From NCBI GenBank assembly GCA_002483145.1, contig DLHJ01000014.1, forward strand, positions 620,001-684,000: a stretch of DNA of 64,000 nucleotides. Reading direction: 5' to 3'. The notes under the pieces were generated by a model that was not told the origin of the DNA, made no database searches, and saw only the letters and a list, made by a program, of their open reading frames with translations. The translations under genes were made by a program, and so were the position numbers. This DNA is from Cellvibrio sp. UBA7671. Lineage in GTDB: Bacteria > Pseudomonadota > Gammaproteobacteria > Pseudomonadales > Cellvibrionaceae. This document shows positions 1 through 64,000 of this stretch, in pieces. Numbering within the stretch: the stretch's first letter is position 1; every line of letters begins with the position of its first letter.

Positions 1-1011
1 TACCCTGCAGCAACCAGTGGCTACGCCATTTTCCTGCTTGCATTATTTGTACTTGCCTCGGGCATCACTATTTTACAAGTTGCTGCAAACCCCTATGTGA
101 CGGTGCTTGGCCCAGCCAGAACCGCATCCAGCCGCTTAACCCTGACACAAGCATTTAACTCCTTAGGCACTACCATTGCCCCGTGGTTGGGTGGGATTTT
201 AATTTTGGGCGGTGCGGTGTTAACGGCAGACCAACTCAATTTATTACCCGCGGCAGAAGTTGCTGAATACCGCGCAAAAGAAGCGGCATCTGTTCAAGGC
301 CCCTATCTTGCACTTGCTGCTGCATTACTTGGCTTGGCATTATTTTTTGCCTTTGCCAAATTGCCAAAAATTCAACACGAAGACGAACCGGGTGTATCCG
401 GTGATATGGCCTCCAACAAAGAATCTGCACTGTCACATAAACATTTGGTACTGGGTGCAATCGGGATATTTTTATATGTTGGTGCAGAAGTCGCGATAGG
501 TAGTTTATTGATTAACTTTTTTGGCGAAGAAAATATTGCCGGCCTAAAAGAAGCTGACGCAGCACACTTGGTAAGTTATTACTGGGGCGGAGCAATGGTT
601 GGCCGCTTTATTGGTTTTGCAGTCATGCGTTATATCAGCCCAGGCAAAACTCTGGCATTCAACTGCATCTGCGCTGTATTGCTGGTATTAACCGCAACCT
701 TCACTGAAGGTAAGTTGGCCATGTGGGCGATTATCGCGGTGGGTTTGTTTAACTCTATTATGTTCCCAACCATTTTCAGTATGGCATTGCACAACCTCGG
801 CAAATTCACTGGCCAAGGTTCTGGTGTTTTGTGCATGGCAATTGTTGGTGGTGCATTAGTGCCTTTACTACAAGGCGCTTTAGCCGATACCTTTGGCTTG
901 CAAATCTCCTTCTTGCTGCCTGCTGCCTGCTATTTATACATCATGTATTTCGGTATTAAATATGCTGGAATATACAAAACTGCTCCGGCTTCAGAGCCAG
1001 CACATTTGTAA
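1..1011 (+). CDS. Glucose/galactose-type MFS sugar transporter, 3' part
   Basis: This is a proton-coupled sugar importer of the FucP/GluP branch of the major facilitator superfamily, in the inner membrane. The reading frame is open from base 1, so the gene is cut by the left edge; an internal ATG/GTG near 97 is not its true start. The segment reading [14 protein letters not shown] followed by [15 protein letters not shown] is typical of this family, and the rest alternates hydrophobic helices with short loops to the C terminus. About 336 residues are visible of the usual 410-430. The exact sugar cannot be read from sequence. Expression is not visible here; a terminator follows directly. Confidence 0.85.
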
Positions 1012-1025
1012 TTTTCCGATAATAA

Positions 1026-1053
1026 AAATGGGCGCAGTAGCGCCCATTTTTTT
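1026..1053 (+). terminator. Rho-independent terminator after the sugar transporter
   Basis: An 8-bp GC-rich stem (ATGGGCGC / GCGCCCAT, loop AGTA) is followed by a T run, 15 bases after the stop codon. The A run on the other side would let it also serve moaE, which ends at 1076 on the opposite strand. Confidence 0.85.
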
Positions 1054-1075
1054 GCGTCGAAAATAGCCATTGAAC

Positions 1076-1528
1076 TCACCAACGCTTGCTTGCATCAACA
1101 TCCTTAACATTTTCTTCAACCCACACAGACCCTTGTGTAGTTAGCTCCTTCTTCCAGAAAGGCGCCTGTGTTTTTAAAAAATCCATCAAGAATTCTGCCG
1201 CCTGAAATGCATGTTCACGATGTGCACTGGTAACACCGACAAAAACAATTTGATCACCCACCTGCAATTCACCAACGCGATGCACGATATGTGCAGCAAT
1301 TAATTCCCAACGCGCTTTAGCTTCATCCAGAATGTTCTGCAAAATATTTTCTGTCATGCCGGGATAATGTTCGAGCGACATACTTTTTACATCGCGCGCA
1401 TGATTCATATCACGCACCCGCCCCACAAAAAAAACCACTGCACCTACAGCAGTATCACCTGCAACCAATTCAGCGTACTCGTGCCCGATATCAAAATCCT
1501 GTGTTTGCACTGCAATCGAAAATGACAT
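1076..1528 (-). CDS. moaE: Molybdopterin synthase catalytic subunit MoaE
   Basis: MoaE transfers sulfur from the MoaD thiocarboxylate to cyclic pyranopterin monophosphate to form molybdopterin, in the cytoplasm. The 150-residue protein has the family VFFVGRVRD segment, the AHREHAF block, and the lysine-rich APFWKKE motif that holds the catalytic lysine. The start was set at MSFSIAV, one base after the moaD stop, because the longer frame begins inside moaD. It is the last gene of a moaC-moaD-moaE operon; moaA and moaB are not nearby. Confidence 0.93.
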   Translation of the reverse strand: MSFSIAVQTQDFDIGHEYAELVAGDTAVGAVVFFVGRVRDMNHARDVKSMSLEHYPGMTENILQNILDEAKARWELIAAHIVHRVGELQVGDQIVFVGVTSAHREHAFQAAEFLMDFLKTQAPFWKKELTTQGSVWVEENVKDVDASKRW

Positions 1529-1529
1529 A

Positions 1530-1778
1530 TCAGCCTCCGGTAACAGGTGGGAAAAAAGCAACTTCATCACCTGTTTTTAGTGCCACATCAGCTTTTGCAT
1601 ATTGGTGATTTACCGCGACCAGCAGTTTGCTATTGGAAAGAAATTGTTCCCAATGCGGATGACCAGCCACAAGGTATTGTTTGAGGGTTGCGATGCTAAC
1701 AACATCTTCAGCCACAACTTGTAACTCAGCAGCGCCCAATTGCTCGCGCAGTTGGGCGAGAAATAAAACCCGGATCAT
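1530..1778 (-). CDS. moaD: Molybdopterin synthase sulfur carrier MoaD
   Basis: This is the small ubiquitin-fold sulfur carrier of molybdopterin synthase. The 82-residue protein ends in the diagnostic Gly-Gly (PPVTGG), the tail that is adenylated and thiocarboxylated. Its start overlaps the end of moaC by four bases and its stop is one base before moaE, so the three genes should be translationally coupled. Confidence 0.93.
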
Positions 1779-2260
1779 TGCTCACTCTCTCCCCTAAGAT
1801 AATGCCCACGCCGACCGCCAGATTTTTCCAGCAGGCAAACCTGCTCAATGACCATTTCCATATCGACAGCTTTACACATGTCGTAAATCGTTAATGCGGC
1901 AATGCTGGCTGCCGTCAGCGCTTCCATCTCAACGCCCGTTTGCCCGGTGAGTTTGCAATAGCTGGTGATTTCCACGGTGGAATGCTGGTCATCAATTACA
2001 AAATCTACTGCGACCTTACTCAACGCCAATGGATGACAAAGGGGAATCAAATCCGCACATTTTTTTGCTGCTTGAATTCCAGCAATGCGGGCAACTGCAA
2101 GTACATCACCTTTTTTAAGACTATTGGCTTTAATTTGCGCCAACGTCTCTGGCTTCATCATGACGCGCGCAAAGGCACGCGCCTCCCGTACGCTGGCAGG
2201 TTTTTCCGAGACATCCACCATGCTGGCGTGCCCTTGGGAATCTATATGGGTTAGTGACAT
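1775..2260 (-). CDS. moaC: Cyclic pyranopterin monophosphate synthase MoaC
   Basis: MoaC acts with MoaA to turn GTP into cyclic pyranopterin monophosphate, the first step of molybdenum cofactor synthesis. The conserved blocks [23 protein letters not shown] and MCKAVDM are present; the last two contribute active-site residues. The start was set at MSLTHIDS (161 residues, normal for the family), because the 24 residues upstream do not resemble MoaC. It heads the moaCDE operon and is divergent from dusA, so 2261-2385 must carry both promoters. I see no molybdenum-cofactor riboswitch there. Confidence 0.92.
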
Positions 2261-2385
2261 AGAGAACTTATCCAATGCAATGAACTGCAGTTTACCGTGC
2301 AGCAGGAAGTAAATATCGTTATCATAAAACACCTGTCGGCTATGGCCGCATTTTTATTTCCCTCGCAGCAGAATTCCACCAACTA

Positions 2386-3402
2386 ATGACTTCAACCCAA
2401 ACTCTTGATCGTCGTTTTACCTTGGCACCCATGATGGAGTGGTCAACCTCTGACTGCCGCACCTTCTGGCGCTTGCTGACCAAAGAAGCAGTGCTTTACA
2501 CGGAGATGGTTACCACTGGCGCGCTCTTGCACGGCGATAAGTCGCGGTTTCTGGATTACAACGCTTGCGAACATCCGCTGGCATTGCAATTAGGCGGCAG
2601 CGATCCCATCGCCCTCGCCGAATGTGCCCGTATTGCAGAAGATTGGGGATACGATGAGGTGAATCTCAACTGCGGCTGCCCGAGTGATCGCGTGCAAAAT
2701 GGCATGATCGGCGCCTGCTTGATGGCAGAGCCTGAACTGGTTGCCGATTGTATCGCCGCTATGCAAAACGCCGTCAAAATCCCTGTCACCGTCAAACACC
2801 GCATCGGTATTGATGATATGGACGACTATGAAGGCTTGGTTAAATTTGTCAGCACTATCGCAGAAACTGGCTGTCACACGTTTATCGTCCATGCGCGCAA
2901 AGCCTGGTTAAAAGGCCTAAGCCCCAAGGAGAATCGCGAAGTTCCACCATTGCAGTACGATAAGGTGTATCAACTGAAACAAGACTTTCCGCACTTGAAT
3001 ATCATCATCAATGGTGGCGTCACTACATTGGAGCAAAGCAAAAACCTGCTGGATCATGTGGATGGAGTGATGATCGGGCGCGAAGCCTATAGCAACCCTT
3101 ATCTTCTCGCGCAGGTCGATCAACAGATTTACGGAATCGACAAGCCCGTGGTGAGCCGCGCTGAGGTCATGCAAAAATTTATGCTGTATTGCACTGAAGA
3201 ATTGGCCAAAGGAGCTCGCCTTAATCACCTGACCCGCCATATCCTGGGGCTCTACCAAGGTCTGCCGGGGGCGCGCCAGTTCCGCCGGATTATCAGCGAA
3301 CAGGCGCATAAACCCGATGCAGGAATTGAGGTGCTTGAGCGCGCCCTTGCTGCATTAAATGAGTTACCATTAGCAAATACAGTTGATGCCGGGAATGCTT
3401 AA
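2386..3402 (+). CDS. dusA: tRNA-dihydrouridine(20/20a) synthase DusA
   Basis: DusA is a flavin-dependent reductase that makes dihydrouridine at positions 20/20a in the tRNA D-loop. The N-terminal TIM barrel carries APMMEWS (most DusA proteins read APMMDW), the catalytic-cysteine motif [12 protein letters not shown], and [20 protein letters not shown], a signature of the DusA branch rather than DusB or DusC. The NGGV and [10 protein letters not shown] segments complete the FMN-binding side, followed by the helical RNA-binding domain. Its length of 338 residues is normal. It stands alone, divergent from moaC. Confidence 0.93.
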
Positions 3403-3446
3403 GGCCTTCAACACTATCGAATTATCAGCTTATAAAAAATGACTGC

Positions 3447-3475
3447 TTTCCGCATAAAGTCATAACGACTATAAT
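3447..3475 (+). promoter_or_regulatory. Candidate sigma70 promoter of tal
   Basis: A perfect -10 hexamer TATAAT at 3470-3475 lies 17 bases after a weak -35 (TTTCCG), with the tal GTG start 61 bases downstream. It is supported only by hexamer match and position. Confidence 0.45.
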
Positions 3476-3536
3476 ATATCTGACGGCAATAAAACGAAGA
3501 TCAACCACTTGTACTTTCAGAGATAGGATTACCACT

Positions 3537-4493
3537 GTGACTAGCAAACTTGAACAACTGAAAAAATTTACCGATGTAGTTGCCGATACCGGCGACATCG
3601 AAGCCATCCGCCTGTACAAACCGCTGGATGCCACCACTAACCCATCCCTGGTATATAAGGCTGCGCAAATGCCGCAATACCAGGATTTGCTCACGGCATC
3701 GATCAATGCCAGCAAAGGCATCACCAATAGCGCGCAACAATTAAGCGCTGCTTGCGACCATTTGGCAGTGGGTATTGGCTTGGAAATTTTAAAAATCGTT
3801 CCCGGCCGCATTTCAACCGAAGTCGACGCACGCCTGTCGTTCGATACCAAAGCTTCTATTGCCAAAGCCCACGAACTCATCAGCCTTTATGAAAAAGGTG
3901 GTGTGGATAAATCACGCGTTCTGATCAAACTCGCTTCTACCTGGGAAGGTATCCGTGCTGCGGAAGTGCTGGAAAAAGAAGGCATCAATTGCAACCTCAC
4001 CTTGTTGTTTGGTTTTAACCAGGCTGCTGCCTGTGCAGATGCAGGTGTGTTTTTGATCTCTCCGTTTGTGGGTCGTATTCTGGATTGGTACAAAGCCAAT
4101 ACTGACAAAAAGGAATACACCGCTGAAGAAGATCCAGGTGTAGTGTCTGTGCGTCACATTTACAATTACTACAAACAAAATGACTACAAAACAGTAGTGA
4201 TGGGTGCCAGCTTCCGTAACATCGGTGAAATCGAAGCACTTGCCGGCTGTGATCGCCTGACCATCAGCCCACAATTGCTGCAAGAGTTGGAGCAGGACAA
4301 AAACGAATTGAAACGCGTTTTATCACCGGACAACACGGGTGACGCAATTGCCAAACGCCTTGAAACTGAAGCGAGCTTCCGCTTTGGCTTGAATCAGGAT
4401 GCCATGGCGACCGAAAAACTGGCTGAAGGCATTCGCGGTTTTGTCAAAGACCAGATCAATCTTGAGAATTTGTTGAAAGCCCGTGCTCAATAA
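3537..4493 (+). CDS. tal: Transaldolase
   Basis: Transaldolase moves a dihydroxyacetone unit between sugar phosphates in the non-oxidative pentose phosphate pathway. The 318-residue protein matches the TalB class: [13 protein letters not shown] near the N terminus, and [12 protein letters not shown], whose lysine forms the Schiff base. The start is a GTG with AGGAT nine bases upstream; no ATG fits. The TerB-like gene begins inside its last codons, so the two are probably co-translated. Confidence 0.95.
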
Positions 4494-4956
4494 ACTCTCG
4501 CGCTTTATCGAGCGCCACCTGCAACCCGCAGGTGGCAGTTCGCCCGTATTATCTGATCACCAGAAACAATTGGCGGTAGCCTCATTGCTGGTTGAAGTAG
4601 CAATGGCTGACCATCAATTTTCCGAGGTGGAGCTGCACAACCTCACTCTCATTCTTGAGCGTAAGTTTTCACTATCGCTTGACGAGCTTACAGAGTTGAT
4701 TAGTCTTGCTAAAAACGAAACTAATCATGCAACGTCCCTGCATCAATTTACCCAGCTTATTAATCAGTATTGCACGACAGAAGAGAAATTTAAGCTGATG
4801 AAAGCCATGTGGGAAATGGCTTATGCCGATAATGATCTGGATAAATACGAGGATTATATTATTCGCAAAGTGGCCGATTTGATTTACGTGCCACACACCG
4901 AATTTATTCGTGCCAAAAGTCTGGTTAAAGCGAGTTTGTTAAGCGCAGAAAATTAA
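4483..4956 (+). CDS. TerB-like helical protein
   Basis: This 157-residue acidic, all-helical cytoplasmic protein resembles the TerB-like/COG4103 family, which is often annotated as tellurite resistance but has no settled biochemistry. Visible hallmarks are the repeated helical units [14 protein letters not shown] and [15 protein letters not shown], whose Asp-rich turns resemble the metal-binding sites of TerB. The GTG start lies inside the end of tal (11-base overlap), which suggests coupling. No other ter genes are nearby, so a tellurite role is doubtful. Confidence 0.75.
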
Positions 4957-4981
4957 TGCAGCGTTCAAATAAAGGAGGGTA

Positions 4982-5467
4982 TTAGCAGCTCTCGAGCATA
5001 TTGACCAAATTTCGGAAAGTATCGGCGTTACTAGCGTTCAGCCCCATCAAAATTTTGTGCGCTTCCAGCACTTTTTCTTTCACTTCCTGTTCATTACAGT
5101 TAACACAATTCAGCGGTTGCTCGGCTAACACAGGGGCATCCAATTTATCGACAATGGTGAAAATATCGCCGAAACCCATAGTCTGCAAAATACGCTGGAT
5201 ACTGGGATTACTCGCCAGAATCACCGGCATAATGCCGTGACGCTCTTGCCCAAGGATAGAAATTTTCGCCATCAGCCCCAGAGTAGTACTATCGATAGCC
5301 TCTGCCTCCGACAGATCAAAGAGTACCGAGATAAAACTCTCACTCTTGAACATGGCATCGATAAATTGATCAAATGAGATGCACAATGTCAGGCGTACAT
5401 CGCCCACCATTTTGATCACATAAACACCATTGTGGTCGGCAACTAAAATCTGGCCGGCTTTCATCAA
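4982..5467 (-). CDS. STAS-domain anti-sigma factor antagonist with Cys-containing tail
   Basis: The first 110 residues form a STAS domain (VYVIKMVGDVRLTL, then FDLSEAEAIDSTTLGLMAKI with the phosphorylatable Ser/Thr pair IDSTTLG). Such antagonists are kept active by a PP2C phosphatase, and the neighbour upstream in the operon is exactly that. After the STAS fold there is an unusual roughly 45-residue tail with a C-x-x-C pair (NCVNCNEQ) and a terminal Cys. The arrangement recalls the Pseudomonas HsbR-HsbA pair, in which HsbA is a STAS antagonist of the anti-sigma factor FlgM; equivalence is an inference. It overlaps the phosphatase gene by four bases. Confidence 0.8.
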   Translation of the reverse strand: MMKAGQILVADHNGVYVIKMVGDVRLTLCISFDQFIDAMFKSESFISVLFDLSEAEAIDSTTLGLMAKISILGQERHGIMPVILASNPSIQRILQTMGFGDIFTIVDKLDAPVLAEQPLNCVNCNEQEVKEKVLEAHKILMGLNASNADTFRNLVNMLESC

Positions 5468-6663
5468 CTAACACCTCGGGCGATGGACAAGACTGCAATG
5501 TCATCCGGGTTATCACGAACTTCTTTTATAACTAAAGTATTACAGACAGAATCCAAACTGCCACTACTTGAAGCAATTAGTTTTAATAAATGGGCTTCTT
5601 TGTCTTGTAACTCCGTTTGTGGCAAGGTTTCCAATACACCGTCAGAAAAACAGACTAAAGCAAATTTCTCTGGTAACTGCCGTTCGTAAACCTCCCAGTT
5701 AACTTCCTTGAAAATGCCGACCGGCTTGCCGCGCCCGGTCAAATATTCGACGCCAGCATCAGTGAGTAAAATGGGCATCGGCAAATGACCAGCCACAACG
5801 TAATGCATTTGGTGGGTAACCGTATCGATTACGCCCACAAAAAGCGTCAGGTGGTGGCTCAGGCGTGTGTCATGCAACTCGCGATTAATCTGCCGCAACA
5901 TGACATCTGCACCTTGCGCAAAAGAGCTTTCATCCCCAAACAACCCCTCTTCCCGCACCATACGGCTAACCAGATGTTTAAGCCAGATAGTCACAAAAGC
6001 AGAAGATGCGCCATGCCCGGAGACATCGGCCAAATAAAATGCGAGATAGCGTTTTTTGATGTGGGCGTAATCAACAAAATCGCCGCTGAGGAACAGGGAT
6101 GGGACGATGGTATGGGCAGCAGTATAACCTTCTTCAGTTGTGAAGCCCGAAGGCATCAAACGGCGCTGCACCCGTCGACCGGCAATTTGGTCGCGCTCAA
6201 GCACGCGCAGATTTTCCTTTAACTCCCGATTAGCGTCTTCCAATTGAATTCGATAGCGCTGGTTTTCCTCTTCCAAATCCTGTCGGTCGAGCACTTTGTT
6301 GATCGAATGGACCAGCACTTCCAAATCGACCACTGGTTTTATCAAATAATCGCGCGCACCTAAACGTAGCGCAGTTACCACATCATTCATCACACCGGCG
6401 CCGGAGATAACAATCACCGGCAGCGAAGGATGGCGATCATGCAATAGCTGCAGTAGTTGCAAACCATCGCCATTCGGCATACGCAGATCAGTGATGATTA
6501 AATCGGGAAGGGAATGGTCAGGATTAGCGAGCAGATCAAGTGCAGCGGTGGCATCAGAGGCAGAACACACACAAAAGCCACTGTCCGTCAGATAGGTCAC
6601 AATACTCTGGCGGACAAGGGCATCGTCATCGATGATAAGCAGCTTGCGGCTTGCGGGTGTCAT
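5464..6663 (-). CDS. Response regulator with PP2C (SpoIIE-type) phosphatase domain
   Basis: An N-terminal receiver domain (LLIIDDDALVRQ, phospho-acceptor in IITDLRMPNGDG, Lys in YLIKPV) is joined by a coiled coil (residues about 125-165) to a SpoIIE/PP2C phosphatase. The metal-binding aspartates lie in LSGDFVDY and LADVSGHGASSAF. The 399-residue architecture matches RsbU/HsbR-like regulators that dephosphorylate a STAS antagonist in response to a histidine kinase. The STAS gene overlaps its end by four bases, so the pair is one signalling module. The kinase and the sigma factor or anti-sigma target are not adjacent. Confidence 0.88.
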   Translation of the reverse strand: MTPASRKLLIIDDDALVRQSIVTYLTDSGFCVCSASDATAALDLLANPDHSLPDLIITDLRMPNGDGLQLLQLLHDRHPSLPVIVISGAGVMNDVVTALRLGARDYLIKPVVDLEVLVHSINKVLDRQDLEEENQRYRIQLEDANRELKENLRVLERDQIAGRRVQRRLMPSGFTTEEGYTAAHTIVPSLFLSGDFVDYAHIKKRYLAFYLADVSGHGASSAFVTIWLKHLVSRMVREEGLFGDESSFAQGADVMLRQINRELHDTRLSHHLTLFVGVIDTVTHQMHYVVAGHLPMPILLTDAGVEYLTGRGKPVGIFKEVNWEVYERQLPEKFALVCFSDGVLETLPQTELQDKEAHLLKLIASSSGSLDSVCNTLVIKEVRDNPDDIAVLSIARGVS

Positions 6664-6843
6664 CTTATGCTCGGACTTTTTATGGCTACAGTTGAGTTAA
6701 GGGCAATCGATAAGGCGCGTAACACTACTCCTTCACCTTAAGGAGCGCAAGCCATAGCAACTAACGCCCTGCCTGCTTAGCTAATTAAGTTTTGTTTGCA
6801 TTCTATTTGCACCGCCAAGGGGCAACAATCGTTAAATCTTGGA

Positions 6844-8250
6844 CTATTTCGGCTTGCTACGATTTTTGTCGCGTTCAGCTTTACGTCGCATCTCGACCAG
6901 TTGGCGCTGAGTCATTTTGCTTTTGCGCTCGGTATAGGGGTTTTCATTATTGCGATATTCAATCCTGATCGGTGTGCCATGCAAATCGAGCACACGCCGG
7001 AAAGTTTTTTCCAAATATTTGGTGTAATGGCTAGGTATATCGTTCGTCTGGTTGCCGTGGATCACAATAATAGGAGGGTTATGCCCGCCTGGATGCGCAT
7101 AGCGTAGCTTGATGCGACGCCCTTGAATCATTGGTGGCTGATGCTCGCGCACTGCATCTTGCAGGATACGAGTCAGGAAATTGGTGCTGAATTTATCGGT
7201 GGCGGATTGGTAAGCTAGCTCAATCGATTTGTACAGGTTACCCACGCCAGTGCCGTGGAGGGCTGAGATAAAGTGAATAGTCGCAAAATCCACAAAACGC
7301 AAACGGCGTTCAAGTTCGCTTTTGACATACTGCTTGTGCGCATCGTCTAAGCCATCCCACTTATTTAGTGCGATAACCAGCGCGCGCCCCGCTTCGATAG
7401 TCGTGCCCATCAAATGCAGGTCCTGCTCTACTACACCTTCGCTGGCATCCATTACCAACACAACAACATTTGCATCTGCAATAGCCTGCATAGTTTTAAC
7501 AATTGAGAACTTTTCGACCATCAAATCGATATTTTTACGGCGGCGCACACCGGCCGTATCAATCAGCGTGTAAGGCTTATCAAAACGGGTGTAATTGATA
7601 TATGTACTATCGCGCGTGGTGCCCGGCTCGTCATAAACCACAACCCGCTCTTCACCTAGCAAGCGATTGACCAAGGTCGATTTACCTACATTCGGACGCC
7701 CCACAATAGCAATTTTTATCCCGGTTGCCTCTTCTGCTTGATAGTCTTCAGGCAGCTCAGGAATATCAGCCAGCACCTCTTCCATTAAGGATCTAACACC
7801 GCGACCATGGCTGGCAGTCGTGGGGTGAACCTCTCCCAGACCCAGCTCATAAAAAGGCGCCAGTGCGATATCAGGATCCATTCCATCTATTTTATTAGCG
7901 ACAACATAGGTTTTTTTGTTGTTTACCCGCAAATGCTTGGCAATCATTTCATCAGCAGGGTTTAAACCAACGCGACTATCCACAATAAACAGCACTATGT
8001 CAGCTTCCTGAATTGCAAGAAGTGACTGGCCAGCCATCATGCTATCAATGCCCTCTTCTTCTCCGCTTATCCCGCCGGTATCAATTACGATAAACCGGCG
8101 ATTCTCCAACACGCCCTCGCCGTATTTACGGTCGCGGGTCAAACCGGGATAGTCTGCCACCAATGCATCACGCGACTGGGTGAGACGATTGAAGAGTGTG
8201 GATTTACCCACATTAGGGCGGCCAACAAGTGCTATTACGGGGATTATCAT
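6844..8250 (-). CDS. der: Ribosome-assembly GTPase Der (EngA)
   Basis: Der is the double-GTPase needed for 50S ribosome maturation. Both G domains are visible, each with a P-loop GRPNVGKST (residues about 9-17 and 183-191) and the specificity motifs NKIDG and NKWDG. A C-terminal KH-like RNA-binding domain follows ([14 protein letters not shown]). The length of 468 residues is normal. Although it follows bamB as in Pseudomonas, a strong terminator at 8329-8384 separates them, so der probably has its own promoter between 8251 and 8328. The 180 bases between der and the phosphatase gene (6664-6843) hold no gene I can see. Confidence 0.96.
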
Positions 8251-8328
8251 AAAAGTATCAATTGAGATGAAAAATCATGGGATTGCAGCAAAGGATCACC
8301 GCATAAATTCATGTACGTAAAAAAACAA

Positions 8329-8384
8329 AACCAGCCGCTGAGAAGTTTACCTTATTCGATTCAGGTAAATTCAAGCGGCTGGTT
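8329..8384 (-). terminator. Terminator between bamB and der
   Basis: A perfect 11-bp outer stem (AACCAGCCGCT / AGCGGCTGGTT) encloses a second imperfect stem. On the minus strand it is followed by TTGTTTTTTTA. It lies just after the bamB stop and should end the long ndk-to-bamB transcript. Confidence 0.85.
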
Positions 8385-8408
8385 GGCGTTAATAAATAAA
8401 GCTGGAAA

Positions 8409-9635
8409 CTATTTGTCCTTTTCCGCCCTAAATGCGATTAGTTTGCCGCGATTGGTATAAACATAAAGTGTCTCGCCATCCGTTAGCATTGGTGCTCGGG
8501 CACCCTTTCTATCTACGCGAGTGCGCGCAACAAATTCACCATCACTTTGGTTAACAACATGCATGTAGCCTTTAAAATCAACCACTGCGACATAATCACC
8601 AAACACTTGCGGGCCATTTAACAGACGACGCAGCATTTTTTCGTTACTCCACAGCTGCTCACCCGTGACTGAGTTGTATGCAACCAATTTTCCGTCGGCA
8701 TGGGCGACAAACAACTTATCACCCGACAGCGCCACACTCTCGCTGGTAGAGCCATCCTGACCCCAAAGAGGTTTGCCAGTACCACGAGCGAGGGCACTGA
8801 TACGCCCTTGATAAGTACCTACATAAATCACACCATCTTTAATCAACGGGCTGGAGTGGATATCAACCATACGCTCCAATTCGGAACGTCCTTTAGGTGA
8901 CGCAATACGCTGCTCCCACAATATCAATCCATTGGCCGGATTAAATGCCATCATACGACCATTGGAAAAACCGGAATAAATAGCGGTATCTGTCACTATG
9001 GGTGATGGAGTTCCACGCAAGGTTAATACCGGTGGTGGATTGTCATAAAACCACAACTGTTCGCCGGTTTTTGCATCCAGCGAAAACAATTTGCCATTCA
9101 CGGTTTGTGCAGCAACAACACTACCATTAGTGCGCGGAGCAGAAACCACTTCACCCGGTAATTGTTTACGCCATACTTCATCACCTGTTTCTTTGGAAAG
9201 CGCCATCACTTCGCCAGCGTAAGTTGCGACCAACAGCAGGCCATTCTCTGCCGCTATGCCACCTACGATTTGGCGATTGGGGTCACCTGCAACAAAAAAA
9301 CTTTTTAACCAGGTCCACAGGCCTTGTTGCGATTTATTAACTTTGCGCGACCACCGCTTTTTACCGGTTTTGCTGTCTAACGCAACAACCAGACCTTCAT
9401 AATCCACTGCATAGATAGCATCGCCATCCAATGCCGGAGTGAGGCTACTAAACCCTTTGTTTTGGCCTTCACCGATGCCGCGTTTCCATACCTTGTCGAG
9501 ATCCAATGTCTCTTTAAAATCGACCAACTCCATGGGTTCATTCCCGGTTTTTTTACTAAACCAGGAACAGCCGGACATAGCGAATGCACAAAGCAATACC
9601 AAGCAGCTCAAGTGCCTCACAGAGACTTGCATCAT
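8409..9635 (-). CDS. bamB: Outer-membrane assembly lipoprotein BamB
   Basis: BamB is the beta-propeller lipoprotein of the BAM complex that helps insert outer-membrane proteins. The start of the protein is a signal peptide with lipobox AMSGC, so it is lipidated. The rest is a series of PQQ-type blades, with repeats such as AVDYEGLVVALDSKTGKKRW and KLFSLDAKTGEQLW. The length of 408 residues is normal. It overlaps yfgM by four bases and is the last gene before a strong terminator. Confidence 0.95.
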   Translation of the reverse strand: MMQVSVRHLSCLVLLCAFAMSGCSWFSKKTGNEPMELVDFKETLDLDKVWKRGIGEGQNKGFSSLTPALDGDAIYAVDYEGLVVALDSKTGKKRWSRKVNKSQQGLWTWLKSFFVAGDPNRQIVGGIAAENGLLLVATYAGEVMALSKETGDEVWRKQLPGEVVSAPRTNGSVVAAQTVNGKLFSLDAKTGEQLWFYDNPPPVLTLRGTPSPIVTDTAIYSGFSNGRMMAFNPANGLILWEQRIASPKGRSELERMVDIHSSPLIKDGVIYVGTYQGRISALARGTGKPLWGQDGSTSESVALSGDKLFVAHADGKLVAYNSVTGEQLWSNEKMLRRLLNGPQVFGDYVAVVDFKGYMHVVNQSDGEFVARTRVDRKGARAPMLTDGETLYVYTNRGKLIAFRAEKDK

Positions 9636-10330
9636 TGAGCCTTCTCCTCAGCCGGAGCTGCAGGTACAGGGCCATCCACTTTCAAATCATCAACTTTCAT
9701 TTGCAATAACATGTAGCGCTCTTGTTGTTGAGGGTCGGTTGCTGCGAGTGCTTTTTCGTAAGCAGTACGTGCCGCATCCAAATCACCTTGCAATTTCAGG
9801 ATATCACCGCGCGCTTCTGCATACTCGGAAGTGAACGCAGCAGCAGGCTCGGGTGACAATTGTGCCAATGCATCGGCATAAACTTTTTGTGCCGTTAATA
9901 CACGAGCCAGACGCAAACGAGCAAGTTGCTCAGTCGCGGCCTCGGGTTTGGCAGACAAAACCCATTTAAGTTCACTCACAGCAACATCCAATTTATTATC
10001 TTCCACCGCTAACTTGGCCAGGAAAAATGCAGCGCTGTGCGCATACATACTTTTACTGTTGCCGTCTTTCAACTCGCCAGCGAGGTGAGCGATAGTTGCT
10101 TTATCTGAATCCGTCAGGGTTTTACCTGGTTCAGCATTGGTCAGTTTGAGCAATTGCTCATACACTTCTGACGCTTTTTCCGCTTTCTGACGTTTTTGGT
10201 CCTGCCAAGTGGTGTATCCAAAATAACCAACCACAGCAACCAACACGGCGATAATTACGGTTTTACCGTAATCCTTCCACCAGCGCTTTAATACTTCTAA
10301 TTGTTCTTCTTCTGAAAGATGTACGCTCAC
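9632..10330 (-). CDS. yfgM: YfgM/AncA-like membrane-anchored TPR protein
   Basis: YfgM is an inner-membrane protein with a periplasmic tetratricopeptide domain, linked in E. coli to the SecYEG/PpiD chaperone network. The cytoplasmic N terminus (HLSEEEQLEVLKRWWKDYG) is a family signature and is followed by one membrane helix at residues about 24-43, then TPR-like helices. The protein is 232 residues. It lies between hisS and bamB, overlapping bamB, as in other gammaproteobacteria. Confidence 0.9.
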   Translation of the reverse strand: MSVHLSEEEQLEVLKRWWKDYGKTVIIAVLVAVVGYFGYTTWQDQKRQKAEKASEVYEQLLKLTNAEPGKTLTDSDKATIAHLAGELKDGNSKSMYAHSAAFFLAKLAVEDNKLDVAVSELKWVLSAKPEAATEQLARLRLARVLTAQKVYADALAQLSPEPAAAFTSEYAEARGDILKLQGDLDAARTAYEKALAATDPQQQERYMLLQMKVDDLKVDGPVPAAPAEEKAQ

Positions 10331-10412
10331 AATTGACTCCTGTAGGCCTTAGCGCAATGCGCAAAAAATGAAATAATTTTTAAAACGTTATTTTTTTACT
10401 CGGCGAACTGCT

Positions 10413-11684
10413 TTACTCAAGAGCACGAAGGTAAGCAATTGCCTTATCAAAATCGAGTGTTTGCTGCTCGATTTCTTCACGCAAAAATTTGATCGTCACT
10501 TTACCTGCTTTGACTTCATCTTCACCTAAAATAAGTGCGATATCTGCACCACTTTTATCGGCTTTTTTCAGCTGGTTTTTAAAGTTGCCTCCGCCGCAAT
10601 TGGTTAACAATTGCACAAAAGGCAACTCATCGCGAATCCGTTCTGCCAATTGCATAGCAACTGATTGCACATCACCCACAGCAACCAAATAAATATCCGC
10701 CTGCTGATCGAGCCCCTCGGGTATTGCTTTTACCGCCTGCAACAGTAAAACCAAGCGCTCAAGGCCGATACCAAATCCAACCGCTGGCGTTGATTTGCCG
10801 CCCAATTGCTCGACTAAACCATCGTAACGACCGCCTGCACACACTGTACTTTGAGCGCCTAATTTGTCAGTCACCCATTCGAACGCCGTTTTACCATAAT
10901 AATCGAGGCCGCGCACCAAGCGCGGATTAATCTGGTAACTAACACCAGCAGCATCAAGCAAGGATTTTAGACCCTCAAAATGCACACGCGATTCTTCATC
11001 CAGATAATCCAGCAATACTGGCGCTGCATTGAGCAATGCCTGGGTGTTTGCATCTTTGGAATCGAGGATACGCATCGGATTTGTAGAGAGGCGGCGTTTG
11101 CTGTCCTCATCCAACTGATCCTGCACATTACTCAGATAAGCAACCAGCGCATCTTTATAGGCCGCTCGCGCTTCTGCACTACCGAGCGAGTTAATTTGCA
11201 ACTGCACGTGTTCAGCAACACCAAGCTCGCGCAAAATACGCGCACTAAGAACCAACACTTCGGCATCAATATCCGGCCCTTGAATACCAAAAGTTTCTAC
11301 ACCAATCTGGTGAAATTGGCGGTAGCGACCTTTCTGTGGGCGTTCATGGCGAAACATAGGCCCCATATACCAAAGGCGTTGCGTTTGATTGTAGAGCAAA
11401 CCATTTTCTTCGCAGGCGCGAACACAACACGCAGTACCTTCAGGACGCAGGGTGAGGCTGTCACCGTTGCGATCATCAAAGGTATACATTTCTTTTTCGA
11501 CGATGTCGGTAACTTCACCGATAGAACGTTTAAATAATTCAGTTGATTCAACAATCGGAAAACGAATTTCCTGATAGCCGTAACGCGCCAAAATATCAGT
11601 GACGCCACCTTCAACGTATTGCCATAAAGGCGAATCTGCCGGAAGCAGATCGTTCATGCCACGAATTGCCTGGATTTTTTTCAA
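10413..11684 (-). CDS. hisS: Histidyl-tRNA synthetase
   Basis: This is a class II aminoacyl-tRNA synthetase that charges tRNA-His. Motif 2 is visible around [12 protein letters not shown] and [17 protein letters not shown]. The histidine-specific motifs are LVRGLDYY and AGGRYDGL, and motif 3 is GFGIGLERL, followed by the C-terminal anticodon-binding domain. The length of 423 residues is normal. It lies 34 bases after ispG in the same direction. Confidence 0.97.
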
Positions 11685-11718
11685 TTTCGAACCTTAATTG
11701 TTGCAAGCCAGAAAGCGA

Positions 11719-12843
11719 TTAGCCTTTGGCAATAATATTCCTGGCGTCAGCATCCATCTGTGCTTGTTTTTGCGCCGCTTTTGCGCGGATCAACCGCTCT
11801 AAATTATCAACCAGATTTTCATTGGTTAACTTTTGGTTAGGTTCACCGTCAATATAAATTAAATTGCTTGGTGTGCCACCAGCAAGCCCCAAGTCTGCCT
11901 CTTTGGCTTCACCCGGGCCATTAACGACACACCCAATAACAGCGACATCGAGCGGAACAGTAATATCTTCTACTCGCTGTTCAAGATCATTCATCGTTTT
12001 GATCACATCAAAATTTTGTCGCGAACAACTAGGGCAAGCGATAAAATTTACGCCCTTGCTGCGCAAACGCAAACTGCGCAGCATGTCCCAACCAACCTTA
12101 ATTTCTTCAACAGGATCAGCAGCAAGCGACACACGAATCGTATCACCGATACCATCCATTAACAGCGCGCCCAAACCTATAGAGGATTTCACAGTCCCCG
12201 AGCGCAAACCACCTGCTTCGGTAATACCCAAATGCAATGGCTGCTCAATCAATGTAGCGAGTTTGCGATACGCCGCAACCGCCATAAACACATCGGACGC
12301 TTTTACACTTACTTTAAAATTATGGAAATTAAGCGAATCCAGAATTTCAACATGGCGCAATGCAGACTCCACCAATGCATCAGGTGTAGGCTCGCCATAT
12401 TTTTTTTGCAAATCCTTTTCAAGCGAACCCGCATTAACGCCAATCCGAATCGGAATATTGAGATCGCGCGCCTTATCAACCACAGCTTTAATACGCTTTT
12501 CACGTCCGATATTACCGGGATTAATACGTAAGCAATCCACACCCAAGTCCGCTACTCGCAGCGCGATGCGATAATCAAAATGGATATCCGCCACTAACGG
12601 AATATTGACTTGCTTGCGAATTTCACCAAACGCTTCCGCCGCCTCCATCGTTGGTACAGACACACGAATAATATCGGCACCAGCCAATTGAATGCGACGA
12701 ATTTGCTCTACTGTTGCCGCAACATCAGTAGTTTCGGTATTCGTCATACTCTGTACTGAAATAGGCGCATCACCGCCAACGGGAACATTACCCACCATAA
12801 TCTGGCGAGATTTACGACGTTTTATTGGAGACTCGCAGTGCAT
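11719..12843 (-). CDS. ispG: 4-hydroxy-3-methylbut-2-enyl diphosphate synthase IspG (GcpE)
   Basis: IspG catalyses the penultimate step of the MEP isoprenoid pathway using a 4Fe-4S cluster. The N-terminal TIM barrel ([26 protein letters not shown]) is followed by the Fe-S domain with cysteines in [11 protein letters not shown] and [10 protein letters not shown]. The protein is 374 residues. It sits between rodZ and hisS in the conserved gammaproteobacterial order. Confidence 0.96.
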
Positions 12844-12869
12844 AACTATTCCTGATCAATTTTACGCAA

Positions 12870-13832
12870 TCATTCGCGTGTGGGCGCACCCACTTTTATC
12901 GACAATACATTGGTACCCAAAGCAGGCACTATAGCGACCTGATCGCCATTTAATTCTATCTTGGCTGCAGGTGAATTACCGAGCTTCACATCAAATGGAG
13001 CTGTACCCTGCAATTGCAAACTACTGCCTGCGGATTGCAAATCGGCTACCAATACATCACCGCGCGCATCACTGACTTCAAGCCAACACTCTTCGGTAAA
13101 AGAAAAAGCAATTGAATCCAATTGATTAGCATTAGCCTGTTTTGCTGCCAATTCAGAATGTGCAGCCGAAGACATAGACAAACTCGCTGCAACAGATTGA
13201 ATTGCACTGGAGAGACTTGAATTCTGCACCGGTTTTACGGAACTATCTGATGTAACATTCACCGGCTGCTGACTTCCAATAAGTTGTTGCTCCACTGTGA
13301 CCAGCGCAACACTGCTCACCGCTGCCTGTCGTGCATTGGATTCGCTTAGCGATTGTACATTTAGCGCAGTTTCCACAGGAGGAACCACTGCCATGGGCCT
13401 GTTGTATGTTGGTTGCTGACGATTATCAAAAAACCAAATCGATACCAACCAAAGTACTAACAAGGCAAGCAGAACCATTACAATAAACTGCCACAGGGGT
13501 TTATTGGCAGATTCTGTGCGACGCGGTAAAACCTGCTCAACCAACCCATGTTTTTGCGCATGACGATCATAGGCTGCAAGCACCTGCACTACATCAAGCT
13601 TTACTAAATTTGCGTACGCACGTAAGTATCCACGGGTAAATGTGTCTGAACCCATATGGCGATAATCATCTGACTCAAGGGCACGCACCTTGGTCAACGT
13701 CATATAGAGTTCTTTCGCTACTTGCTCCTGAGTCAAGCCTGCACGCTCACGCGCCCAAACTAATAATTTACCAGGTGAAAGTTCGCGAAAACGACTATCG
13801 TCGGTAGATTTTTTTTCGTCGTCAGCTGCCAT
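12870..13832 (-). CDS. rodZ: Cytoskeletal membrane protein RodZ
   Basis: RodZ links MreB to the cell-wall elongation machinery. Residues about 24-92 are an Xre-type helix-turn-helix (LLVWARERAGLTQEQVAKEL), the MreB-binding part. One membrane helix lies at about 112-133 (FIVMVLLALLVLWLVSIW). A Ser/Gln-rich periplasmic linker and a C-terminal beta domain (EECWLEVSDARGDVL, the DUF4115 signature) complete it. At 320 residues the length is normal. It is placed between pilF and ispG as in Pseudomonas. Confidence 0.92.
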   Translation of the reverse strand: MAADDEKKSTDDSRFRELSPGKLLVWARERAGLTQEQVAKELYMTLTKVRALESDDYRHMGSDTFTRGYLRAYANLVKLDVVQVLAAYDRHAQKHGLVEQVLPRRTESANKPLWQFIVMVLLALLVLWLVSIWFFDNRQQPTYNRPMAVVPPVETALNVQSLSESNARQAAVSSVALVTVEQQLIGSQQPVNVTSDSSVKPVQNSSLSSAIQSVAASLSMSSAAHSELAAKQANANQLDSIAFSFTEECWLEVSDARGDVLVADLQSAGSSLQLQGTAPFDVKLGNSPAAKIELNGDQVAIVPALGTNVLSIKVGAPTRE

Positions 13833-13866
13833 TAAAAGCCCGTTAATTTAAATATCGCTTGTGGTT

Positions 13867-14661
13867 TTACATCATCGTTTGTTTGTATTCCAAATACTCT
13901 TTGGAATAGGGAAAGCGATTCTTTAATACCAACAAATAACTGGCTTCTTTATCCTTGTTGCCAAACACGCGCTCCAAGCGAATCCCAAGCAAGAGCGCAC
14001 GTGCAGATTGCTGCCCAAGTGCCTGATAGCGATCCAAATGCCTCTTGGCTTCAGCGTATTCCTGGTTTTGGAAACTCATGGCGGCCAATTCAATATACGG
14101 CTCAGAAATTCCTTTATCCAATATTGATGCATGTTCAAACGCGGCCTTGGCACGCTCGTTTTTCCCAAGCAGCAACGCGGTCCTGCCGACATTTACCAGA
14201 GCAGAAGCACGGCCATCATAATCGAGATCGCTGGCAGCCAGTTCGAATTGCGCAAGCGCCTCTTCATAGCGTTTCAGACCAAATAAAAATACTCCGTAAT
14301 TATTATTGGCCAACGTAAAATTCTTTTTACGCTTGAGTGCTTTCTTGAAGGTTTCTTCCGCAAGCGCAGGTTCACCCTCTAACTGATAAAGACGCGCCAT
14401 CGCTTCAGTAGCATCAGCAGAGTTTTTATCAATTTCTGATGCTTTGCGTAAGTGATGACGAGCAGCTTCCCTATTACCATTATCAATATATCCTTGAGCC
14501 AACTTAATATGTAATTCCAAAGATTTCGATTTATCAACTTGCCGTGGCTTGCCACTTTTTACTTCTGACGCACAACCAATGAGAAGTGCAACAGCAACAA
14601 CAGACACCAGGGTTAATTTCAGCAATCTTGTAAAGTTATTCATTTGCATCATTGACACCAT
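13867..14661 (-). CDS. pilF: Type IV pilus secretin pilotin PilF/PilW (TPR lipoprotein)
   Basis: PilF (PilW) is the outer-membrane lipoprotein that pilots and multimerises the PilQ secretin. A signal peptide ends in lipobox LIGC. About six TPR units follow, for example HIKLAQGYIDNGNREAARHH and NNNYGVFLFGLKRYEEALAQF. Three ATG codons lie close together (14661, 14652, 14649), so the exact start is uncertain by a few residues. The location between rlmN and rodZ is the conserved one. Confidence 0.88.
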   Translation of the reverse strand: MVSMMQMNNFTRLLKLTLVSVVAVALLIGCASEVKSGKPRQVDKSKSLELHIKLAQGYIDNGNREAARHHLRKASEIDKNSADATEAMARLYQLEGEPALAEETFKKALKRKKNFTLANNNYGVFLFGLKRYEEALAQFELAASDLDYDGRASALVNVGRTALLLGKNERAKAAFEHASILDKGISEPYIELAAMSFQNQEYAEAKRHLDRYQALGQQSARALLLGIRLERVFGNKDKEASYLLVLKNRFPYSKEYLEYKQTMM

Positions 14662-14672
14662 TGTATTTGGAA

Positions 14673-15851
14673 TTATTGGCTAACAATTTTTACCGCTTGT
14701 ACTTCATCAAACTGCGCGCGGTAGCGTTCGCTACGGCGCGTCACATCATTCACCTGTCCTGCTAACTGACCACAGGCTGCATCGATATCGTCACCACGCG
14801 TCGTGCGTACAGTAGTAATGTAACCTTCCTCCATCAAAATATCCTGAAACTTGCGCAACGCGTTGTTACTGACTCTTTTATAATTCGATAGATTAAATGG
14901 ATTAAATGGAATCAGATTGATTTTTACCGGAACATCACGCAATAGCTCAGCCAGTTCACGGGCGTGATGGGGGCGATCATTCACTTGATCAATCAACGTG
15001 TATTCAATGGTAATTTTTCGATGGGTGTCCGGCATTGCTTCGATGTAGCGTTTGGCAGAATCAAGCAACATCGCAATTGGATATTTACGATTGATTGGTA
15101 CTAATTCATTGCGCAATTCATCGTTAGGTGCGTGTAGCGAGATAGCAAGGCAGGCATCGGTATACTGGCTTAAACGATCCAATTGCGGCACCACACCGGA
15201 AGTGCTCAGCGTAACGCGACGCTTAGAAATTCCGTAAGCGTTGTCGTGCATCATAAGGTTCATGGAATCGACAACATTATCGAAATTGAGCAACGGCTCT
15301 CCCATGCCCATCATCACCACGTTGGTGACTCTGCGCGGGCCATTAACCTGCAATTGACCAAAGGATTTGGCCGCAATCCACACTTGTCCAATAATTTCAG
15401 CTGCTGTTAAATCGCGATTAAATCCCTGCTTGCCCGTTGCACAAAAACTGCAATCCAATGAGCAGCCAACTTGCGACGACACACACAAAGTACCGCGGTC
15501 ACCATCGGGAATAAATACGGTTTCAATAACATTATTGCCACTGACACGAATTAAAAACTTACGCGTGCCATCAGTTGAATCAAATTGCTGCACAACTTCC
15601 GGCATACGTATTTCCGCAATGTTTTTCAACTTTGCACGCAAATCTTTGCTGACGTTAGTCATATCATCAAAGTTGTCAGCGCCAAGCTGATGGATCCATT
15701 TCATCACCTGAATAGCGCGAAATTTTTTCTCGCCAATCGATTCAAAAAATGCCACCAGTTTGGCTTCTGGCAAGCCCAACAGATTCATTTTGGCAGAGCC
15801 CTCTGCAACCTCCGCGCTAGCGGTGTTAGTGGAACTGGAAACTTCAGTCAT
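14673..15851 (-). CDS. rlmN: Dual-specificity 23S rRNA/tRNA adenine C2 methyltransferase RlmN
   Basis: RlmN is a radical-SAM enzyme that methylates C2 of A2503 in 23S rRNA and A37 of some tRNAs. The cluster-binding motif reads CSLDCSFC. The methyl-carrier cysteine lies in DAACGQL near the C terminus, and [13 protein letters not shown] is the SAM-binding motif. At 392 residues it is slightly longer than E. coli RlmN, with a low-complexity 20-residue N terminus. It lies between ndk and pilF. Confidence 0.95.
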
Positions 15852-15899
15852 GGCTCTATTACCTGGTGAACTACGTTGGGAATAACAGTGATTACAAAA

Positions 15900-16325
15900 T
15901 TAACGGATAACAACTTCATTGCTGGCAAAGAAATAAGCGATCTCGCGCGCAGCTGAAGTGGGCGAATCTGAACCGTGGACAGCATTGGCATCAATGGCTT
16001 CCGCAAAATCAGCACGGATAGTACCCGGAGCCGCTTTGGCAGGATCAGTAGCGCCCATGAGTTCGCGGTTAGCCGCGATAGCATTTTCACCGGACAGCAC
16101 TTGCACAACCACAGGGCCAGAGGTCATAAAATCGACCAAGCCAGCGAAGAATGGACGGCCTTTGTGCTCGGCATAGAAGCCTTCCGCTTGAGCACGGCTC
16201 AACAGCATCATGCGCTGGGCAACGATTTTGAGGCCAGACTTTTCAAAACGAGCGACGATTTCACCGATATGGTTCTTGCTAACAGCATCGGGTTTGATAA
16301 TGGATAAGGTTTGTTCAACAGCCAT
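15900..16325 (-). CDS. ndk: Nucleoside diphosphate kinase
   Basis: Ndk transfers the gamma phosphate between nucleoside triphosphates and diphosphates through a phospho-histidine. The active-site histidine is in NAVHGSDS. The start [15 protein letters not shown] gives a 141-residue protein, which matches the family; 17 residues of upstream open frame were discarded. It is the first gene of the minus-strand series running to bamB. Confidence 0.96.
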
Positions 16326-16407
16326 GAGACGCTCCACACGCGATTTTCCGGTTACTGCAGGCTCGGATTTCACCACCCAAAAGCGGATTCAATGCCTACA
16401 AAATACA

Positions 16408-16432
16408 AAACCCGCGAATTATACGCGGGTTT
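16408..16432 (-). terminator. Terminator of the iscR-suf operon
   Basis: A 9-bp stem (AAACCCGCG / CGCGGGTTT) has, on the minus strand, a T-rich tail (TTTTGTATTTT). It lies 87 bases beyond the sufE stop and ahead of ndk. The loop contains TATAAT on the minus strand and could overlap the ndk promoter. Confidence 0.7.
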
Positions 16433-16518
16433 ACATTATTTTTATATCCTAGCTATTTGATTAATAAACAAAATCGGTTAGGAAACCTGTCCCGATATTC
16501 CATCCGATTTGGATTGGC

Positions 16519-16941
16519 TTAATTAGTTTGGCTGGCACGATCCTTAATCCGCTTCACCATCGCCCTAAGGCCATTCCCCCGGGTAGAACTCAGGTGCTGC
16601 AAAAGGTCCAGCTGTGTGAAATAAGCATCTATATCAAATGCAAGGATTTCCCCAGGGGTCTTGCCGTTAAAGGCAGCCAAGACTACGCCAAGCAAACCCT
16701 TAACGATAAATGCATCGCTATCTGCCTGGAAAAATAACTTGCCCGCACGCCATTCATCCACCAACCACACTTGGCTTTGGCAACCGCGCACCAGATAATC
16801 TTCGGTACGCAAACTGGCATCCATCTCGGGCAGCTCCTTGCCCAGATCGATAATGTACTTGTAGCGCTCCTCCCAGTTATCAAAAAAACCGAGACTGTCG
16901 ATAATGTCATCGACGGTTACATCTATGCCAAATTGGGTCAT
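16519..16941 (-). CDS. sufE: Cysteine desulfuration protein SufE
   Basis: SufE accepts persulfide sulfur from SufS and hands it to the SufBCD scaffold. The acceptor cysteine is in LVRGCQSQVWL. The start is taken as MTQFGIDVT (140 residues); an alternative lies four codons upstream. It is the last gene of the Fe-S operon, 24 bases or so after sufT. Confidence 0.92.
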   Translation of the reverse strand: MTQFGIDVTVDDIIDSLGFFDNWEERYKYIIDLGKELPEMDASLRTEDYLVRGCQSQVWLVDEWRAGKLFFQADSDAFIVKGLLGVVLAAFNGKTPGEILAFDIDAYFTQLDLLQHLSSTRGNGLRAMVKRIKDRASQTN

Positions 16942-16977
16942 CAAAATTCTCAATACAGGGTCATCAATACACGGAAA

Positions 16978-17514
16978 TCAATAGAACATACCGGTTTGCA
17001 ACTGGGCCTCTTCGCTCATCATATGGCGCTGCCACGGTGGATCAAACACCAACTCAACCTTCACCGTTTTAACGTTGGGCACCTTGCGCACGCGATATTC
17101 GACGTCGCCAACCAACACCGGCCCCATACCGCAGGCTGGCGCAGTTAACGTCATTTGGATATCCACCTGCTTTGCAGCCTGATCCACCTCAACACCGTAA
17201 ATCAGCCCGAGATTCACTAAATCTACGGGAATTTCCGGATCAAACACCGTGCCGAGCGCTTGCCAGACCTGCTCTTCGATAATCTGGTCATTGGCAGGCT
17301 CGGGGAAGCTTATGGTCTCGGACTCAAGCCCCAGCAAATGCGCATCAGTACCATCTACCCGCACCATCTGGCCGTGATAGGTCAGCGTGTAATTACCGCC
17401 CAAAGCCTGGGTGATAGTAACGAAGGTTCCTTCAGGGATAGTCAGTGGTGTACCGTCAGGGACACGCCGCGCCGGACAATCAGCTTGGGCGACCACCATA
17501 CGTCTTTCAGACAT
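16978..17514 (-). CDS. sufT: Fe-S maturation protein SufT (DUF59/MIP18 family)
   Basis: SufT carries a MIP18/DUF59 domain and helps load Fe-S clusters. The C-terminal half shows the family signature FDPEIPVDLVNLGLIYGV and the LTAPACGMGPVL cysteine motif. The N-terminal 80 residues are the SufT-specific beta domain (PDGTPLTIPEGT). The protein is 178 residues. It sits inside the suf operon between sufA and sufE, which supports the assignment. Confidence 0.9.
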   Translation of the reverse strand: MSERRMVVAQADCPARRVPDGTPLTIPEGTFVTITQALGGNYTLTYHGQMVRVDGTDAHLLGLESETISFPEPANDQIIEEQVWQALGTVFDPEIPVDLVNLGLIYGVEVDQAAKQVDIQMTLTAPACGMGPVLVGDVEYRVRKVPNVKTVKVELVFDPPWQRHMMSEEAQLQTGMFY

Positions 17515-17537
17515 AGTAATTCTCTACGCAAGGCGTC

Positions 17538-17894
17538 TTAGTTAACGCTAAAACTTTCACCGCATCCGCAATAGTCTTTGACACGCGGATTATTGAATTT
17601 AAGCTGGCGGTTAACGCCTTCAGTGACGTAATCAATTTCAGTGCCGCTCACAACTGACAGACTTTTAGAGTCAACCAATAACTCGACACCAGTCTCCAGT
17701 TGCATGTGCACGTCATCAGCTCTGGCTTCATTGACCAAATCCACAACGTACATCCAGCCAGTACAACCACTTTGCCTTACACTCAAGCGCACCGCTTTCG
17801 CGTCTTTAGCAGAACCCAACTGCCGCTTGAAATGTTCAACCGCCGTTGGGGTGACCTGCACAGGTTGCTGCGGATCAAATGATGCGATACTCAT
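17538..17894 (-). CDS. sufA: A-type Fe-S carrier SufA
   Basis: This is a HesB/IscA-family carrier or scaffold for Fe-S clusters. The three conserved cysteines are present in QSGCTGWMY and in the terminal CGCGES motif. The protein is 118 residues. Its place in the suf operon favours SufA over IscA, though the families are hard to separate by sequence alone. Confidence 0.88.
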   Translation of the reverse strand: MSIASFDPQQPVQVTPTAVEHFKRQLGSAKDAKAVRLSVRQSGCTGWMYVVDLVNEARADDVHMQLETGVELLVDSKSLSVVSGTEIDYVTEGVNRQLKFNNPRVKDYCGCGESFSVN

Positions 17895-17967
17895 AGCAGT
17901 CTCCAGGGTTAACTCATCGCTCGTTAAAGCATGTTTCGTTACAACACGTTCGTTACATTAAAAGGCG

Positions 17968-19218
17968 TTACAACAAAAAGGTTTTCGCTTTTTCAATCGC
18001 TGCGAACAGACGATCCACCTCGGCAAAGGTGTTATAAAAACTGAAACTCGCGCGCACTGTGCCGGGAATTCCATATTGATCCATAATCGGTTGCGCACAG
18101 TGATTACCCGTGCGCACCGCAATTCCCTGCTTATCCAATAAGACACCGACATCGGCCGGATGTGCACCTTCGAGCAAAAAACTCATTACTGAGGTTTTAT
18201 GTGCGGCAGTACCAACCAATTTCAAGCCAGCGGTTGCACGCGCTTTTTCCTCAGCATAATTTAACAGTGCCTGTTCATGCGCAGCGGCAGCGGTACGGTC
18301 GATTGAATTTAAATAGTCGATCGCAGCACCCAAACCTATAGCGCCCGCGATATCTGGCGTGCCCGCTTCAAATTTGTAGGGCAACTGATTAAAGGTTGTG
18401 CCTGCAAACGAAACGGTTTCGATCATCTCGCCCCCACCCTGATAGGGCGACATGGCATTCAGCAAATCTTCTTTACCGTACAACACACCCAAACCCGTCG
18501 GACCAAATAGTTTGTGTGCAGAAAACACATAAAAATCGCAATTGAGTTTTTGGACATCCACCGCCCAATGGCTCACTGCTTGCGCGCCGTCAATTAACAC
18601 GCGCGCGCCAACTGCATGCGCCAGCGTAATAATTTTTTCGATGGGATTAATCGTGCCCATTGCATTGGATACATGACCTACGGCGACCATTTTTACATGG
18701 GCGTCAAGCATGGCATCAAACGCCAGCATGTTGATATTACCGTTAGCATCGACAGCAATCGGTTCAACTTTCGCACCGGTTGTCTGGGCGATTAATTGCC
18801 AGGGAACAATATTGGAGTGATGCTCCATCGCCGATACCAGAATACGGTCACCCGGCTGCAAATTGGTTTTGCCCCAAGAGGCGGCAACCAGATTAATACT
18901 CTCGGTTGTACCGCGCGTCCAAATAATTTGTTTTGCCGCTGGAGCATTTAAAAACTGTGCAACTTTTTCGCGCGCCGCTTCAAACTTTACCGTGGATCGA
19001 TCAGCCAAGGCATGAGCACCGCGATGAACATTGCTGTTGTCATTGCGATAATAATCACTGATTGCATCAATCACCGCATTGGGTTTTTGGGTGGTAGCCG
19101 CATTGTCGAGATACACCAGCGGCTGCCCATTCACCTGTTGGTGCAAGATAGGGAAATCAGCGCGGATTGTTTCCACATCAAAATGCAACACGTCAATATC
19201 ACCCAAAGATTTAGTCAT
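17968..19218 (-). CDS. sufS: Cysteine desulfurase SufS
   Basis: SufS is a PLP-dependent group II cysteine desulfurase that supplies persulfide to SufE. The PLP lysine is in FSAHKLFGPTG and the catalytic cysteine in RTGNHCAQP, the short-loop arrangement of SufS. The protein is 416 residues. It overlaps sufD by eight bases. A second desulfurase, of the IscS class, is also encoded in this operon. Confidence 0.95.
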   Translation of the reverse strand: MTKSLGDIDVLHFDVETIRADFPILHQQVNGQPLVYLDNAATTQKPNAVIDAISDYYRNDNSNVHRGAHALADRSTVKFEAAREKVAQFLNAPAAKQIIWTRGTTESINLVAASWGKTNLQPGDRILVSAMEHHSNIVPWQLIAQTTGAKVEPIAVDANGNINMLAFDAMLDAHVKMVAVGHVSNAMGTINPIEKIITLAHAVGARVLIDGAQAVSHWAVDVQKLNCDFYVFSAHKLFGPTGLGVLYGKEDLLNAMSPYQGGGEMIETVSFAGTTFNQLPYKFEAGTPDIAGAIGLGAAIDYLNSIDRTAAAAHEQALLNYAEEKARATAGLKLVGTAAHKTSVMSFLLEGAHPADVGVLLDKQGIAVRTGNHCAQPIMDQYGIPGTVRASFSFYNTFAEVDRLFAAIEKAKTFLL

Positions 19219-20533
19219 CCGTCAACTCCGCCAATGCGCTGGCAGCAATCAAACTATTGTCGCGACCAAAGAGTTTCGCCAAACGCGGCTGCAAATAATC
19301 GTGCACTACGGGTTGCGCAATTTGTTCCAGCAGTTCATTGATAAAACCAAAACTGAGCATCACATCGGCTTCGGCGCGCGACAAACCGCGGCTCTGCAAA
19401 TAGTAACGCGCATTGGCATTTAACTGGCTTATGGTTGCACCGTGAGCGCACTTCACATCATCTGCGTAAATTTCCAACTCCGGCTTGGTATTCACTTCCG
19501 CCTTGCTGGAGGTCAGCATGTTTTTGTTGCTTAATTCCGCGAGAGTTTTTTGCGCGTCTTTATGAATATAAATACGGCCATTAAAAATGGCCTGTGCCGA
19601 ATCACTCACAATTCCGCGAAACACTTCATTCGATGTGCAATGCGGAACCCAGTGGCAAATATTGGTGTGATAATCCACAACCTGTTGGTTGCGCGGCAGA
19701 TAAATCCCTTGCAGATCCAACTCGGCCCCCTGCCCGCGATGATTTAATTGGTAATCGACACGCATCAGGCTTGAGCCCAATGCCAACGCGAAGCCACGCA
19801 GACGTGCATTGCGCTGTAAATCCACATGCACTGCACCTATATGCAGGGCGTGCTCTTCTTCCAAATTCAAACGGTAGTGATGCAAATTAGCGTTATCACC
19901 AATATGAATTTCAGTCAGCGAATTGACGAAACCATTTTGCACATCAGCGCTAGAGAAATAATGCTCCACAATGTCAGCGCGTGAATTTTCGTCGAGCACA
20001 ATCAATACACGCTGGTTGTTTACCGCTTTAACAGCCGTAACAACATTGACAATATAAATTGGTTTTTCCAACTGCTGATTACGAGGGACGTGAATCAACA
20101 CACCGTCGTCGAGCCAGGCATCATTCAACGTGGCAAACAAATGCTGCTCGCCCTCAACAATCTTGCCCAAATACTTGTTAATAAGCTCTTGCTGTTCTGC
20201 ATTCGCTTGCGAAAAATGCACAACAGATTCAGGCAATTTACTTGAATGGGCAGGATCAAAAACGCCATTAACAAATACCAACTGAAAAGCATCCATCGGA
20301 ATCAATTCATTTTGCAATGCCTTATCCAGGGTTTGACTTGCGGTAGCACCCCAGGTATACAAAATGGTTTTATGCAAACTCTGCATCGGCGTATATTTCC
20401 AATGCTCGGTTTTGCGCGTGGGCCAAGGTTGCGCCAACCAATCATCAGTTGCCTTATTGCGTAACTCTTCCAGCCAGGTCAGTGGCTGCTGCTGGGCGGT
20501 GAGTCGTATCGCTTGATGTTGAAAATCACTCAT
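19211..20533 (-). CDS. sufD: Fe-S scaffold subunit SufD
   Basis: SufD is the SufB paralog of the SufBC2D scaffold complex. The C-terminal beta-helix contains DDVKCAHGATISQLN, which holds the family-conserved histidine, and RGLSRAEADVMLSFGF. The protein is 440 residues. It lies two bases from sufC and overlaps sufS, in the order B-C-D-S. Confidence 0.94.
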   Translation of the reverse strand: MSDFQHQAIRLTAQQQPLTWLEELRNKATDDWLAQPWPTRKTEHWKYTPMQSLHKTILYTWGATASQTLDKALQNELIPMDAFQLVFVNGVFDPAHSSKLPESVVHFSQANAEQQELINKYLGKIVEGEQHLFATLNDAWLDDGVLIHVPRNQQLEKPIYIVNVVTAVKAVNNQRVLIVLDENSRADIVEHYFSSADVQNGFVNSLTEIHIGDNANLHHYRLNLEEEHALHIGAVHVDLQRNARLRGFALALGSSLMRVDYQLNHRGQGAELDLQGIYLPRNQQVVDYHTNICHWVPHCTSNEVFRGIVSDSAQAIFNGRIYIHKDAQKTLAELSNKNMLTSSKAEVNTKPELEIYADDVKCAHGATISQLNANARYYLQSRGLSRAEADVMLSFGFINELLEQIAQPVVHDYLQPRLAKLFGRDNSLIAASALAELTDD

Positions 20534-20535
20534 GC

Positions 20536-21285
20536 TTACACTGCCTCGGTTTCAAGCCACGCGTAGCCTTTTTTTTCCAGCTCCAGCGCCAGTTCTTTAC
20601 CGCCCGTTTTAACAATGCGGCCATTGGCCAACACGTGCACGTAATCCGGCACTATGTAATCCAGCAAACGCTGATAGTGAGTTACCACAATAAAACTGCG
20701 CTCAGGCGAACGCATCGCATTCACTCCGTTAGCAACTACTTGGAGCGCATCAATATCCAAACCTGAATCAGTTTCATCGAGAATGCACAGGCTCGGCTCA
20801 AGCAACATCATTTGCATAATTTCGTTGCGTTTCTTTTCACCACCCGAAAAGCCTTCGTTAACACCGCGTTTTAAAAAAGCCTGTTCGAGATTAACGCGTT
20901 TACTGGTTTCACGTGCGAGTTTCATAAACTCAACTGCAGACAACTCTGGTTGACCATGATGCTTACGTTTGGCATCGACAGAAGCTTTTAAAAATTCCAT
21001 ATTGCTTACGCCCGGAATTTCTACCGGATATTGGAATGCAAGGAACAAACCTTCGCGCGCACGCTCTTCAATTTCCAGCTCAAACAAATCCTTGCCATTA
21101 AACTCAACACTGCCGCCAGTTACTTCATAACCATCGCGGCCAGATAACACATTACCCAATGTACTTTTGCCCGCACCGTTTGGCCCCATAATGGCGTGAA
21201 CTTCACCGGGTTTGACGGTCAGATTTAAACCTTTAAGGATGTCTTTCTCTTCAACACGGGCAAACAAATCAGTAATGCGTAACAT
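20536..21285 (-). CDS. sufC: Suf complex ATPase SufC
   Basis: SufC is the ABC-type ATPase that drives SufBC2D. Walker A reads GPNGAGKST, the signature motif FSGGEKKRNE and Walker B LCILDETDSGLD. The start MLRITDLFARVE matches the family; ten upstream residues in the same frame were rejected. It is 119 bases after sufB, and a palindrome lies in that gap. Confidence 0.95.
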   Translation of the reverse strand: MLRITDLFARVEEKDILKGLNLTVKPGEVHAIMGPNGAGKSTLGNVLSGRDGYEVTGGSVEFNGKDLFELEIEERAREGLFLAFQYPVEIPGVSNMEFLKASVDAKRKHHGQPELSAVEFMKLARETSKRVNLEQAFLKRGVNEGFSGGEKKRNEIMQMMLLEPSLCILDETDSGLDIDALQVVANGVNAMRSPERSFIVVTHYQRLLDYIVPDYVHVLANGRIVKTGGKELALELEKKGYAWLETEAV

Positions 21286-21342
21286 AAATTTTTTAGTCCG
21301 ATAATTTTCTAACACGGTAAATTCAAATTTTTAATTTTTCTT

Positions 21343-21382
21343 GTTGGGCTATGTCGCTCGCTAAACTCGCGGCTAGCCCAAC
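21343..21382. repeat. REP-like palindrome between sufB and sufC
   Basis: GTTGGGCTA and TAGCCCAAC form a perfect 9-bp stem around a 22-base loop in the only sizeable gap of the suf operon. Sequences of the GTTGGGCT...AGCCCAAC type are common intergenic repeats in gammaproteobacteria. In the transcript the hairpin could affect processing or the sufB:sufC ratio (inference). Confidence 0.5.
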
Positions 21383-21403
21383 CTGCAAAATCACTCTGAG
21401 CGG

Positions 21404-22840
21404 CTAGCCTACGGAGCCTTCGAGGCTTACTTCCAGCAACTTGCCGGCTTCAACCGCAAATTCCATTGGCAATTCTTTAAATACTTCACGGCAAAAACCA
21501 TTCACAATCATGGAAACGGCTTTTTCTGCATCCAGGCCACGCTGTTGGCAGAGGAACATTTGGTCTTCACTCACTTTTGATGTGGTGGCCTCGTGCTCAA
21601 TCACAGCGCTCGGATTTTTACTTTCGATATAAGGGAATGTGTGCGCGCCGCATTTATCACCGATCAACAGCGAATCACACTGGGTGTAATTACGCGCACC
21701 TTCGGCACCGGGATTGATACGCACCAAGCCACGATAGGCATTAGAACTTTTACCTGCTGAAATCCCCTTGGAGATAATCGTTGAGCGGGTATTTTTGCCG
21801 ATATGAATCATCTTGGTGCCGGTATCGGCCTGCTGATAATTATTGGTCAGCGCAACGGAATAAAACTCACCGACACTATTATCACCACGCAAAATACAAC
21901 TTGGATATTTCCAGGTCACCGCAGAACCGGTTTCAACTTGTGTCCAGGAAATTTTGGCATTGGTGTGGCACACACCGCGCTTGGTCACAAAGTTGTAAAT
22001 ACCGCCCTTGCCTTCCTCGTTACCGGGATACCAGTTTTGCACGGTGGAATATTTAATTTCCGCATTGTCGAGCGCAATCAACTCAACCACAGCAGCATGC
22101 AACTGGTTTTCATCGCGCATAGGCGCGGTGCAGCCTTCAAGATAACTCACGTGCGAACCTTCATCGGCGATAATCAAGGTGCGCTCAAATTGACCGGTAT
22201 TTTGTTCATTGATACGGAAGTAAGTAGACAACTCCATTGGGCAGCGCACACCTTTGGGGATATACACAAAGGAGCCATCGGAAAATACTGCGGAATTCAA
22301 TGCAGCGTAATAGTTGTCTTTTTGCGGAACTACTGAGCCGATATATTTTTTCACCAGCTCCGGATACTTATGCACCGCTTCGCTGATCGAACAAAAAATA
22401 ACACCCACTTCAAATAATTTTTCACGGAAAGTCGTTACCACCGATACGGAGTCAAACACCACATCCATTGCCACACCGGCAAGTGCTGCCTGTTCATGCA
22501 AAGGAATGCCCAACTTTTCATAGGTGCGCAATAATTCCGGATCAACCTCATCCAAACTTTTGGGCTTTTCATCCATCGATTTGGGTGCTGAATAATAAGA
22601 CACCGCTTGAAAATCAATATCCTCGTATTTGACATGCGCCCATTCCGGCTCGGTCATTTCAAGCCAGGATTGATAGGCCTTCAAACGCCATTCCAGCAAC
22701 CACTCGGGTTCATTTTTCTTCGCCGAAATAAAACGGATAACATCTTCATTCAACCCCGGTGGCAGGGTTTCCGAATCGATGGTGGTATGGAAACCCGCCG
22801 CGTATTCTTTTTTAATGAGATGTTCGACTTGTTCAGACAT
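21404..22840 (-). CDS. sufB: Fe-S scaffold subunit SufB
   Basis: SufB is the cluster-assembling subunit of SufBC2D. Family segments include [31 protein letters not shown] with the sulfur-accepting cysteine, and [20 protein letters not shown] near the C terminus. The start was placed at MSEQVEH (478 residues); an ATG two codons earlier is possible. It lies 40 bases downstream of the iscS-like gene. Confidence 0.95.
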
Positions 22841-22880
22841 GGGCATTTACCTGTTTTTGCAAAGGGTTAGCAAACCAACA

Positions 22881-24041
22881 CTAAGCCTTGTGCAGCTTGG
22901 CGATAACACCGCGAAGGTGTTCAATCGCATATTCAATTTCGTCGGCAGTGGTGTAACGGCCAATACTAAAACGCAGCGAGGCTTGCGCTGCTTCATCATC
23001 CAAACCAATCGCTTGCAGTACATAGCTGGGCGACATGCTCGCGGAATTACACGCAGAGCCGCTGGAGATCGCCAAATCGCGCAACGAGAGCAGCAACATT
23101 TCGCCGTCGGCATTGCTAAACGCGAGATTTAAAATACCGCTGACACAATCAATACTCGATCCATTGCGTTTAATTCCCGGCAAATCCGCTATGCCTTGCC
23201 ATAAACGGTCGCGCAATCTTGCAATACGCTCGCAATCTTCATCGAGATGTACAGCCGCTAATCTTGCAGCCTCACCCATACCCACTAATTGATGTGTAGG
23301 TAAAGTGCCGGAACGCATACCGCGCTCATGGCCACCACCGTGAATTTGTGCAGCGATTTTTACGTCGCCTGAACGGCGCACGTAGAGCGCACCAACACCT
23401 TTGGGCCCATAAAATTTATGCGCCGATAGCGACAGCAGGTCTACACCAAGTGTTTTCACATCGACAGGAATTTTCCCCGCGCTTTGTGCAGCATCACAAT
23501 GAAATAAAATATCGCGCGCCTTACAGACTTCAACTAAATCTTTGATGTCATTAATGCAACCCAACTCATTGTTGACTTGCATGATGCTGACTAAAAATGT
23601 ATCCGCTTGCAGCGCCGCAGAGAGTGCATCCGCAGTGATAATCCCTTCTGGTGAAGGTTGTAAATATGTGACGCGAAAACCTTGCGCCTCCAACCAACTT
23701 GCGGGATCAAGCACGGCTTTATGTTCAATGGCCGACACAACAATATGGCCACCAGCGTGGTGATTGGTGCGATAAGTTTCTGCAACACCTTTGAGCGCAA
23801 GATTGTTGGCTTCGGTTGCGCCACTGGTCCAAACGATTTCACGCGGATCTGCATTGATTAAACTGGCAACCTGCGCGCGCGCTTCTTCTACCAGTTCCTC
23901 AGCTTGCCAGCCATACACATGGGAGCGGGAGGCAGGGTTGGCGAAGGTGCCATCCAATGTCAGACACTCAACCATCCGCGCCGCCACTTCAGGGGCAACG
24001 GGTGTAGTCGCGGCGTAATCTAAATAAATGGGCTTGCGCAA
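22881..24041 (-). CDS. iscS: Group I cysteine desulfurase (IscS-like)
   Basis: This PLP-dependent cysteine desulfurase has the group I layout: LDYAATTPVAPEV, PLP lysine in LSAHKFYGPKG, and the catalytic cysteine on a long loop in GSACNSASMSPS. At 386 residues it is shorter than E. coli IscS (404) and lacks the C-terminal tail that contacts IscU. No iscU, hscA, hscB or fdx is present here. It lies between iscR and sufB, giving a mixed ISC/SUF operon with two desulfurases. It may serve tRNA thiolation or feed the Suf scaffold (inference). Confidence 0.9.
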   Translation of the reverse strand: MRKPIYLDYAATTPVAPEVAARMVECLTLDGTFANPASRSHVYGWQAEELVEEARAQVASLINADPREIVWTSGATEANNLALKGVAETYRTNHHAGGHIVVSAIEHKAVLDPASWLEAQGFRVTYLQPSPEGIITADALSAALQADTFLVSIMQVNNELGCINDIKDLVEVCKARDILFHCDAAQSAGKIPVDVKTLGVDLLSLSAHKFYGPKGVGALYVRRSGDVKIAAQIHGGGHERGMRSGTLPTHQLVGMGEAARLAAVHLDEDCERIARLRDRLWQGIADLPGIKRNGSSIDCVSGILNLAFSNADGEMLLLSLRDLAISSGSACNSASMSPSYVLQAIGLDDEAAQASLRFSIGRYTTADEIEYAIEHLRGVIAKLHKA

Positions 24042-24101
24042 AACAGTGGGTACCTTAACGGTGAAAAACTACAGTGTGAAAAATGGAATTGTAAAAACCA
24101 G

Positions 24102-24590
24102 CTACAAAATTTCACTAATCGCAATATGAGTCTCGTCATTGTGACTGCTTACCACACGCAAATCCTGGCGCTTGCGGACCGATTGGATATCGTTACGTGC
24201 AACCAGATCAGCGAGGGTGATATCACTCAAAAACTGATGGATTTGCGCACTTAAATCTTCCCATAAATGATGGGTTAAACAGACTTCGCCTTCATGGCAA
24301 TTGCCCTTGCCTTCGCAGCGGGTTGCATCGAGCGATTCACTGACCGCATCGACTACTTGGGCGATGGAGATATCGGTAGTGCTGCCCATCAGGCGATAGC
24401 CACCACCTGGACCCCGTACGCTTTTCACTAATTTAAAATAGCGCAAACGCGCGAATAATTGCTCAAGATAAGAGAGGGATATGCCTTGGCGTGCGGAAAT
24501 ATCCGCCAGACTAACAGGCCCCTCATCGCAGTGGAGCGCCAAATCCAACATGGCGGTCACGGCATAGCGGCCTTTGGTGGTAAGTCTCAT
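24102..24590 (-). CDS. iscR: Fe-S-sensing regulator IscR
   Basis: IscR is an Rrf2-family repressor/activator that holds a 2Fe-2S cluster. The winged helix-turn-helix begins [19 protein letters not shown]. The three cluster cysteines fall in [14 protein letters not shown]. The start at MRLTTKGRY matches the family; seven upstream residues were discarded. It is first in the operon, and an IscR-type site lies upstream, so autoregulation is expected. Confidence 0.94.
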
Positions 24591-24672
24591 AGCAGAGAAG
24601 CCTCGCTGCAAAATCCCGGTATTAATCTATTGTCGCGAGCGGGAAATAGCACTCAAGTCCAGACGCGACGCC

Positions 24673-24698
24673 AATTCCGAGTATTTTACTCAAGTATT
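24673..24698 (-). promoter_or_regulatory. Candidate type 1 IscR binding site
   Basis: On the minus strand the site reads ATACTTGAGTAAAATACTCGG, close to the type 1 IscR motif as I recall it (ATAnTTGACTnnnnTnCTCGG). It lies about 83 bases upstream of the iscR start. This would give holo-IscR repression of the whole operon. Confidence 0.6.
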
Positions 24699-24754
24699 CA
24701 CTTTTTTCCAACGCCCAATCACCATAGCAACAAATATCGCCAGGATTACCCAGC

Positions 24755-25582
24755 CTATTCTGCAGGTTTATCGTCCTTTGTTAGCTCGCGCATAGACTCC
24801 AAACCCGGCGCCTTGCCAAATTTAGTCATCACCTTGCCGCTGTAATGGATATAGTTCTGCACCGCTGTGAGCACACCACGCAGGATATTCAGCTCCATCT
24901 GGTCCATACGCACACGGTTATAGAGACGACGCAGGCGGGTCATGGTCTGCTTGGGATTATCACGATCAAGGAAGTTTAATTCAGCAAGGGTTTGCTCAAG
25001 ATGTTCGTAATAAGTTTCCATCGCCTGGGCCTCTACCGGCGGCATATCCCACTGGTGCTGCGGCAGGGTATTGCCTTCGGCCGCCTGCAAATACGCCATA
25101 CGGACTTCATAGGTAATGACCTGCACGGCCGTTGCGAGGTTAAGCGAGCTGTAATCCGGATTGGCCGGGATATGCACATGGTAGTTGCATTTATGCAGTT
25201 CTTCGTTGGTCAAGCCGCGATCTTCACGTCCGAATACGATGGCCACCTCATGGCTCGCCGCTTCTGCCCATACATTTTCACCGCATTGGCGCGGATCTAA
25301 CAGCGGCCAAGGGATACGGCGCTCGCGGGCGCTGGTGCCAACCACCAGACTACAGCCAGCGATGGCCTCATCCAATGTTTCAACCACGACGGCTTCATCG
25401 AGCACATCAGTCGCACCGGCAGAACGCCACACCGCTTTGTCTGACGGATATTCCTGCGGCGCGACCAGATAAAGGCGCGACAGCCCCATATTTTTCATCG
25501 CCCGCGCCGCGCCGCCAATATTGCCGGGGTGGCTGGTATTGACCAAAACGATACGGATATTGGCAAAAGGCTGGGCTGACAT
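24755..25582 (-). CDS. trmJ: tRNA (cytidine/uridine-2'-O-)-methyltransferase TrmJ
   Basis: TrmJ is a SPOUT-class enzyme that 2'-O-methylates position 32 of several tRNAs. The N-terminal motif VLVNTSHPGNIGGAARAMKN and the knot-forming FGREDRGLTNEEL and NPDYSSLNLATAVQ segments are diagnostic. The start is taken at MSAQPF. It lies upstream of iscR, as in E. coli, and is divergent from suhB. Confidence 0.95.
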   Translation of the reverse strand: MSAQPFANIRIVLVNTSHPGNIGGAARAMKNMGLSRLYLVAPQEYPSDKAVWRSAGATDVLDEAVVVETLDEAIAGCSLVVGTSARERRIPWPLLDPRQCGENVWAEAASHEVAIVFGREDRGLTNEELHKCNYHVHIPANPDYSSLNLATAVQVITYEVRMAYLQAAEGNTLPQHQWDMPPVEAQAMETYYEHLEQTLAELNFLDRDNPKQTMTRLRRLYNRVRMDQMELNILRGVLTAVQNYIHYSGKVMTKFGKAPGLESMRELTKDDKPAE

Positions 25583-25632
25583 AGGCAAATCTCGGTAACT
25601 AAGGGAATATGACGCAGGCGAAGCGATAAAAA

Positions 25633-25696
25633 GGCGCGCAGTATACAGTCACTTATCACTAGCCTCTAGTGATGACTTGCCGGTATACTGCGCGCC
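25633..25696. repeat. 64-bp near-perfect palindrome between trmJ and suhB
   Basis: A perfect 14-bp outer arm (GGCGCGCAGTATAC / GTATACTGCGCGCC) encloses AGTCA/TGACT and an inner ATCACTA-GCCTC-TAGTGAT hairpin. The whole block can fold as one long cruciform or hairpin. It lies 51 bases upstream of trmJ and 118 bases upstream of suhB, so it could be a shared operator, an RNA hairpin or a mobile repeat. I do not recognise it. Confidence 0.8.
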
Positions 25697-25813
25697 CTCG
25701 GCGAGAGGCGCTTATGCCGCCTGCGGTCATGTTCTTTTACAATCCCTACCCCCTGAACAATCAGGTCTGCTGATATCCATGCGATATCGAGTAGCCTATT
25801 TAATTGGTGCTTT

Positions 25814-26617
25814 ATGGAACCCATGTTAACGATTGCCTTGCGCGCTGGTCGCAAAGCTGCCGAATTGATTGAGCGCGCATTTGAGCGTGTTGATTTATTA
25901 ACGATTGAAACCAAAAGCCGCAACGACTATGTCACTGAAGTCGATAAGGCCGCCGAAAAAGAAATTATTTACCACCTCCGTAAAGCCTACCCCGACCACA
26001 GTATTCGCGGTGAAGAAGGCGGACATCAACCCGGCAAAAACCCCGATTACGAATGGATTATCGATCCACTCGATGGCACTACCAATTTTATTCACGGGGT
26101 ACCGCACTTCTCTATCTCCATCGCCTGCAAATACAAAGGCCAGATCGAACACGCCGTTGTTATCGACCCCATCAAACGCGAAGAATTTACTGCCAGCCGT
26201 GGCCGTGGTGCTGCATTGAATGGCCGTCGCCTGCGTGTTTCTACCCGTCGCAACCTTGAAGGCGCGCTGATAGGTACTGGCATCCCCTTTAGTGGCTATG
26301 CGCTCGAACATATCGGCCCTTACCTCGCCTGCGTGCAAGAAATTGCCGGGCAGACCTCCGGTATCCGCCGCGCCGGTTCAGCTGCATTGGATTTGGCTTA
26401 TGTAGCAGCTGGCCGCTTTGATGCTTTCTGGGAAATGAATTTAAACGAGTGGGATATCGCGGGTGGAATCTTGTTAGTAAAAGAAGCCGGCGGTTTGATC
26501 AGCGACTTTAATGGCGGTGCGGATTATTTGGAAACCGGCCACATCGTATGCGGTTCACCCAAAGTATTTAAGCCGATCCTGCAGATAGTGCAAAAAAATC
26601 TGGGGCATCTGAAATAA
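25814..26617 (+). CDS. suhB: Inositol-1-monophosphatase SuhB
   Basis: SuhB is a Mg-dependent inositol monophosphatase that in enterobacteria also acts in rRNA transcription antitermination. The metal-binding motifs are GEEGG (residues about 69-73), DPLDGTTNF and WDIAGG. The protein is 267 residues. The start is the ATG at 25814. It is divergent from trmJ as in many relatives. Confidence 0.95.
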   Translation: MEPMLTIALRAGRKAAELIERAFERVDLLTIETKSRNDYVTEVDKAAEKEIIYHLRKAYPDHSIRGEEGGHQPGKNPDYEWIIDPLDGTTNFIHGVPHFSISIACKYKGQIEHAVVIDPIKREEFTASRGRGAALNGRRLRVSTRRNLEGALIGTGIPFSGYALEHIGPYLACVQEIAGQTSGIRRAGSAALDLAYVAAGRFDAFWEMNLNEWDIAGGILLVKEAGGLISDFNGGADYLETGHIVCGSPKVFKPILQIVQKNLGHLK

Positions 26618-26635
26618 ATTTTTTAGAACACCCAA

Positions 26636-26670
26636 ATGAAAAACGGCGAGCCAAGGCTCGCCGTTTTTCA
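26636..26670. terminator. Bidirectional terminator between suhB and tetR
   Basis: A 9-bp stem (GGCGAGCC with its complement, A/T runs on both sides) has loop AA. It lies between the convergent suhB and tetR stop codons and can serve both strands. Confidence 0.88.
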
Positions 26671-26685
26671 TTCATCTGAACTGCT

Positions 26686-27258
26686 TTAGCGGTCAGAATG
26701 CAACGCAATCGAATCCCAGCTTGCACAGATAATGCGATCCAACATCGCATCATCAACGGCAACAAACCCTTGCAGCGATTTGCGCGCGATTTCAAAATAG
26801 GGCTCAAACGCTAGCGAAAATAAAATCTCATCTGGAAAATTTTTCAGCATCTGCTGTTCGCGCCCGCGCAGGAAAAAAGTAAAGAGCGGCTCCAATACCA
26901 CCTTCGCCTCTTCATGGCGGCTGCGCAGCAAATCTGCAGGCAGATGATCAAACTGCCCCTTGCTCAATATCATCGCTGGATGACGTTTGAATAGCGCCCA
27001 AAAGTTGACGCACATTTGATGGAATTGCTGTTGTAAACTTAGCTCCCTCCCCAATGAAACAAACACTTCCCGCCCCACAGTTTCAATAATCTGGCTATGT
27101 AATTTTTTTATCAAATCTTCGCGATCCTCAAAATATAAATACACCGTACCCGTCGCGACGCCCGCCTCTTTGGCGACATCACGGATTGAAAAACCGTGGA
27201 AGCCGCGACTCGCCAAGAGATTTAATGTTGCATCAAGAATGATGTCGCACTTGTTCAT
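26686..27258 (-). CDS. TetR-family repressor of the adjacent RND pump
   Basis: The N-terminal helix-turn-helix ([31 protein letters not shown]) is typical of TetR/AcrR regulators; the remaining about 130 residues form the ligand domain. It is the last gene of the efflux operon and overlaps the pump gene by four bases. It would therefore be made from the same transcript it is likely to repress, a feedback arrangement. The ligand is unknown. Confidence 0.88.
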
Positions 27259-30200
27259 GATGACACCGAATCATCTGGTTTCGGAGCAGCAGGAAACCAG
27301 CGCTGCGCCAAACGGAAGACCACCACAAAAAATACCGGCACAAAGAAAATGGCGAGTACGGTGGCAGAGAACATTCCACCAAATACCCCGGTACCAATCG
27401 CATTCTGGCTACCGGAACCAGCCCCCGAACTAATCACCAATGGTGTTACGCCGAGCATAAACGCAAGCGAGGTCATGATGATGGGACGCAAGCGCATACG
27501 CACTGCCTCCATAGTTGCTTGCACCAAATCCATTCCATCTTCGTAAAGTGCCTTGGCGAATTCGACAATCAAAATTGCATTTTTCGCAGCAAGGCCGATG
27601 GTAGTTAACAAACCCACTTGAAAATACACATCGTTGGATAGGCCACGCCCCATCGCAAATAACACCGCCCCTATCACACCCAGCGGCACCACTAATATCA
27701 CCGCAAAAGGTACTGACCAACTTTCATAAAGTGCCGCCAAACATAAAAATACAATCAGGATGGAGAGCGCATACAACAGCGGCGCCTGATTACCAGACTC
27801 GCGCTCCTGAAATGACATCCCCGTCCATTGATAACCTATACCCGCTGGTAATTTCGCCACAATTTCCTCCGCCGCCAGCATCGCATCGCCCGAGCTAACA
27901 CCTGGTGCGCCCTGCCCGATAATATTGAGCGAAGACACACCGTTGTAGCGTTCAAGACGTGGCGACCCATAAATCCAACGGCCCGATGTAAACGCCGAGA
28001 AAGGTACCATTTCACCTTTGCTATTGCGCACGTACCAATTTTTTACATCTTCCGGCAACATGCGGTATTGGGCATCGCCTTGCACAAATACTTTTTTCAC
28101 GCGGCCTTTATCGATAAAGTCATTTACATAAGATGCAGCCCAGGCAGTGGAAAAAATGCTGTTTATATCGGTCAACGAAACACCCAGTGCCGTCGCTTTT
28201 TCCTGATCGACATCCAACTTAAATTGTGGGTTATCTTCTTGCCCATTGGGACGCACACCTACTAAACGCTTGTCCTGTGCCGCCATACCGAGAAATTGAT
28301 TGCGCGCTTGCATCAAAGCTTCATGCCCCAAACCGCCCAAATCCTGCAACTGCAAATTGAATCCGGATGAAGTGCCCAATTGGGTAATCGCAGGTGGCAC
28401 AAAGGGGAATACCATTGCATCTTTAATTTTGGAGAAGGCACCCATCGCACGCGCCGCAATACTTTGCACGTGTTGTGATTCGTCGGTGCGCTCGCTCCAA
28501 TCTTTCATGCCGACAAACGCGATGCCGTTATTTTGCCCTCGCCCACTAAAACTGAATCCAATTACCGAGAATACAGAACGCACATTATCTTTTTCGTTTT
28601 CAAGATAATGTTTTTCAATTTGATCCATAACCACCATAGAGCGCTCTTTGGTTGCGCCAACTGGTAAGGTCATTTGGGTAAACATAATGCCCTGGTCCTC
28701 ATCCGGCAAAAATGAACTTGGCAGACGGGTGAATAAAAATCCGAGCACCAATACAATCGCCACATAGATCACCATGTAACGACCGGTTTTACCCAACATC
28801 GAACTAACACCAGACTGATATTTAGTGGTCGCCTTGTTAAAGTTGCGATTAAACCAACCGAAGAAACCACGCTTTTCGTAATGATCATGTTTGACCGGTT
28901 TTAATAAAGAGGCGCAGAGTGCAGGTGTGAGCGTCAACGCAACAATTACTGACAACACCATCGCCGACACAATGGTAATGGAGAACTGGCGATAAATAAC
29001 GCCAGTGGATCCACCAAAAAATGCCATAGGCACGAACACAGCGGATAACACCAACGCAATACCAATTAATGCACCCGTAATTTGCTGCATGGATTTGCGT
29101 GTTGCCTCGCGCGGTGAAAGCCCCTCCTCTGCCATCACTCGCTCAACGTTTTCCACTACCACGATGGCATCATCTACCAACAATCCAATTGCTAGCACCA
29201 TCGCAAACATAGTGAGCGTATTAATGGAATAACCAAATACGGACAGGACAGCAAATGTACCGAGCAACACTACCGGCACCGCAATCGTGGGAATTAACGT
29301 TGCGCGAAAATTTTGCAGGAATAAATACATCACTAAAAACACCAACACAATCGCTTCGATGAGTGTGTGCACCACCGCTTCAATCGACAGTTTTACAAAA
29401 GGCGTGGTGTCAAAAGGATAAACAACTTCCAAACTCTGAGGAAAAAAGCCTTGCAGCTCAGCGATACGTTTGCGCACCGCATCAGCGGTATCCAACGCAT
29501 TTGCGCCTGCCGCTAACGTGATCGCCAAACCAGTGGCAGGACGATTATTGTATTCCGTTTCGAATTGATAATTTTCACCGCCGAGCTCAACGCGCGCTAC
29601 ATCACCTAAACGAATTTGCGAACCATCCTGATTCACACGCAATAAAATATTGCGAAACTGCTCCGGTGTGGAAAGACGGGTTTGCACCACAATACTGGCA
29701 TTAATTTGTTGCCCCGGCAGCGCTGGAGTACCACCTAGTTCGCCTGCTGCAATTTGCGCATTTTGTGCGCGTATCGCTGTAGCAACATCAACCGTGGTGA
29801 GTTTGTAAGTAGCAAGTTTATTGGCATCCAACCAAATACGCATCGCGTATTGCGAACCGAACAATGTTATCTGCCCAACACCATTAACGCGACTTAATTG
29901 ATCCTGCACGTTGGCGGCCACATAGTCAGCAATATCGTATTTATCCATGCTGCCATCAGCAGAAACAAAACCGATCACCATCAAAAAACCGGCTGATGAT
30001 TTTGTAACGCGAATGCCCTGCTGCTGCACTTCTTGCGGCAACAATGGCATAGCCGTCTGCAATTTATTTTGCACTTGTACCTGCGCAATATCTGGATCAG
30101 TGCCCGCTAAAAATGTCAGCGTCACTTCACCGCGGCCACTGGCATCACTGGTCGATGACATGTATTGCACATTGTCGATACCGGTAAGGCCCTGCTCAAT

Positions 30201-30392
30201 AATTTGTATAACCGTATCTTGCACAGTTTGCGCGGAAGCTCCGGGGTAAGAAGCGCTAATACTCACTGCTGGTGGCGCCACTTCCGGATATTGCGCTATA
30301 GGCAATTTAAAAATTGACAGCGCGCCCGCCAACATAATGATGATGGAAATAACCCACGCAAATACGGGGCGATCAATAAAAAATCTGGCCAT
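27255..30392 (-). CDS. RND multidrug efflux inner-membrane transporter (HAE1 family)
   Basis: This is a proton-driven trimeric drug exporter of the AcrB/MexB class. The opening [23 protein letters not shown] is typical, and [18 protein letters not shown] carries the conserved TM4 Asp-Asp proton relay. The 1045-residue protein shows two sets of six membrane helices and two large periplasmic loops. It is preceded by its adaptor gene, six bases upstream, and followed by tetR. There is no outer-membrane TolC-like gene, so it probably uses one encoded elsewhere. Confidence 0.93.
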
Positions 30393-30397
30393 GTCGT

Positions 30398-31546
30398 TTA
30401 CTCCCCGGCCTTGCTGCTAGCCGCCGCCGCTTTGGCGGGTGCTCCCGGCTTCACTTTTTGCAAGCCTTCAACAATCACCTGATCGCCCACAGCCAAACCT
30501 TCCAACACCAACCACTGGTCGCCCACTGCGCGGCCGGTTTTTAATTGGCGCAGCTCAACCACGCCTTCTTTATTAATCATCATGGCAGTTGCATTGCCAG
30601 TGCGATCACGCGTAATGCCACGCTGGGGTGCCAGCAAAGAATTAGTGCGCACACCTTCGTCCAATTGCGTGCGCACAAACATGCCAGGCAATAACAACCG
30701 ATCCGGGTTGGGAAATTGCGCGCGCAAAACAACGGTGCCCGTCGATTCATTTACACCCACTTCGGCAAATTGCAAACTGCCTTCGTGCTCGTAGACTGAA
30801 CCGTCATCCAACAGCAGACGCACTTTGGCGCTCTCTGTCCTTGCAACATCGCCTTTAATCATTTCACGGCGCAGTTGTAACAATTCCTCTGCCGATTGGG
30901 AAACATCGACATAAATGGGGTCCAGCTGCATGATACTGGCCAACACATCGGCCTGACCTGCATTAACCAAGGCACCTTCAGTCACAGACGATTTACTGAT
31001 AACACCATCAATCGGAGCCAACACTTTGGTGTACTTAAGATTGATCTGCGCCGTCTCCACTGCAGCTTTTGCCGCTGCAACATTCGCTTTGGTCTGGCCG
31101 AAATTAGCTAAGGCATCATCGTAGTCTTGCTGGCTGATAGCCTTCATTGAGTTCAGATTTTTGTAACGAGCCTCCTTCGCCTTTGCGGCGGCCAGATTGG
31201 CATCTGCGCGCGCCAGCTCTGCTTGTGCACTACTCAGCGCAGCTTGGTAGGTTGCAGGATCTATTTGATACAAGGGTGTACCCGCCTTGATTTCAGCACC
31301 TTCCACAAACAAGCGTTTCTGGATAATTCCACTCACTTGCGGGCGCACTTCCGCCTTGCGGTAAGCTGAGGTGCGACCCGGCAATTCAACTTGCAGAGGC
31401 ACATCAGACGCACTCAAAGTCACCACTCCTACCTCAATCGATGCCGGAGCAGCCGCAGTTGCCGGTGTCTTGGTGTCGCATGCAGATAGCGCCAACCCCA
31501 TGAATCCTATGGCAAAAATTGCCCGATACCGAATAACTGGGAACAT
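30398..31546 (-). CDS. RND efflux periplasmic adaptor lipoprotein (AcrA/MexA family)
   Basis: The membrane-fusion protein bridges the RND pump to an outer-membrane channel. A signal peptide with lipobox LSAC lipidates it to the inner membrane. The lipoyl half-motifs, a long alpha-hairpin (residues about 100-165, rich in Ala/Lys) and the beta-barrel and membrane-proximal domains are recognisable. The protein is 382 residues. A strong AAGGAG ribosome site lies six bases before the ATG. It is first in the operon, behind an inverted repeat that is probably the TetR operator. Confidence 0.92.
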
Positions 31547-31624
31547 GGTGAACTCCTTAAAGTGCGTTAATGCGAGACTGAATAAAAGGCTGGACTGAGG
31601 GGGAAACGATATACCTTCTGAAAA

Positions 31625-31640
31625 ATGAACAAATGTTCAT
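31625..31640 (-). promoter_or_regulatory. Inverted repeat, probable TetR operator of the efflux operon
   Basis: ATGAACA-AA-TGTTCAT is a perfect 7-bp inverted repeat 79 bases upstream of the adaptor ATG. It is the size expected for an AcrR/TetR site. On the minus strand a TATATC element lies about 14 bases beyond it, so binding would cover the promoter. Confidence 0.65.
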
Positions 31641-31733
31641 TGCTGGATAATAGACAGCTTTGCCGCTAAAACCACGAACATTTGCATTTGTTAACGATTG
31701 TGATTAAAGGCTGGAAGTGAAAGAGGAAAAACC

Positions 31734-31756
31734 GGTGCTTAAAAAGAATAAGCACC
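31734..31756 (-). terminator. Terminator after the hybrid sensor kinase
   Basis: An 8-bp stem (GGTGCTTA / TAAGCACC) is followed on the minus strand by GGTTTTTCC, just after the kinase stop codon. Confidence 0.65.
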
Positions 31757-31775
31757 AGTTAAAAGAGCTTGGGAA

Positions 31776-33785
31776 TCAATGGTCATGCAGGAGCTTGTTA
31801 AATACTTCAATCAAACGATGAATATCCACCGGTTTGGTCAGGTAATCGTAAAAACCCGCATTGCGCCCGCGCTCAACATCGTAAGGCATGGCATTCGCCG
31901 ACAAACCAATCACCGGAACTGCACGTGTATCAGGATCATTTTTTAATACACTCAAGACCTCGTAACCATCCATTCCCGGCAAGTTGATATCCAATATCAC
32001 CAAATCCGGCTGCGTACTGCGCGCTTTATAAATACCCAAAAACGCCTCTTCCGCAACATCTAGTTCAAGCTGAGGATAGCGCGCGAAGATTTGCTGCAGT
32101 AGACGGATATTGGTTGGGTTATCTTCTACATACAGGACTTTGCAACGACGTTTTACATTGAGCGATGCGGGAGTGTAATCCTTGTTGGTCGAGGTGCGCA
32201 CAATTGAATCAGCATTCCATTCTGTGGCCATTGGTAAGTCGATCCAGAAAGTAGTCCCCATACCTTCAGCACTGGTGAAATCAAGATACCCCTGCATCAT
32301 CTCCACTAATTGTTTGGTGATCACCAACCCCACTCCTGAGCCCTCAATATTGGTATTTTCCGCCGTCAAACGGTTAAAGGGCTGGAAGACTTCACTTTGG
32401 CGCTGCAGAGGAATACCGCGCCCGGTATCGCGCACACTGATGCGCAATTGCTGCCCGGGTTGCGCAATAAGTTTTACTTCAACCTCGCCGCCCACATAAT
32501 TATATTTCACCGCATTACTCAGCAAATTCAGGAGCGCCTGCTTAAAACGGACGTGATCGGCAATAACATAGGTATTGGAAAATTCAGCAAGCAATGAAGA
32601 TAAACGAATCCCTTTGGCGTCCGCTTGTGGCTGCACTAAGGTAAAACATTCAGTAATCAAGCGTGAGACCAATACCGGCTCAAGCGATACCGTCATATTG
32701 CCCGATTCGATTTTGGCCAAGTCCAACACATCATTAATCAACTGCAGTAAATGTTCGCCCGCTTTGCGGATTTCGCGCACGTTATCAATTTGTTGGGGTT
32801 TTAAATTGCCGTCGTATTCAAATAATTGGGTGTAGCCCAAAATTGCATTGAGCGGTGTGCGCAATTCGTGGCTCATACTCGACAAAAAATCGGACTTGGC
32901 GCGGTTGGCTTTTTCAGCTTGTTCTTTGGCCTGGATAACGCGCTCTTCTGCACGCTTTACTTCGGTAATATCCATATTGCTACCCGACATCATAATCGGC
33001 TGGCCTTTTTCATTAAACACGGCACGTCCACGACCGCGAATCCAACGAATTTCACCCTGGGTGCTGATAAGCCGGTACTCCACATCGAAGGGCGCACGAC
33101 CAGCCATGTGCTCAACCAGTGCATTATCAAACTTGGATAAATCTTGCGGATAAATATGTTTGCGCCAAATTTTTAAGCGGTCTTCACCCTCGGTGAGTAC
33201 ATCATCCAGATCGTCATAACCTAATAATTCCCAGCAACGATGGGAAAAGTGGAAGCCGCCGCGGTCGGCATACCATTCCCATATACCATCGCTGGATGCC
33301 TGGATAATCCGCACCTGACGCGCCTCACTCTCACGTAGTGCTGCCTCTACCTTTTTAATTTCAGTGATATCAAAATTCACGCCCGACATAATCCTCGCGT
33401 GGCCATGTTCATCGCGGAGCGAGTCGGCACGGACTTGCGTCCAAATATAATCACCCATTTTAGTTCGGATGCGATAGGAGACATCGAGCGGTTTGCCACT
33501 ACGCAAATGCTGGCGCGCGGCCTCGATTGCAAATTCGCGATCATCGGGATGCATATAAGTCAGCACTTTAGAGGCATCGCTAATACTTTCCGCATCCTCA
33601 GGACCGTAACCTAAACGCTCCCAGAACCCGCCCGACCATTCGATGTGCTGGGTTTGCAAATCCCACTCCCAAAAGCCATAACCACTGCCATTAAAAATAC
33701 GCTGAAAACGTCCCACAGTGGTACGTAACAACTCAATATCATCACTTAATTGCAGTGCTGGACTAAAACTAATGTGCTCGATCAT
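31776..33785 (-). CDS. PAS-PAS hybrid sensor histidine kinase/response regulator
   Basis: Two PAS domains with PAC segments (YGFWEWDLQTQHIEWSGGF and DGIWEWYADRGGFHFSH) are followed by a short coiled coil. The dimerisation/phospho-acceptor domain contains SSMSHELRTPLNAILGY. The HATPase domain shows the N, G1 and G2 boxes (LLNLLSNAVKY, VRDTGRGIP, GSGVGLVI). A C-terminal receiver domain has the acceptor Asp in VILDINLPGMDG. No membrane helix is seen, so it is probably cytoplasmic and senses an internal signal. The start was placed at MIEHISFS, but an ATG 21 codons upstream is possible. No partner gene is adjacent. Confidence 0.88.
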   Translation of the reverse strand: MIEHISFSPALQLSDDIELLRTTVGRFQRIFNGSGYGFWEWDLQTQHIEWSGGFWERLGYGPEDAESISDASKVLTYMHPDDREFAIEAARQHLRSGKPLDVSYRIRTKMGDYIWTQVRADSLRDEHGHARIMSGVNFDITEIKKVEAALRESEARQVRIIQASSDGIWEWYADRGGFHFSHRCWELLGYDDLDDVLTEGEDRLKIWRKHIYPQDLSKFDNALVEHMAGRAPFDVEYRLISTQGEIRWIRGRGRAVFNEKGQPIMMSGSNMDITEVKRAEERVIQAKEQAEKANRAKSDFLSSMSHELRTPLNAILGYTQLFEYDGNLKPQQIDNVREIRKAGEHLLQLINDVLDLAKIESGNMTVSLEPVLVSRLITECFTLVQPQADAKGIRLSSLLAEFSNTYVIADHVRFKQALLNLLSNAVKYNYVGGEVEVKLIAQPGQQLRISVRDTGRGIPLQRQSEVFQPFNRLTAENTNIEGSGVGLVITKQLVEMMQGYLDFTSAEGMGTTFWIDLPMATEWNADSIVRTSTNKDYTPASLNVKRRCKVLYVEDNPTNIRLLQQIFARYPQLELDVAEEAFLGIYKARSTQPDLVILDINLPGMDGYEVLSVLKNDPDTRAVPVIGLSANAMPYDVERGRNAGFYDYLTKPVDIHRLIEVFNKLLHDH

Positions 33786-33873
33786 AGAAATTATTAGCGA
33801 GTTAAGGGAAATTGGTTGGACGATACCCGAGATATCCCGATTGTACAATCGCAGTAAAAACGAGGGGTCATAA

Positions 33874-33904
33874 ACAACAACAGCGCCTATTGGCGCTGTT
33901 GTTT
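33874..33904. terminator. Terminator-like hairpin after secF
   Basis: An 11-bp or longer stem (AACAACAGCGCC / GGCGCTGTTGTT, loop of about four bases) lies 24 bases beyond the secF stop and 89 bases upstream of the kinase start. The T tract on the minus strand is weak. Confidence 0.6.
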
Positions 33905-33927
33905 GATGACATTAAAAAAGCCGAGGA

Positions 33928-35094
33928 TTATGGGATTTCATCAAGCTCAGTACCATCTTCTGCTTTAGCTTTTGGCATCAAATCTTCTTTGGTGATACCC
34001 AATGCCGCAGTGATATTTGCACAGATATAAACTGATGAGTAAGTACCGGCAACAATACCGATAATCAGCGCCAGAGCAAAACCTTGCAAGACTTCACCGG
34101 CGATAAAATACAAACAAAACAACACAATAAACACCGACGCAGACGTCATAATAGTACGGCCAAGCGTTTGGGTGATGGAGATATTGATCACCTCGTGTGG
34201 ATCTGTTTTACGCAGGATGCGGAAATTTTCACGGATGCGATCGTAGATTACGATGGTATCGTTGATGGAGTAACCTATCAGCGCAAGGATTGCCGCCAGC
34301 ACAGTCAAATCAAAATCCCAGTGGAAAAATGCGAAGAAACCCAAGGTGACAATAACGTCGTGAACCAAACCAATAATAGCGCCGGTTGAAAATTTCCATT
34401 GGAATTGTACGGCAACGTAAAGGAATACCAAGGCAAAGGCCACCAGCATTCCCAAACCACCTTGATCGCGTAACTCATCACCAATTTGCGGCCCAACAAA
34501 CTCGCTGCTGCGCAATTGAATTTTAGCGCCGGTTGCCTGTTCAATGTCGGCGATAATCTGACGCAGATAAACAGAGTCGATAGAGTTTTCAACTACAACC
34601 AGAGTTTTACCTTCACGAGTTTGGTATTCAACACGGCCATAGGTTTCCGGAGAAAACAACGCTTTTTGTTGCAGCGCCTCTGCACTCACATTGGCAATCA
34701 CCAAGGTATCTGCAAAACCTTCAAGCTCGCGTGCCGGACGCTCGATACCTTCCAATGCTGCCCCGGAGCCCAAGGCCGCAATTTGCGTAGTGAGCTTTTC
34801 CTGCGCTTTTACTTTCATTTGATCCTGGGTGCGGATCATAACCTCTTGGTCAGAACCAAAGAGCACCGCGACCGGGCTTTTCAATTCTTCTTTTTCCAGC
34901 ACACCTCTGATGTTGTCCAGATCCGCAGGGCGATCAAACAACAATTCCAACTGAGTACCACCGGTAAAATCCAAACCCAGTTTCAAACCATTAATCGCCA
35001 GTGACGCAAGAGAAATAATGACTATGATGATGGACAAGGCGGAGGTGTAATGTCTAACCCCCATGAAATCGATAATACGTAATTCCTTAGTCAT
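33928..35094 (-). CDS. secF: Protein translocase subunit SecF
   Basis: SecF works with SecD to drive late steps of Sec export using the proton gradient. Membrane helices flank a periplasmic domain. The conserved motif INDTIVIYDRIREN and the DFTGGTQLEL segment identify it. At 388 residues it is longer than E. coli SecF (323) because of a larger first periplasmic loop (residues about 55-165). It is 12 bases downstream of secD. Confidence 0.94.
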   Translation of the reverse strand: MTKELRIIDFMGVRHYTSALSIIIVIISLASLAINGLKLGLDFTGGTQLELLFDRPADLDNIRGVLEKEELKSPVAVLFGSDQEVMIRTQDQMKVKAQEKLTTQIAALGSGAALEGIERPARELEGFADTLVIANVSAEALQQKALFSPETYGRVEYQTREGKTLVVVENSIDSVYLRQIIADIEQATGAKIQLRSSEFVGPQIGDELRDQGGLGMLVAFALVFLYVAVQFQWKFSTGAIIGLVHDVIVTLGFFAFFHWDFDLTVLAAILALIGYSINDTIVIYDRIRENFRILRKTDPHEVINISITQTLGRTIMTSASVFIVLFCLYFIAGEVLQGFALALIIGIVAGTYSSVYICANITAALGITKEDLMPKAKAEDGTELDEIP

Positions 35095-35106
35095 AGCAGT
35101 GATCTC

Positions 35107-36990
35107 TTAAATCGAAATTTTCTGTAAGTTTTTACGGCCGCCATATACCAAATTGGCAAGGGCGCGACTGCAGCTGACCGAGGCGTACATAGTGGTCAGA
35201 ATACCTACAATCAGGGTAACCGCGAAACCTTTGATCGGGCCTGTACCTATCGCAAACAAAATCACACCCACAATCAAGGTAGTCAGGTTGGCATCGAGAA
35301 TGGTAATGAATGCACGTTCGTAACCCGCATAAATTGCTTGTTGCGGCGAGGCGCCATTTTTAAGTTCTTCACGGATACGCGAGTGAATTAACACGTTGGC
35401 ATCTACCGCCATACCAATCGTTAATACGATACCGGCAATACCAGGTAATGTGAGCGTTGCGCCAAACATCGACAACATAGTGATCATCAGCAGCAGGTTA
35501 AGTGCCAATGCAATGTTGGCGAAAATACCGAACATGCGATACACCACGAGCATAAACAGCACTACCAGACCGAAGCCCCACAGAGTTGCATCAACACCAT
35601 TTTTAATGTTTTCTGCCCCGAGCGATGGACCAATTGTACGCTCTTCCACAAAGTGCATAGGTGCGGCCAAAGCACCGGCACGCAGCAAAAGCGCAAGTTC
35701 TGATGCTTCTGCGGGGTTATCCAAACCGGTAATGCGGAACTGCACACCCAACGCACTTTGAATTGTCGCAAGGCTGATAACTTTGCGCTCAACGTATTGC
35801 GTCATTTTTTCTACATCTTCACCCGCTGCATTTTTGACAATTTGCGTTCGGGTTTTGTATTCGATAAACAGGATACCCATTTGACGGCCAACGTTATTGC
35901 GGGTCACGCGGTGCATATGCGTTCCACCCAGGCTATCCAGCGTAATATTCACTTGGGGCTGATTGGTTTCCGGATCAAAACTGCTCGTAGCATTAGCAAC
36001 GCGATCACCAGTTACAATAAGTTGTTTTTCCAAAACTGCATTGCCGCGCTGCATTTGCATCAGCTCGTCTTTGAAGGGGAACTCTTCTTTATTGGAAACC
36101 AAGGTATCGGGCGATGCGCCCAAACGGAATTCAAGGTTGGCGGTTTTACCGATCACACGCTTGGCTTCTGCAGGGTCTTGAATACCGGCGAGCTGCACGA
36201 TAATCCGGCTGCGTCCCTGGCGCTGAACCATTGGTTCAGATACGCCCAATTCGTTAACGCGGTTGCGCAAAGTGATCAGGTTTTGGCTAACAGCATAATC
36301 TTCAATTTCGCGCACGCCTGCTTCGGTAAAATTAGCAGCAAAGGTAAATTCACCTGCGGTTTGCTCGCTATCGGGAGTAGTAAACAGCATGGTGGGATAA
36401 TCACCGCGCAACAAACTTAATGCTTCGTCACGCGCTTCTTCTGAGCGGAAGCGCGCGGTGATTTGATTATCTTTCTGCGCAACAACCGATGCGTAACGCA
36501 CCTTGGCTTTGCGCATCTTGTCTTTCATATCGTCAGCATTGATCTCCTGACGTTTGGCGACTGCAGAAGCGGTATCCACCTCCAGTAAAAAGTGCACGCC
36601 GCCCGCAAGGTCAAGGCCCAACTTTAGGGGCGAAGCACCCAAAGACTGCAGCCATGCTGGTGTAGTTGGTGCTGTATTTAAAGCGACCACATAACCATCA
36701 CCCAATGCTTGCTGCACAATTTTACGCGCAACCATTTGTTGCTCAACATCCTTAATGCGCAACATGGCGGTCTTGGCAGTCACTTCTCCACCAAACGCTT
36801 CAATGTTGGCGGCTTTTAGCGCTGCCTCCATTTTTGCCAGTACAGGTGCATCGATAACTTTTGCACTCGAATCACCCGAGACTTGCAACGCGGGATCTGG
36901 CGCATAGAGGTTAGGGATTGAGTAGATAATACCGATCACAGCAAAAAACAGCAGCAAGAGGTATTTCCAGAGCGGGTAGCGATTTAACAT
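35107..36990 (-). CDS. secD: Protein translocase subunit SecD
   Basis: SecD is the large RND-related subunit of the SecDF export motor. The protein begins MLNRYPLWKYL, which closely matches other SecD starts, so the ATG at 36990 was preferred over an upstream TTG. The GLDLAGGVHFLLEVD motif, the big P1 periplasmic domain and the VDANVLIHSRIREELKNG motif are present. It is about 627 residues. The canonical gene yajC does not precede it; a good promoter lies there instead. Confidence 0.95.
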   Translation of the reverse strand: MLNRYPLWKYLLLLFFAVIGIIYSIPNLYAPDPALQVSGDSSAKVIDAPVLAKMEAALKAANIEAFGGEVTAKTAMLRIKDVEQQMVARKIVQQALGDGYVVALNTAPTTPAWLQSLGASPLKLGLDLAGGVHFLLEVDTASAVAKRQEINADDMKDKMRKAKVRYASVVAQKDNQITARFRSEEARDEALSLLRGDYPTMLFTTPDSEQTAGEFTFAANFTEAGVREIEDYAVSQNLITLRNRVNELGVSEPMVQRQGRSRIIVQLAGIQDPAEAKRVIGKTANLEFRLGASPDTLVSNKEEFPFKDELMQMQRGNAVLEKQLIVTGDRVANATSSFDPETNQPQVNITLDSLGGTHMHRVTRNNVGRQMGILFIEYKTRTQIVKNAAGEDVEKMTQYVERKVISLATIQSALGVQFRITGLDNPAEASELALLLRAGALAAPMHFVEERTIGPSLGAENIKNGVDATLWGFGLVVLFMLVVYRMFGIFANIALALNLLLMITMLSMFGATLTLPGIAGIVLTIGMAVDANVLIHSRIREELKNGASPQQAIYAGYERAFITILDANLTTLIVGVILFAIGTGPIKGFAVTLIVGILTTMYASVSCSRALANLVYGGRKNLQKISI

Positions 36991-37129
36991 AGGTTTTCCC
37001 AACTTATCAGCGGCGGGTTTTAAAGTCGTTTCGATTCGCTGTACCGCTCAAATCGTGCACTTCTCATTCGCCTTATTTCTACTTGCGCACAGCAACAGAA
37101 AGTTACTGCGGTATGGTCAAGGGCGCCGG

Positions 37130-37157
37130 ATTATACCCTTTAATTGGCGTACAACAA
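37130..37157 (-). promoter_or_regulatory. Candidate sigma70 promoter of secDF
   Basis: On the minus strand TTGTTG, 16 bases, then TATAAT lies 140 bases upstream of secD and just beyond the tgt stop. This would let secDF be transcribed independently of queA-tgt. Confidence 0.55.
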
Positions 37158-37168
37158 CGGTGCAGCAC

Positions 37169-39422
<2,254 letters not shown>

Positions 39423-39524
39423 AACAGTCAGATAGAGTAAATAAGGTTGGCGTGAAAAAGGTCGGCAGGGTAACCCAATTTAGGGCTCTTGCAAAATCAA
39501 GCGCCGAGGGAATCGCTCTAATTA

Positions 39525-39556
39525 GGACGCCGGATTTTGAATCCGACGCGTCTCCT
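39525..39556 (-). pseudogene. Inverted remnant of a tRNA-Leu D-arm/anticodon-arm
   Basis: Read on the minus strand, this segment aligns with 39741-39772 of the intact tRNA-Leu with 28 identical positions, 3 mismatches and one 1-base gap. It includes an exact 18-base match over the anticodon stem-loop. Further along the minus strand CGATTCCCTC resembles a T-arm, but the acceptor stem is absent. It is most likely a degraded tRNA copy left by an earlier recombination event (inference). The rest of 39423-39683 shows nothing I can name. Confidence 0.6.
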
Positions 39557-39684
39557 GACTCTCAGGATAGACAGTGGAAGGCGGCAGCAACCGTAATAAT
39601 CAACCGCTTTTTGATCAACTTGCCTAGTAATTGAATCAAATGGATTACTGATTAAGGGCTTTATGAAGTTTTCGTAATTAGTGT

Positions 39685-39712
39685 TTGACAGACAGGCGCA
39701 AATCATTAAAAT
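39685..39712 (+). promoter_or_regulatory. Promoter of tRNA-Leu
   Basis: A perfect -35 TTGACA is 16 bases before TAAAAT, and transcription would start a few bases before the mature 5' end at 39724. Confidence 0.85.
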
Positions 39713-39723
39713 GCGCACCACTC

Positions 39724-39809
39724 GCCAGTGTGGCGGAATTGGTAGACGCACCGGATTCAAAATCCGGCGCCCTTAAAGCGTGTCGGTTCGAGTCCGACCA
39801 CTGGCACCA
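39724..39809 (+). tRNA. tRNA-Leu (anticodon CAA)
   Basis: The sequence folds as an 86-nt type II tRNA. The acceptor stem is GCCAGTG/CACTGGC; the D-loop contains TGGTAGACGC; the anticodon stem is CCGGA/TCCGG with loop TTCAAAA. A variable arm is present and the T-arm reads GTCGGTTCGAGTCCGAC. The terminal CCA is encoded. It reads UUG codons. The 3' ends of such leucine tRNA genes are common phage attachment sites, and prophage DNA begins shortly downstream. I do not find a second copy of its 3' end in the window. Confidence 0.97.
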
Positions 39810-39822
39810 AACCCGTAAAATC

Positions 39823-39854
39823 AAGGGCTTACAGCAATGTAAGCCCTTTTTTTT
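39823..39854 (+). terminator. Terminator of tRNA-Leu
   Basis: A 10-bp stem (AAGGGCTTAC / GTAAGCCCTT) with a loop of about six bases is followed by eight T residues, 14 bases after the tRNA. Confidence 0.9.
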
Positions 39855-39884
39855 CGTCCAAATTTCGCCGATCAAAACCCCTAT

Positions 39885-40030
39885 GGGGGCACGCAGGGGG
39901 CGCACAATAAAAAAGCACCTCAAAGCCGCGTCGTTATTGAGTAGTTACTTTGTTTATTTAGTGAACGGAAACTTCATTTTTCTTCAATTTACTTCCCCCT
40001 TCGCACTGTCAATGTGCCCCCGTGCCCCCC
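39885..40030. repeat. GGGGGCAC-type repeats next to tRNA-Leu
   Basis: GGGGGCACGCAGGGGGCGCAC at the left of this span is a tandem pair of a G5C motif. At 40014-40030 the opposite strand carries the same kind of pair (GTGCCCCCGTGCCCCCC). Paired short repeats beside a tRNA att site often bind phage integrase. No gene was found between the tRNA and 40186. Confidence 0.4.
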
Positions 40031-40186
40031 AATCCTGCGGGCTGCATTCAATATGTCATTTCAAAAATTCAAATTTTGCGCAGAACCCGCAGGTCGGGGA
40101 GGAGTGAATTTCCAGCCTGGTCCACGTGTCTCTGCTATTTTTTCGGGTGGGGGTATACTTCGGGAAACTATTGGGAGGATCGCACC

Positions 40187-40897
40187 ATGTGCGGATATGC
40201 ACGCAGGCACATCAGACTGGCAGACCTTGAAGAGTTCGTGAAACTCATAGGCCTCCTGGGCGCGTACCAGTTTGATCTATTCGATGAGGCGTTGCTGCAC
40301 TTCCGCCCGGCGTTCGGTGGCGCCGCACACCAGCAGATAAAGGATTTGATTATTAACGACGAGGGAAAATTAAAAACGGTCGATGCGACCTGGTGGTATC
40401 AGTGCGAGGAACAGGACGGCAAGTTGATCGTTGATAACAAACTCACCACCTTCAACGCACGCAACTTAACAAGCCGCTATTGGAAATCGGGCATACGCCA
40501 TCACCGCGCGATTGTATTGGCAACCGCCATTGGTGAAGGAAAGGAAGTCGATAAGAAAAAACACAGCTACTTCGTTGAAAGCGATACACCACTACTCATC
40601 GGCGCCGTGTATCGCAAGTTTGAAAACAATTTATACAGCACCGCAATCATCACACGCGATGAACACCCGCGCTTCTCTGAATTTCACGATAAAGCCTTCC
40701 CACTATTTTTACCGCCCGATCCAGAATTTTTACAGCTATGGCTAAGTGATGGACCGGAAACGCACCCGGCGATTGCGCACCTGCTAGAAAACCCGAGCAT
40801 ATTCAACACACTGAAAGTAACGGAAGTGAAAACGTTTAAAGATGCAGTAGCGAAAGGCGAAACCATAACGCTCGCCCCGGACGAACAAGCGGCCTAA
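40187..40897 (+). CDS. SRAP-domain protein (YedK/HMCES-like), divergent
   Basis: SRAP proteins use an N-terminal cysteine to crosslink to abasic sites in single-stranded DNA and protect them. The start was set at the ATG giving MCGYARR, with GGGAGG nine bases upstream, because Cys2 must be N-terminal after Met removal. The catalytic set appears complete: Cys2, Asn90 (TFNARN), Glu117 (AIGEGK) and His167 (EFHDKA). The usual aromatic motif around the Glu (GWFEWK in E. coli YedK) is replaced by IGEGK, so it is a divergent branch. The protein is 236 residues. It converges on the LexA-box gene pair, sharing four bases with the end of the second gene. Confidence 0.82.
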   Translation: MCGYARRHIRLADLEEFVKLIGLLGAYQFDLFDEALLHFRPAFGGAAHQQIKDLIINDEGKLKTVDATWWYQCEEQDGKLIVDNKLTTFNARNLTSRYWKSGIRHHRAIVLATAIGEGKEVDKKKHSYFVESDTPLLIGAVYRKFENNLYSTAIITRDEHPRFSEFHDKAFPLFLPPDPEFLQLWLSDGPETHPAIAHLLENPSIFNTLKVTEVKTFKDAVAKGETITLAPDEQAA

Positions 40898-41277
40898 CGA
40901 ACAACCGCCAGTTTTTGCACTGGCGGCTTACTGCTACGCGGTATGATGATTAATTTACCCTCCTTATCAGAAATCAAAAAAACCACCCATTGCCCGGGTG
41001 CAGACGAGGCCTGATCCGTTCGCCAGCCCAACACAACCTCATCTTCTTTTAAATCGATCCATTGGCACATCGCATGCGGGTTGCCGTTCGTGTAACGCGT
41101 CGCCAGCACCTTCACTTTGTGCCCGCCCTCATCATCAATTGAGCTGATATTCCTAACACCAGCGCAAGGAACACGAATTACAGTGCCCTTTAATCCCATC
41201 ACATCGACAATAGGAAAATCTCTTTGCCCGGCAACATCGCCAGCCCAAAACCGTTTGTAATATTCGATAGCCGACAC
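40894..41277 (-). CDS. Unrecognised small protein, second of a paralogous SOS-box pair
   Basis: I do not recognise this 127-residue protein. Over 83 ungapped residues it is identical at about 36 positions to the gene just upstream. Shared blocks are IRVPC-G, VKV-A-RY, VLGWRT-Q and a C-terminal beta-rich IIPR. The start was put at a GTG (protein V/MSAIEYYKRFW) because it aligns with the paralog's MAAIEY start; a longer open frame runs back into the upstream gene. The two form an operon under a LexA box (genes four bases apart). Its 3' end overlaps the SRAP gene on the opposite strand. Confidence 0.75.
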   Translation of the reverse strand: MSAIEYYKRFWAGDVAGQRDFPIVDVMGLKGTVIRVPCAGVRNISSIDDEGGHKVKVLATRYTNGNPHAMCQWIDLKEDEVVLGWRTDQASSAPGQWVVFLISDKEGKLIIIPRSSKPPVQKLAVVR

Positions 41278-41281
41278 AACG

Positions 41282-41653
41282 TCACCCTGTCGCTTGCAGT
41301 TGAGATGATTTGTCACTAACGCGCGGCACAATAATCGGAACGCCTTTGTCATCAACGAGCAGGTACACAATCCAGTCACCCATTGCCACATTGCTCTGGT
41401 TGGTACGCCAGCCCAATACAGCGTCATCGACGGATATATATTTCCAGTCGCTCTCGGTGGTTGCGTAAGTCTCGGAATAGCGCTCGGCTATCACTTTGAC
41501 GTAATGGCCTTTGGTTGTTTTGGTGATGCGCTCATTGGTAAAACCCACGCAGGGCACGCGGATTCTGGCGCTGTCCTTACCCATTACCTCCACTTCCTGG
41601 GCGATGGTGGAAGGCCAAATCGTATTTTTGAGTGTATATTCAATAGCGGCCAT
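41282..41653 (-). CDS. Unrecognised small protein, first of a paralogous SOS-box pair
   Basis: This 123-residue protein has no motif I recognise. It lacks the Ser-Lys peptidase dyad of UmuD/LexA. It is rich in beta-type segments (ARIRVPCVGF, VLGWRTNQ, WIVYLLVDD) and has a conserved single cysteine. A perfect AGGAGG ribosome site lies four bases before its ATG, and a near-consensus LexA box lies 14 bases upstream of the start. It should therefore be made strongly on DNA damage. The tandem paralog follows directly. Confidence 0.8.
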   Translation of the reverse strand: MAAIEYTLKNTIWPSTIAQEVEVMGKDSARIRVPCVGFTNERITKTTKGHYVKVIAERYSETYATTESDWKYISVDDAVLGWRTNQSNVAMGDWIVYLLVDDKGVPIIVPRVSDKSSQLQATG

Positions 41654-41666
41654 AGTGCCTCCTATA

Positions 41667-41682
41667 CTGTATTTTCATACAG
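41667..41682 (-). promoter_or_regulatory. LexA (SOS) box
   Basis: CTGTATTTTCATACAG is CTG-N10-CAG and matches the enterobacterial consensus CTGTATATATATACAG at 13 of 16 positions. It lies 14 bases ahead of the ATG at 41653, where LexA would cover the transcription start. A TAAAAT -10 candidate is next to it on the minus strand. Confidence 0.8.
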
Positions 41683-41754
41683 TACATTTTAAACACACTC
41701 GAGCCATCCTTGGAAGCCCCTTGGCTTATAACTATTACGTCGCAAACATAACTT

Positions 41755-42468
41755 TCATATAGTTCGAATTAGAGCAAAGCTCGCTTCGTCAAAATCAAAG
41801 CCAAAATTAAACAAGTGATCATCCTCGTCTTTGCATTCGATTGAGAAAAATGGTTCAGAAATTGAAGGCTTCTGGCCGTCTAGCCGGAAAGTTGCAATTG
41901 CGCCAGAATTAACGTGCGTGCCAACGAAATTAAAAACTAAACTTTCAAAATTGTAGGTAACTATTTTTAAATCTTTTGCGAAGCCCCTACCGTTATTTTT
42001 AATCTCAATGTCCCAACTCCCATTTGATTTTTTCAGGATCCTCGCTGTGAGTTCAGGCTTTATTTCACGCCTCCGGAGGTCTTCTAAGTATTTCTTATTC
42101 TCCTCGAATTCAGATCTATGAAAGTGATGTGCTTGCTCGGAAATATCAACTTGTCTTTTTGAGCTGTCAGCTATTATCTGGTTTGAGCGTACATAAAGTG
42201 ACAATTCAGTGAGCTGCGCTTCCAATGCCTTAGTATTTAATTGCAACTCCTCCCCCTGCTGCCTATACCCCGCAACCAACCAGAACAGCGCGAGTGGGGA
42301 CATAGTGCCCGCCAAAAAATCGCCTATCGCATTTGGGTCCATGGACAAAAACTTGTCCCATTTAAAAAACACATACGCCGCAACACCACCCAACCAAACA
42401 ACTGTAACCGCAATTGCCCACTTGGTTGATGTACGCATCTTTTGTTTTTCCTGCTTTATTTCTTCCAT
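41755..42468 (-). CDS. Two-helix membrane protein with coiled coil, possible exclusion/defence factor
   Basis: I cannot assign a function. The start was placed at MEEIKQEKQK (237 residues), since the longer frame adds 24 unlikely residues. Two membrane helices (residues about 15-35 and 50-70) surround a short loop, with the motif IGDFLAGTMSPLALFWLVAGYRQQ after it. A coiled coil follows (about 75-135), then a soluble beta-rich C-terminal domain. A similar helix pair with a GDxxxGxxxPxxxF signature opens the AbiC-like protein at 43177. It is divergent from the C4-like leader and AT-richer than core genes. Confidence 0.7.
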   Translation of the reverse strand: MEEIKQEKQKMRTSTKWAIAVTVVWLGGVAAYVFFKWDKFLSMDPNAIGDFLAGTMSPLALFWLVAGYRQQGEELQLNTKALEAQLTELSLYVRSNQIIADSSKRQVDISEQAHHFHRSEFEENKKYLEDLRRREIKPELTARILKKSNGSWDIEIKNNGRGFAKDLKIVTYNFESLVFNFVGTHVNSGAIATFRLDGQKPSISEPFFSIECKDEDDHLFNFGFDFDEASFALIRTI

Positions 42469-42579
42469 ATCTACCCGCCCACTAAAAGTAAACAAAAACC
42501 CCGTTATTACACAATATTGCACTGTATTACACATTGACACAGCAAACCACCCGCACTACTCTACCAATGCAACGGCAAA

Positions 42580-42808
42580 ATCCGCTGCCAGGACTGGTAC
42601 TCCTGAAAACTTTCTAGGAGCAACAAGCGCGCTCTGCGCTTTTTTTGTTGCTGGCTTTCGGCTACCTTGCGTTATGGCGGCTGGGCGGGGCTACCCTTCG
42701 GGGTGGGCCGGTTTCCTAGAGTTCCGGTAGTACCAACCCTGTCCAGTCGCCTCCATGACTTGGTACTCATGCAGGCGGTTTTATAGGAAATTAAACTAGG
42801 TCTGTATT
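42580..42808 (+). ncRNA. Structured leader resembling phage C4 antisense RNA
   Basis: The stretch folds into several strong elements. AGCGC-GCTCT-GCGCT with T7 at 42626-42646 is terminator-like, and flanking CAACA/TGTTG extends the stem. GGCTACCC-TTCG-GGGTGGGCC forms a hairpin at about 42689-42709. CCGG...CCGG encloses a loop with TTTCCTAG, whose CCTAG is complementary to CTAGG at 42796-42800, the ribosome site of the next gene. AGTACCA (42729-42735) can pair either with TGGTACT at 42595-42601 or with the copy at 42761-42767. This layout resembles C4 RNAs of P1/P4-type prophages as I remember them. No covariance search was possible. Confidence 0.5.
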
Positions 42809-43132
42809 ATGAAAACTAACTCCGCACGCAAAACTTCCCCTGCAACACCGGAAACAAAACTCCGCCGTGTAATTAAATTAGACGCATCGCAATTCGCGAT
42901 CTACACCACCGGCACAATCGATATTTTAAATCCCGACGGTGAACCAATCGATTGCATTGGCAACACTGTTACCTTGCTCAATTCAAATGAAGCACGCGAG
43001 AAGTTGGCAAACAATTTACGCTTGATTGAAGAATTGCTTTTAAACAGCCACGATGGAATTCAATTATCTGAACATGCAGTTGCAGGGCTCGCGGAAACGC
43101 TATCGCGCGCTGAAAGGATGATTGGTAACTAA
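42809..43132 (+). CDS. Small protein under the C4-like leader
   Basis: This 107-residue protein is not recognised with certainty. It has a basic N-terminal 20 residues, a short beta segment (FAIYTTGTIDILNPDGEP) and a helical C-terminal half (REKLANNLRLIEELLL, AGLAETLSRAERMIG). In analogous prophage loci a C4 RNA controls a small anti-repressor or cell-division inhibitor (Icd-like) gene. The position suggests that type of role, but nothing in the protein proves it. The ribosome site CTAGG lies eight bases before the ATG and is the part the leader could mask. Confidence 0.65.
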   Translation: MKTNSARKTSPATPETKLRRVIKLDASQFAIYTTGTIDILNPDGEPIDCIGNTVTLLNSNEAREKLANNLRLIEELLLNSHDGIQLSEHAVAGLAETLSRAERMIGN

Positions 43133-43142
43133 AAATAATTAA
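43126..43142 (+). repeat. Intergenic direct repeat, copy 1
   Basis: TAACTAAAAATAATTAA is identical to 44731-44747. It includes the stop codon of the small gene upstream, and GGCGGCC-GGTT-GGCCGCC follows as a hairpin at 43143-43160. At copy 2 only part of that hairpin (GGCCGCC at 44759-44765) remains. Confidence 0.75.
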
Positions 43143-43176
43143 GGCGGCCGGTTGGCCGCCACACCGGAGACAAAAT

Positions 43177-43881
43177 GTGACTAAAAGAGGCAAGTTTATA
43201 TACTTTGGACTCATAGCAACTTCAGCACTGATAATTATAAACGCAATCTATTGGCTCATTCATTTTTACCTGAAGTCATCAAACGTATTGGATGAGCAAT
43301 TGGGAGGGCCTGCTGAGTTTGGCCAATTTGGAGATATGATCGGAGGGATCTTAAATCCAGTCTTTGGGTTTATCACAACAATAGTTGTGCTGTATACGCT
43401 GTATCTAGAATTGGAGAGCAGCAAAAACAACGAACTAGTACGTCAACGGAATGAATTGCATGATTATCTAATCAAAGCTCTAAAACAATATGATGAGGAA
43501 GTAAACAAAAAGCAATTTAATAACCAAAGCTTTTTAGATAGATATACCATTAATAATCTATTCAATCCCGAAATGCTAGGTGAATATGAGCAAGCATTTT
43601 TCCTTCTGGATAAATACAACAAGAATCATAAACCGATTCCACCAACAGAATCTAATCCAATAATTAGACCGTTAGGTCGAATTCAATTAAAGCAAGAATA
43701 TATAATTAGGGCATACGTCAGTTTAATAAAAATACACGATATTGGAATAATTAAAGCAGGTCTAGCAATGGAGCTGTTAGGCTGGATTAAAACTCAGCGG
43801 GAGCACAGAATTTTGTCCGGTGACGAATCAGAAAAAATTACAGACCAAGTAATGAAATTATTTCCCGATGGCGCTATATAA
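43177..43881 (+). CDS. Putative phage abortive-infection membrane protein (AbiC-like)
   Basis: The N terminus has two membrane helices (residues about 8-30 and 52-74). Between and after them lies AEFGQFGDMIGGILNPVFGF, which resembles the signature of the putative phage abortive infection family (putAbiC). The cytoplasmic remainder is helical (to residue 234). It starts at a GTG with CGGAGA upstream. The gene is clearly AT-richer than the phage structural genes, suggesting transfer. As part of the prophage it may exclude competing phages (inference from family and context). Confidence 0.65.
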   Translation: MTKRGKFIYFGLIATSALIIINAIYWLIHFYLKSSNVLDEQLGGPAEFGQFGDMIGGILNPVFGFITTIVVLYTLYLELESSKNNELVRQRNELHDYLIKALKQYDEEVNKKQFNNQSFLDRYTINNLFNPEMLGEYEQAFFLLDKYNKNHKPIPPTESNPIIRPLGRIQLKQEYIIRAYVSLIKIHDIGIIKAGLAMELLGWIKTQREHRILSGDESEKITDQVMKLFPDGAI

Positions 43882-43911
43882 TTTTTTTGAATATTAGTCA
43901 TCTGTAGGGGC

Positions 43912-43934
43912 AGGCCGCGATTTAATTCTATCGC
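43912..43934 (+). repeat. Intergenic repeat related to 44773-44795
   Basis: AGGCCGCGATTTAATTCTATCG matches AGGCCACGATTTAACTCTATTCG before the next gene but one with only a few differences. Together with the 17-base repeat it shows that spacers between these accessory genes share sequence. Confidence 0.65.
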
Positions 43935-44018
43935 AGTCCGCTTATCTCAACCAAAATTATCTGCTTGAAATTTATTCACCCTAGAAACATCACAATCAGA
44001 CATTAGAGGGAGTAAAAA

Positions 44019-44549
44019 ATGGAAGCAATTGAAGTAATAGACACTGCAGTTAAAGTAGGACTTGGCGCGCTCATAACGGGCTTGACTACATACGCAATAA
44101 CAAAGGCAAACCATAAATCTGAAAAGTCTAAGGAAGCAGTAAAAAAACGAGCAGAATTATTGACGTACTCGCTGGAAAAAATTGAAACTTATTTTAATGC
44201 AATGAACGACCTTGGAGGCTTGATAAACGGATTGCATGAATTGGGTTATGAAGCGGGAGCAATCCCCTTAGAACAAATCAATTATTTCCATGAAACAGAC
44301 GACAATCTTGTGAAAGCAGCGGAATCTCGAGTTATCGCGAGCTCAAGACTTAAGTTAATGGGCTTAAAAAATATTGCATCCTTACTTGAAGACACTAGGA
44401 AGCTAGAAGATGAACTCAGACATAAATCAGCGTTCAAATCCGAGCTGATATCCTCAGAAGAACTAATGCAAATCATGGGAAATATCATCGCGAAAAGAGA
44501 TGAAATATATGAACTGCTATCAAATGAATTTACAGCACTTTATGAATAG
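44019..44549 (+). CDS. Unrecognised membrane-anchored helical protein
   Basis: This 176-residue protein has one N-terminal membrane helix (VKVGLGALITGLTTYAITKA, residues about 11-30), then a charged, helical, coiled-coil-like body. A good ribosome site (GAGGGAG) precedes the ATG. It is AT-rich and stands alone between spacers. I do not recognise the family; an anchored helical effector or regulator of phage exclusion is possible but only by context. Confidence 0.6.
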   Translation: MEAIEVIDTAVKVGLGALITGLTTYAITKANHKSEKSKEAVKKRAELLTYSLEKIETYFNAMNDLGGLINGLHELGYEAGAIPLEQINYFHETDDNLVKAAESRVIASSRLKLMGLKNIASLLEDTRKLEDELRHKSAFKSELISSEELMQIMGNIIAKRDEIYELLSNEFTALYE

Positions 44550-44805
44550 CGACAGAAAAATTAGTCAAAATCCGGATCAACTCCCAAATTAAGCAAATCT
44601 AGCGCCCGCTCTCCAAAACAAAATTGCCCAAATGAAAAGTTAATATTTAGCAGAACAACTTGGGCGTAATTGGTGAAATTTCCGTAGCGGGGTAAGCAAA
44701 TACGATATATTAAACAGAAGGAAGTAATTTTAACTAAAAATAATTAAATCGGACAGATGGCCGCCTTGCAAAAGGCCACGATTTAACTCTATTCGAGGAC
44801 GAAAA
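44550..44805 (+). other. Spacer with repeats, no gene
   Basis: This 256-base AT-rich spacer contains the second copy of the 17-base repeat at 44731-44747 and the related AGGCCACGATTTAACTCTA element at 44773-44795. An inverted pair TTGCCCAA (44625-44632) and TTGGGCG (44661-44667) also lies here. I see no coding frame in it. Confidence 0.6.
44731..44747 (+). repeat. Intergenic direct repeat, copy 2
   Basis: TAACTAAAAATAATTAA is exactly repeated from 43126-43142. It lies 59 bases upstream of the next gene. Confidence 0.75.
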
Positions 44806-45546
44806 ATGTTAGTTAAATTTTGTGAGCATAAATACAATCCGCTCGGTGCGTGTAAAACGATAAGGCTAGGCACAATTGAGTATTATCGAACACTCAATCC
44901 CTCATTCACGATTGCAGACCCTCATGAAGGGGTAGATTCGTATGACGTAGACTATTTTTCAGAAGTGCCAAATGAAGAATGCAAAAAGTTTCTAGCGAAC
45001 GGATATTTTAATTTAGGCGACGCTAAACGTGTAACAATGGTTGGCGTAAAAATTAAAAGAACGCACCCTAATTGTTACATCTGGTGCTGCAAAAAAATTG
45101 AGGGCCAATTAAAAAAAGGAGATGGACGCTCTATAGACGTTAAATATTCATCGCACTACATAATTAAATCTCCAGAAGAATTCGCAAACCATGCAAAAAA
45201 AATGCTTCATCAGAATTTATCAATCGATAGTTTTGACGAAAGTTCTCAACACTACATTTCTGGAAATTCACTTTCAATTACTGATCTTGAGCTACATTGT
45301 TATTACGATGAAATAAGATATGTTCCTCAGAAAATGGGGGCTTTCTTCGGAGAGCATTCCTTCCACTACAATCAAGATATTCCTGATTTCATAAGACACG
45401 TTTTCACAAAACCTGAGAAGCACAAACATGAAAGTGAATTCCGTTTTCTTTTTAGTATTTTTTGCCCAATAAACAAAAGGCTATTGACCGTTAAGAAAGA
45501 TCCTATTAATTTGCAATGGATACCCAATAGTGCTATTGGTTTATAG
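44806..45546 (+). CDS. Unrecognised soluble protein, DUF2971-like features
   Basis: This 246-residue protein has no membrane helix. An N-terminal IRLGTIEYYRTLNPSF, a central ISGNSLSITDLELHCYYDEI and a C-terminal HKHESEFRFLFSIF recall the pattern of DUF2971 and related proteins, which end in a conserved E-x-R/E-FRF block. The match is weak and made by eye. Family members often sit in prophages and defence loci, and their biochemistry is unknown. The gene is AT-rich, has its own ribosome site (GAGGACG) and ends against a terminator facing the phage late genes. Confidence 0.6.
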   Translation: MLVKFCEHKYNPLGACKTIRLGTIEYYRTLNPSFTIADPHEGVDSYDVDYFSEVPNEECKKFLANGYFNLGDAKRVTMVGVKIKRTHPNCYIWCCKKIEGQLKKGDGRSIDVKYSSHYIIKSPEEFANHAKKMLHQNLSIDSFDESSQHYISGNSLSITDLELHCYYDEIRYVPQKMGAFFGEHSFHYNQDIPDFIRHVFTKPEKHKHESEFRFLFSIFCPINKRLLTVKKDPINLQWIPNSAIGL

Positions 45547-45598
45547 TAAATAACAGGTTAGGCTCCGTTCTTTGCATTCATGATTAGCTTTAATGCAA

Positions 45599-45632
45599 AC
45601 AAAAAAGCCCCATGCAATTACATGAGGCTTTT
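45599..45632. terminator. Bidirectional terminator at the end of the phage late operon
   Basis: AAAAAGCCCCATG and CATGAGGCTTTT form a stem with an A run on one side and a T run on the other. It separates the convergent accessory gene (ends 45546) and the late operon (ends 45648). Confidence 0.75.
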
Positions 45633-45647
45633 CACAGTCAGTAACTG

Positions 45648-45911
45648 TCAATTTAACCCCGCAGGCTGCGGGCTAATAATCGTGTGAATGGGAATAGCCT
45701 GATACATCCCTGAAAGCTCATCAACACGCGCATAGGCCTGTTCTGACGTTTCATAAATCTGCGGCACCGGATCGTTATCAACGCGAAAAGTCATATCGTA
45801 AGCGGTGATTTTGCCGCCCATATCAGACTTCCAATTTTTTATTTCCGATTCGCTTCGCGACTCATTAATTGAGCCGTCATCCGCAACCAATCGATAAACT
45901 AATTCACCCAT
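45648..45911 (-). CDS. Small phage protein, function unknown
   Basis: This 87-residue acidic protein (MGELVYRLVADDGS) is the last gene of the late operon, 18 bases after a tail fibre gene. The position is that of a fibre-associated or fibre-assembly protein, but I see no known motif. Confidence 0.6.
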   Translation of the reverse strand: MGELVYRLVADDGSINESRSESEIKNWKSDMGGKITAYDMTFRVDNDPVPQIYETSEQAYARVDELSGMYQAIPIHTIISPQPAGLN

Positions 45912-45928
45912 TTTAAAACCTCACCTCA

Positions 45929-46735
45929 TTAAAAAGACCGATTAACTTTCGTTTCTTCGTGTGACATATAATCAAACGCCGCAACATCCTGCGCAGTAAC
46001 GCCGCTGGATGTTGCAATCACCCCATGACCAACGCGATAAACGCCATCAGTGGGTAAATTTGTCGATACGGTTTGCGCCGCAATTAATGCACCCGCGCCA
46101 TCAAACACACTGAATGTTGCTGAAGCGCCATTATCTGCAATCACAATTTTTAACTTGTAGTACACACCCGCAGTAAGCGTTGTTATCACCGGCGATGAGG
46201 TATACACGTTGTTGATCCCACAGCGCCCCACAACAGAACCTGCCGTAACAACAAACGCCACTTCATGGTTCCCAGCAGAAGATGAAATAGAATTTGTGTA
46301 GCCTAAAACAACTTGCGATGTTGCATAAGCAACGGGCGAAACATAAAAAATAAAACGCGATACTTCACCACCGGAAAGCGCAAAAGCGGTGTTGGCAGTC
46401 AGTGCCCGGTAGCCGCTGTTTGCAGTAGTGGATGACCTGAACATGTACATCCCAGGGTGAGCAACCAAGTTACCCGCCGATACTGAGTTTGCACTGCCAC
46501 CCGAGTTTGCGCCAAATGTCCACGCAGACGCATTATTGCTAATAAATTCATTTTCAATTTTCACAAACGTGTTTGCTGCGGGGTTACGCCATTCCGTCGC
46601 AAAAGGCGTAGAACCATTTTTAGCAAGCAGTTGCCCGTCAATACCGTCAATAGGAATTAGGCGCGGCATGATCGAATTAAACTTCTCCCTGATAGCGATC
46701 GTCAATAAATTCACTCGCTCAACAAGTGTGTTCAT
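45929..46735 (-). CDS. Phage tail fibre/receptor-binding candidate
   Basis: This 268-residue protein has a short helical N terminus (LVERVNLLTIAIREKFNSI) and the segment IDGIDGQLLAKNGSTPFATEWRN that is common in tail proteins. The rest is a long Ala/Ser/Thr/Gly-rich beta domain like a lectin-type head. It lies head to tail with the previous gene with no gap. The architecture suggests a distal adhesin that determines host binding. Confidence 0.65.
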   Translation of the reverse strand: MNTLVERVNLLTIAIREKFNSIMPRLIPIDGIDGQLLAKNGSTPFATEWRNPAANTFVKIENEFISNNASAWTFGANSGGSANSVSAGNLVAHPGMYMFRSSTTANSGYRALTANTAFALSGGEVSRFIFYVSPVAYATSQVVLGYTNSISSSAGNHEVAFVVTAGSVVGRCGINNVYTSSPVITTLTAGVYYKLKIVIADNGASATFSVFDGAGALIAAQTVSTNLPTDGVYRVGHGVIATSSGVTAQDVAAFDYMSHEETKVNRSF

Positions 46736-47263
46736 TTACACAAGTCCTGCAGTAAATGTGGTTACAAAATTGGTGTCCGGATCGCCAATTTCATCAGCAC
46801 CATATGCCGCGATATTGGTTCGCGCATTTTGTTTTTGCGTCAGCGTAAGCCCTTGCGTATTAATATCGGTACGCACGCGGCTTGAAAGTGCGGCGGTCAT
46901 AGTGCCAACAAAATTAGCATCGTTATTCAGCGCGTTTGCCAGCTCTTGCAACGTATCAAGCGCAGCTGGGGCACCCGCCAAAACACCGTTTAAACCCGCC
47001 GTAATTTCGCTAGCGATTTTGGTAATAGACCAGGTGCTGGTAGTGCTATCGCTCAGCGCATCATTGATCGAAGCACCGCCACCACCGGCGACGGAATCCA
47101 CAGCTACTTTTAATTCATTGATCGCCGCAACCAAATTGGTTTTGTTGGCAGTATTCAATGCAGATAAGTCCACCATTTTCCCGTTAAGCAAAGTTCTTAA
47201 AATTTTGCACTCGGTTGCAATAACGGTGGATAAATCTTTAATGCGTTGCTCTAAAGTACTCAT
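46736..47263 (-). CDS. Phage tail fibre-like protein
   Basis: This 175-residue protein starts with a helical segment (MSTLEQRIKDLSTVIATE). It contains LNTANKTNLVAAINELK and APAALDTLQELANALNNDAN, short repeats widely seen in phage tail fibres. With the next gene it forms a second fibre module far from the main fibre gene. Confidence 0.7.
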   Translation of the reverse strand: MSTLEQRIKDLSTVIATECKILRTLLNGKMVDLSALNTANKTNLVAAINELKVAVDSVAGGGGASINDALSDSTTSTWSITKIASEITAGLNGVLAGAPAALDTLQELANALNNDANFVGTMTAALSSRVRTDINTQGLTLTQKQNARTNIAAYGADEIGDPDTNFVTTFTAGLV

Positions 47264-47273
47264 GTCTTCCCCT

Positions 47274-47519
47274 TCACACTAATTGGTTTTGAAACCACAA
47301 ACTAACATCGCCAATGTCCGGGATTGAGCCTGCGGGTAATTCATCCTCCCACCCATAATCAAACGCACCACCGCCGCGAGCCTTCAAAACTTTTGGCGCA
47401 CCGGTTGGCGCGGGTGGAACGCCTGCAAAGCTATTTACATTCTTTGCAACCGTTTTGTTTTCAACCTTTACCGGTACTGTCACCGCATTAGGTTGAACAA
47501 TTACATCAACCGTTATCAT
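47274..47519 (-). CDS. Small phage tail-region protein
   Basis: The 81-residue protein has a Val/Pro-rich beta N terminus and a Gly-rich middle (GAPKVLKARGGGAFDYGW). It overlaps the gene before it by 14 bases. Function is unknown. Confidence 0.55.
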   Translation of the reverse strand: MITVDVIVQPNAVTVPVKVENKTVAKNVNSFAGVPPAPTGAPKVLKARGGGAFDYGWEDELPAGSIPDIGDVSLWFQNQLV

Positions 47520-47862
47520 TGCGGGTCACTCCACGTTTGAAAATTATTTCAATGGTGTCACTACGCGCGCCGCGCACACCATCGGTAATCCACACATCTA
47601 ACACAGCCTTTTGAAAATCAAGCCCAATGGTGATAGATGGCGGAATCTCTAATCGCAGTTGGCCACCATCCAAATCCCGCGTAAAAAATGGCGAATCATC
47701 CTCCACCGATAAAAGCACCGCGCCACCTTCTCGCTGGTTGCGCAATTCGCTTCTGGCAGTAAAACCATTAAGCGGTAAAGCCGTTGTTGCATCAGTTTTA
47801 AAATTACAGATAAAGGTGAACGGCTCACCAGCGACCATAAAATGCATATTGTTATCAGTCAT
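47506..47862 (-). CDS. Small phage structural-region protein
   Basis: The 118-residue protein looks like a compact beta-sandwich (MHFMVAGEPFTFICNFKTD, then LRLEIPPSITIGL). It lies between the spike gene and the second fibre module, so a connecting role is possible. I do not recognise a family. Confidence 0.55.
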   Translation of the reverse strand: MTDNNMHFMVAGEPFTFICNFKTDATTALPLNGFTARSELRNQREGGAVLLSVEDDSPFFTRDLDGGQLRLEIPPSITIGLDFQKAVLDVWITDGVRGARSDTIEIIFKRGVTRNDNG

Positions 47863-47871
47863 AAAACACCC

Positions 47872-48852
47872 TTATTCAACAATGGGATCAAGCCGCGATT
47901 TCAACGCATCTGCAGACGTTTTTTCACCGCCATAAGCACCGCTTTGGTCTGGCTTTTTTGTTTTAAGTGGGTTGCCGTTGTCGGTATATTCGTGCGTGTG
48001 ATCTTTAGCAATGTTGGCAATATTCGCGACTAGCTGAATCAACTCACTCAAAATCTGCAACACGTTTTCGCCTTCACTGCCCAGCCAAACAGTGCCGCCG
48101 TTCTGCACCTTAATTAACTGTTTCAGCACGGCGAATGAATCGGCGATGTTGCCAATGCGCTGCTGTAAATCCCGCGCCACCTTCACATTGCAATCACTGG
48201 CAGTCGTTAAATTTAAATTGTCCGCCGCCGCAATGTTGCAAACACCACCGCTTAACAGTTTCAGCGCACCCAACGCTTCAATTATTTTTGTACCTAATAC
48301 CTGCTCTGTACTGTTGCGCTTAACTTGCGCAAAAAATTCGTGCGCCGTGGTAGTAGCGGAATAACAATGCAGTGCAAAACGCAAACAGTCATCTGTAATA
48401 TTGGCGTTGGTGCTTCGCTCCCAATTACCGGCCACATTAGCGCGCTGGAAAACACCGGTACCGGCCTGCAATAAAAGCTCACCTGGTGCAACAGCGGGCA
48501 AACTTAAACCGTCTGTTAAAATGGTGCGAATAAATGGCTTGCTGGGCAATCCATACGCAAACGCCATCTCCACAATTGCGCCCGCTTCCGGGAACCCAAA
48601 AACACCGCGCTCTAAACCCGCACAGCTCGCCGGTAATGGCACTGCCTTAAAAACCGGGAACAAAGCATCGGGCAAATCATTTTCATCTAGCACCACTACA
48701 TCAACTGCATAGCGGGTGCGGAACTTTTCACTCAGTGCAGGCGATAAAACCGGGTCACAAACGCTTTCAACACGCGCAAAAACCGGTAGGTGATACATGC
48801 CCACAAGCTCGGGCTTATTGCGGTCTACAATACGGCTGATTTGTTTATCCAT
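47872..48852 (-). CDS. Baseplate central spike candidate (gp5/gpV-like)
   Basis: The N-terminal half has an OB-fold-like region typical of contractile spikes (VGMYHLPVFARVESVCDP, then FPEAGAIVEMAFAYGLPSKPF). Toward the end is KDHTHEYTDNGNPLK, a HxH-type motif found in many spike tips and near-tip regions, where His may bind metal. Its 326 residues start at MDKQISRIVD, with GGGGGA just upstream; a GTG 12 bases earlier is the alternative. It overlaps the hub gene. Confidence 0.7.
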   Translation of the reverse strand: MDKQISRIVDRNKPELVGMYHLPVFARVESVCDPVLSPALSEKFRTRYAVDVVVLDENDLPDALFPVFKAVPLPASCAGLERGVFGFPEAGAIVEMAFAYGLPSKPFIRTILTDGLSLPAVAPGELLLQAGTGVFQRANVAGNWERSTNANITDDCLRFALHCYSATTTAHEFFAQVKRNSTEQVLGTKIIEALGALKLLSGGVCNIAAADNLNLTTASDCNVKVARDLQQRIGNIADSFAVLKQLIKVQNGGTVWLGSEGENVLQILSELIQLVANIANIAKDHTHEYTDNGNPLKTKKPDQSGAYGGEKTSADALKSRLDPIVE

Positions 48853-49550
48853 CGTGTCCCCCACGGGTTGTTATCCCACTCCAATTCCATGTGTGCATCA
48901 CTAAAATTTACGCCGGTAATAATTCCACCGCTTGTGAACTTCACACCTGGGCGAATACTGGGAACCGCTGGCACCTTGGCAGAATTTGCAATCCCGCTGG
49001 CGGCCTGCCACTCCACCGGCAGTTCAATTTCTTTGCCTGCCCAATAGCTATGCTGCCAGGCACCCACAAACACATTGCCATCGCCCTGCTGCTGCCAAAT
49101 CATTTGCGGAATGCGATACACGCGCGCCAGTGAATCCATGCAGTGGTAGCCGTTACCAATTGAATAAAACGCCGGGGCTTTGGTTTTACAATAATCCTGC
49201 GGTGGATGAACAAACGTAACCGCTGTAGTTTTGCTGATACCGGCCAGCACATCGGGTAACGCACAATTGCGTAAATTCAACGGCATAACCCGGTTCAACG
49301 CCGCCGATAATTCACGGCAAAAAATGCACTGCTGCTTTTTATCAACCGCAAAGCTAATTTCGATAAACCCTGTAAATATCACGCTCAATGCATCAGGCTT
49401 GTATCCAATACTGAATTGCACAACACCCGAGGCCTTGGCACCAATGAACGTAAAAGCAGCCCTGCCCGGCGTGAATAAATTCAACCGCACATCGTCGGTA
49501 TTCAGTTCAACCGCCGTGCCATTAATCGTCAGCAGTTTATGCAGCTTCAT
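48825..49550 (-). CDS. Baseplate hub candidate (gpD-like)
   Basis: This 241-residue protein lies just before the spike gene, the usual place for the hub in contractile tails. The N-terminal half is beta-rich (LLTINGTAVELNTDDVRLNLFT) and a later FVGAWQHSYWAGKEIELP segment resembles hub domains. The assignment rests mostly on position. Its start lies inside the end of the previous gene by 14 bases. Confidence 0.55.
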   Translation of the reverse strand: MKLHKLLTINGTAVELNTDDVRLNLFTPGRAAFTFIGAKASGVVQFSIGYKPDALSVIFTGFIEISFAVDKKQQCIFCRELSAALNRVMPLNLRNCALPDVLAGISKTTAVTFVHPPQDYCKTKAPAFYSIGNGYHCMDSLARVYRIPQMIWQQQGDGNVFVGAWQHSYWAGKEIELPVEWQAASGIANSAKVPAVPSIRPGVKFTSGGIITGVNFSDAHMELEWDNNPWGTRWINKSAVL

Positions 49551-50088
49551 CGCTACCCGCCTTTGGTGCCAATGCAGAATCCAAATTGGCTAATATTTTT
49601 TCAAAGCTACCCATTGTTTCAGGTGGTGATGTTTCATTAACCGCCTCACCTGAAACCACTTCACCCGCCGCAACCTGCGGAGCGCCAACTACTTTGGTTT
49701 GGCGTTGCTCCATTTTTTCAGGAACACTTTTGTACTCCTTCAATGCAAAATTAATTTGCCACGCGCGCAAGCGGTAATCGTCCCGCACATCAAATGAATC
49801 GGTAAACTTTACTTGGCGCACATTCATTGCATTCGCAGCAGGCTCAACAATGTCATAAACAACCAGTGTTCCATCGGCATTGGTTGCCTGGGCAATTGCC
49901 GTTAACTCGCTCAATAAATCCGCTTCATCGTGCGGCAACAGTAGCGCCACGGTAATCACTTTAGGCTTAATGCCTTTTTCAGCGGTGTTTGTTGCGCTGG
50001 TCTGTGCCCCTAAGGTTTCGTCCTCAAAACGCATACCCACGGTCACCCGCAATTCTTTATTGGGCACAGTAAAATCATTCAGCATCAT
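49537..50088 (-). CDS. Phage baseplate/tail protein of unknown class
   Basis: The 183-residue protein has a beta-rich first part (ELRVTVGMRFEDETLG, VITVALLLPHDEADLLSEL, RAWQINFALKEYKSVPEKMEQR) and a disordered acidic tail. The layout suggests a tail terminator or baseplate ring component near the hub, but I cannot name it. Confidence 0.55.
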   Translation of the reverse strand: MMLNDFTVPNKELRVTVGMRFEDETLGAQTSATNTAEKGIKPKVITVALLLPHDEADLLSELTAIAQATNADGTLVVYDIVEPAANAMNVRQVKFTDSFDVRDDYRLRAWQINFALKEYKSVPEKMEQRQTKVVGAPQVAAGEVVSGEAVNETSPPETMGSFEKILANLDSALAPKAGSDEAA

Positions 50089-50987
50089 AAGCCCAGCATC
50101 TCCCGCACTAACTCAAGTTCACCGGGCGCGCCGGTAAACACAATGCAGCAACACAAGGGAGCGTCATGCCCAGCACCACTTGCATTCAGTAGCGCTTTAA
50201 TTTGCGCCGGTGTCTTATTGGTAATGTATTGCCCTGCCCCTGTACCGTTTGCAAATTGCGCCTGCACACTCGCCACAAGGCTCTGAGTAGCAGCCAAAGA
50301 ATCGGTTTTTTTAGCAATTACATTTACCAACTCTTGCTCGGGTGACGCGCCGCCAAGTTCGTAACCTTCGGCATGCGCACTCAATTCACCAAGGGTTTTT
50401 GTCGCAGTGCTAATGCCATAGAAATGGGCGCTTTCATTGCCCACCCAACGTGAATTAATAGCAGCCACCGGGAGAATAATTTTGTCACTCTCAACGCTGG
50501 CGATTTGTGCTGCCCGGCGCTCGCACATCAACGTTGCCGGTAGTGGGAAAACAGCATTAAATTGGTTTAATGTTTCGTAAAAACCAAAAAAACCATTTGC
50601 TGAAATTAATAACACCACAGCATCAATAACACCGGTTGGTGCTAAATGGTCGTATTCATCCACCAGTTTATTTGCGGCGGTCGCAACGGCATTGGCGGTC
50701 GATAAATAGCGGTAATGGTTGTCACCCTCTCCCACTCCCTGCGCCCAGGGGTGGGCACACAACACCTTCACCCCTGCCAACATTGCATCAACAATTTGGC
50801 CATGCTCAGCAATACTGCCAACGGCAACAGCCGCAACTGGGTTGCTTACCAATGTGTAATCAGGTGCTGCCACTAATCGGCTATGCGCTGCTGCCAATTC
50901 ACTCGCAGCACTGCCCAATGAGCCGTTAAGCGTGCCAACAGCATCAGCGAGTGTGGGAGGCCACTGAAAAGAAATAGCACTAAACAT
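50085..50987 (-). CDS. Phage tail-associated protein, function unknown
   Basis: This 300-residue, Ala-rich, mostly helical protein begins MFSAISFQWPPTLADAVGTLN. It contains AHPWAQGVGEGDNHYRYLS and, near its end, a CCC triplet (APLCCCIVFTG). It overlaps the next gene by four bases. In related phages such a gene sits after the fibre, but I do not know its role. Confidence 0.55.
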   Translation of the reverse strand: MFSAISFQWPPTLADAVGTLNGSLGSAASELAAAHSRLVAAPDYTLVSNPVAAVAVGSIAEHGQIVDAMLAGVKVLCAHPWAQGVGEGDNHYRYLSTANAVATAANKLVDEYDHLAPTGVIDAVVLLISANGFFGFYETLNQFNAVFPLPATLMCERRAAQIASVESDKIILPVAAINSRWVGNESAHFYGISTATKTLGELSAHAEGYELGGASPEQELVNVIAKKTDSLAATQSLVASVQAQFANGTGAGQYITNKTPAQIKALLNASGAGHDAPLCCCIVFTGAPGELELVREMLGL

Positions 50988-51014
50988 TTTTCACCAAACC
51001 CGCGTCACGGTTAA

Positions 51015-51308
51015 TCAAGACAATTGCCCAGCTTCAATTAACATTGCAGCTGCAAACAATTCATCAACATCTTCATCGCTTAATCCAAGCTGCGTGGTCA
51101 ACATCAGAATCATTGGATTGTCTCGCTGAAAATTAATACCTTCACGCCATGCCAACTTAATCCGTACGGGCGTGCCCGGCGAATCAATGGCAGCTTCAAC
51201 AGCGTCATAAAGCCCAGCGTCGGCCAACGCAACCTTAGCCTGATAGGATGTAATGGTAAGCACACCGCGCCCGCCCTTTATAAGCGGCTTTATATTCACA
51301 ATCGGCAT
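51015..51308 (-). CDS. Small phage tail-region protein
   Basis: The 97-residue protein (MPIVNIKPLIKGGRGVL) has a predicted short helical bundle, with QLGLSDEDVDELFAAA near its C terminus. Its start overlaps the stop of the previous gene by one base, so it is co-translated. I do not recognise the family. Confidence 0.55.
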   Translation of the reverse strand: MPIVNIKPLIKGGRGVLTITSYQAKVALADAGLYDAVEAAIDSPGTPVRIKLAWREGINFQRDNPMILMLTTQLGLSDEDVDELFAAAMLIEAGQLS

Positions 51309-52705
51309 TATTTAATCCTCAAATAATTCGGCTTGCGGTTGAAAGTAAAATCCAGTGATCCAAAGCCAATGTAATCCGCTGCATCAACATCGAACTTCAA
51401 TATTTTTGAAGCCTTATCAACGGCGCTTTTAGCCATTAACAGATCGCCAAAAACCACAAATTCAGTTGTTGTTCCGTAAGACAACTCATTAGCACTTTGT
51501 GAAGGGTGGAAGCGTTCATAGGTAACAAAATCTTGCGTGTACAAAAAATACGTGTTGGTGTGTGAAGCTAAAAGAAATCCGTCTTTAACCGGAAATGAAA
51601 CAACACTCCGGTTGTACGAATTTATGGCATTGTAGGTAAGCTCAAGCGGAACTGATTCCCTAATGAACTCCCACGTTGAAAGATCGGGGCTTTTATATAA
51701 TCCGCCGCCCGATTCCCAATAAAAATTATTCAAGTGCGAATACATTTTTGTCGGGGTTCCGTGGCCATGGTTGTGTGTGGTAAACGCCGCACCACCGTTA
51801 ACTGTTTTTTGGTAGCCAGCAACACCCTTGGATGCAACAACAATAGTGCCAGCATGCGCGCTTATCAAAACATCCACAGTGCCTGTTGTTGCCACTGCAA
51901 GTGATCTATTTGCTTTGGTAGAGCCGTTCGTCATCGATACGCATGCTGTATCACCCGCCACCACAAATAACGCTGTGGTTGCTGTGGCTGCGCCAGCCAC
52001 CGTATTGGACGTCGCAGCAGTCAACGCTCTTGCGACGGTGGCAGCACCGAAGCTGTTGCCTCCATCGCTGCTAAACGATGTTTTTAATTCCGTTGCGCTG
52101 TTACTCGCCAGAATAAAATGCCCACCTATATGCACAACACCCACAACGGGCGCGCCGTGGCTATGCTCAACCAATTCAAACGAATCGCCAGTGTTATTAC
52201 TCACCAACACATAGCTGCTGCTGTTGCAGGCTATTACAATATTTCCCGCACCGTCCCGCGCGCACTGCCTGGGGCTTTTAGTCAGCGTTTCGCTTTCGGG
52301 AAAAAACACTTCTTTCCCATAATTTTTCAGGCTTTGAATTGCGAAGGCTTCTTCATACCCTTCAGCAGTGTGTAACTTGCCCTCAATCAGCCAATGGCGG
52401 CCTTTTTCGTCAATGAATTGATCGCCCTGATACAAAAGCGGGCGAATATCACCAATTATTGTTTCATCGTCTTTTTGCAGGCTTGCAGCAACAACCATTA
52501 AATCTTCTATGGCGCTGGCTGGATCAAGCGCATTAACAATTCGCTGAATCTGTGCATCCAAATTGGTGCGTGTTATATCTACGCCAATCAATTCAACTTT
52601 TTTTGCAGCAATCGCTGTCTCTAAAACACTGTCAATGCTCGATGCATTGGTCAGTGCATTTATGCGCGCCTGCAATTCATTTTTTAGAACAGTTGTGTCC
52701 AGCAT
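51308..52705 (-). CDS. Beta-propeller-like phage tail protein
   Basis: The 465-residue protein begins with a helical segment (MLDTTVLKNELQARINAL), the attachment-like N terminus of fibre-associated proteins. From residue about 150 on there are repeated units such as SYVLVSNNTGDSFE, KTSFSSDGGNSFG and YQKTVNGGAAFTT. The S-x-D/N-x-G-x-x-W/F pattern is that of BNR/sialidase-type propeller blades. It may bind or cleave surface glycans. It directly follows the main fibre gene. Confidence 0.6.
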   Translation of the reverse strand: MLDTTVLKNELQARINALTNASSIDSVLETAIAAKKVELIGVDITRTNLDAQIQRIVNALDPASAIEDLMVVAASLQKDDETIIGDIRPLLYQGDQFIDEKGRHWLIEGKLHTAEGYEEAFAIQSLKNYGKEVFFPESETLTKSPRQCARDGAGNIVIACNSSSYVLVSNNTGDSFELVEHSHGAPVVGVVHIGGHFILASNSATELKTSFSSDGGNSFGAATVARALTAATSNTVAGAATATTALFVVAGDTACVSMTNGSTKANRSLAVATTGTVDVLISAHAGTIVVASKGVAGYQKTVNGGAAFTTHNHGHGTPTKMYSHLNNFYWESGGGLYKSPDLSTWEFIRESVPLELTYNAINSYNRSVVSFPVKDGFLLASHTNTYFLYTQDFVTYERFHPSQSANELSYGTTTEFVVFGDLLMAKSAVDKASKILKFDVDAADYIGFGSLDFTFNRKPNYLRIK

Positions 52706-52713
52706 GAAAGCTC

Positions 52714-53688
52714 CTACAATCCGGCCAGCGCCAAGCGGCGCAAGCGTATAAAATCAGGGTGCGTTTTTAATTGGTCTGGCTGTATTGCGGTATCCGCTTT
52801 TATGCCCTGGGCAGATGTAGCAAACGTATCAATCAACGCGCCAGGCACAGTGCGTTTAATCCGGTGGTCAGTCACCACACCCGCACCGCTTATACTCGCC
52901 ACCTTAACTAAGTAGTGCGGTTTACCGGCTGGGTCGTTGTAATCCGCTAATGGTGCACCGGGTGCGCTGGTGAAAATCTCATAGGCGCTCTCACCACCCG
53001 CGAAACCACCGCTACGGAAAACATCCACGTAAAAATCAATCGGTAGTGCTAAACCTGCCATCGGTTCATCTGCACCTATGCGCACGCGAATACCTTCAAC
53101 GTAAGCGGTGCCCGCTTTTACCAAAAAATTTCCCCCACCCGCATTCACTACGCGGAATGCATCGTTAAAAAACAAACTACGGCCATATAAATCGCGCATA
53201 TCCGCAATCAGCGCGGCGTCAATGTTGTCCAGTACATCGGTAAACGAAATCTGCCATGTTTCTGCGGGTACAGTAATGCCAGTAATTTCAGATGCGTTGT
53301 TGTACTGGGTTAAAAAGTTTCGGGTAATAGTATTGCCCGTTGTTAAGCCAGCGGTTTCGTATTTGTACTGGCGCGGTGTGTAGCTCACGCCGATTAGCGT
53401 GTCATCTTCATCAACAATTCCCACCCAGTTAAAATAGAAATTGCCAACAGTTGCGCCAAGAATAATGCTGTACACCACTTTGTTTTCAGCAACATAACCC
53501 TGCGCTGTTTTTAATTGCTCATGCACTATGTGTGCGGGGGCTGGCATGCCCTGCGCGACGTCAACCGGTGCGGCGGTGTCCAGCCCTGGTATATCGGCAA
53601 ACACAAAGCGCGAAATAATGAGTGGTTCACTATTCGCTTGCTTCAATGCAATTTTTGCACGCCCGGTATTAATTACTGCTGCTGCCAT
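52714..53688 (-). CDS. Phage tail fibre (gpH/DUF3751-like)
   Basis: The 324-residue protein starts like tail-collar fibres of P2-type phages (MAAAVINTGRAKIALKQANS), with the conserved N-terminal region that joins the baseplate. DHRIKRTVPGALIDTFATSAQ is a helical linker near the C terminus. It follows gpI, the normal P2 position for the fibre gene H. It is much shorter than P2 gpH, so the propeller protein after it may supply the distal part. Confidence 0.8.
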   Translation of the reverse strand: MAAAVINTGRAKIALKQANSEPLIISRFVFADIPGLDTAAPVDVAQGMPAPAHIVHEQLKTAQGYVAENKVVYSIILGATVGNFYFNWVGIVDEDDTLIGVSYTPRQYKYETAGLTTGNTITRNFLTQYNNASEITGITVPAETWQISFTDVLDNIDAALIADMRDLYGRSLFFNDAFRVVNAGGGNFLVKAGTAYVEGIRVRIGADEPMAGLALPIDFYVDVFRSGGFAGGESAYEIFTSAPGAPLADYNDPAGKPHYLVKVASISGAGVVTDHRIKRTVPGALIDTFATSAQGIKADTAIQPDQLKTHPDFIRLRRLALAGL

Positions 53689-53696
53689 AGCCGCCT

Positions 53697-54221
53697 CTAA
53701 AAACTCGCCACATCAAAAGACCATGAGTTATCAAACTCAATAGTCGCCAACTCAACCACCACGGAATTAATGGTTTCAAATTCGTAACGCCTGCACGTGC
53801 GGCCATACTGTTTAATTAATATGGTTAGCAGCTCGGCGTTTTGCCCCAACTGGCTATCAGTCAGGCGCAACACAATCACATCCCAATCTTTTCCATCAAC
53901 GCGCTCTTCGACTTCCACATAGCCAATGCCAAGGCGTAGGAATATATTTTTTATTCCAATAATCGAGCCAGCATCTCGCGCATTCACGTGGGCGTATTTC
54001 ACGCGCGCCCGGTAAAGCCACAAGGGTTCTGTTGCAAAGCGGTCTATATCGCGCTGCCACGCAATCATGTTCAACACACCCACCGTGCAGGTCATTGGGT
54101 CTAACTGCGTGAGTGGCCAGCGCAAACCCAATTCAATGTTGTTCCACCATTTTTGGCAGAGTTTTATTAGCGGTATGGATTGGCCTTGGTTGAACCAAAA
54201 ATTCAGGTCAAGCTTAATCAT
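53697..54221 (-). CDS. Baseplate wedge/tail protein gpI-like
   Basis: This is the probable homolog of P2 gpI, which lies between gpJ and the fibre and joins fibre to baseplate. The start was moved to MIKLDLNFW (overlapping the end of gene J by eight bases), as the seven upstream residues are unlikely. The 174-residue protein contains WQRDIDRFATEPLWLYRARVK. Position and size support the call. Confidence 0.75.
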   Translation of the reverse strand: MIKLDLNFWFNQGQSIPLIKLCQKWWNNIELGLRWPLTQLDPMTCTVGVLNMIAWQRDIDRFATEPLWLYRARVKYAHVNARDAGSIIGIKNIFLRLGIGYVEVEERVDGKDWDVIVLRLTDSQLGQNAELLTILIKQYGRTCRRYEFETINSVVVELATIEFDNSWSFDVASF

Positions 54222-55395
54222 CGAACGCCACCGTAACCTCACCCATGCGTGGTATGTCTAGTGCGCTGGTAATTTCAGCAAGGCTAAATTGCACAGATTT
54301 TAATAACGGAAATAGACCGTGCAGTTCAGCAGCCAACAATGAAAAAGAGAATTCGCTCAGGGGTTGCGTAACCGTAACGGCGTATTGGTTGTTTGCGCGA
54401 AAGGCTGCGCCAATAGCGTTGGTAACATTGGCCAGCAATATCGCTTTTTCTTCAACCGTAACATTGGCTACAGCGCCAATGGCCACTGTAAAATCGTGTT
54501 CGGTTTCGGGCATGGAATACACGCGCAAATCGTCACCATGGCCGTGGTTTCCACCCGCCATCACGTGGGCTTCAATCGCCTCAATTAATTGAGTGCTGGG
54601 CTGGCCAACATCCATCAAAATGTAGGCATTAGCTGTACCTGGTCCACGCGGGGCACCATGCTCAAAAAACACATTGCGTGTATTGATATTCGCAAAGCTG
54701 GTGATGATTTTTAAATACACTGCATCGGTGTGGTATTGGTTCACTGCAGTAAATTGGTTGCGAATACGCAAGCGGTAATCATCCGGGCTTTCTACATCCG
54801 CACCGGCGCTGGTGAGCCAGTTAGCGGTGTTGGTTACTGAGGTAATGCCGTCAATGGGCACCTGCTGAATGGCGTAGTAACCGGCGGGCAAGTTGTAACC
54901 CTCTCCCACTTCCACCGCTTCAGCTGCAACACTGATACTCGCAACACCGTCTGGCAGAATGGTGGTGGCCAGTATGCGCAAGTGATAACTGCGCCCATTA
55001 ATGAGCGGGCTCTTAATAATGCTGTTGGCAGGTATCACCAAATCACCCACGGTATTCACGCGGCTAAATAACAAATTGCCTTGCGCTTTTTTTGCGGGTT
55101 TTATAGTGAGGTCTACCGCCCAGCCAAACATATCCAACCAAATGCCGGTCGCGGTACGCAAAAACATATTGGGCAGAATTTGCTTTAACAATAAATCGCG
55201 CACAATCCACAACAGTGGTGCAGTAACCAGTGCCGTAATACCACGCCAAAATGGAGATATTTCAGCACTGTTGTTGTAAGGCAATTGTTCAGCAGCCGCT
55301 ATAGCATGCCACTGCGCTTTTGCTTCGGCTTCAGTGGTGGGCAAACCGGCATCTACTACCATTTGCTTAAACTCACTGCTGTAGTCATCACTCAC
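54214..55395 (-). CDS. Baseplate J protein
   Basis: This is a gpJ/gp47-family wedge component. The core reads GYYAIQQVPIDGITSVTN, followed by ESPDDYRLRIRNQF, which is the family signature. The 393-residue protein ends in a domain that connects to neighbouring wedge proteins. It overlaps the DUF2590 gene by four bases and gene I by eight. Confidence 0.9.
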   Translation of the reverse strand: MSDDYSSEFKQMVVDAGLPTTEAEAKAQWHAIAAAEQLPYNNSAEISPFWRGITALVTAPLLWIVRDLLLKQILPNMFLRTATGIWLDMFGWAVDLTIKPAKKAQGNLLFSRVNTVGDLVIPANSIIKSPLINGRSYHLRILATTILPDGVASISVAAEAVEVGEGYNLPAGYYAIQQVPIDGITSVTNTANWLTSAGADVESPDDYRLRIRNQFTAVNQYHTDAVYLKIITSFANINTRNVFFEHGAPRGPGTANAYILMDVGQPSTQLIEAIEAHVMAGGNHGHGDDLRVYSMPETEHDFTVAIGAVANVTVEEKAILLANVTNAIGAAFRANNQYAVTVTQPLSEFSFSLLAAELHGLFPLLKSVQFSLAEITSALDIPRMGEVTVAFDD

Positions 55396-55709
55396 AACGT
55401 CACCTCAATATCACCGTACTGCATTGTTTTTGCGGTAATCAAAAACGTTTCATTGTCCAACTGAACCATGCGCGCTGTGCCTGGGCGAATGCGTTCATCG
55501 TTTTCTACGTGCTGTTCAATTCGCACCATGCCGCGCTTTATTTTTTCGCTGCTACGCTGCCCAATCATTTCCACCAGTAAGCCGGTTTCACGGATCATGT
55601 GTTTAATGTCCTGGGCAATGCTGGCACGGCCATCAATGCCCACGGGCAAACCAAACTCATCCAAAACAATGCTGTCGCCCGCAATGAGCAAATCAAAATG
55701 GTCAGCCAT
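55392..55709 (-). CDS. DUF2590-family phage protein
   Basis: The 105-residue protein (FDLLIAGDSIVLDEFGLP, then SIAQDIKHMIRETGLL) belongs to a small family always found just before baseplate J in HP1-like phages; it is probably the gpW/gp25 equivalent. The gene lies between the tape measure and J with four-base overlap. Confidence 0.8.
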   Translation of the reverse strand: MADHFDLLIAGDSIVLDEFGLPVGIDGRASIAQDIKHMIRETGLLVEMIGQRSSEKIKRGMVRIEQHVENDERIRPGTARMVQLDNETFLITAKTMQYGDIEVTL

Positions 55710-57980
55710 TTACGCACTCATCATCAATTGGTCGCGCAGGGTGTAGCCATCCACCTTTTGCGTGGTGTTCACATTCAGCGTGCCAATGCTGGTGCCTTTG
55801 TTGTTATTGGTGTTGCTGTTATTAATTTGTTGCAGCAAACCACCTTGCGGAACATTGCGCACTGGCGCTACGGGTGCCGGTGCGAGCTTTTCGCGGTCGC
55901 GCTCTATATTGGCTTCCAAATTTTCCGCAGGTATTGCAGGCACAGCCACAGGCGCTTTGGCAAACGCTGGTAAATTCGCTGGTTCAGCAACTTGCATAAC
56001 AGCGGGTACGGTTACGGGTGCAGGCTGTGCAATTTGCATCACCGTTGGAATAGTTACCGGGGCTGGTTGCGCCACTTTCATCACTGCCGGGGCTATTGCG
56101 GGTGCAACATTGTTTAACGGGGTTGTAGGTACTTTTTCAGCTGCCAGTTGCGCAGGGTTAGTGCTTTGCAATTTGCTGGTGTCAATGTTTACACCGGGCA
56201 ACAGGTTCAGCGTTTCCAGCGCGAGCTTTGCAGGTGCCATAAGCACATCAAACACATTTAAATTCGCCAGCCAATTTTTGAATGATGAAAACCACTGCGG
56301 TATTTTTTCCAAGTTGGTAATTAAAAATCCGACAAAATCCGCAGCCAATAACAAGGGCTGGAAAATAAATTTCAGTACGGGGTTGTCTTCAATTACTGCG
56401 CGGAAGGCCTGCCACTTTTCAAACATCCAAGTAATTGCACCCACTGCGGCGGCCTTTACTGAATCCCAGTGAGTAACCACATAAGCGAGTGCAGCAATAA
56501 GCGCGACCACACCCACCACCACCCATGTGATTGGGTTGGCAAGCAGTGCAGCGGTAAATGCCCAGGCGCTTGCAGCACCGGAAATAAAACCGGCTTTCAT
56601 CGCAATTAGGCCAGTGATTAACATGGGGAAACGAATGGCAGTTGTTAGCAACAAAATGCGGGTTGCAGCCAGTGCCGCATTCCACAACCAAATGCCAGCG
56701 CGAATCAAATACAGTGGCGATTTCAAAATAGTAATTGCTGTCGTAAAGCCAGCCACGGCAATCATGGCAGCGCCTTTGATAATCGCGAATGCAGATACAG
56801 CCGCGACCACAACACCAATCCAAATAGCCAGCTTGGCGAGAGCACCGAACAAGTGCGGGTATTTATCAATCCACTCACCCAACACCGATAGGTTTTTAAT
56901 TCCCGCGTCATAAAACGGGATTAGCGCTTTATCAACCAATGCACCAAAACCAATTTTTACAGCAATACCGGCTTGGTTGAGGCGGTCGGTTTTCATGGTC
57001 ATGGCTTCGGCCATTGCGCGGGCCTTTTCCATGCCGCGAACGTTGCCCAGTGCGGTGATTGAATCGGTCAAACCGTTGGTGTCGGCAATTAATAATTTAA
57101 TGGCGGCCACGGCTTCATCGGAACCAAATGCCTTTTTCAGCAAATCACTTTTTGCCACGGTGTCGATAGCACCAAACTTGCCTTGGAGTTTTGAAAGAAT
57201 CTGGTCAACCGGCAACATGCGCCCTGCACTGTCGGTGAATTTCATTCCCAGTTCGTCCTGGGCATTACCTACCCCGCGCAGAAACGCTTTGTACTTCGTT
57301 CCAGCTTCGCTACCGCTCATGGTGGCCTGCAGCTTACCCAGTACCGCCATTTGTTCGTTAATGGCCACGCCGTGGGCTGTAGCGTCTGCACCTAATGCGG
57401 TGAAGGCGCCACTCATTTGAACACCGTTGGTTTTAAACATTTCCACGGCCTGTGCAGTTTGGCCGGTGAGTTGTTGCACCCACTGAGCCTTGCCCATGGA
57501 ATCCGCTTGGCCTTTGAAAATTCCGTACATGGTGCCCATGTAGTTGGTGATGGTGGCGGCGTCCGCTTTGGTGCCTTTTGCGAGCAGGTTGCTGGCTTCA
57601 GTGAAGGTGGCGAGTTCTTTGCCAGCAAGGCCAGCAATCGCACTTTGAATATCGTATGAGCTGCGCACAAAATCGGCGGCGCTTTCGCCGTAGCGAATTG
57701 AGAATTTAAGCCCGGCTTTTTCCAGTGCGGCCATTGCATCTTCTGCAACACTCAGGCTGCGCACTTCACCGGCGGCGCGGTGAAAATCGTGGTAGTCACC
57801 GGTCACAGAATTAAGTGCAGCACCCACACCCCAAATTCCAATAGCACCGCCCGTGATGTTGGCAAAGCCTGTTGTAACGCCGGTGGTGAGCTTGTTCATG
57901 GTGCCCATGATTCTATTAGCGGGTCCAGTTACCTTATCCAGTAACTCAATCCGCATTAATAATTTTTCAAGTCGGGTCAT
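55710..57980 (-). CDS. Tail tape-measure protein
   Basis: The 756-residue protein sets tail length. It begins with MTRLEKLLMRIELLDKVTG. The N-terminal TP901-type core is visible (AAGEVRSLSVAEDAMAAL...). A hydrophobic central region follows (residues about 365-510) with several membrane-helix-like stretches. Near the C terminus three degenerate copies of a Val-Met-x-x-Ala-x-Pro-Ala-Pro-Val-Thr unit form a Pro/Ala-rich linker. It follows the tail chaperone gene and its frameshift extension with three bases to spare. Confidence 0.88.
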   Translation of the reverse strand: MTRLEKLLMRIELLDKVTGPANRIMGTMNKLTTGVTTGFANITGGAIGIWGVGAALNSVTGDYHDFHRAAGEVRSLSVAEDAMAALEKAGLKFSIRYGESAADFVRSSYDIQSAIAGLAGKELATFTEASNLLAKGTKADAATITNYMGTMYGIFKGQADSMGKAQWVQQLTGQTAQAVEMFKTNGVQMSGAFTALGADATAHGVAINEQMAVLGKLQATMSGSEAGTKYKAFLRGVGNAQDELGMKFTDSAGRMLPVDQILSKLQGKFGAIDTVAKSDLLKKAFGSDEAVAAIKLLIADTNGLTDSITALGNVRGMEKARAMAEAMTMKTDRLNQAGIAVKIGFGALVDKALIPFYDAGIKNLSVLGEWIDKYPHLFGALAKLAIWIGVVVAAVSAFAIIKGAAMIAVAGFTTAITILKSPLYLIRAGIWLWNAALAATRILLLTTAIRFPMLITGLIAMKAGFISGAASAWAFTAALLANPITWVVVGVVALIAALAYVVTHWDSVKAAAVGAITWMFEKWQAFRAVIEDNPVLKFIFQPLLLAADFVGFLITNLEKIPQWFSSFKNWLANLNVFDVLMAPAKLALETLNLLPGVNIDTSKLQSTNPAQLAAEKVPTTPLNNVAPAIAPAVMKVAQPAPVTIPTVMQIAQPAPVTVPAVMQVAEPANLPAFAKAPVAVPAIPAENLEANIERDREKLAPAPVAPVRNVPQGGLLQQINNSNTNNNKGTSIGTLNVNTTQKVDGYTLRDQLMMSA

Positions 57981-57983
57981 GTA

Positions 57984-58447
57984 TCACTCACCGTTAAGCG
58001 CTAGGGCTATACCATTGGCCACTGAGTTACTAAAATTTTCCCAGTAGATTTTTTCTAAATGCAGCGCGGTTGCGAGCGTCTCGATATCGTTCACATCACT
58101 ACCGGGCAAATGCTTCATCGCTAATGCCTGGTAGTGGCTGTAGGCGCTCCCGCTTAGTCGCTCTGCACGCTGCTCGATTTCTTTACAACAAGGCCAATAT
58201 CAGGCGTATAGTCTTCATAAATGCCACCCGCAATTTCCACCTCGGAACCGGGGTTTTGTTCAAGCACTTCGCGCAGTTCTGCCTTTTGTTTTTGATCCAC
58301 AGTCATCATCAAAAAGTTATGGCTTGGAGCCACTTTTTCTTTTTGAGAAATTGCGTTCACATACTTGTTGTATGAGTCGCGGTTAACGGTGAATTTAAAT
58401 TCTTTGCCACCGGCTTCAATATCAAACACTTGTTCGTTTTTGCTCAT
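57984..58447 (-). CDS. Frameshifted tail assembly chaperone (extended product)
   Basis: After codon 89 of the chaperone gene a -1 shift would enter a frame that is open from 58199 to the TGA at 57984-57986, giving a fused product of about 154 residues. The candidate slip site is A AAG AAA at 58184-58178 (P-site AAG can re-pair as AAA). The added part reads EIEQRAERLSGSAYSHYQ and then a helical tail ending at the tape-measure start. It has no ribosome site of its own. Long-tailed phages nearly always make such a -1 product before the tape measure. Confidence 0.65.
58154..58447 (-). CDS. Tail assembly chaperone (unshifted product)
   Basis: The 97-residue protein (QVFDIEAGGKEFKFTV, FLMMTVDQKQKAELRE) resembles the tail-chaperone family seen in HP1/K139-type phages. 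It should bind the tape-measure protein during tail assembly. The gene is the short form of the frameshift pair above. Confidence 0.78.
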   Translation of the reverse strand: MSKNEQVFDIEAGGKEFKFTVNRDSYNKYVNAISQKEKVAPSHNFLMMTVDQKQKAELREVLEQNPGSEVEIAGGIYEDYTPDIGLVVKKSSSVQSD

Positions 58448-58482
58448 GGTTCTAATCCCCGAGGGTTGGTTGATTTAAAAAA

Positions 58483-58740
58483 TTACTTGTGTAAAAACTC
58501 TTTAAAGCCCATCCACACAGCAGCGAGAAAGCCGCCAATTAATGTGGTGAGCACCACGCGCGTGGTTATGGTAGTCACTTGCTCAAATGCCTTGCGCTGC
58601 TTACGCAAGTGCGCCTGGTCTGCCTGCACTTCCAAGAAATCGGCAGGGTCTATTCCTAATTTTTCCAGCACATTGGTAATGCCTTTTTCAGCTCCAGCAG
58701 CGGCTATTGCTTCCAGTTCCTGCTTGGTTAAATCACTCAC
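58483..58740 (-). CDS. DUF6127-like membrane protein, possible holin accessory
   Basis: The start was set at a GTG (protein VSDLTKQELEAIAAAGA) with AGAGGG upstream; the 13 residues before it look unlikely. The N-terminal helix, then LRKQRKAFEQVTTITTRVV and a C-terminal membrane helix (LTTLIGGFLAAVWMGF) fit DUF6127. The gene lies directly after the lysis genes, so a holin or anti-holin role is possible. Confidence 0.65.
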   Translation of the reverse strand: MSDLTKQELEAIAAAGAEKGITNVLEKLGIDPADFLEVQADQAHLRKQRKAFEQVTTITTRVVLTTLIGGFLAAVWMGFKEFLHK

Positions 58741-58803
58741 GCGCCGCCCTCTTTCGCTGGTTGCTTTTTTGATTATCAATCGGTCATATGGGAATTAACC
58801 TAG

Positions 58804-59133
58804 TCAAGAACCGGCGGGCTTTACACAACCCGCCAGCACCCCCTGCACCTGGTCTACATAGAGTTTTAATTGCGCACGGTCGGTTAACACCAAATTCAAT
58901 AATTCGCAGTCATCTTCATGGCCTTTAATTTTTGTAGTGGCCAGAACTGGTACTGCCGGTAAATCTTTTTGCTCGATGCAAGGCGCTACAACCACTTTGG
59001 TTACGTCTACCGGTGTATATACCGGCACTTCTTTTACGGTGGTGCAGCCAAGCAATATTGAAAACAAAATTATCAGCGCCACAGCAATTAAAACTGATTG
59101 CAAGCTAAGCCCAAACTGGTCTGTTCTAATCAC
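58804..59133 (-). CDS. Outer-membrane spanin (Rz1-like lipoprotein)
   Basis: The 109-residue protein begins at a GTG inside the last codons of the inner spanin gene. A signal segment ends in lipobox ILLGC, so it should be lipidated in the outer membrane. After it is a Pro/Val-rich periplasmic stretch. With the inner spanin it fuses the two membranes at the end of infection. Overlap of four bases (GTGA) is typical of Rz/Rz1 pairs. Confidence 0.82.
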   Translation of the reverse strand: MIRTDQFGLSLQSVLIAVALIILFSILLGCTTVKEVPVYTPVDVTKVVVAPCIEQKDLPAVPVLATTKIKGHEDDCELLNLVLTDRAQLKLYVDQVQGVLAGCVKPAGS

Positions 59134-59522
59134 GGCAACACCTCATCCAAAATTGTTTTACCTATGCCCGCTACGGTGCAGCTGGCGCCTTTGTCTTGCT
59201 CAAGCCATGCAATACGGTTCTGCAATTGGTTAACGCGCTGTGCGGCTTCCTGTTGGGCTTTTAATCGCGCTGCTGCCATTTGCTTTGCAGTTTCCTCAAA
59301 TGCCTTAATGCGCCGCTCTTGATCGCCCAGGTAATCCATTAACCCGCGCACTTCCATGCGTTTTATTAACGCCTCGGCTTGTAGTGTGGTTTTGTCCGCT
59401 TCCAGCTGCTCTATTTCTGCTTGCAGCGTGAAATTGTGAATGCCGGTAGGTATGAGCACCAGCAACAGCAACACGGCCACTACGCCCGCGATATACGCTT
59501 TAATACTGTCGTTTAGAATCAT
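59130..59522 (-). CDS. Inner-membrane spanin (Rz-like)
   Basis: The start at MILNDSIKAYIAG has CGAGG eight bases upstream, so it was preferred over an ATG 15 codons earlier. One N-terminal membrane helix (residues about 9-30) is followed by a long coiled coil (EIEQLEADKTTLQAE to AQQEAAQRVNQLQ), the hallmark of the inner spanin. It overlaps the holin gene end and the outer spanin. Confidence 0.82.
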   Translation of the reverse strand: MILNDSIKAYIAGVVAVLLLLVLIPTGIHNFTLQAEIEQLEADKTTLQAEALIKRMEVRGLMDYLGDQERRIKAFEETAKQMAAARLKAQQEAAQRVNQLQNRIAWLEQDKGASCTVAGIGKTILDEVLP

Positions 59523-59772
59523 CGCTGGCCTCGTAAGGTTCTGGTTGGTTGCTTTTGCGGTTACCAAAATAACTGGCCGCGTTTTGTGTGGCGTTTCCGG
59601 CGATGAATGCGCCTAGCGTCCACTCGCCCAATTCAACAAATTGATCGCCGTTTAAATCTCCCAAGCGCAGTAAAATAAAACTCGCCAGCCCGCACGCCAT
59701 GGTGGCCACAAACCGTGTGCCGCCCACGCGGGTGAAAATGTGCTGCTGGCTACTCAAAATCAGTGCTCTCAA
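59500..59772 (-). CDS. Holin candidate
   Basis: The 90-residue protein has one clear membrane stretch (FVATMACGLASFILLRLG) and a second hydrophobic patch, with a charged C-terminal tail (KSNQPEPYEASDDSKRQY). Its location between endolysin and spanin genes supports a holin. It overlaps the endolysin end by 23 bases. The start codon choice is uncertain. Confidence 0.68.
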   Translation of the reverse strand: MRALILSSQQHIFTRVGGTRFVATMACGLASFILLRLGDLNGDQFVELGEWTLGAFIAGNATQNAASYFGNRKSNQPEPYEASDDSKRQY

Positions 59773-60352
59773 ATAATGTGTAGGTAAAACCGTTGCCGTA
59801 ATGTTTGGCCGCGTAATTGGCCAATTTCATTAACTGGTCAAAGTCCGCGTTGTTGGCCAGCACTTGGCAACCGGCGCTCCACTTGTCCACTTGCTTACTG
59901 GTGCCGGTTGCGCTGGCACGGTGGCAATTCAAACCAATTAATTCACGCACGCCGGTGCGAGCGTTTAAATCCAAATTCGCATCGCGGTTGTTATCGCGGA
60001 TCACCACCGTGGGCAGGCGTTGCACTAGCGCTTCATATTTGCCTTGGTGCATGCCTACTTTCCACAAACCAAAATACTGGCCAGCGGGCAAAATGGCGGT
60101 GCCTTGCATATTGGCAGGGTTCAACCGGTAATAGGTGCCGGGGTCTGTTGTGCAGGGGTATTGCAACAAAATCTGCTCACCGTTTTTGGTGAAGGCAATG
60201 CAAAACAAGTCGTTAAACGTGTTGGCTTGCACATCGCGCATATTGCGGATGCCAATCAGGTTTATGTTGTAATCGCCGTTCTCAAAAAAGTTGTAACCTT
60301 TGGCACGGCTGATTTGTTTTACCGCTTCATAACTCAGGTGTGGCAGTTGCAT
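59750..60352 (-). CDS. Endolysin candidate with YkuD-like SxGC motif
   Basis: The 200-residue protein has no signal peptide. Its core LNCHRASATGTSKQV and DKWSAGCQVL places a His and a Cys in the arrangement of YkuD-type L,D-transpeptidase catalytic motifs (H...SxGC). That suggests a peptidoglycan-cutting or -modifying enzyme and the lysis endolysin, as it is followed by holin and spanins. It lacks standard muramidase or amidase motifs. The assignment combines motif and position. Confidence 0.68.
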   Translation of the reverse strand: MQLPHLSYEAVKQISRAKGYNFFENGDYNINLIGIRNMRDVQANTFNDLFCIAFTKNGEQILLQYPCTTDPGTYYRLNPANMQGTAILPAGQYFGLWKVGMHQGKYEALVQRLPTVVIRDNNRDANLDLNARTGVRELIGLNCHRASATGTSKQVDKWSAGCQVLANNADFDQLMKLANYAAKHYGNGFTYTLFESTDFE

Positions 60353-60585
60353 TACATCGCCCTTTGTTTTTTCTGAAACACTTCACGCTGGTGAAAACCT
60401 TCGCATTCTGTACACCGCTTCACACCGCCTAACGCTTGCCTTTTTTGATCAATCTCAAAACCGCAATCCGTGCAGTGCGTAAGGCTTATGATGTGAAACG
60501 TGTTCTTGCTTAACTGCGCCTGCAATGCGGTGCTGTTGAGCGTTGCTTGCAGGTCTACCGCCTCATCCAAATTGTCGGCTGGCAT
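60352..60585 (-). CDS. TraR/DksA-like zinc-finger protein
   Basis: The 77-residue protein carries the C4 zinc finger CTDCGFEI...RCTECEGFH of the TraR/DksA family. Proteins of this type bind RNA polymerase in the secondary channel or, in phages, sit among late genes with unknown effect. It overlaps tube and endolysin genes by one base each. It could modulate host or late transcription (inference). Confidence 0.82.
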   Translation of the reverse strand: MPADNLDEAVDLQATLNSTALQAQLSKNTFHIISLTHCTDCGFEIDQKRQALGGVKRCTECEGFHQREVFQKKQRAM

Positions 60586-61037
60586 TAGCGGATGTTTTCT
60601 GTTTCAGCTGAATCCAAATACGGCACACCGTTAATGCGTACAAAATCAGGACTGGTGATATCAAACGGCAATTTGTGCATTAACTTTTCACCGCCTTTTG
60701 AATCCACGCTGATCAAATCACTAATGCGCAACTTGCAACCAAATGCTTCAATGTTTAATGTTTCGTCGTCCACCTCCGCATTACTCACAATGTCGAAGGG
60801 TTCCAGTTTTTTGAAACTTCCAGCTTTCTTCGCCGCAGCTACAATCAAATTAAAGTTTTGTGTATCCACCTCAATTTCACCGGAGCCACTGGTATCGCCA
60901 TCCACAAATCCATTAGCAATGCCACGTGTTTTTGCGACCGCAGTACCATCATCAATACTGATACTGAAAGTGTTTACATGTATCATCAAATCACTGAGCA
61001 TGATGTCTACGTCTTTACCACCAATGCGACTACCCAT
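60585..61037 (-). CDS. Tail tube protein (DUF2597 family)
   Basis: The 150-residue protein (GGKDVDIMLSDLMIHVNTFSISIDD) belongs to the DUF2597 family, which lies after the sheath in HP1-like phages and acts as the tail tube. The gene follows the sheath gene by 60 bases. The beta-rich pattern fits a tube monomer. Confidence 0.8.
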   Translation of the reverse strand: MGSRIGGKDVDIMLSDLMIHVNTFSISIDDGTAVAKTRGIANGFVDGDTSGSGEIEVDTQNFNLIVAAAKKAGSFKKLEPFDIVSNAEVDDETLNIEAFGCKLRISDLISVDSKGGEKLMHKLPFDITSPDFVRINGVPYLDSAETENIR

Positions 61038-61097
61038 TTTTTACTCCACAAATTTCAAAAAAATAAATTCAGTTTTTTACTGCAACAAGCGGCGGAA

Positions 61098-62210
61098 TTA
61101 ACCGCCGGTGCTGCTTAAATCCAAAATCAAATTGGCGGTGATCTCTTTGGGTGAATTCCATGGGCGCACTTTGATGTACACCTCAACCGCGTTTTGGCTT
61201 GGCCATACAATGGTGATGCTGTCGTCAGCCGGTGGGCGGATCTCGCCGGGGAATTGATCCCCTGCAAACACGGTGCTTTTGCTCATCTCGCGCAGTGGTC
61301 GCATGAAATAAGTTTTGTTGCTGGCGATTGAAATAGAGCTGTCATTCAAGCGGCGGTCTGCAATGCGGCGAATTGCCAAAATGCGAACAGCTCGGGCGGC
61401 CTTGTCGATCACGCGCAGGTTTTCTATCACTTGGTAATCACCGCCCGGCTCATCCAGCAAGTTGCAATCGCTCCAGAACATGCCGGGGTAGTCGGTGTAC
61501 CACTGGGGCACGCTCAAGCGGTTCGCGTCCAACGTGGTTAAAACAGCCGCTGGCAGCGTTTGGCCGGTGCTGTCCACTGGTGCATCACCCAAGGCCAGCA
61601 GAGAGCCTGTAGAAACGCGCATAGGCGAATCAGCAATGCTTACAGCGCGGTTGCATAAACGGCCACACAACACGCCCAGATTGTTGCCATGCAGTTGGGG
61701 TACTGGTGATACACGGTAGGCGCTGATTCCGGCTGTAAGCGCAGCCTGTGCAGCGGTGTACTGCGCCCATGTTTGTGTGTCTGCATCGATGCCTGGTGTT
61801 GCAATCAGGATCGCTACACGGCGCGCTTGTTGGGTGCGGATGGCTTCAGCTTTGGTGAATGCCGCTGTGAAATCAGCTCCAGTGGCTACCGGCAAACACA
61901 CAGCCACCAGTTCGGTGGATACAGTGAGGAAGGCCAAGTCCAACGCCTCACGCCAATCATCGTCTGCTGCGATTGGAGCGGCGTAGGCCTGCCAGTTCTC
62001 GCCGCCGTTGGCGCGGGCTGCAATCACTTGAGTTTTCAAATCGCTTGCGGCGGCACCCAGCAACACATCTAAATCGCTCTGTGTGTTTAGTGAGAGCACA
62101 TCGCCCACACCGGTTGCACACACACCAATAAAAAGTGTTTTTCGCTCGACCTCAGGAAAGTTGCCTTGCCCCAAGTTGAGGTTGTTAACCGTTACTTTGC
62201 CCTGACCCAT
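61098..62210 (-). CDS. Tail sheath protein (DUF2586 family)
   Basis: The 370-residue protein forms the contractile sheath. It begins GQGKVTVNNLNLGQG and contains AARANGGENWQAYAAPI, both characteristic of DUF2586. The C-terminal part (RPWNSPKEITANLILDLSS) ends in a beta strand that would link to neighbouring subunits. Its presence makes the phage a myovirus. Confidence 0.85.
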   Translation of the reverse strand: MGQGKVTVNNLNLGQGNFPEVERKTLFIGVCATGVGDVLSLNTQSDLDVLLGAAASDLKTQVIAARANGGENWQAYAAPIAADDDWREALDLAFLTVSTELVAVCLPVATGADFTAAFTKAEAIRTQQARRVAILIATPGIDADTQTWAQYTAAQAALTAGISAYRVSPVPQLHGNNLGVLCGRLCNRAVSIADSPMRVSTGSLLALGDAPVDSTGQTLPAAVLTTLDANRLSVPQWYTDYPGMFWSDCNLLDEPGGDYQVIENLRVIDKAARAVRILAIRRIADRRLNDSSISIASNKTYFMRPLREMSKSTVFAGDQFPGEIRPPADDSITIVWPSQNAVEVYIKVRPWNSPKEITANLILDLSSTGG

Positions 62211-62212
62211 AG

Positions 62213-62860
62213 CTACACCCTTGAATGAATTGTGTTGTCAAAAACCTTGTTTACGAATGCGCCCACTTGCGCATTAGTCGCGCCTAAAAATGGGCGCCCT
62301 GGTACGGTTGTTACCCATGCCTTTTTCGGCTGTTCATCGCGCAGGATTGTTAGAATAAATCCCGCTTGTTTCTGTTTTAAATTTTCCTGAATCCACTTGA
62401 GCGATGGCTTGCGCCATTTCTTGCTGCCCTTCACGCGGATTTTGTAACCTTCATCGCGCAATGCCTTTGCTTGCTTTTTTGTTGCTGGCTCTTCGTAATG
62501 CGCGCTAATGCCTTTTTCTTTTGCAACAGCGGCGGCGGTCATTACTTTGGTTACGCCTTCATGCTGCTGGTAGGCAACGCTTCCGCGAAAACCTACATCC
62601 ACAAAATCCGGCGTTACAAAGTTGGCCTGCACCTGCCGGGCTAAATGCCGCAACAGTTTTCTATCGTTACCGCGTTTGCGCGGTGCCCAAGAGCGGCCTT
62701 CTACATCGCGTTGCGCTTTTAAATTGCGGATGCTTTGCCGCTTAATTTCCCTGCCAAACCCGCCTAACAGTTGGCGGCGTTTGCGCGCGGGAAGTTTTAA
62801 AAGTTCAAGGCGCTTTTGTGCATCCAAGTGGCCAAAAAAATTAATTCGCAGGTCGCTCAT
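62213..62860 (-). CDS. Tail completion/virion morphogenesis protein (gpS-like)
   Basis: The 215-residue basic protein has the family opening LLKLPARKRRQLLGGFGREI and a central GRSWAPRKRG that marks the phage virion morphogenesis (gpS) family. It acts at the head-tail junction. It overlaps gpR by 20 bases. Confidence 0.85.
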   Translation of the reverse strand: MSDLRINFFGHLDAQKRLELLKLPARKRRQLLGGFGREIKRQSIRNLKAQRDVEGRSWAPRKRGNDRKLLRHLARQVQANFVTPDFVDVGFRGSVAYQQHEGVTKVMTAAAVAKEKGISAHYEEPATKKQAKALRDEGYKIRVKGSKKWRKPSLKWIQENLKQKQAGFILTILRDEQPKKAWVTTVPGRPFLGATNAQVGAFVNKVFDNTIHSRV

Positions 62861-63332
62861 ATGGATGATCCGTTGGGCGCTGTTGCGTATCGCCTACGCC
62901 GACTTTGCTTGCATCGGTAATCACTGCCGGTGCAACGCTGTAGCGGTTGCCGCGATACAGGATTTTTCCGCTATCGTCCGGGACGATGGTAATGTCCTCA
63001 TCAAACGAAATTTTTACCTGCACATCTGTAGTGCTGTCATCGAGCGGTGTTACATCCCATTCGGGCATCGGTAAGTCTTGTTCGGTTCGCTTACCATCGT
63101 TTTCCATCAACCAAATACTAACCATCACCAAAAAATCAGAGGCGTCCTGGCTGTATCGCTCAACATCAAAAACAGCGTCATAACGGAACCGGCAAATAAC
63201 GTATCCATTGCCCTCTCGCTTGCCCGAGTATTCACTCGCACCGTTTTCCATCCAGTAATCAAATTGCTCTGCCGCAAATAATTTCTGGTTAATTAAAAAT
63301 GTGGCAAGTGCCTGCATTTTTGCGAGTGCCAT
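62841..63332 (-). CDS. Tail completion protein (gpR-like)
   Basis: The 163-residue acidic protein (FLINQKLFAAEQFDYW; then RYDAVFDVERYSQDA) fits P2 gpR by size, composition and position between gpL and gpS. It completes the tail end that joins the head. Confidence 0.8.
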   Translation of the reverse strand: MALAKMQALATFLINQKLFAAEQFDYWMENGASEYSGKREGNGYVICRFRYDAVFDVERYSQDASDFLVMVSIWLMENDGKRTEQDLPMPEWDVTPLDDSTTDVQVKISFDEDITIVPDDSGKILYRGNRYSVAPAVITDASKVGVGDTQQRPTDHPYERPAN

Positions 63333-63797
63333 TTACAGCAGCTCCACGCTTACGTTTTCAGTTAACCCCAACAGGCGACGAATAGCGCGGCCAGATTGGG
63401 CAAGGTGATATTGGATTGTGTCGTCACCTTCTTTGGCTAGATTCTCTGCTTGTTCCCGGCGGTTGAGAGTGGCGAACGCCATCACTAACAAGCCCATAGC
63501 TCTGCAAAAAACTGCGCGTTTGTATTGCTCCACTTTTGTGAGCTCATCACCAATCATCGCGGCGTCTACTTGTTCCAGCATGGTGTGGCCCAGGGCGACC
63601 CATTCCGCTTTTTTCACAGCCAACTGCGCGTTGCAATCGCTAATAGCTAAACGGGTGTGGTGTTCAATCACATCGCTTTTGTATTCCGCTGGCACCCGGT
63701 AAAACCGTTGCAGCTCACCCAGTTTAATATCGGGGTAAAAACCGTCATTGGTTATTTCCGTGTTTAAAAACGTGTCTGGCTTGCCGGTGAAACTCAT
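63333..63797 (-). CDS. Head completion protein (gpL-like)
   Basis: The 154-residue protein starts MSFTGKPDTFL (an ATG preferred over a TTG five codons earlier). FYPDIKLGELQRFYRVP is typical of the gpL family, which sits at the head's portal vertex. It ends the capsid module and starts the tail module. Confidence 0.85.
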   Translation of the reverse strand: MSFTGKPDTFLNTEITNDGFYPDIKLGELQRFYRVPAEYKSDVIEHHTRLAISDCNAQLAVKKAEWVALGHTMLEQVDAAMIGDELTKVEQYKRAVFCRAMGLLVMAFATLNRREQAENLAKEGDDTIQYHLAQSGRAIRRLLGLTENVSVELL

Positions 63798-63826
63798 TAC
63801 TACTACTCGCAATTAGACACTGAGCA

Positions 63827-63869
63827 AAACGGGTTTAGGTAAAGCGAACTTCGTTTACCGCCCCCGTTT
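63827..63869. other. Strong hairpin between capsid and tail modules
   Basis: Outer arms AAACGGG/CCCGTTT enclose a nearly perfect GGTAAA(G)CGAA-C-TTCGTTTACC hairpin. It lies between the end of the upstream capsid-module gene and gpL. On the minus strand it lacks a real T tract, so it may be an RNA-processing or partial-termination site. Confidence 0.5.
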
Positions 63870-63899
63870 GCCAGTGCTCTCGGGGAGAGACGTTTTCAG

Positions 63900-64000
63900 C
63901 TACTTAAATTCAGTAAGTGGCTTATTTAAGTTTTTCTGCACGCGGTGCAATGCACCTTTAACACCGTGTTTTTCAGGATTAGCCGCAACTGCTTTCAAAA
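63900..64000 (-). CDS. Carboxy end of a capsid-module gene, probably small terminase (gpM-like)
   Basis: A minus-strand frame open at the right edge ends with the TAG at 63900-63902. The visible residues (LKAVAANPEKHGVKGA, then LHRVQKNLNKPLTEFK) are basic and helical. In P2/HP1 phages the gene before gpL is the small terminase subunit, so that is the likely identity; no domain is visible. Confidence 0.5.
   Translation of the reverse strand, partial: LKAVAANPEKHGVKGALHRVQKNLNKPLTEFK

Follow-up and report, generated by a model that had tools for sequence, protein, structure and literature searches.

The prophage end analysed here carries an operon of two tandem paralogous genes preceded by a LexA (SOS) box, and the gene family to which both belong has such a box upstream at 17 of the 18 loci counted across 17 genomes, all from a single bacterial order. 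Because the boxes are conserved, it is well supported from sequence comparison that this is a dedicated SOS-controlled family. A gene for an SRAP protein adjoins the family gene at five of the loci, including this one. The paralogs may be accessory DNA-damage-tolerance factors within an SOS module of a P2-like prophage, acting in the same pathway as SRAP, a reading to which we give a probability of about 0.45. The window, i.e. the whole stretch of 64,000 nucleotides analysed, is C11:620001-684000 of a 5.04-Mb genome that is 99.85% complete.

The features of the locus are itemized in Table 1. Passing inwards from attL the first genes are those for SRAP (plus strand), paralog 2 and paralog 1 (both minus strand), followed by the LexA box. 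An earlier sequence-only reading had described a box, tandem paralogs and a convergent SRAP gene, and this is borne out by the coordinates, scores and translations. The perfect AGGAGG that it placed before the 123-residue gene is present, and its score of 13 of 16 for the box against the inner 16-mer stands. The gap of 14 bases given between the two was wrong; only 3 bases separate the 16-mer from the AGGAGG, and 13 separate it from the ATG of paralog 1. The second gene is a paralog as stated, with 47 of 123 aligned columns identical (38%, E 2e-26). The 3′ ends of paralog 2 and the SRAP gene do overlap (40894-40897), and at only four bases this was rejected as a special feature. Between the operon and the isrK-family RNA lies a 261-aa reading frame on the minus strand (41755-42540) that matches PHROG 9267 (unknown function); none was seen at the corresponding spot in the second complete prophage carrying the family (genome G029).

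Table 1. Positions of the features discussed, in window numbering unless a locus (L) is named
Feature	Position	Strand	Remarks
tRNA-Leu (CAA), integration site	39724-39809	+	
attL, 64-bp direct repeat at tRNA-Leu 3′ end	39748-39811	+	Partner L015 15784-15847 = C11:699784-699847
SRAP gene (P0003)	40187-40897	+	236 aa; Pfam PF02586; Cys2, Asn90, Glu117, His167
Paralog 2 (P0002)	40894-41277	-	127 aa; GTG start; 4 bases after paralog 1
Paralog 1 (P0001)	41282-41653	-	123 aa; ATG start; AGGAGG 4 bases before ATG
LexA (SOS) box of paralog operon	41665-41684	-	17/20 to consensus; unique in window
isrK-family RNA, neighbour outside operon	42569-42646	+	Rfam RF01394, 61.5 bits (cut-off 50)
C4 antisense RNA family, neighbour outside operon	42670-42757	+	Rfam RF01695, 64.1 bits (cut-off 45)
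Gene after isrK and C4	42809-43132	+	107 aa; no Pfam match
LexA boxes abutting the start codon in relatives	L062 7345-7364; L096 6313-6332; L095 3877-3896; L104 5184-5203; L105 4977-4996; L106 5357-5376		

The prophage comprises 40.1 kb between the att repeats in the tRNA-Leu gene, with sheath, tape-measure and baseplate genes and an integrase. From its contractile tail genes, integrase and 64-bp repeats it is classed as P2-like, and the flanking repeats confirm the prophage location proposed earlier for the module. A tailocin was considered and dropped on account of the integrase and of capsid-side genes that are seen, by eye, beyond the window.

The box has the sequence TACTGTATTTTCATACAGTA and agrees at 17 of 20 positions with the Escherichia coli 20-mer used for scoring, which we take to be TACTGTATATATATACAGTA. 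It is the sole match with three mismatches or fewer in the 64 kb. Matches at this level occurred in 0 of 100 shuffles for the 20-mer, and in 12 of 100 for the 16-mer. No other 20-mer of the prophage reaches 14/20; 20 order-1 simulations of the prophage gave a mean of 0.35 sites at 14/20 and 0 at 16/20. The strict inner form CTGTATNNNNATACAG is found at three places in the whole genome, one of which is this box. The second precedes an imuA-like gene (named from sequence and position) and scores 17/20. The third (L003 1499-1518, G000:C15:62279; 15/20) is near a gene that resembles, by eye, a cytosine methyltransferase. Since the host lexA promoter (two 14/20 sites) and the imuA-like promoter both carry sites, host LexA plausibly reads boxes of this type. 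No separate LexA box accompanies the SRAP gene of the prophage.

The 18 loci consist of ten found first and eight found later by protein profile alone. A weak match in G605 (E 0.0076, four stops) was left out of the counts, as was a further copy in G424 that is truncated (L110 8239-8514, E 9e-6, no box near), with which the box would be present at 17/19. A class-level search of 369 genomes returned the genome itself and the weak G605 match, and no member beyond this genome was found among 398 genomes at phylum level. GTDB contigs gave one locus (L028), the family protein of which is the same as that of G029, and protein searches of phages, plasmids and IMG/VR gave no family match. The family is coherent: a profile built from any ten of 11 members recovers the remaining one (E ≤3e-10, Z=10000). 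The alignment of these 11 contains few invariant residues, and a catalytic pattern is not evident.

The paralogs, unrecognised in the sequence-only reading, matched no library family at its cut-off, for 11 members in Pfam, eight in PHROGs and the two paralogs in NCBIfam; PADLOC gave no match for four members. A Ribosomal_S3Ae hit for P0001 (E 0.0034) was below cut-off, occurred in one of eight members and was taken as chance. Searches of the PDB by sequence reached E 0.18 at best with P0001, and 0.047 with the profile. Structure prediction, which had been suggested earlier, gave an AlphaFold model from three sequences with strands and one short helix, but at a mean pLDDT of 35.8 this is unusable. 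The open-licence papers searched yielded no description of the pair. What is new is the family of the paralogs; the setting is of a known kind.

The boxes of the family score at least 16/20 at 16 of the 18 loci. Among the first ten loci nine have a box, eight of them at 16/20 or better. The best 20-mers within 120 bases upstream score 17 in this genome (G000), G029, G411, G025 and G133, 19 in G140, 16 in G018 and G050, 14 in G028 and 11 in G015. Of random 123-base stretches drawn from the fetched loci, 0.5% reach 16/20 and 0.9% reach 14/20, frequencies that are inflated by these same boxes. The later eight loci, found by protein profile after the pattern had been seen, all have a box (16 to 19/20), and each has exactly one listed box in about 10 kb. 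It lies 12 bases or fewer from the start in five of them, and 309 and 283 bases upstream in G406 and G424 C167 respectively; in G424 C178, a copy with a stop in frame, the distance of 325 bases is counted to an inner motif. An 84-aa reading frame lies between box and family gene in G406 and G424 C178; the order of LexA box, 84-aa gene and family gene (L109 4609-5246 and L111 4995-5543) gives these operons a different first gene. One half site is weakened in the boxes of G018, G050 and G347.

At six of the 18 loci (G140, G050, G133, G385, G422 and G347) no more than one base lies between the box and the ATG (Table 1), leaving little room for a ribosome-binding site. The placement suggests leaderless mRNAs at these loci. 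Box and SRAP gene are both missing at one locus of the 18, G015, a combination that the sequence-only reading had named as telling against its proposal. The best site there, 11/20, is no better than chance (33% of random stretches). Its spacing to the ATG equals that of the box here, and the gene lies by tRNA-Leu with no prophage genes recognised nearby. Because of the chance-level box and this location, G015 looks like a decayed remnant. The boxes thus support the LexA control proposed for the paralogs and, as they are conserved beyond this genome, also the earlier suggestion of a damage-response module.

The family is carried by P2-like prophages here and in G029 (with 55-bp repeats). In G028 the gene is beside baseplate-like genes (by eye) and in G133 beside a terminase gene, and both were counted as P2-like. 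It adjoins an integrase gene in G140 and, by eye, in G411. In G018 it is part of a conjugative element with genes for a coupling protein, a T2SSE/VirB11-like ATPase, TrbI and a resolvase. For part of the family, carriage on mobile elements is shown by these neighbouring genes. Beside the G029 copy (L009 5413-6721) are an AHH-family nuclease gene (Pfam AHH) and a 188-aa gene, perhaps a toxin and its immunity protein, and the G140 locus has a match to the RT-15 RNA family (L062 1031-1218, 150.6 bits).

These distributions also fit a family that acts on the SOS response or the cell cycle of the host as a feedback factor of mobile elements; its target might be RecA, LexA, a polymerase or a division protein. 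Of the features of the family, LexA control is conserved best (17/18) and is independent of SRAP, the proteins are small, and they are found on phages as well as on the conjugative element. However, Pfam- and NCBIfam-type libraries include DinI, SulA and PsiB, and no match was obtained at cut-off for the 11 members scanned in Pfam or the two in NCBIfam. We consider such a role unlikely.

A little less likely again is that the paralogs are an SOS-made antirepressor, disabling a repressor that RecA cannot cleave, like Tum of phage 186, and so a prophage induction factor. LexA-controlled antirepressors are known in Tum, AntC and those of Gifsy, as described in passages of PMC3121763. Next to the integrase, both complete prophages with the family have a gene for a small protein (102 aa here, 130 aa in G029) with weak HTH matches and no peptidase match. 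From their position the products are candidate prophage repressors, and in each prophage exactly one 20-mer reaches 14/20, at the family gene. The isrK and C4 RNAs, parts of known antirepressor switches, nevertheless precede another gene in both prophages. The order isrK, C4, gene is the same in G029 (L009 7287-7842), where there is also a second C4–isrK pair (L020 118-302, minus strand). According to a passage of PMC4825925, the operon that isrK leads into in Gifsy-1 includes the antirepressor-like gene anrP. The trio of isrK, C4 and 107-aa gene is possibly an antirepressor switch of these P2-like prophages, and the 107-aa gene would, by position only, be a better antirepressor candidate than the paralog pair. 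The antirepressor was set aside as first choice because the isrK–C4 pair marks this better candidate next door, and because of the copy on the conjugative element. The family is moreover found beside SRAP elsewhere, and the members scanned in Pfam, PHROGs and NCBIfam had no match at cut-off to families of the Tum, AntC, GfoA or DinI type.

SRAP proteins, which include YedK and human HMCES, protect abasic sites. P0003 scores 49.8 bits against PF02586 (cut-off 27.1), and its Cys2, Asn90, Glu117 and His167 are invariant in 13 aligned SRAPs. The roles of the catalytic Cys, Asn, Glu and His residues in YedK are set out in a part of PMC9436759; P0003 residues were paired with these by eye from motif order, and the pairing is partly shown in an alignment to 2f20. 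A scan of the 18 loci, each 6 to 20 kb long, with a profile of the 13 SRAPs found SRAP at five, always adjoining the family gene, and none within the 6 to 16 kb examined at the other 13. The linkage noticed earlier between the paralogs and SRAP thus holds at these five by profile and position. SRAP is downstream on the same strand in G028, G140 and G025, divergent across one box in G347 (E 3e-7), and convergent in this genome only. The N-termini are MCGY (here, G140 and G025), MCGR (G028) and MCGG (G347). A putative SRAP remnant in G411, of 21 codons from MCGR, was rejected as too short, and was missed by the profile. Antisense coupling of the two transcripts, a possibility raised by the sequence-only reading, was rejected as the convergent layout is not conserved, the order elsewhere being co-directional or divergent and SRAP being absent at 13/18. 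Since those 13 loci have no SRAP nearby it is not required; SRAP is a frequent partner of the family, not an obligatory one.

SRAP genes are also found with LexA boxes apart from the family. In G023, G029 and G022 a P0003-like (MCGY) SRAP and an imuA-like gene point away from each other across one LexA box; G010 has the same layout with a broken SRAP, and in G028 a canonical SRAP is divergent from an imuA-like gene at a LexA box. A box lies somewhere in the stretch at six of the 13 top-match SRAP loci (own genome left out), whereas the 9 of 16 obtained on adding three loci picked for a known box is not a fair rate. The P0003 query matched no phage record and no IMG/VR contig, and a canonical SRAP query matched 59 phage records. 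The family is absent from the eight of these that were examined, and one of the eight, Pseudomonas phage F116, has a LexA box (17/20) before a 171-aa gene upstream of SRAP that has no similarity to the paralog family. The F116 order (L081 1603-3149) is LexA box, F116p69, F116p68 and SRAP F116p67, another arrangement of box, small gene and SRAP. A further one, at L076 6400-6770 and L077 1440-1810, has a LexA box, a frame of ~80 aa unlike the paralog family by eye, and an MCSVF-type SRAP; in L076 the unit is beside an HTH–integrase pair resembling that of this prophage.

Least likely is SOS-induced cargo unrelated to repair (defence, toxin or other lysogenic conversion), brought beside SRAP by gathering at att ends: att ends do collect cargo, G029 has its AHH nuclease gene beside the family copy and 13/18 loci have no SRAP, but three SRAP layouts, with same-strand order in three genomes and a shared divergent box, make crowding unlikely in our judgement, and PADLOC gave no match for the four members scanned.

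In the preferred reading, that of damage-tolerance factors acting alongside SRAP, LexA would repress the two-paralog operon at the attL end of the prophage, a cargo position. Upon DNA damage active RecA would bring about cleavage of LexA and the paralogs would be made, as the conserved boxes imply. The neighbouring SRAP, with its catalytic residues kept, would as a member of its family form cross-links to abasic sites on single-stranded DNA, giving them the protection that YedK gives. The paralogs would act at stalled or single-stranded DNA in the same pathway, presumably touching SRAP or DNA, and mobile elements meeting the host SOS state would spread them. A more specific form, regarded as rather doubtful, is that the paralogs represent a family of SOS effectors not known before, which phages and conjugative elements spread within one order and which works together with SRAP on DNA that is abasic or single-stranded. 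It might load, release or regulate SRAP–DNA cross-links. Counted against the preferred reading are the 13/18 loci without SRAP, the want of a fold or library match, the few invariant residues, the SRAP gene here without its own LexA box, and G015 without box or SRAP.

To our knowledge little is known of the control or resolution of bacterial SRAP cross-links. A small family under the same switch that repeatedly adjoins SRAP can be tested directly as a candidate partner and, if the more specific form is true, would be a dedicated bacterial SRAP partner. With these findings the SOS regulon that mobile elements carry gains a conserved, as yet unnamed family, and the arrangement suggests a portable damage-response kit.

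Passages of Aravind et al. 2013 (PMC3765255) tie SRAP to SOS operons and prophages and propose a role in phage induction. The SOS-linked SRAP (YedK/HMCES) operons given there are like the present one in having SRAP with SOS-controlled partners, and in prophage copies. The partners named in those passages include UmuCD, ImuA-ImuB-DnaE2, DinB, ImuB-C, LexA, Ku, ligase and helicase; the paralog family is not among them. The stand-alone ImuB-C domains are also small, described as strand-rich, and found in operons with SRAP (same source); the 11 of 11 family members scanned differ in having no Pfam match at cut-off, a comparison in which the Pfam model for ImuB-C is unconfirmed. The operons of 186 Tum, N15 AntC and Gifsy GfoA/GftA are likewise short, LexA-controlled and in prophages, and the repressor candidate here has no peptidase match. 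The present family is tied to these by no match in the libraries scanned, and it occurs in addition on a conjugative element and next to SRAP. In Acinetobacter an SRAP gene at locus CP9, taken as a cryptic prophage, is listed among DNA-damage-inducible genes in a part of PMC7273328. Acinetobacter DdrR, as presented in the same part, differs from the paralogs in being controlled with UmuDAb, not LexA, and in occurring in nearly all species of its genus; it is alike, by description, as a protein with no known homologues that is small, lineage-restricted and DNA-damage-inducible.
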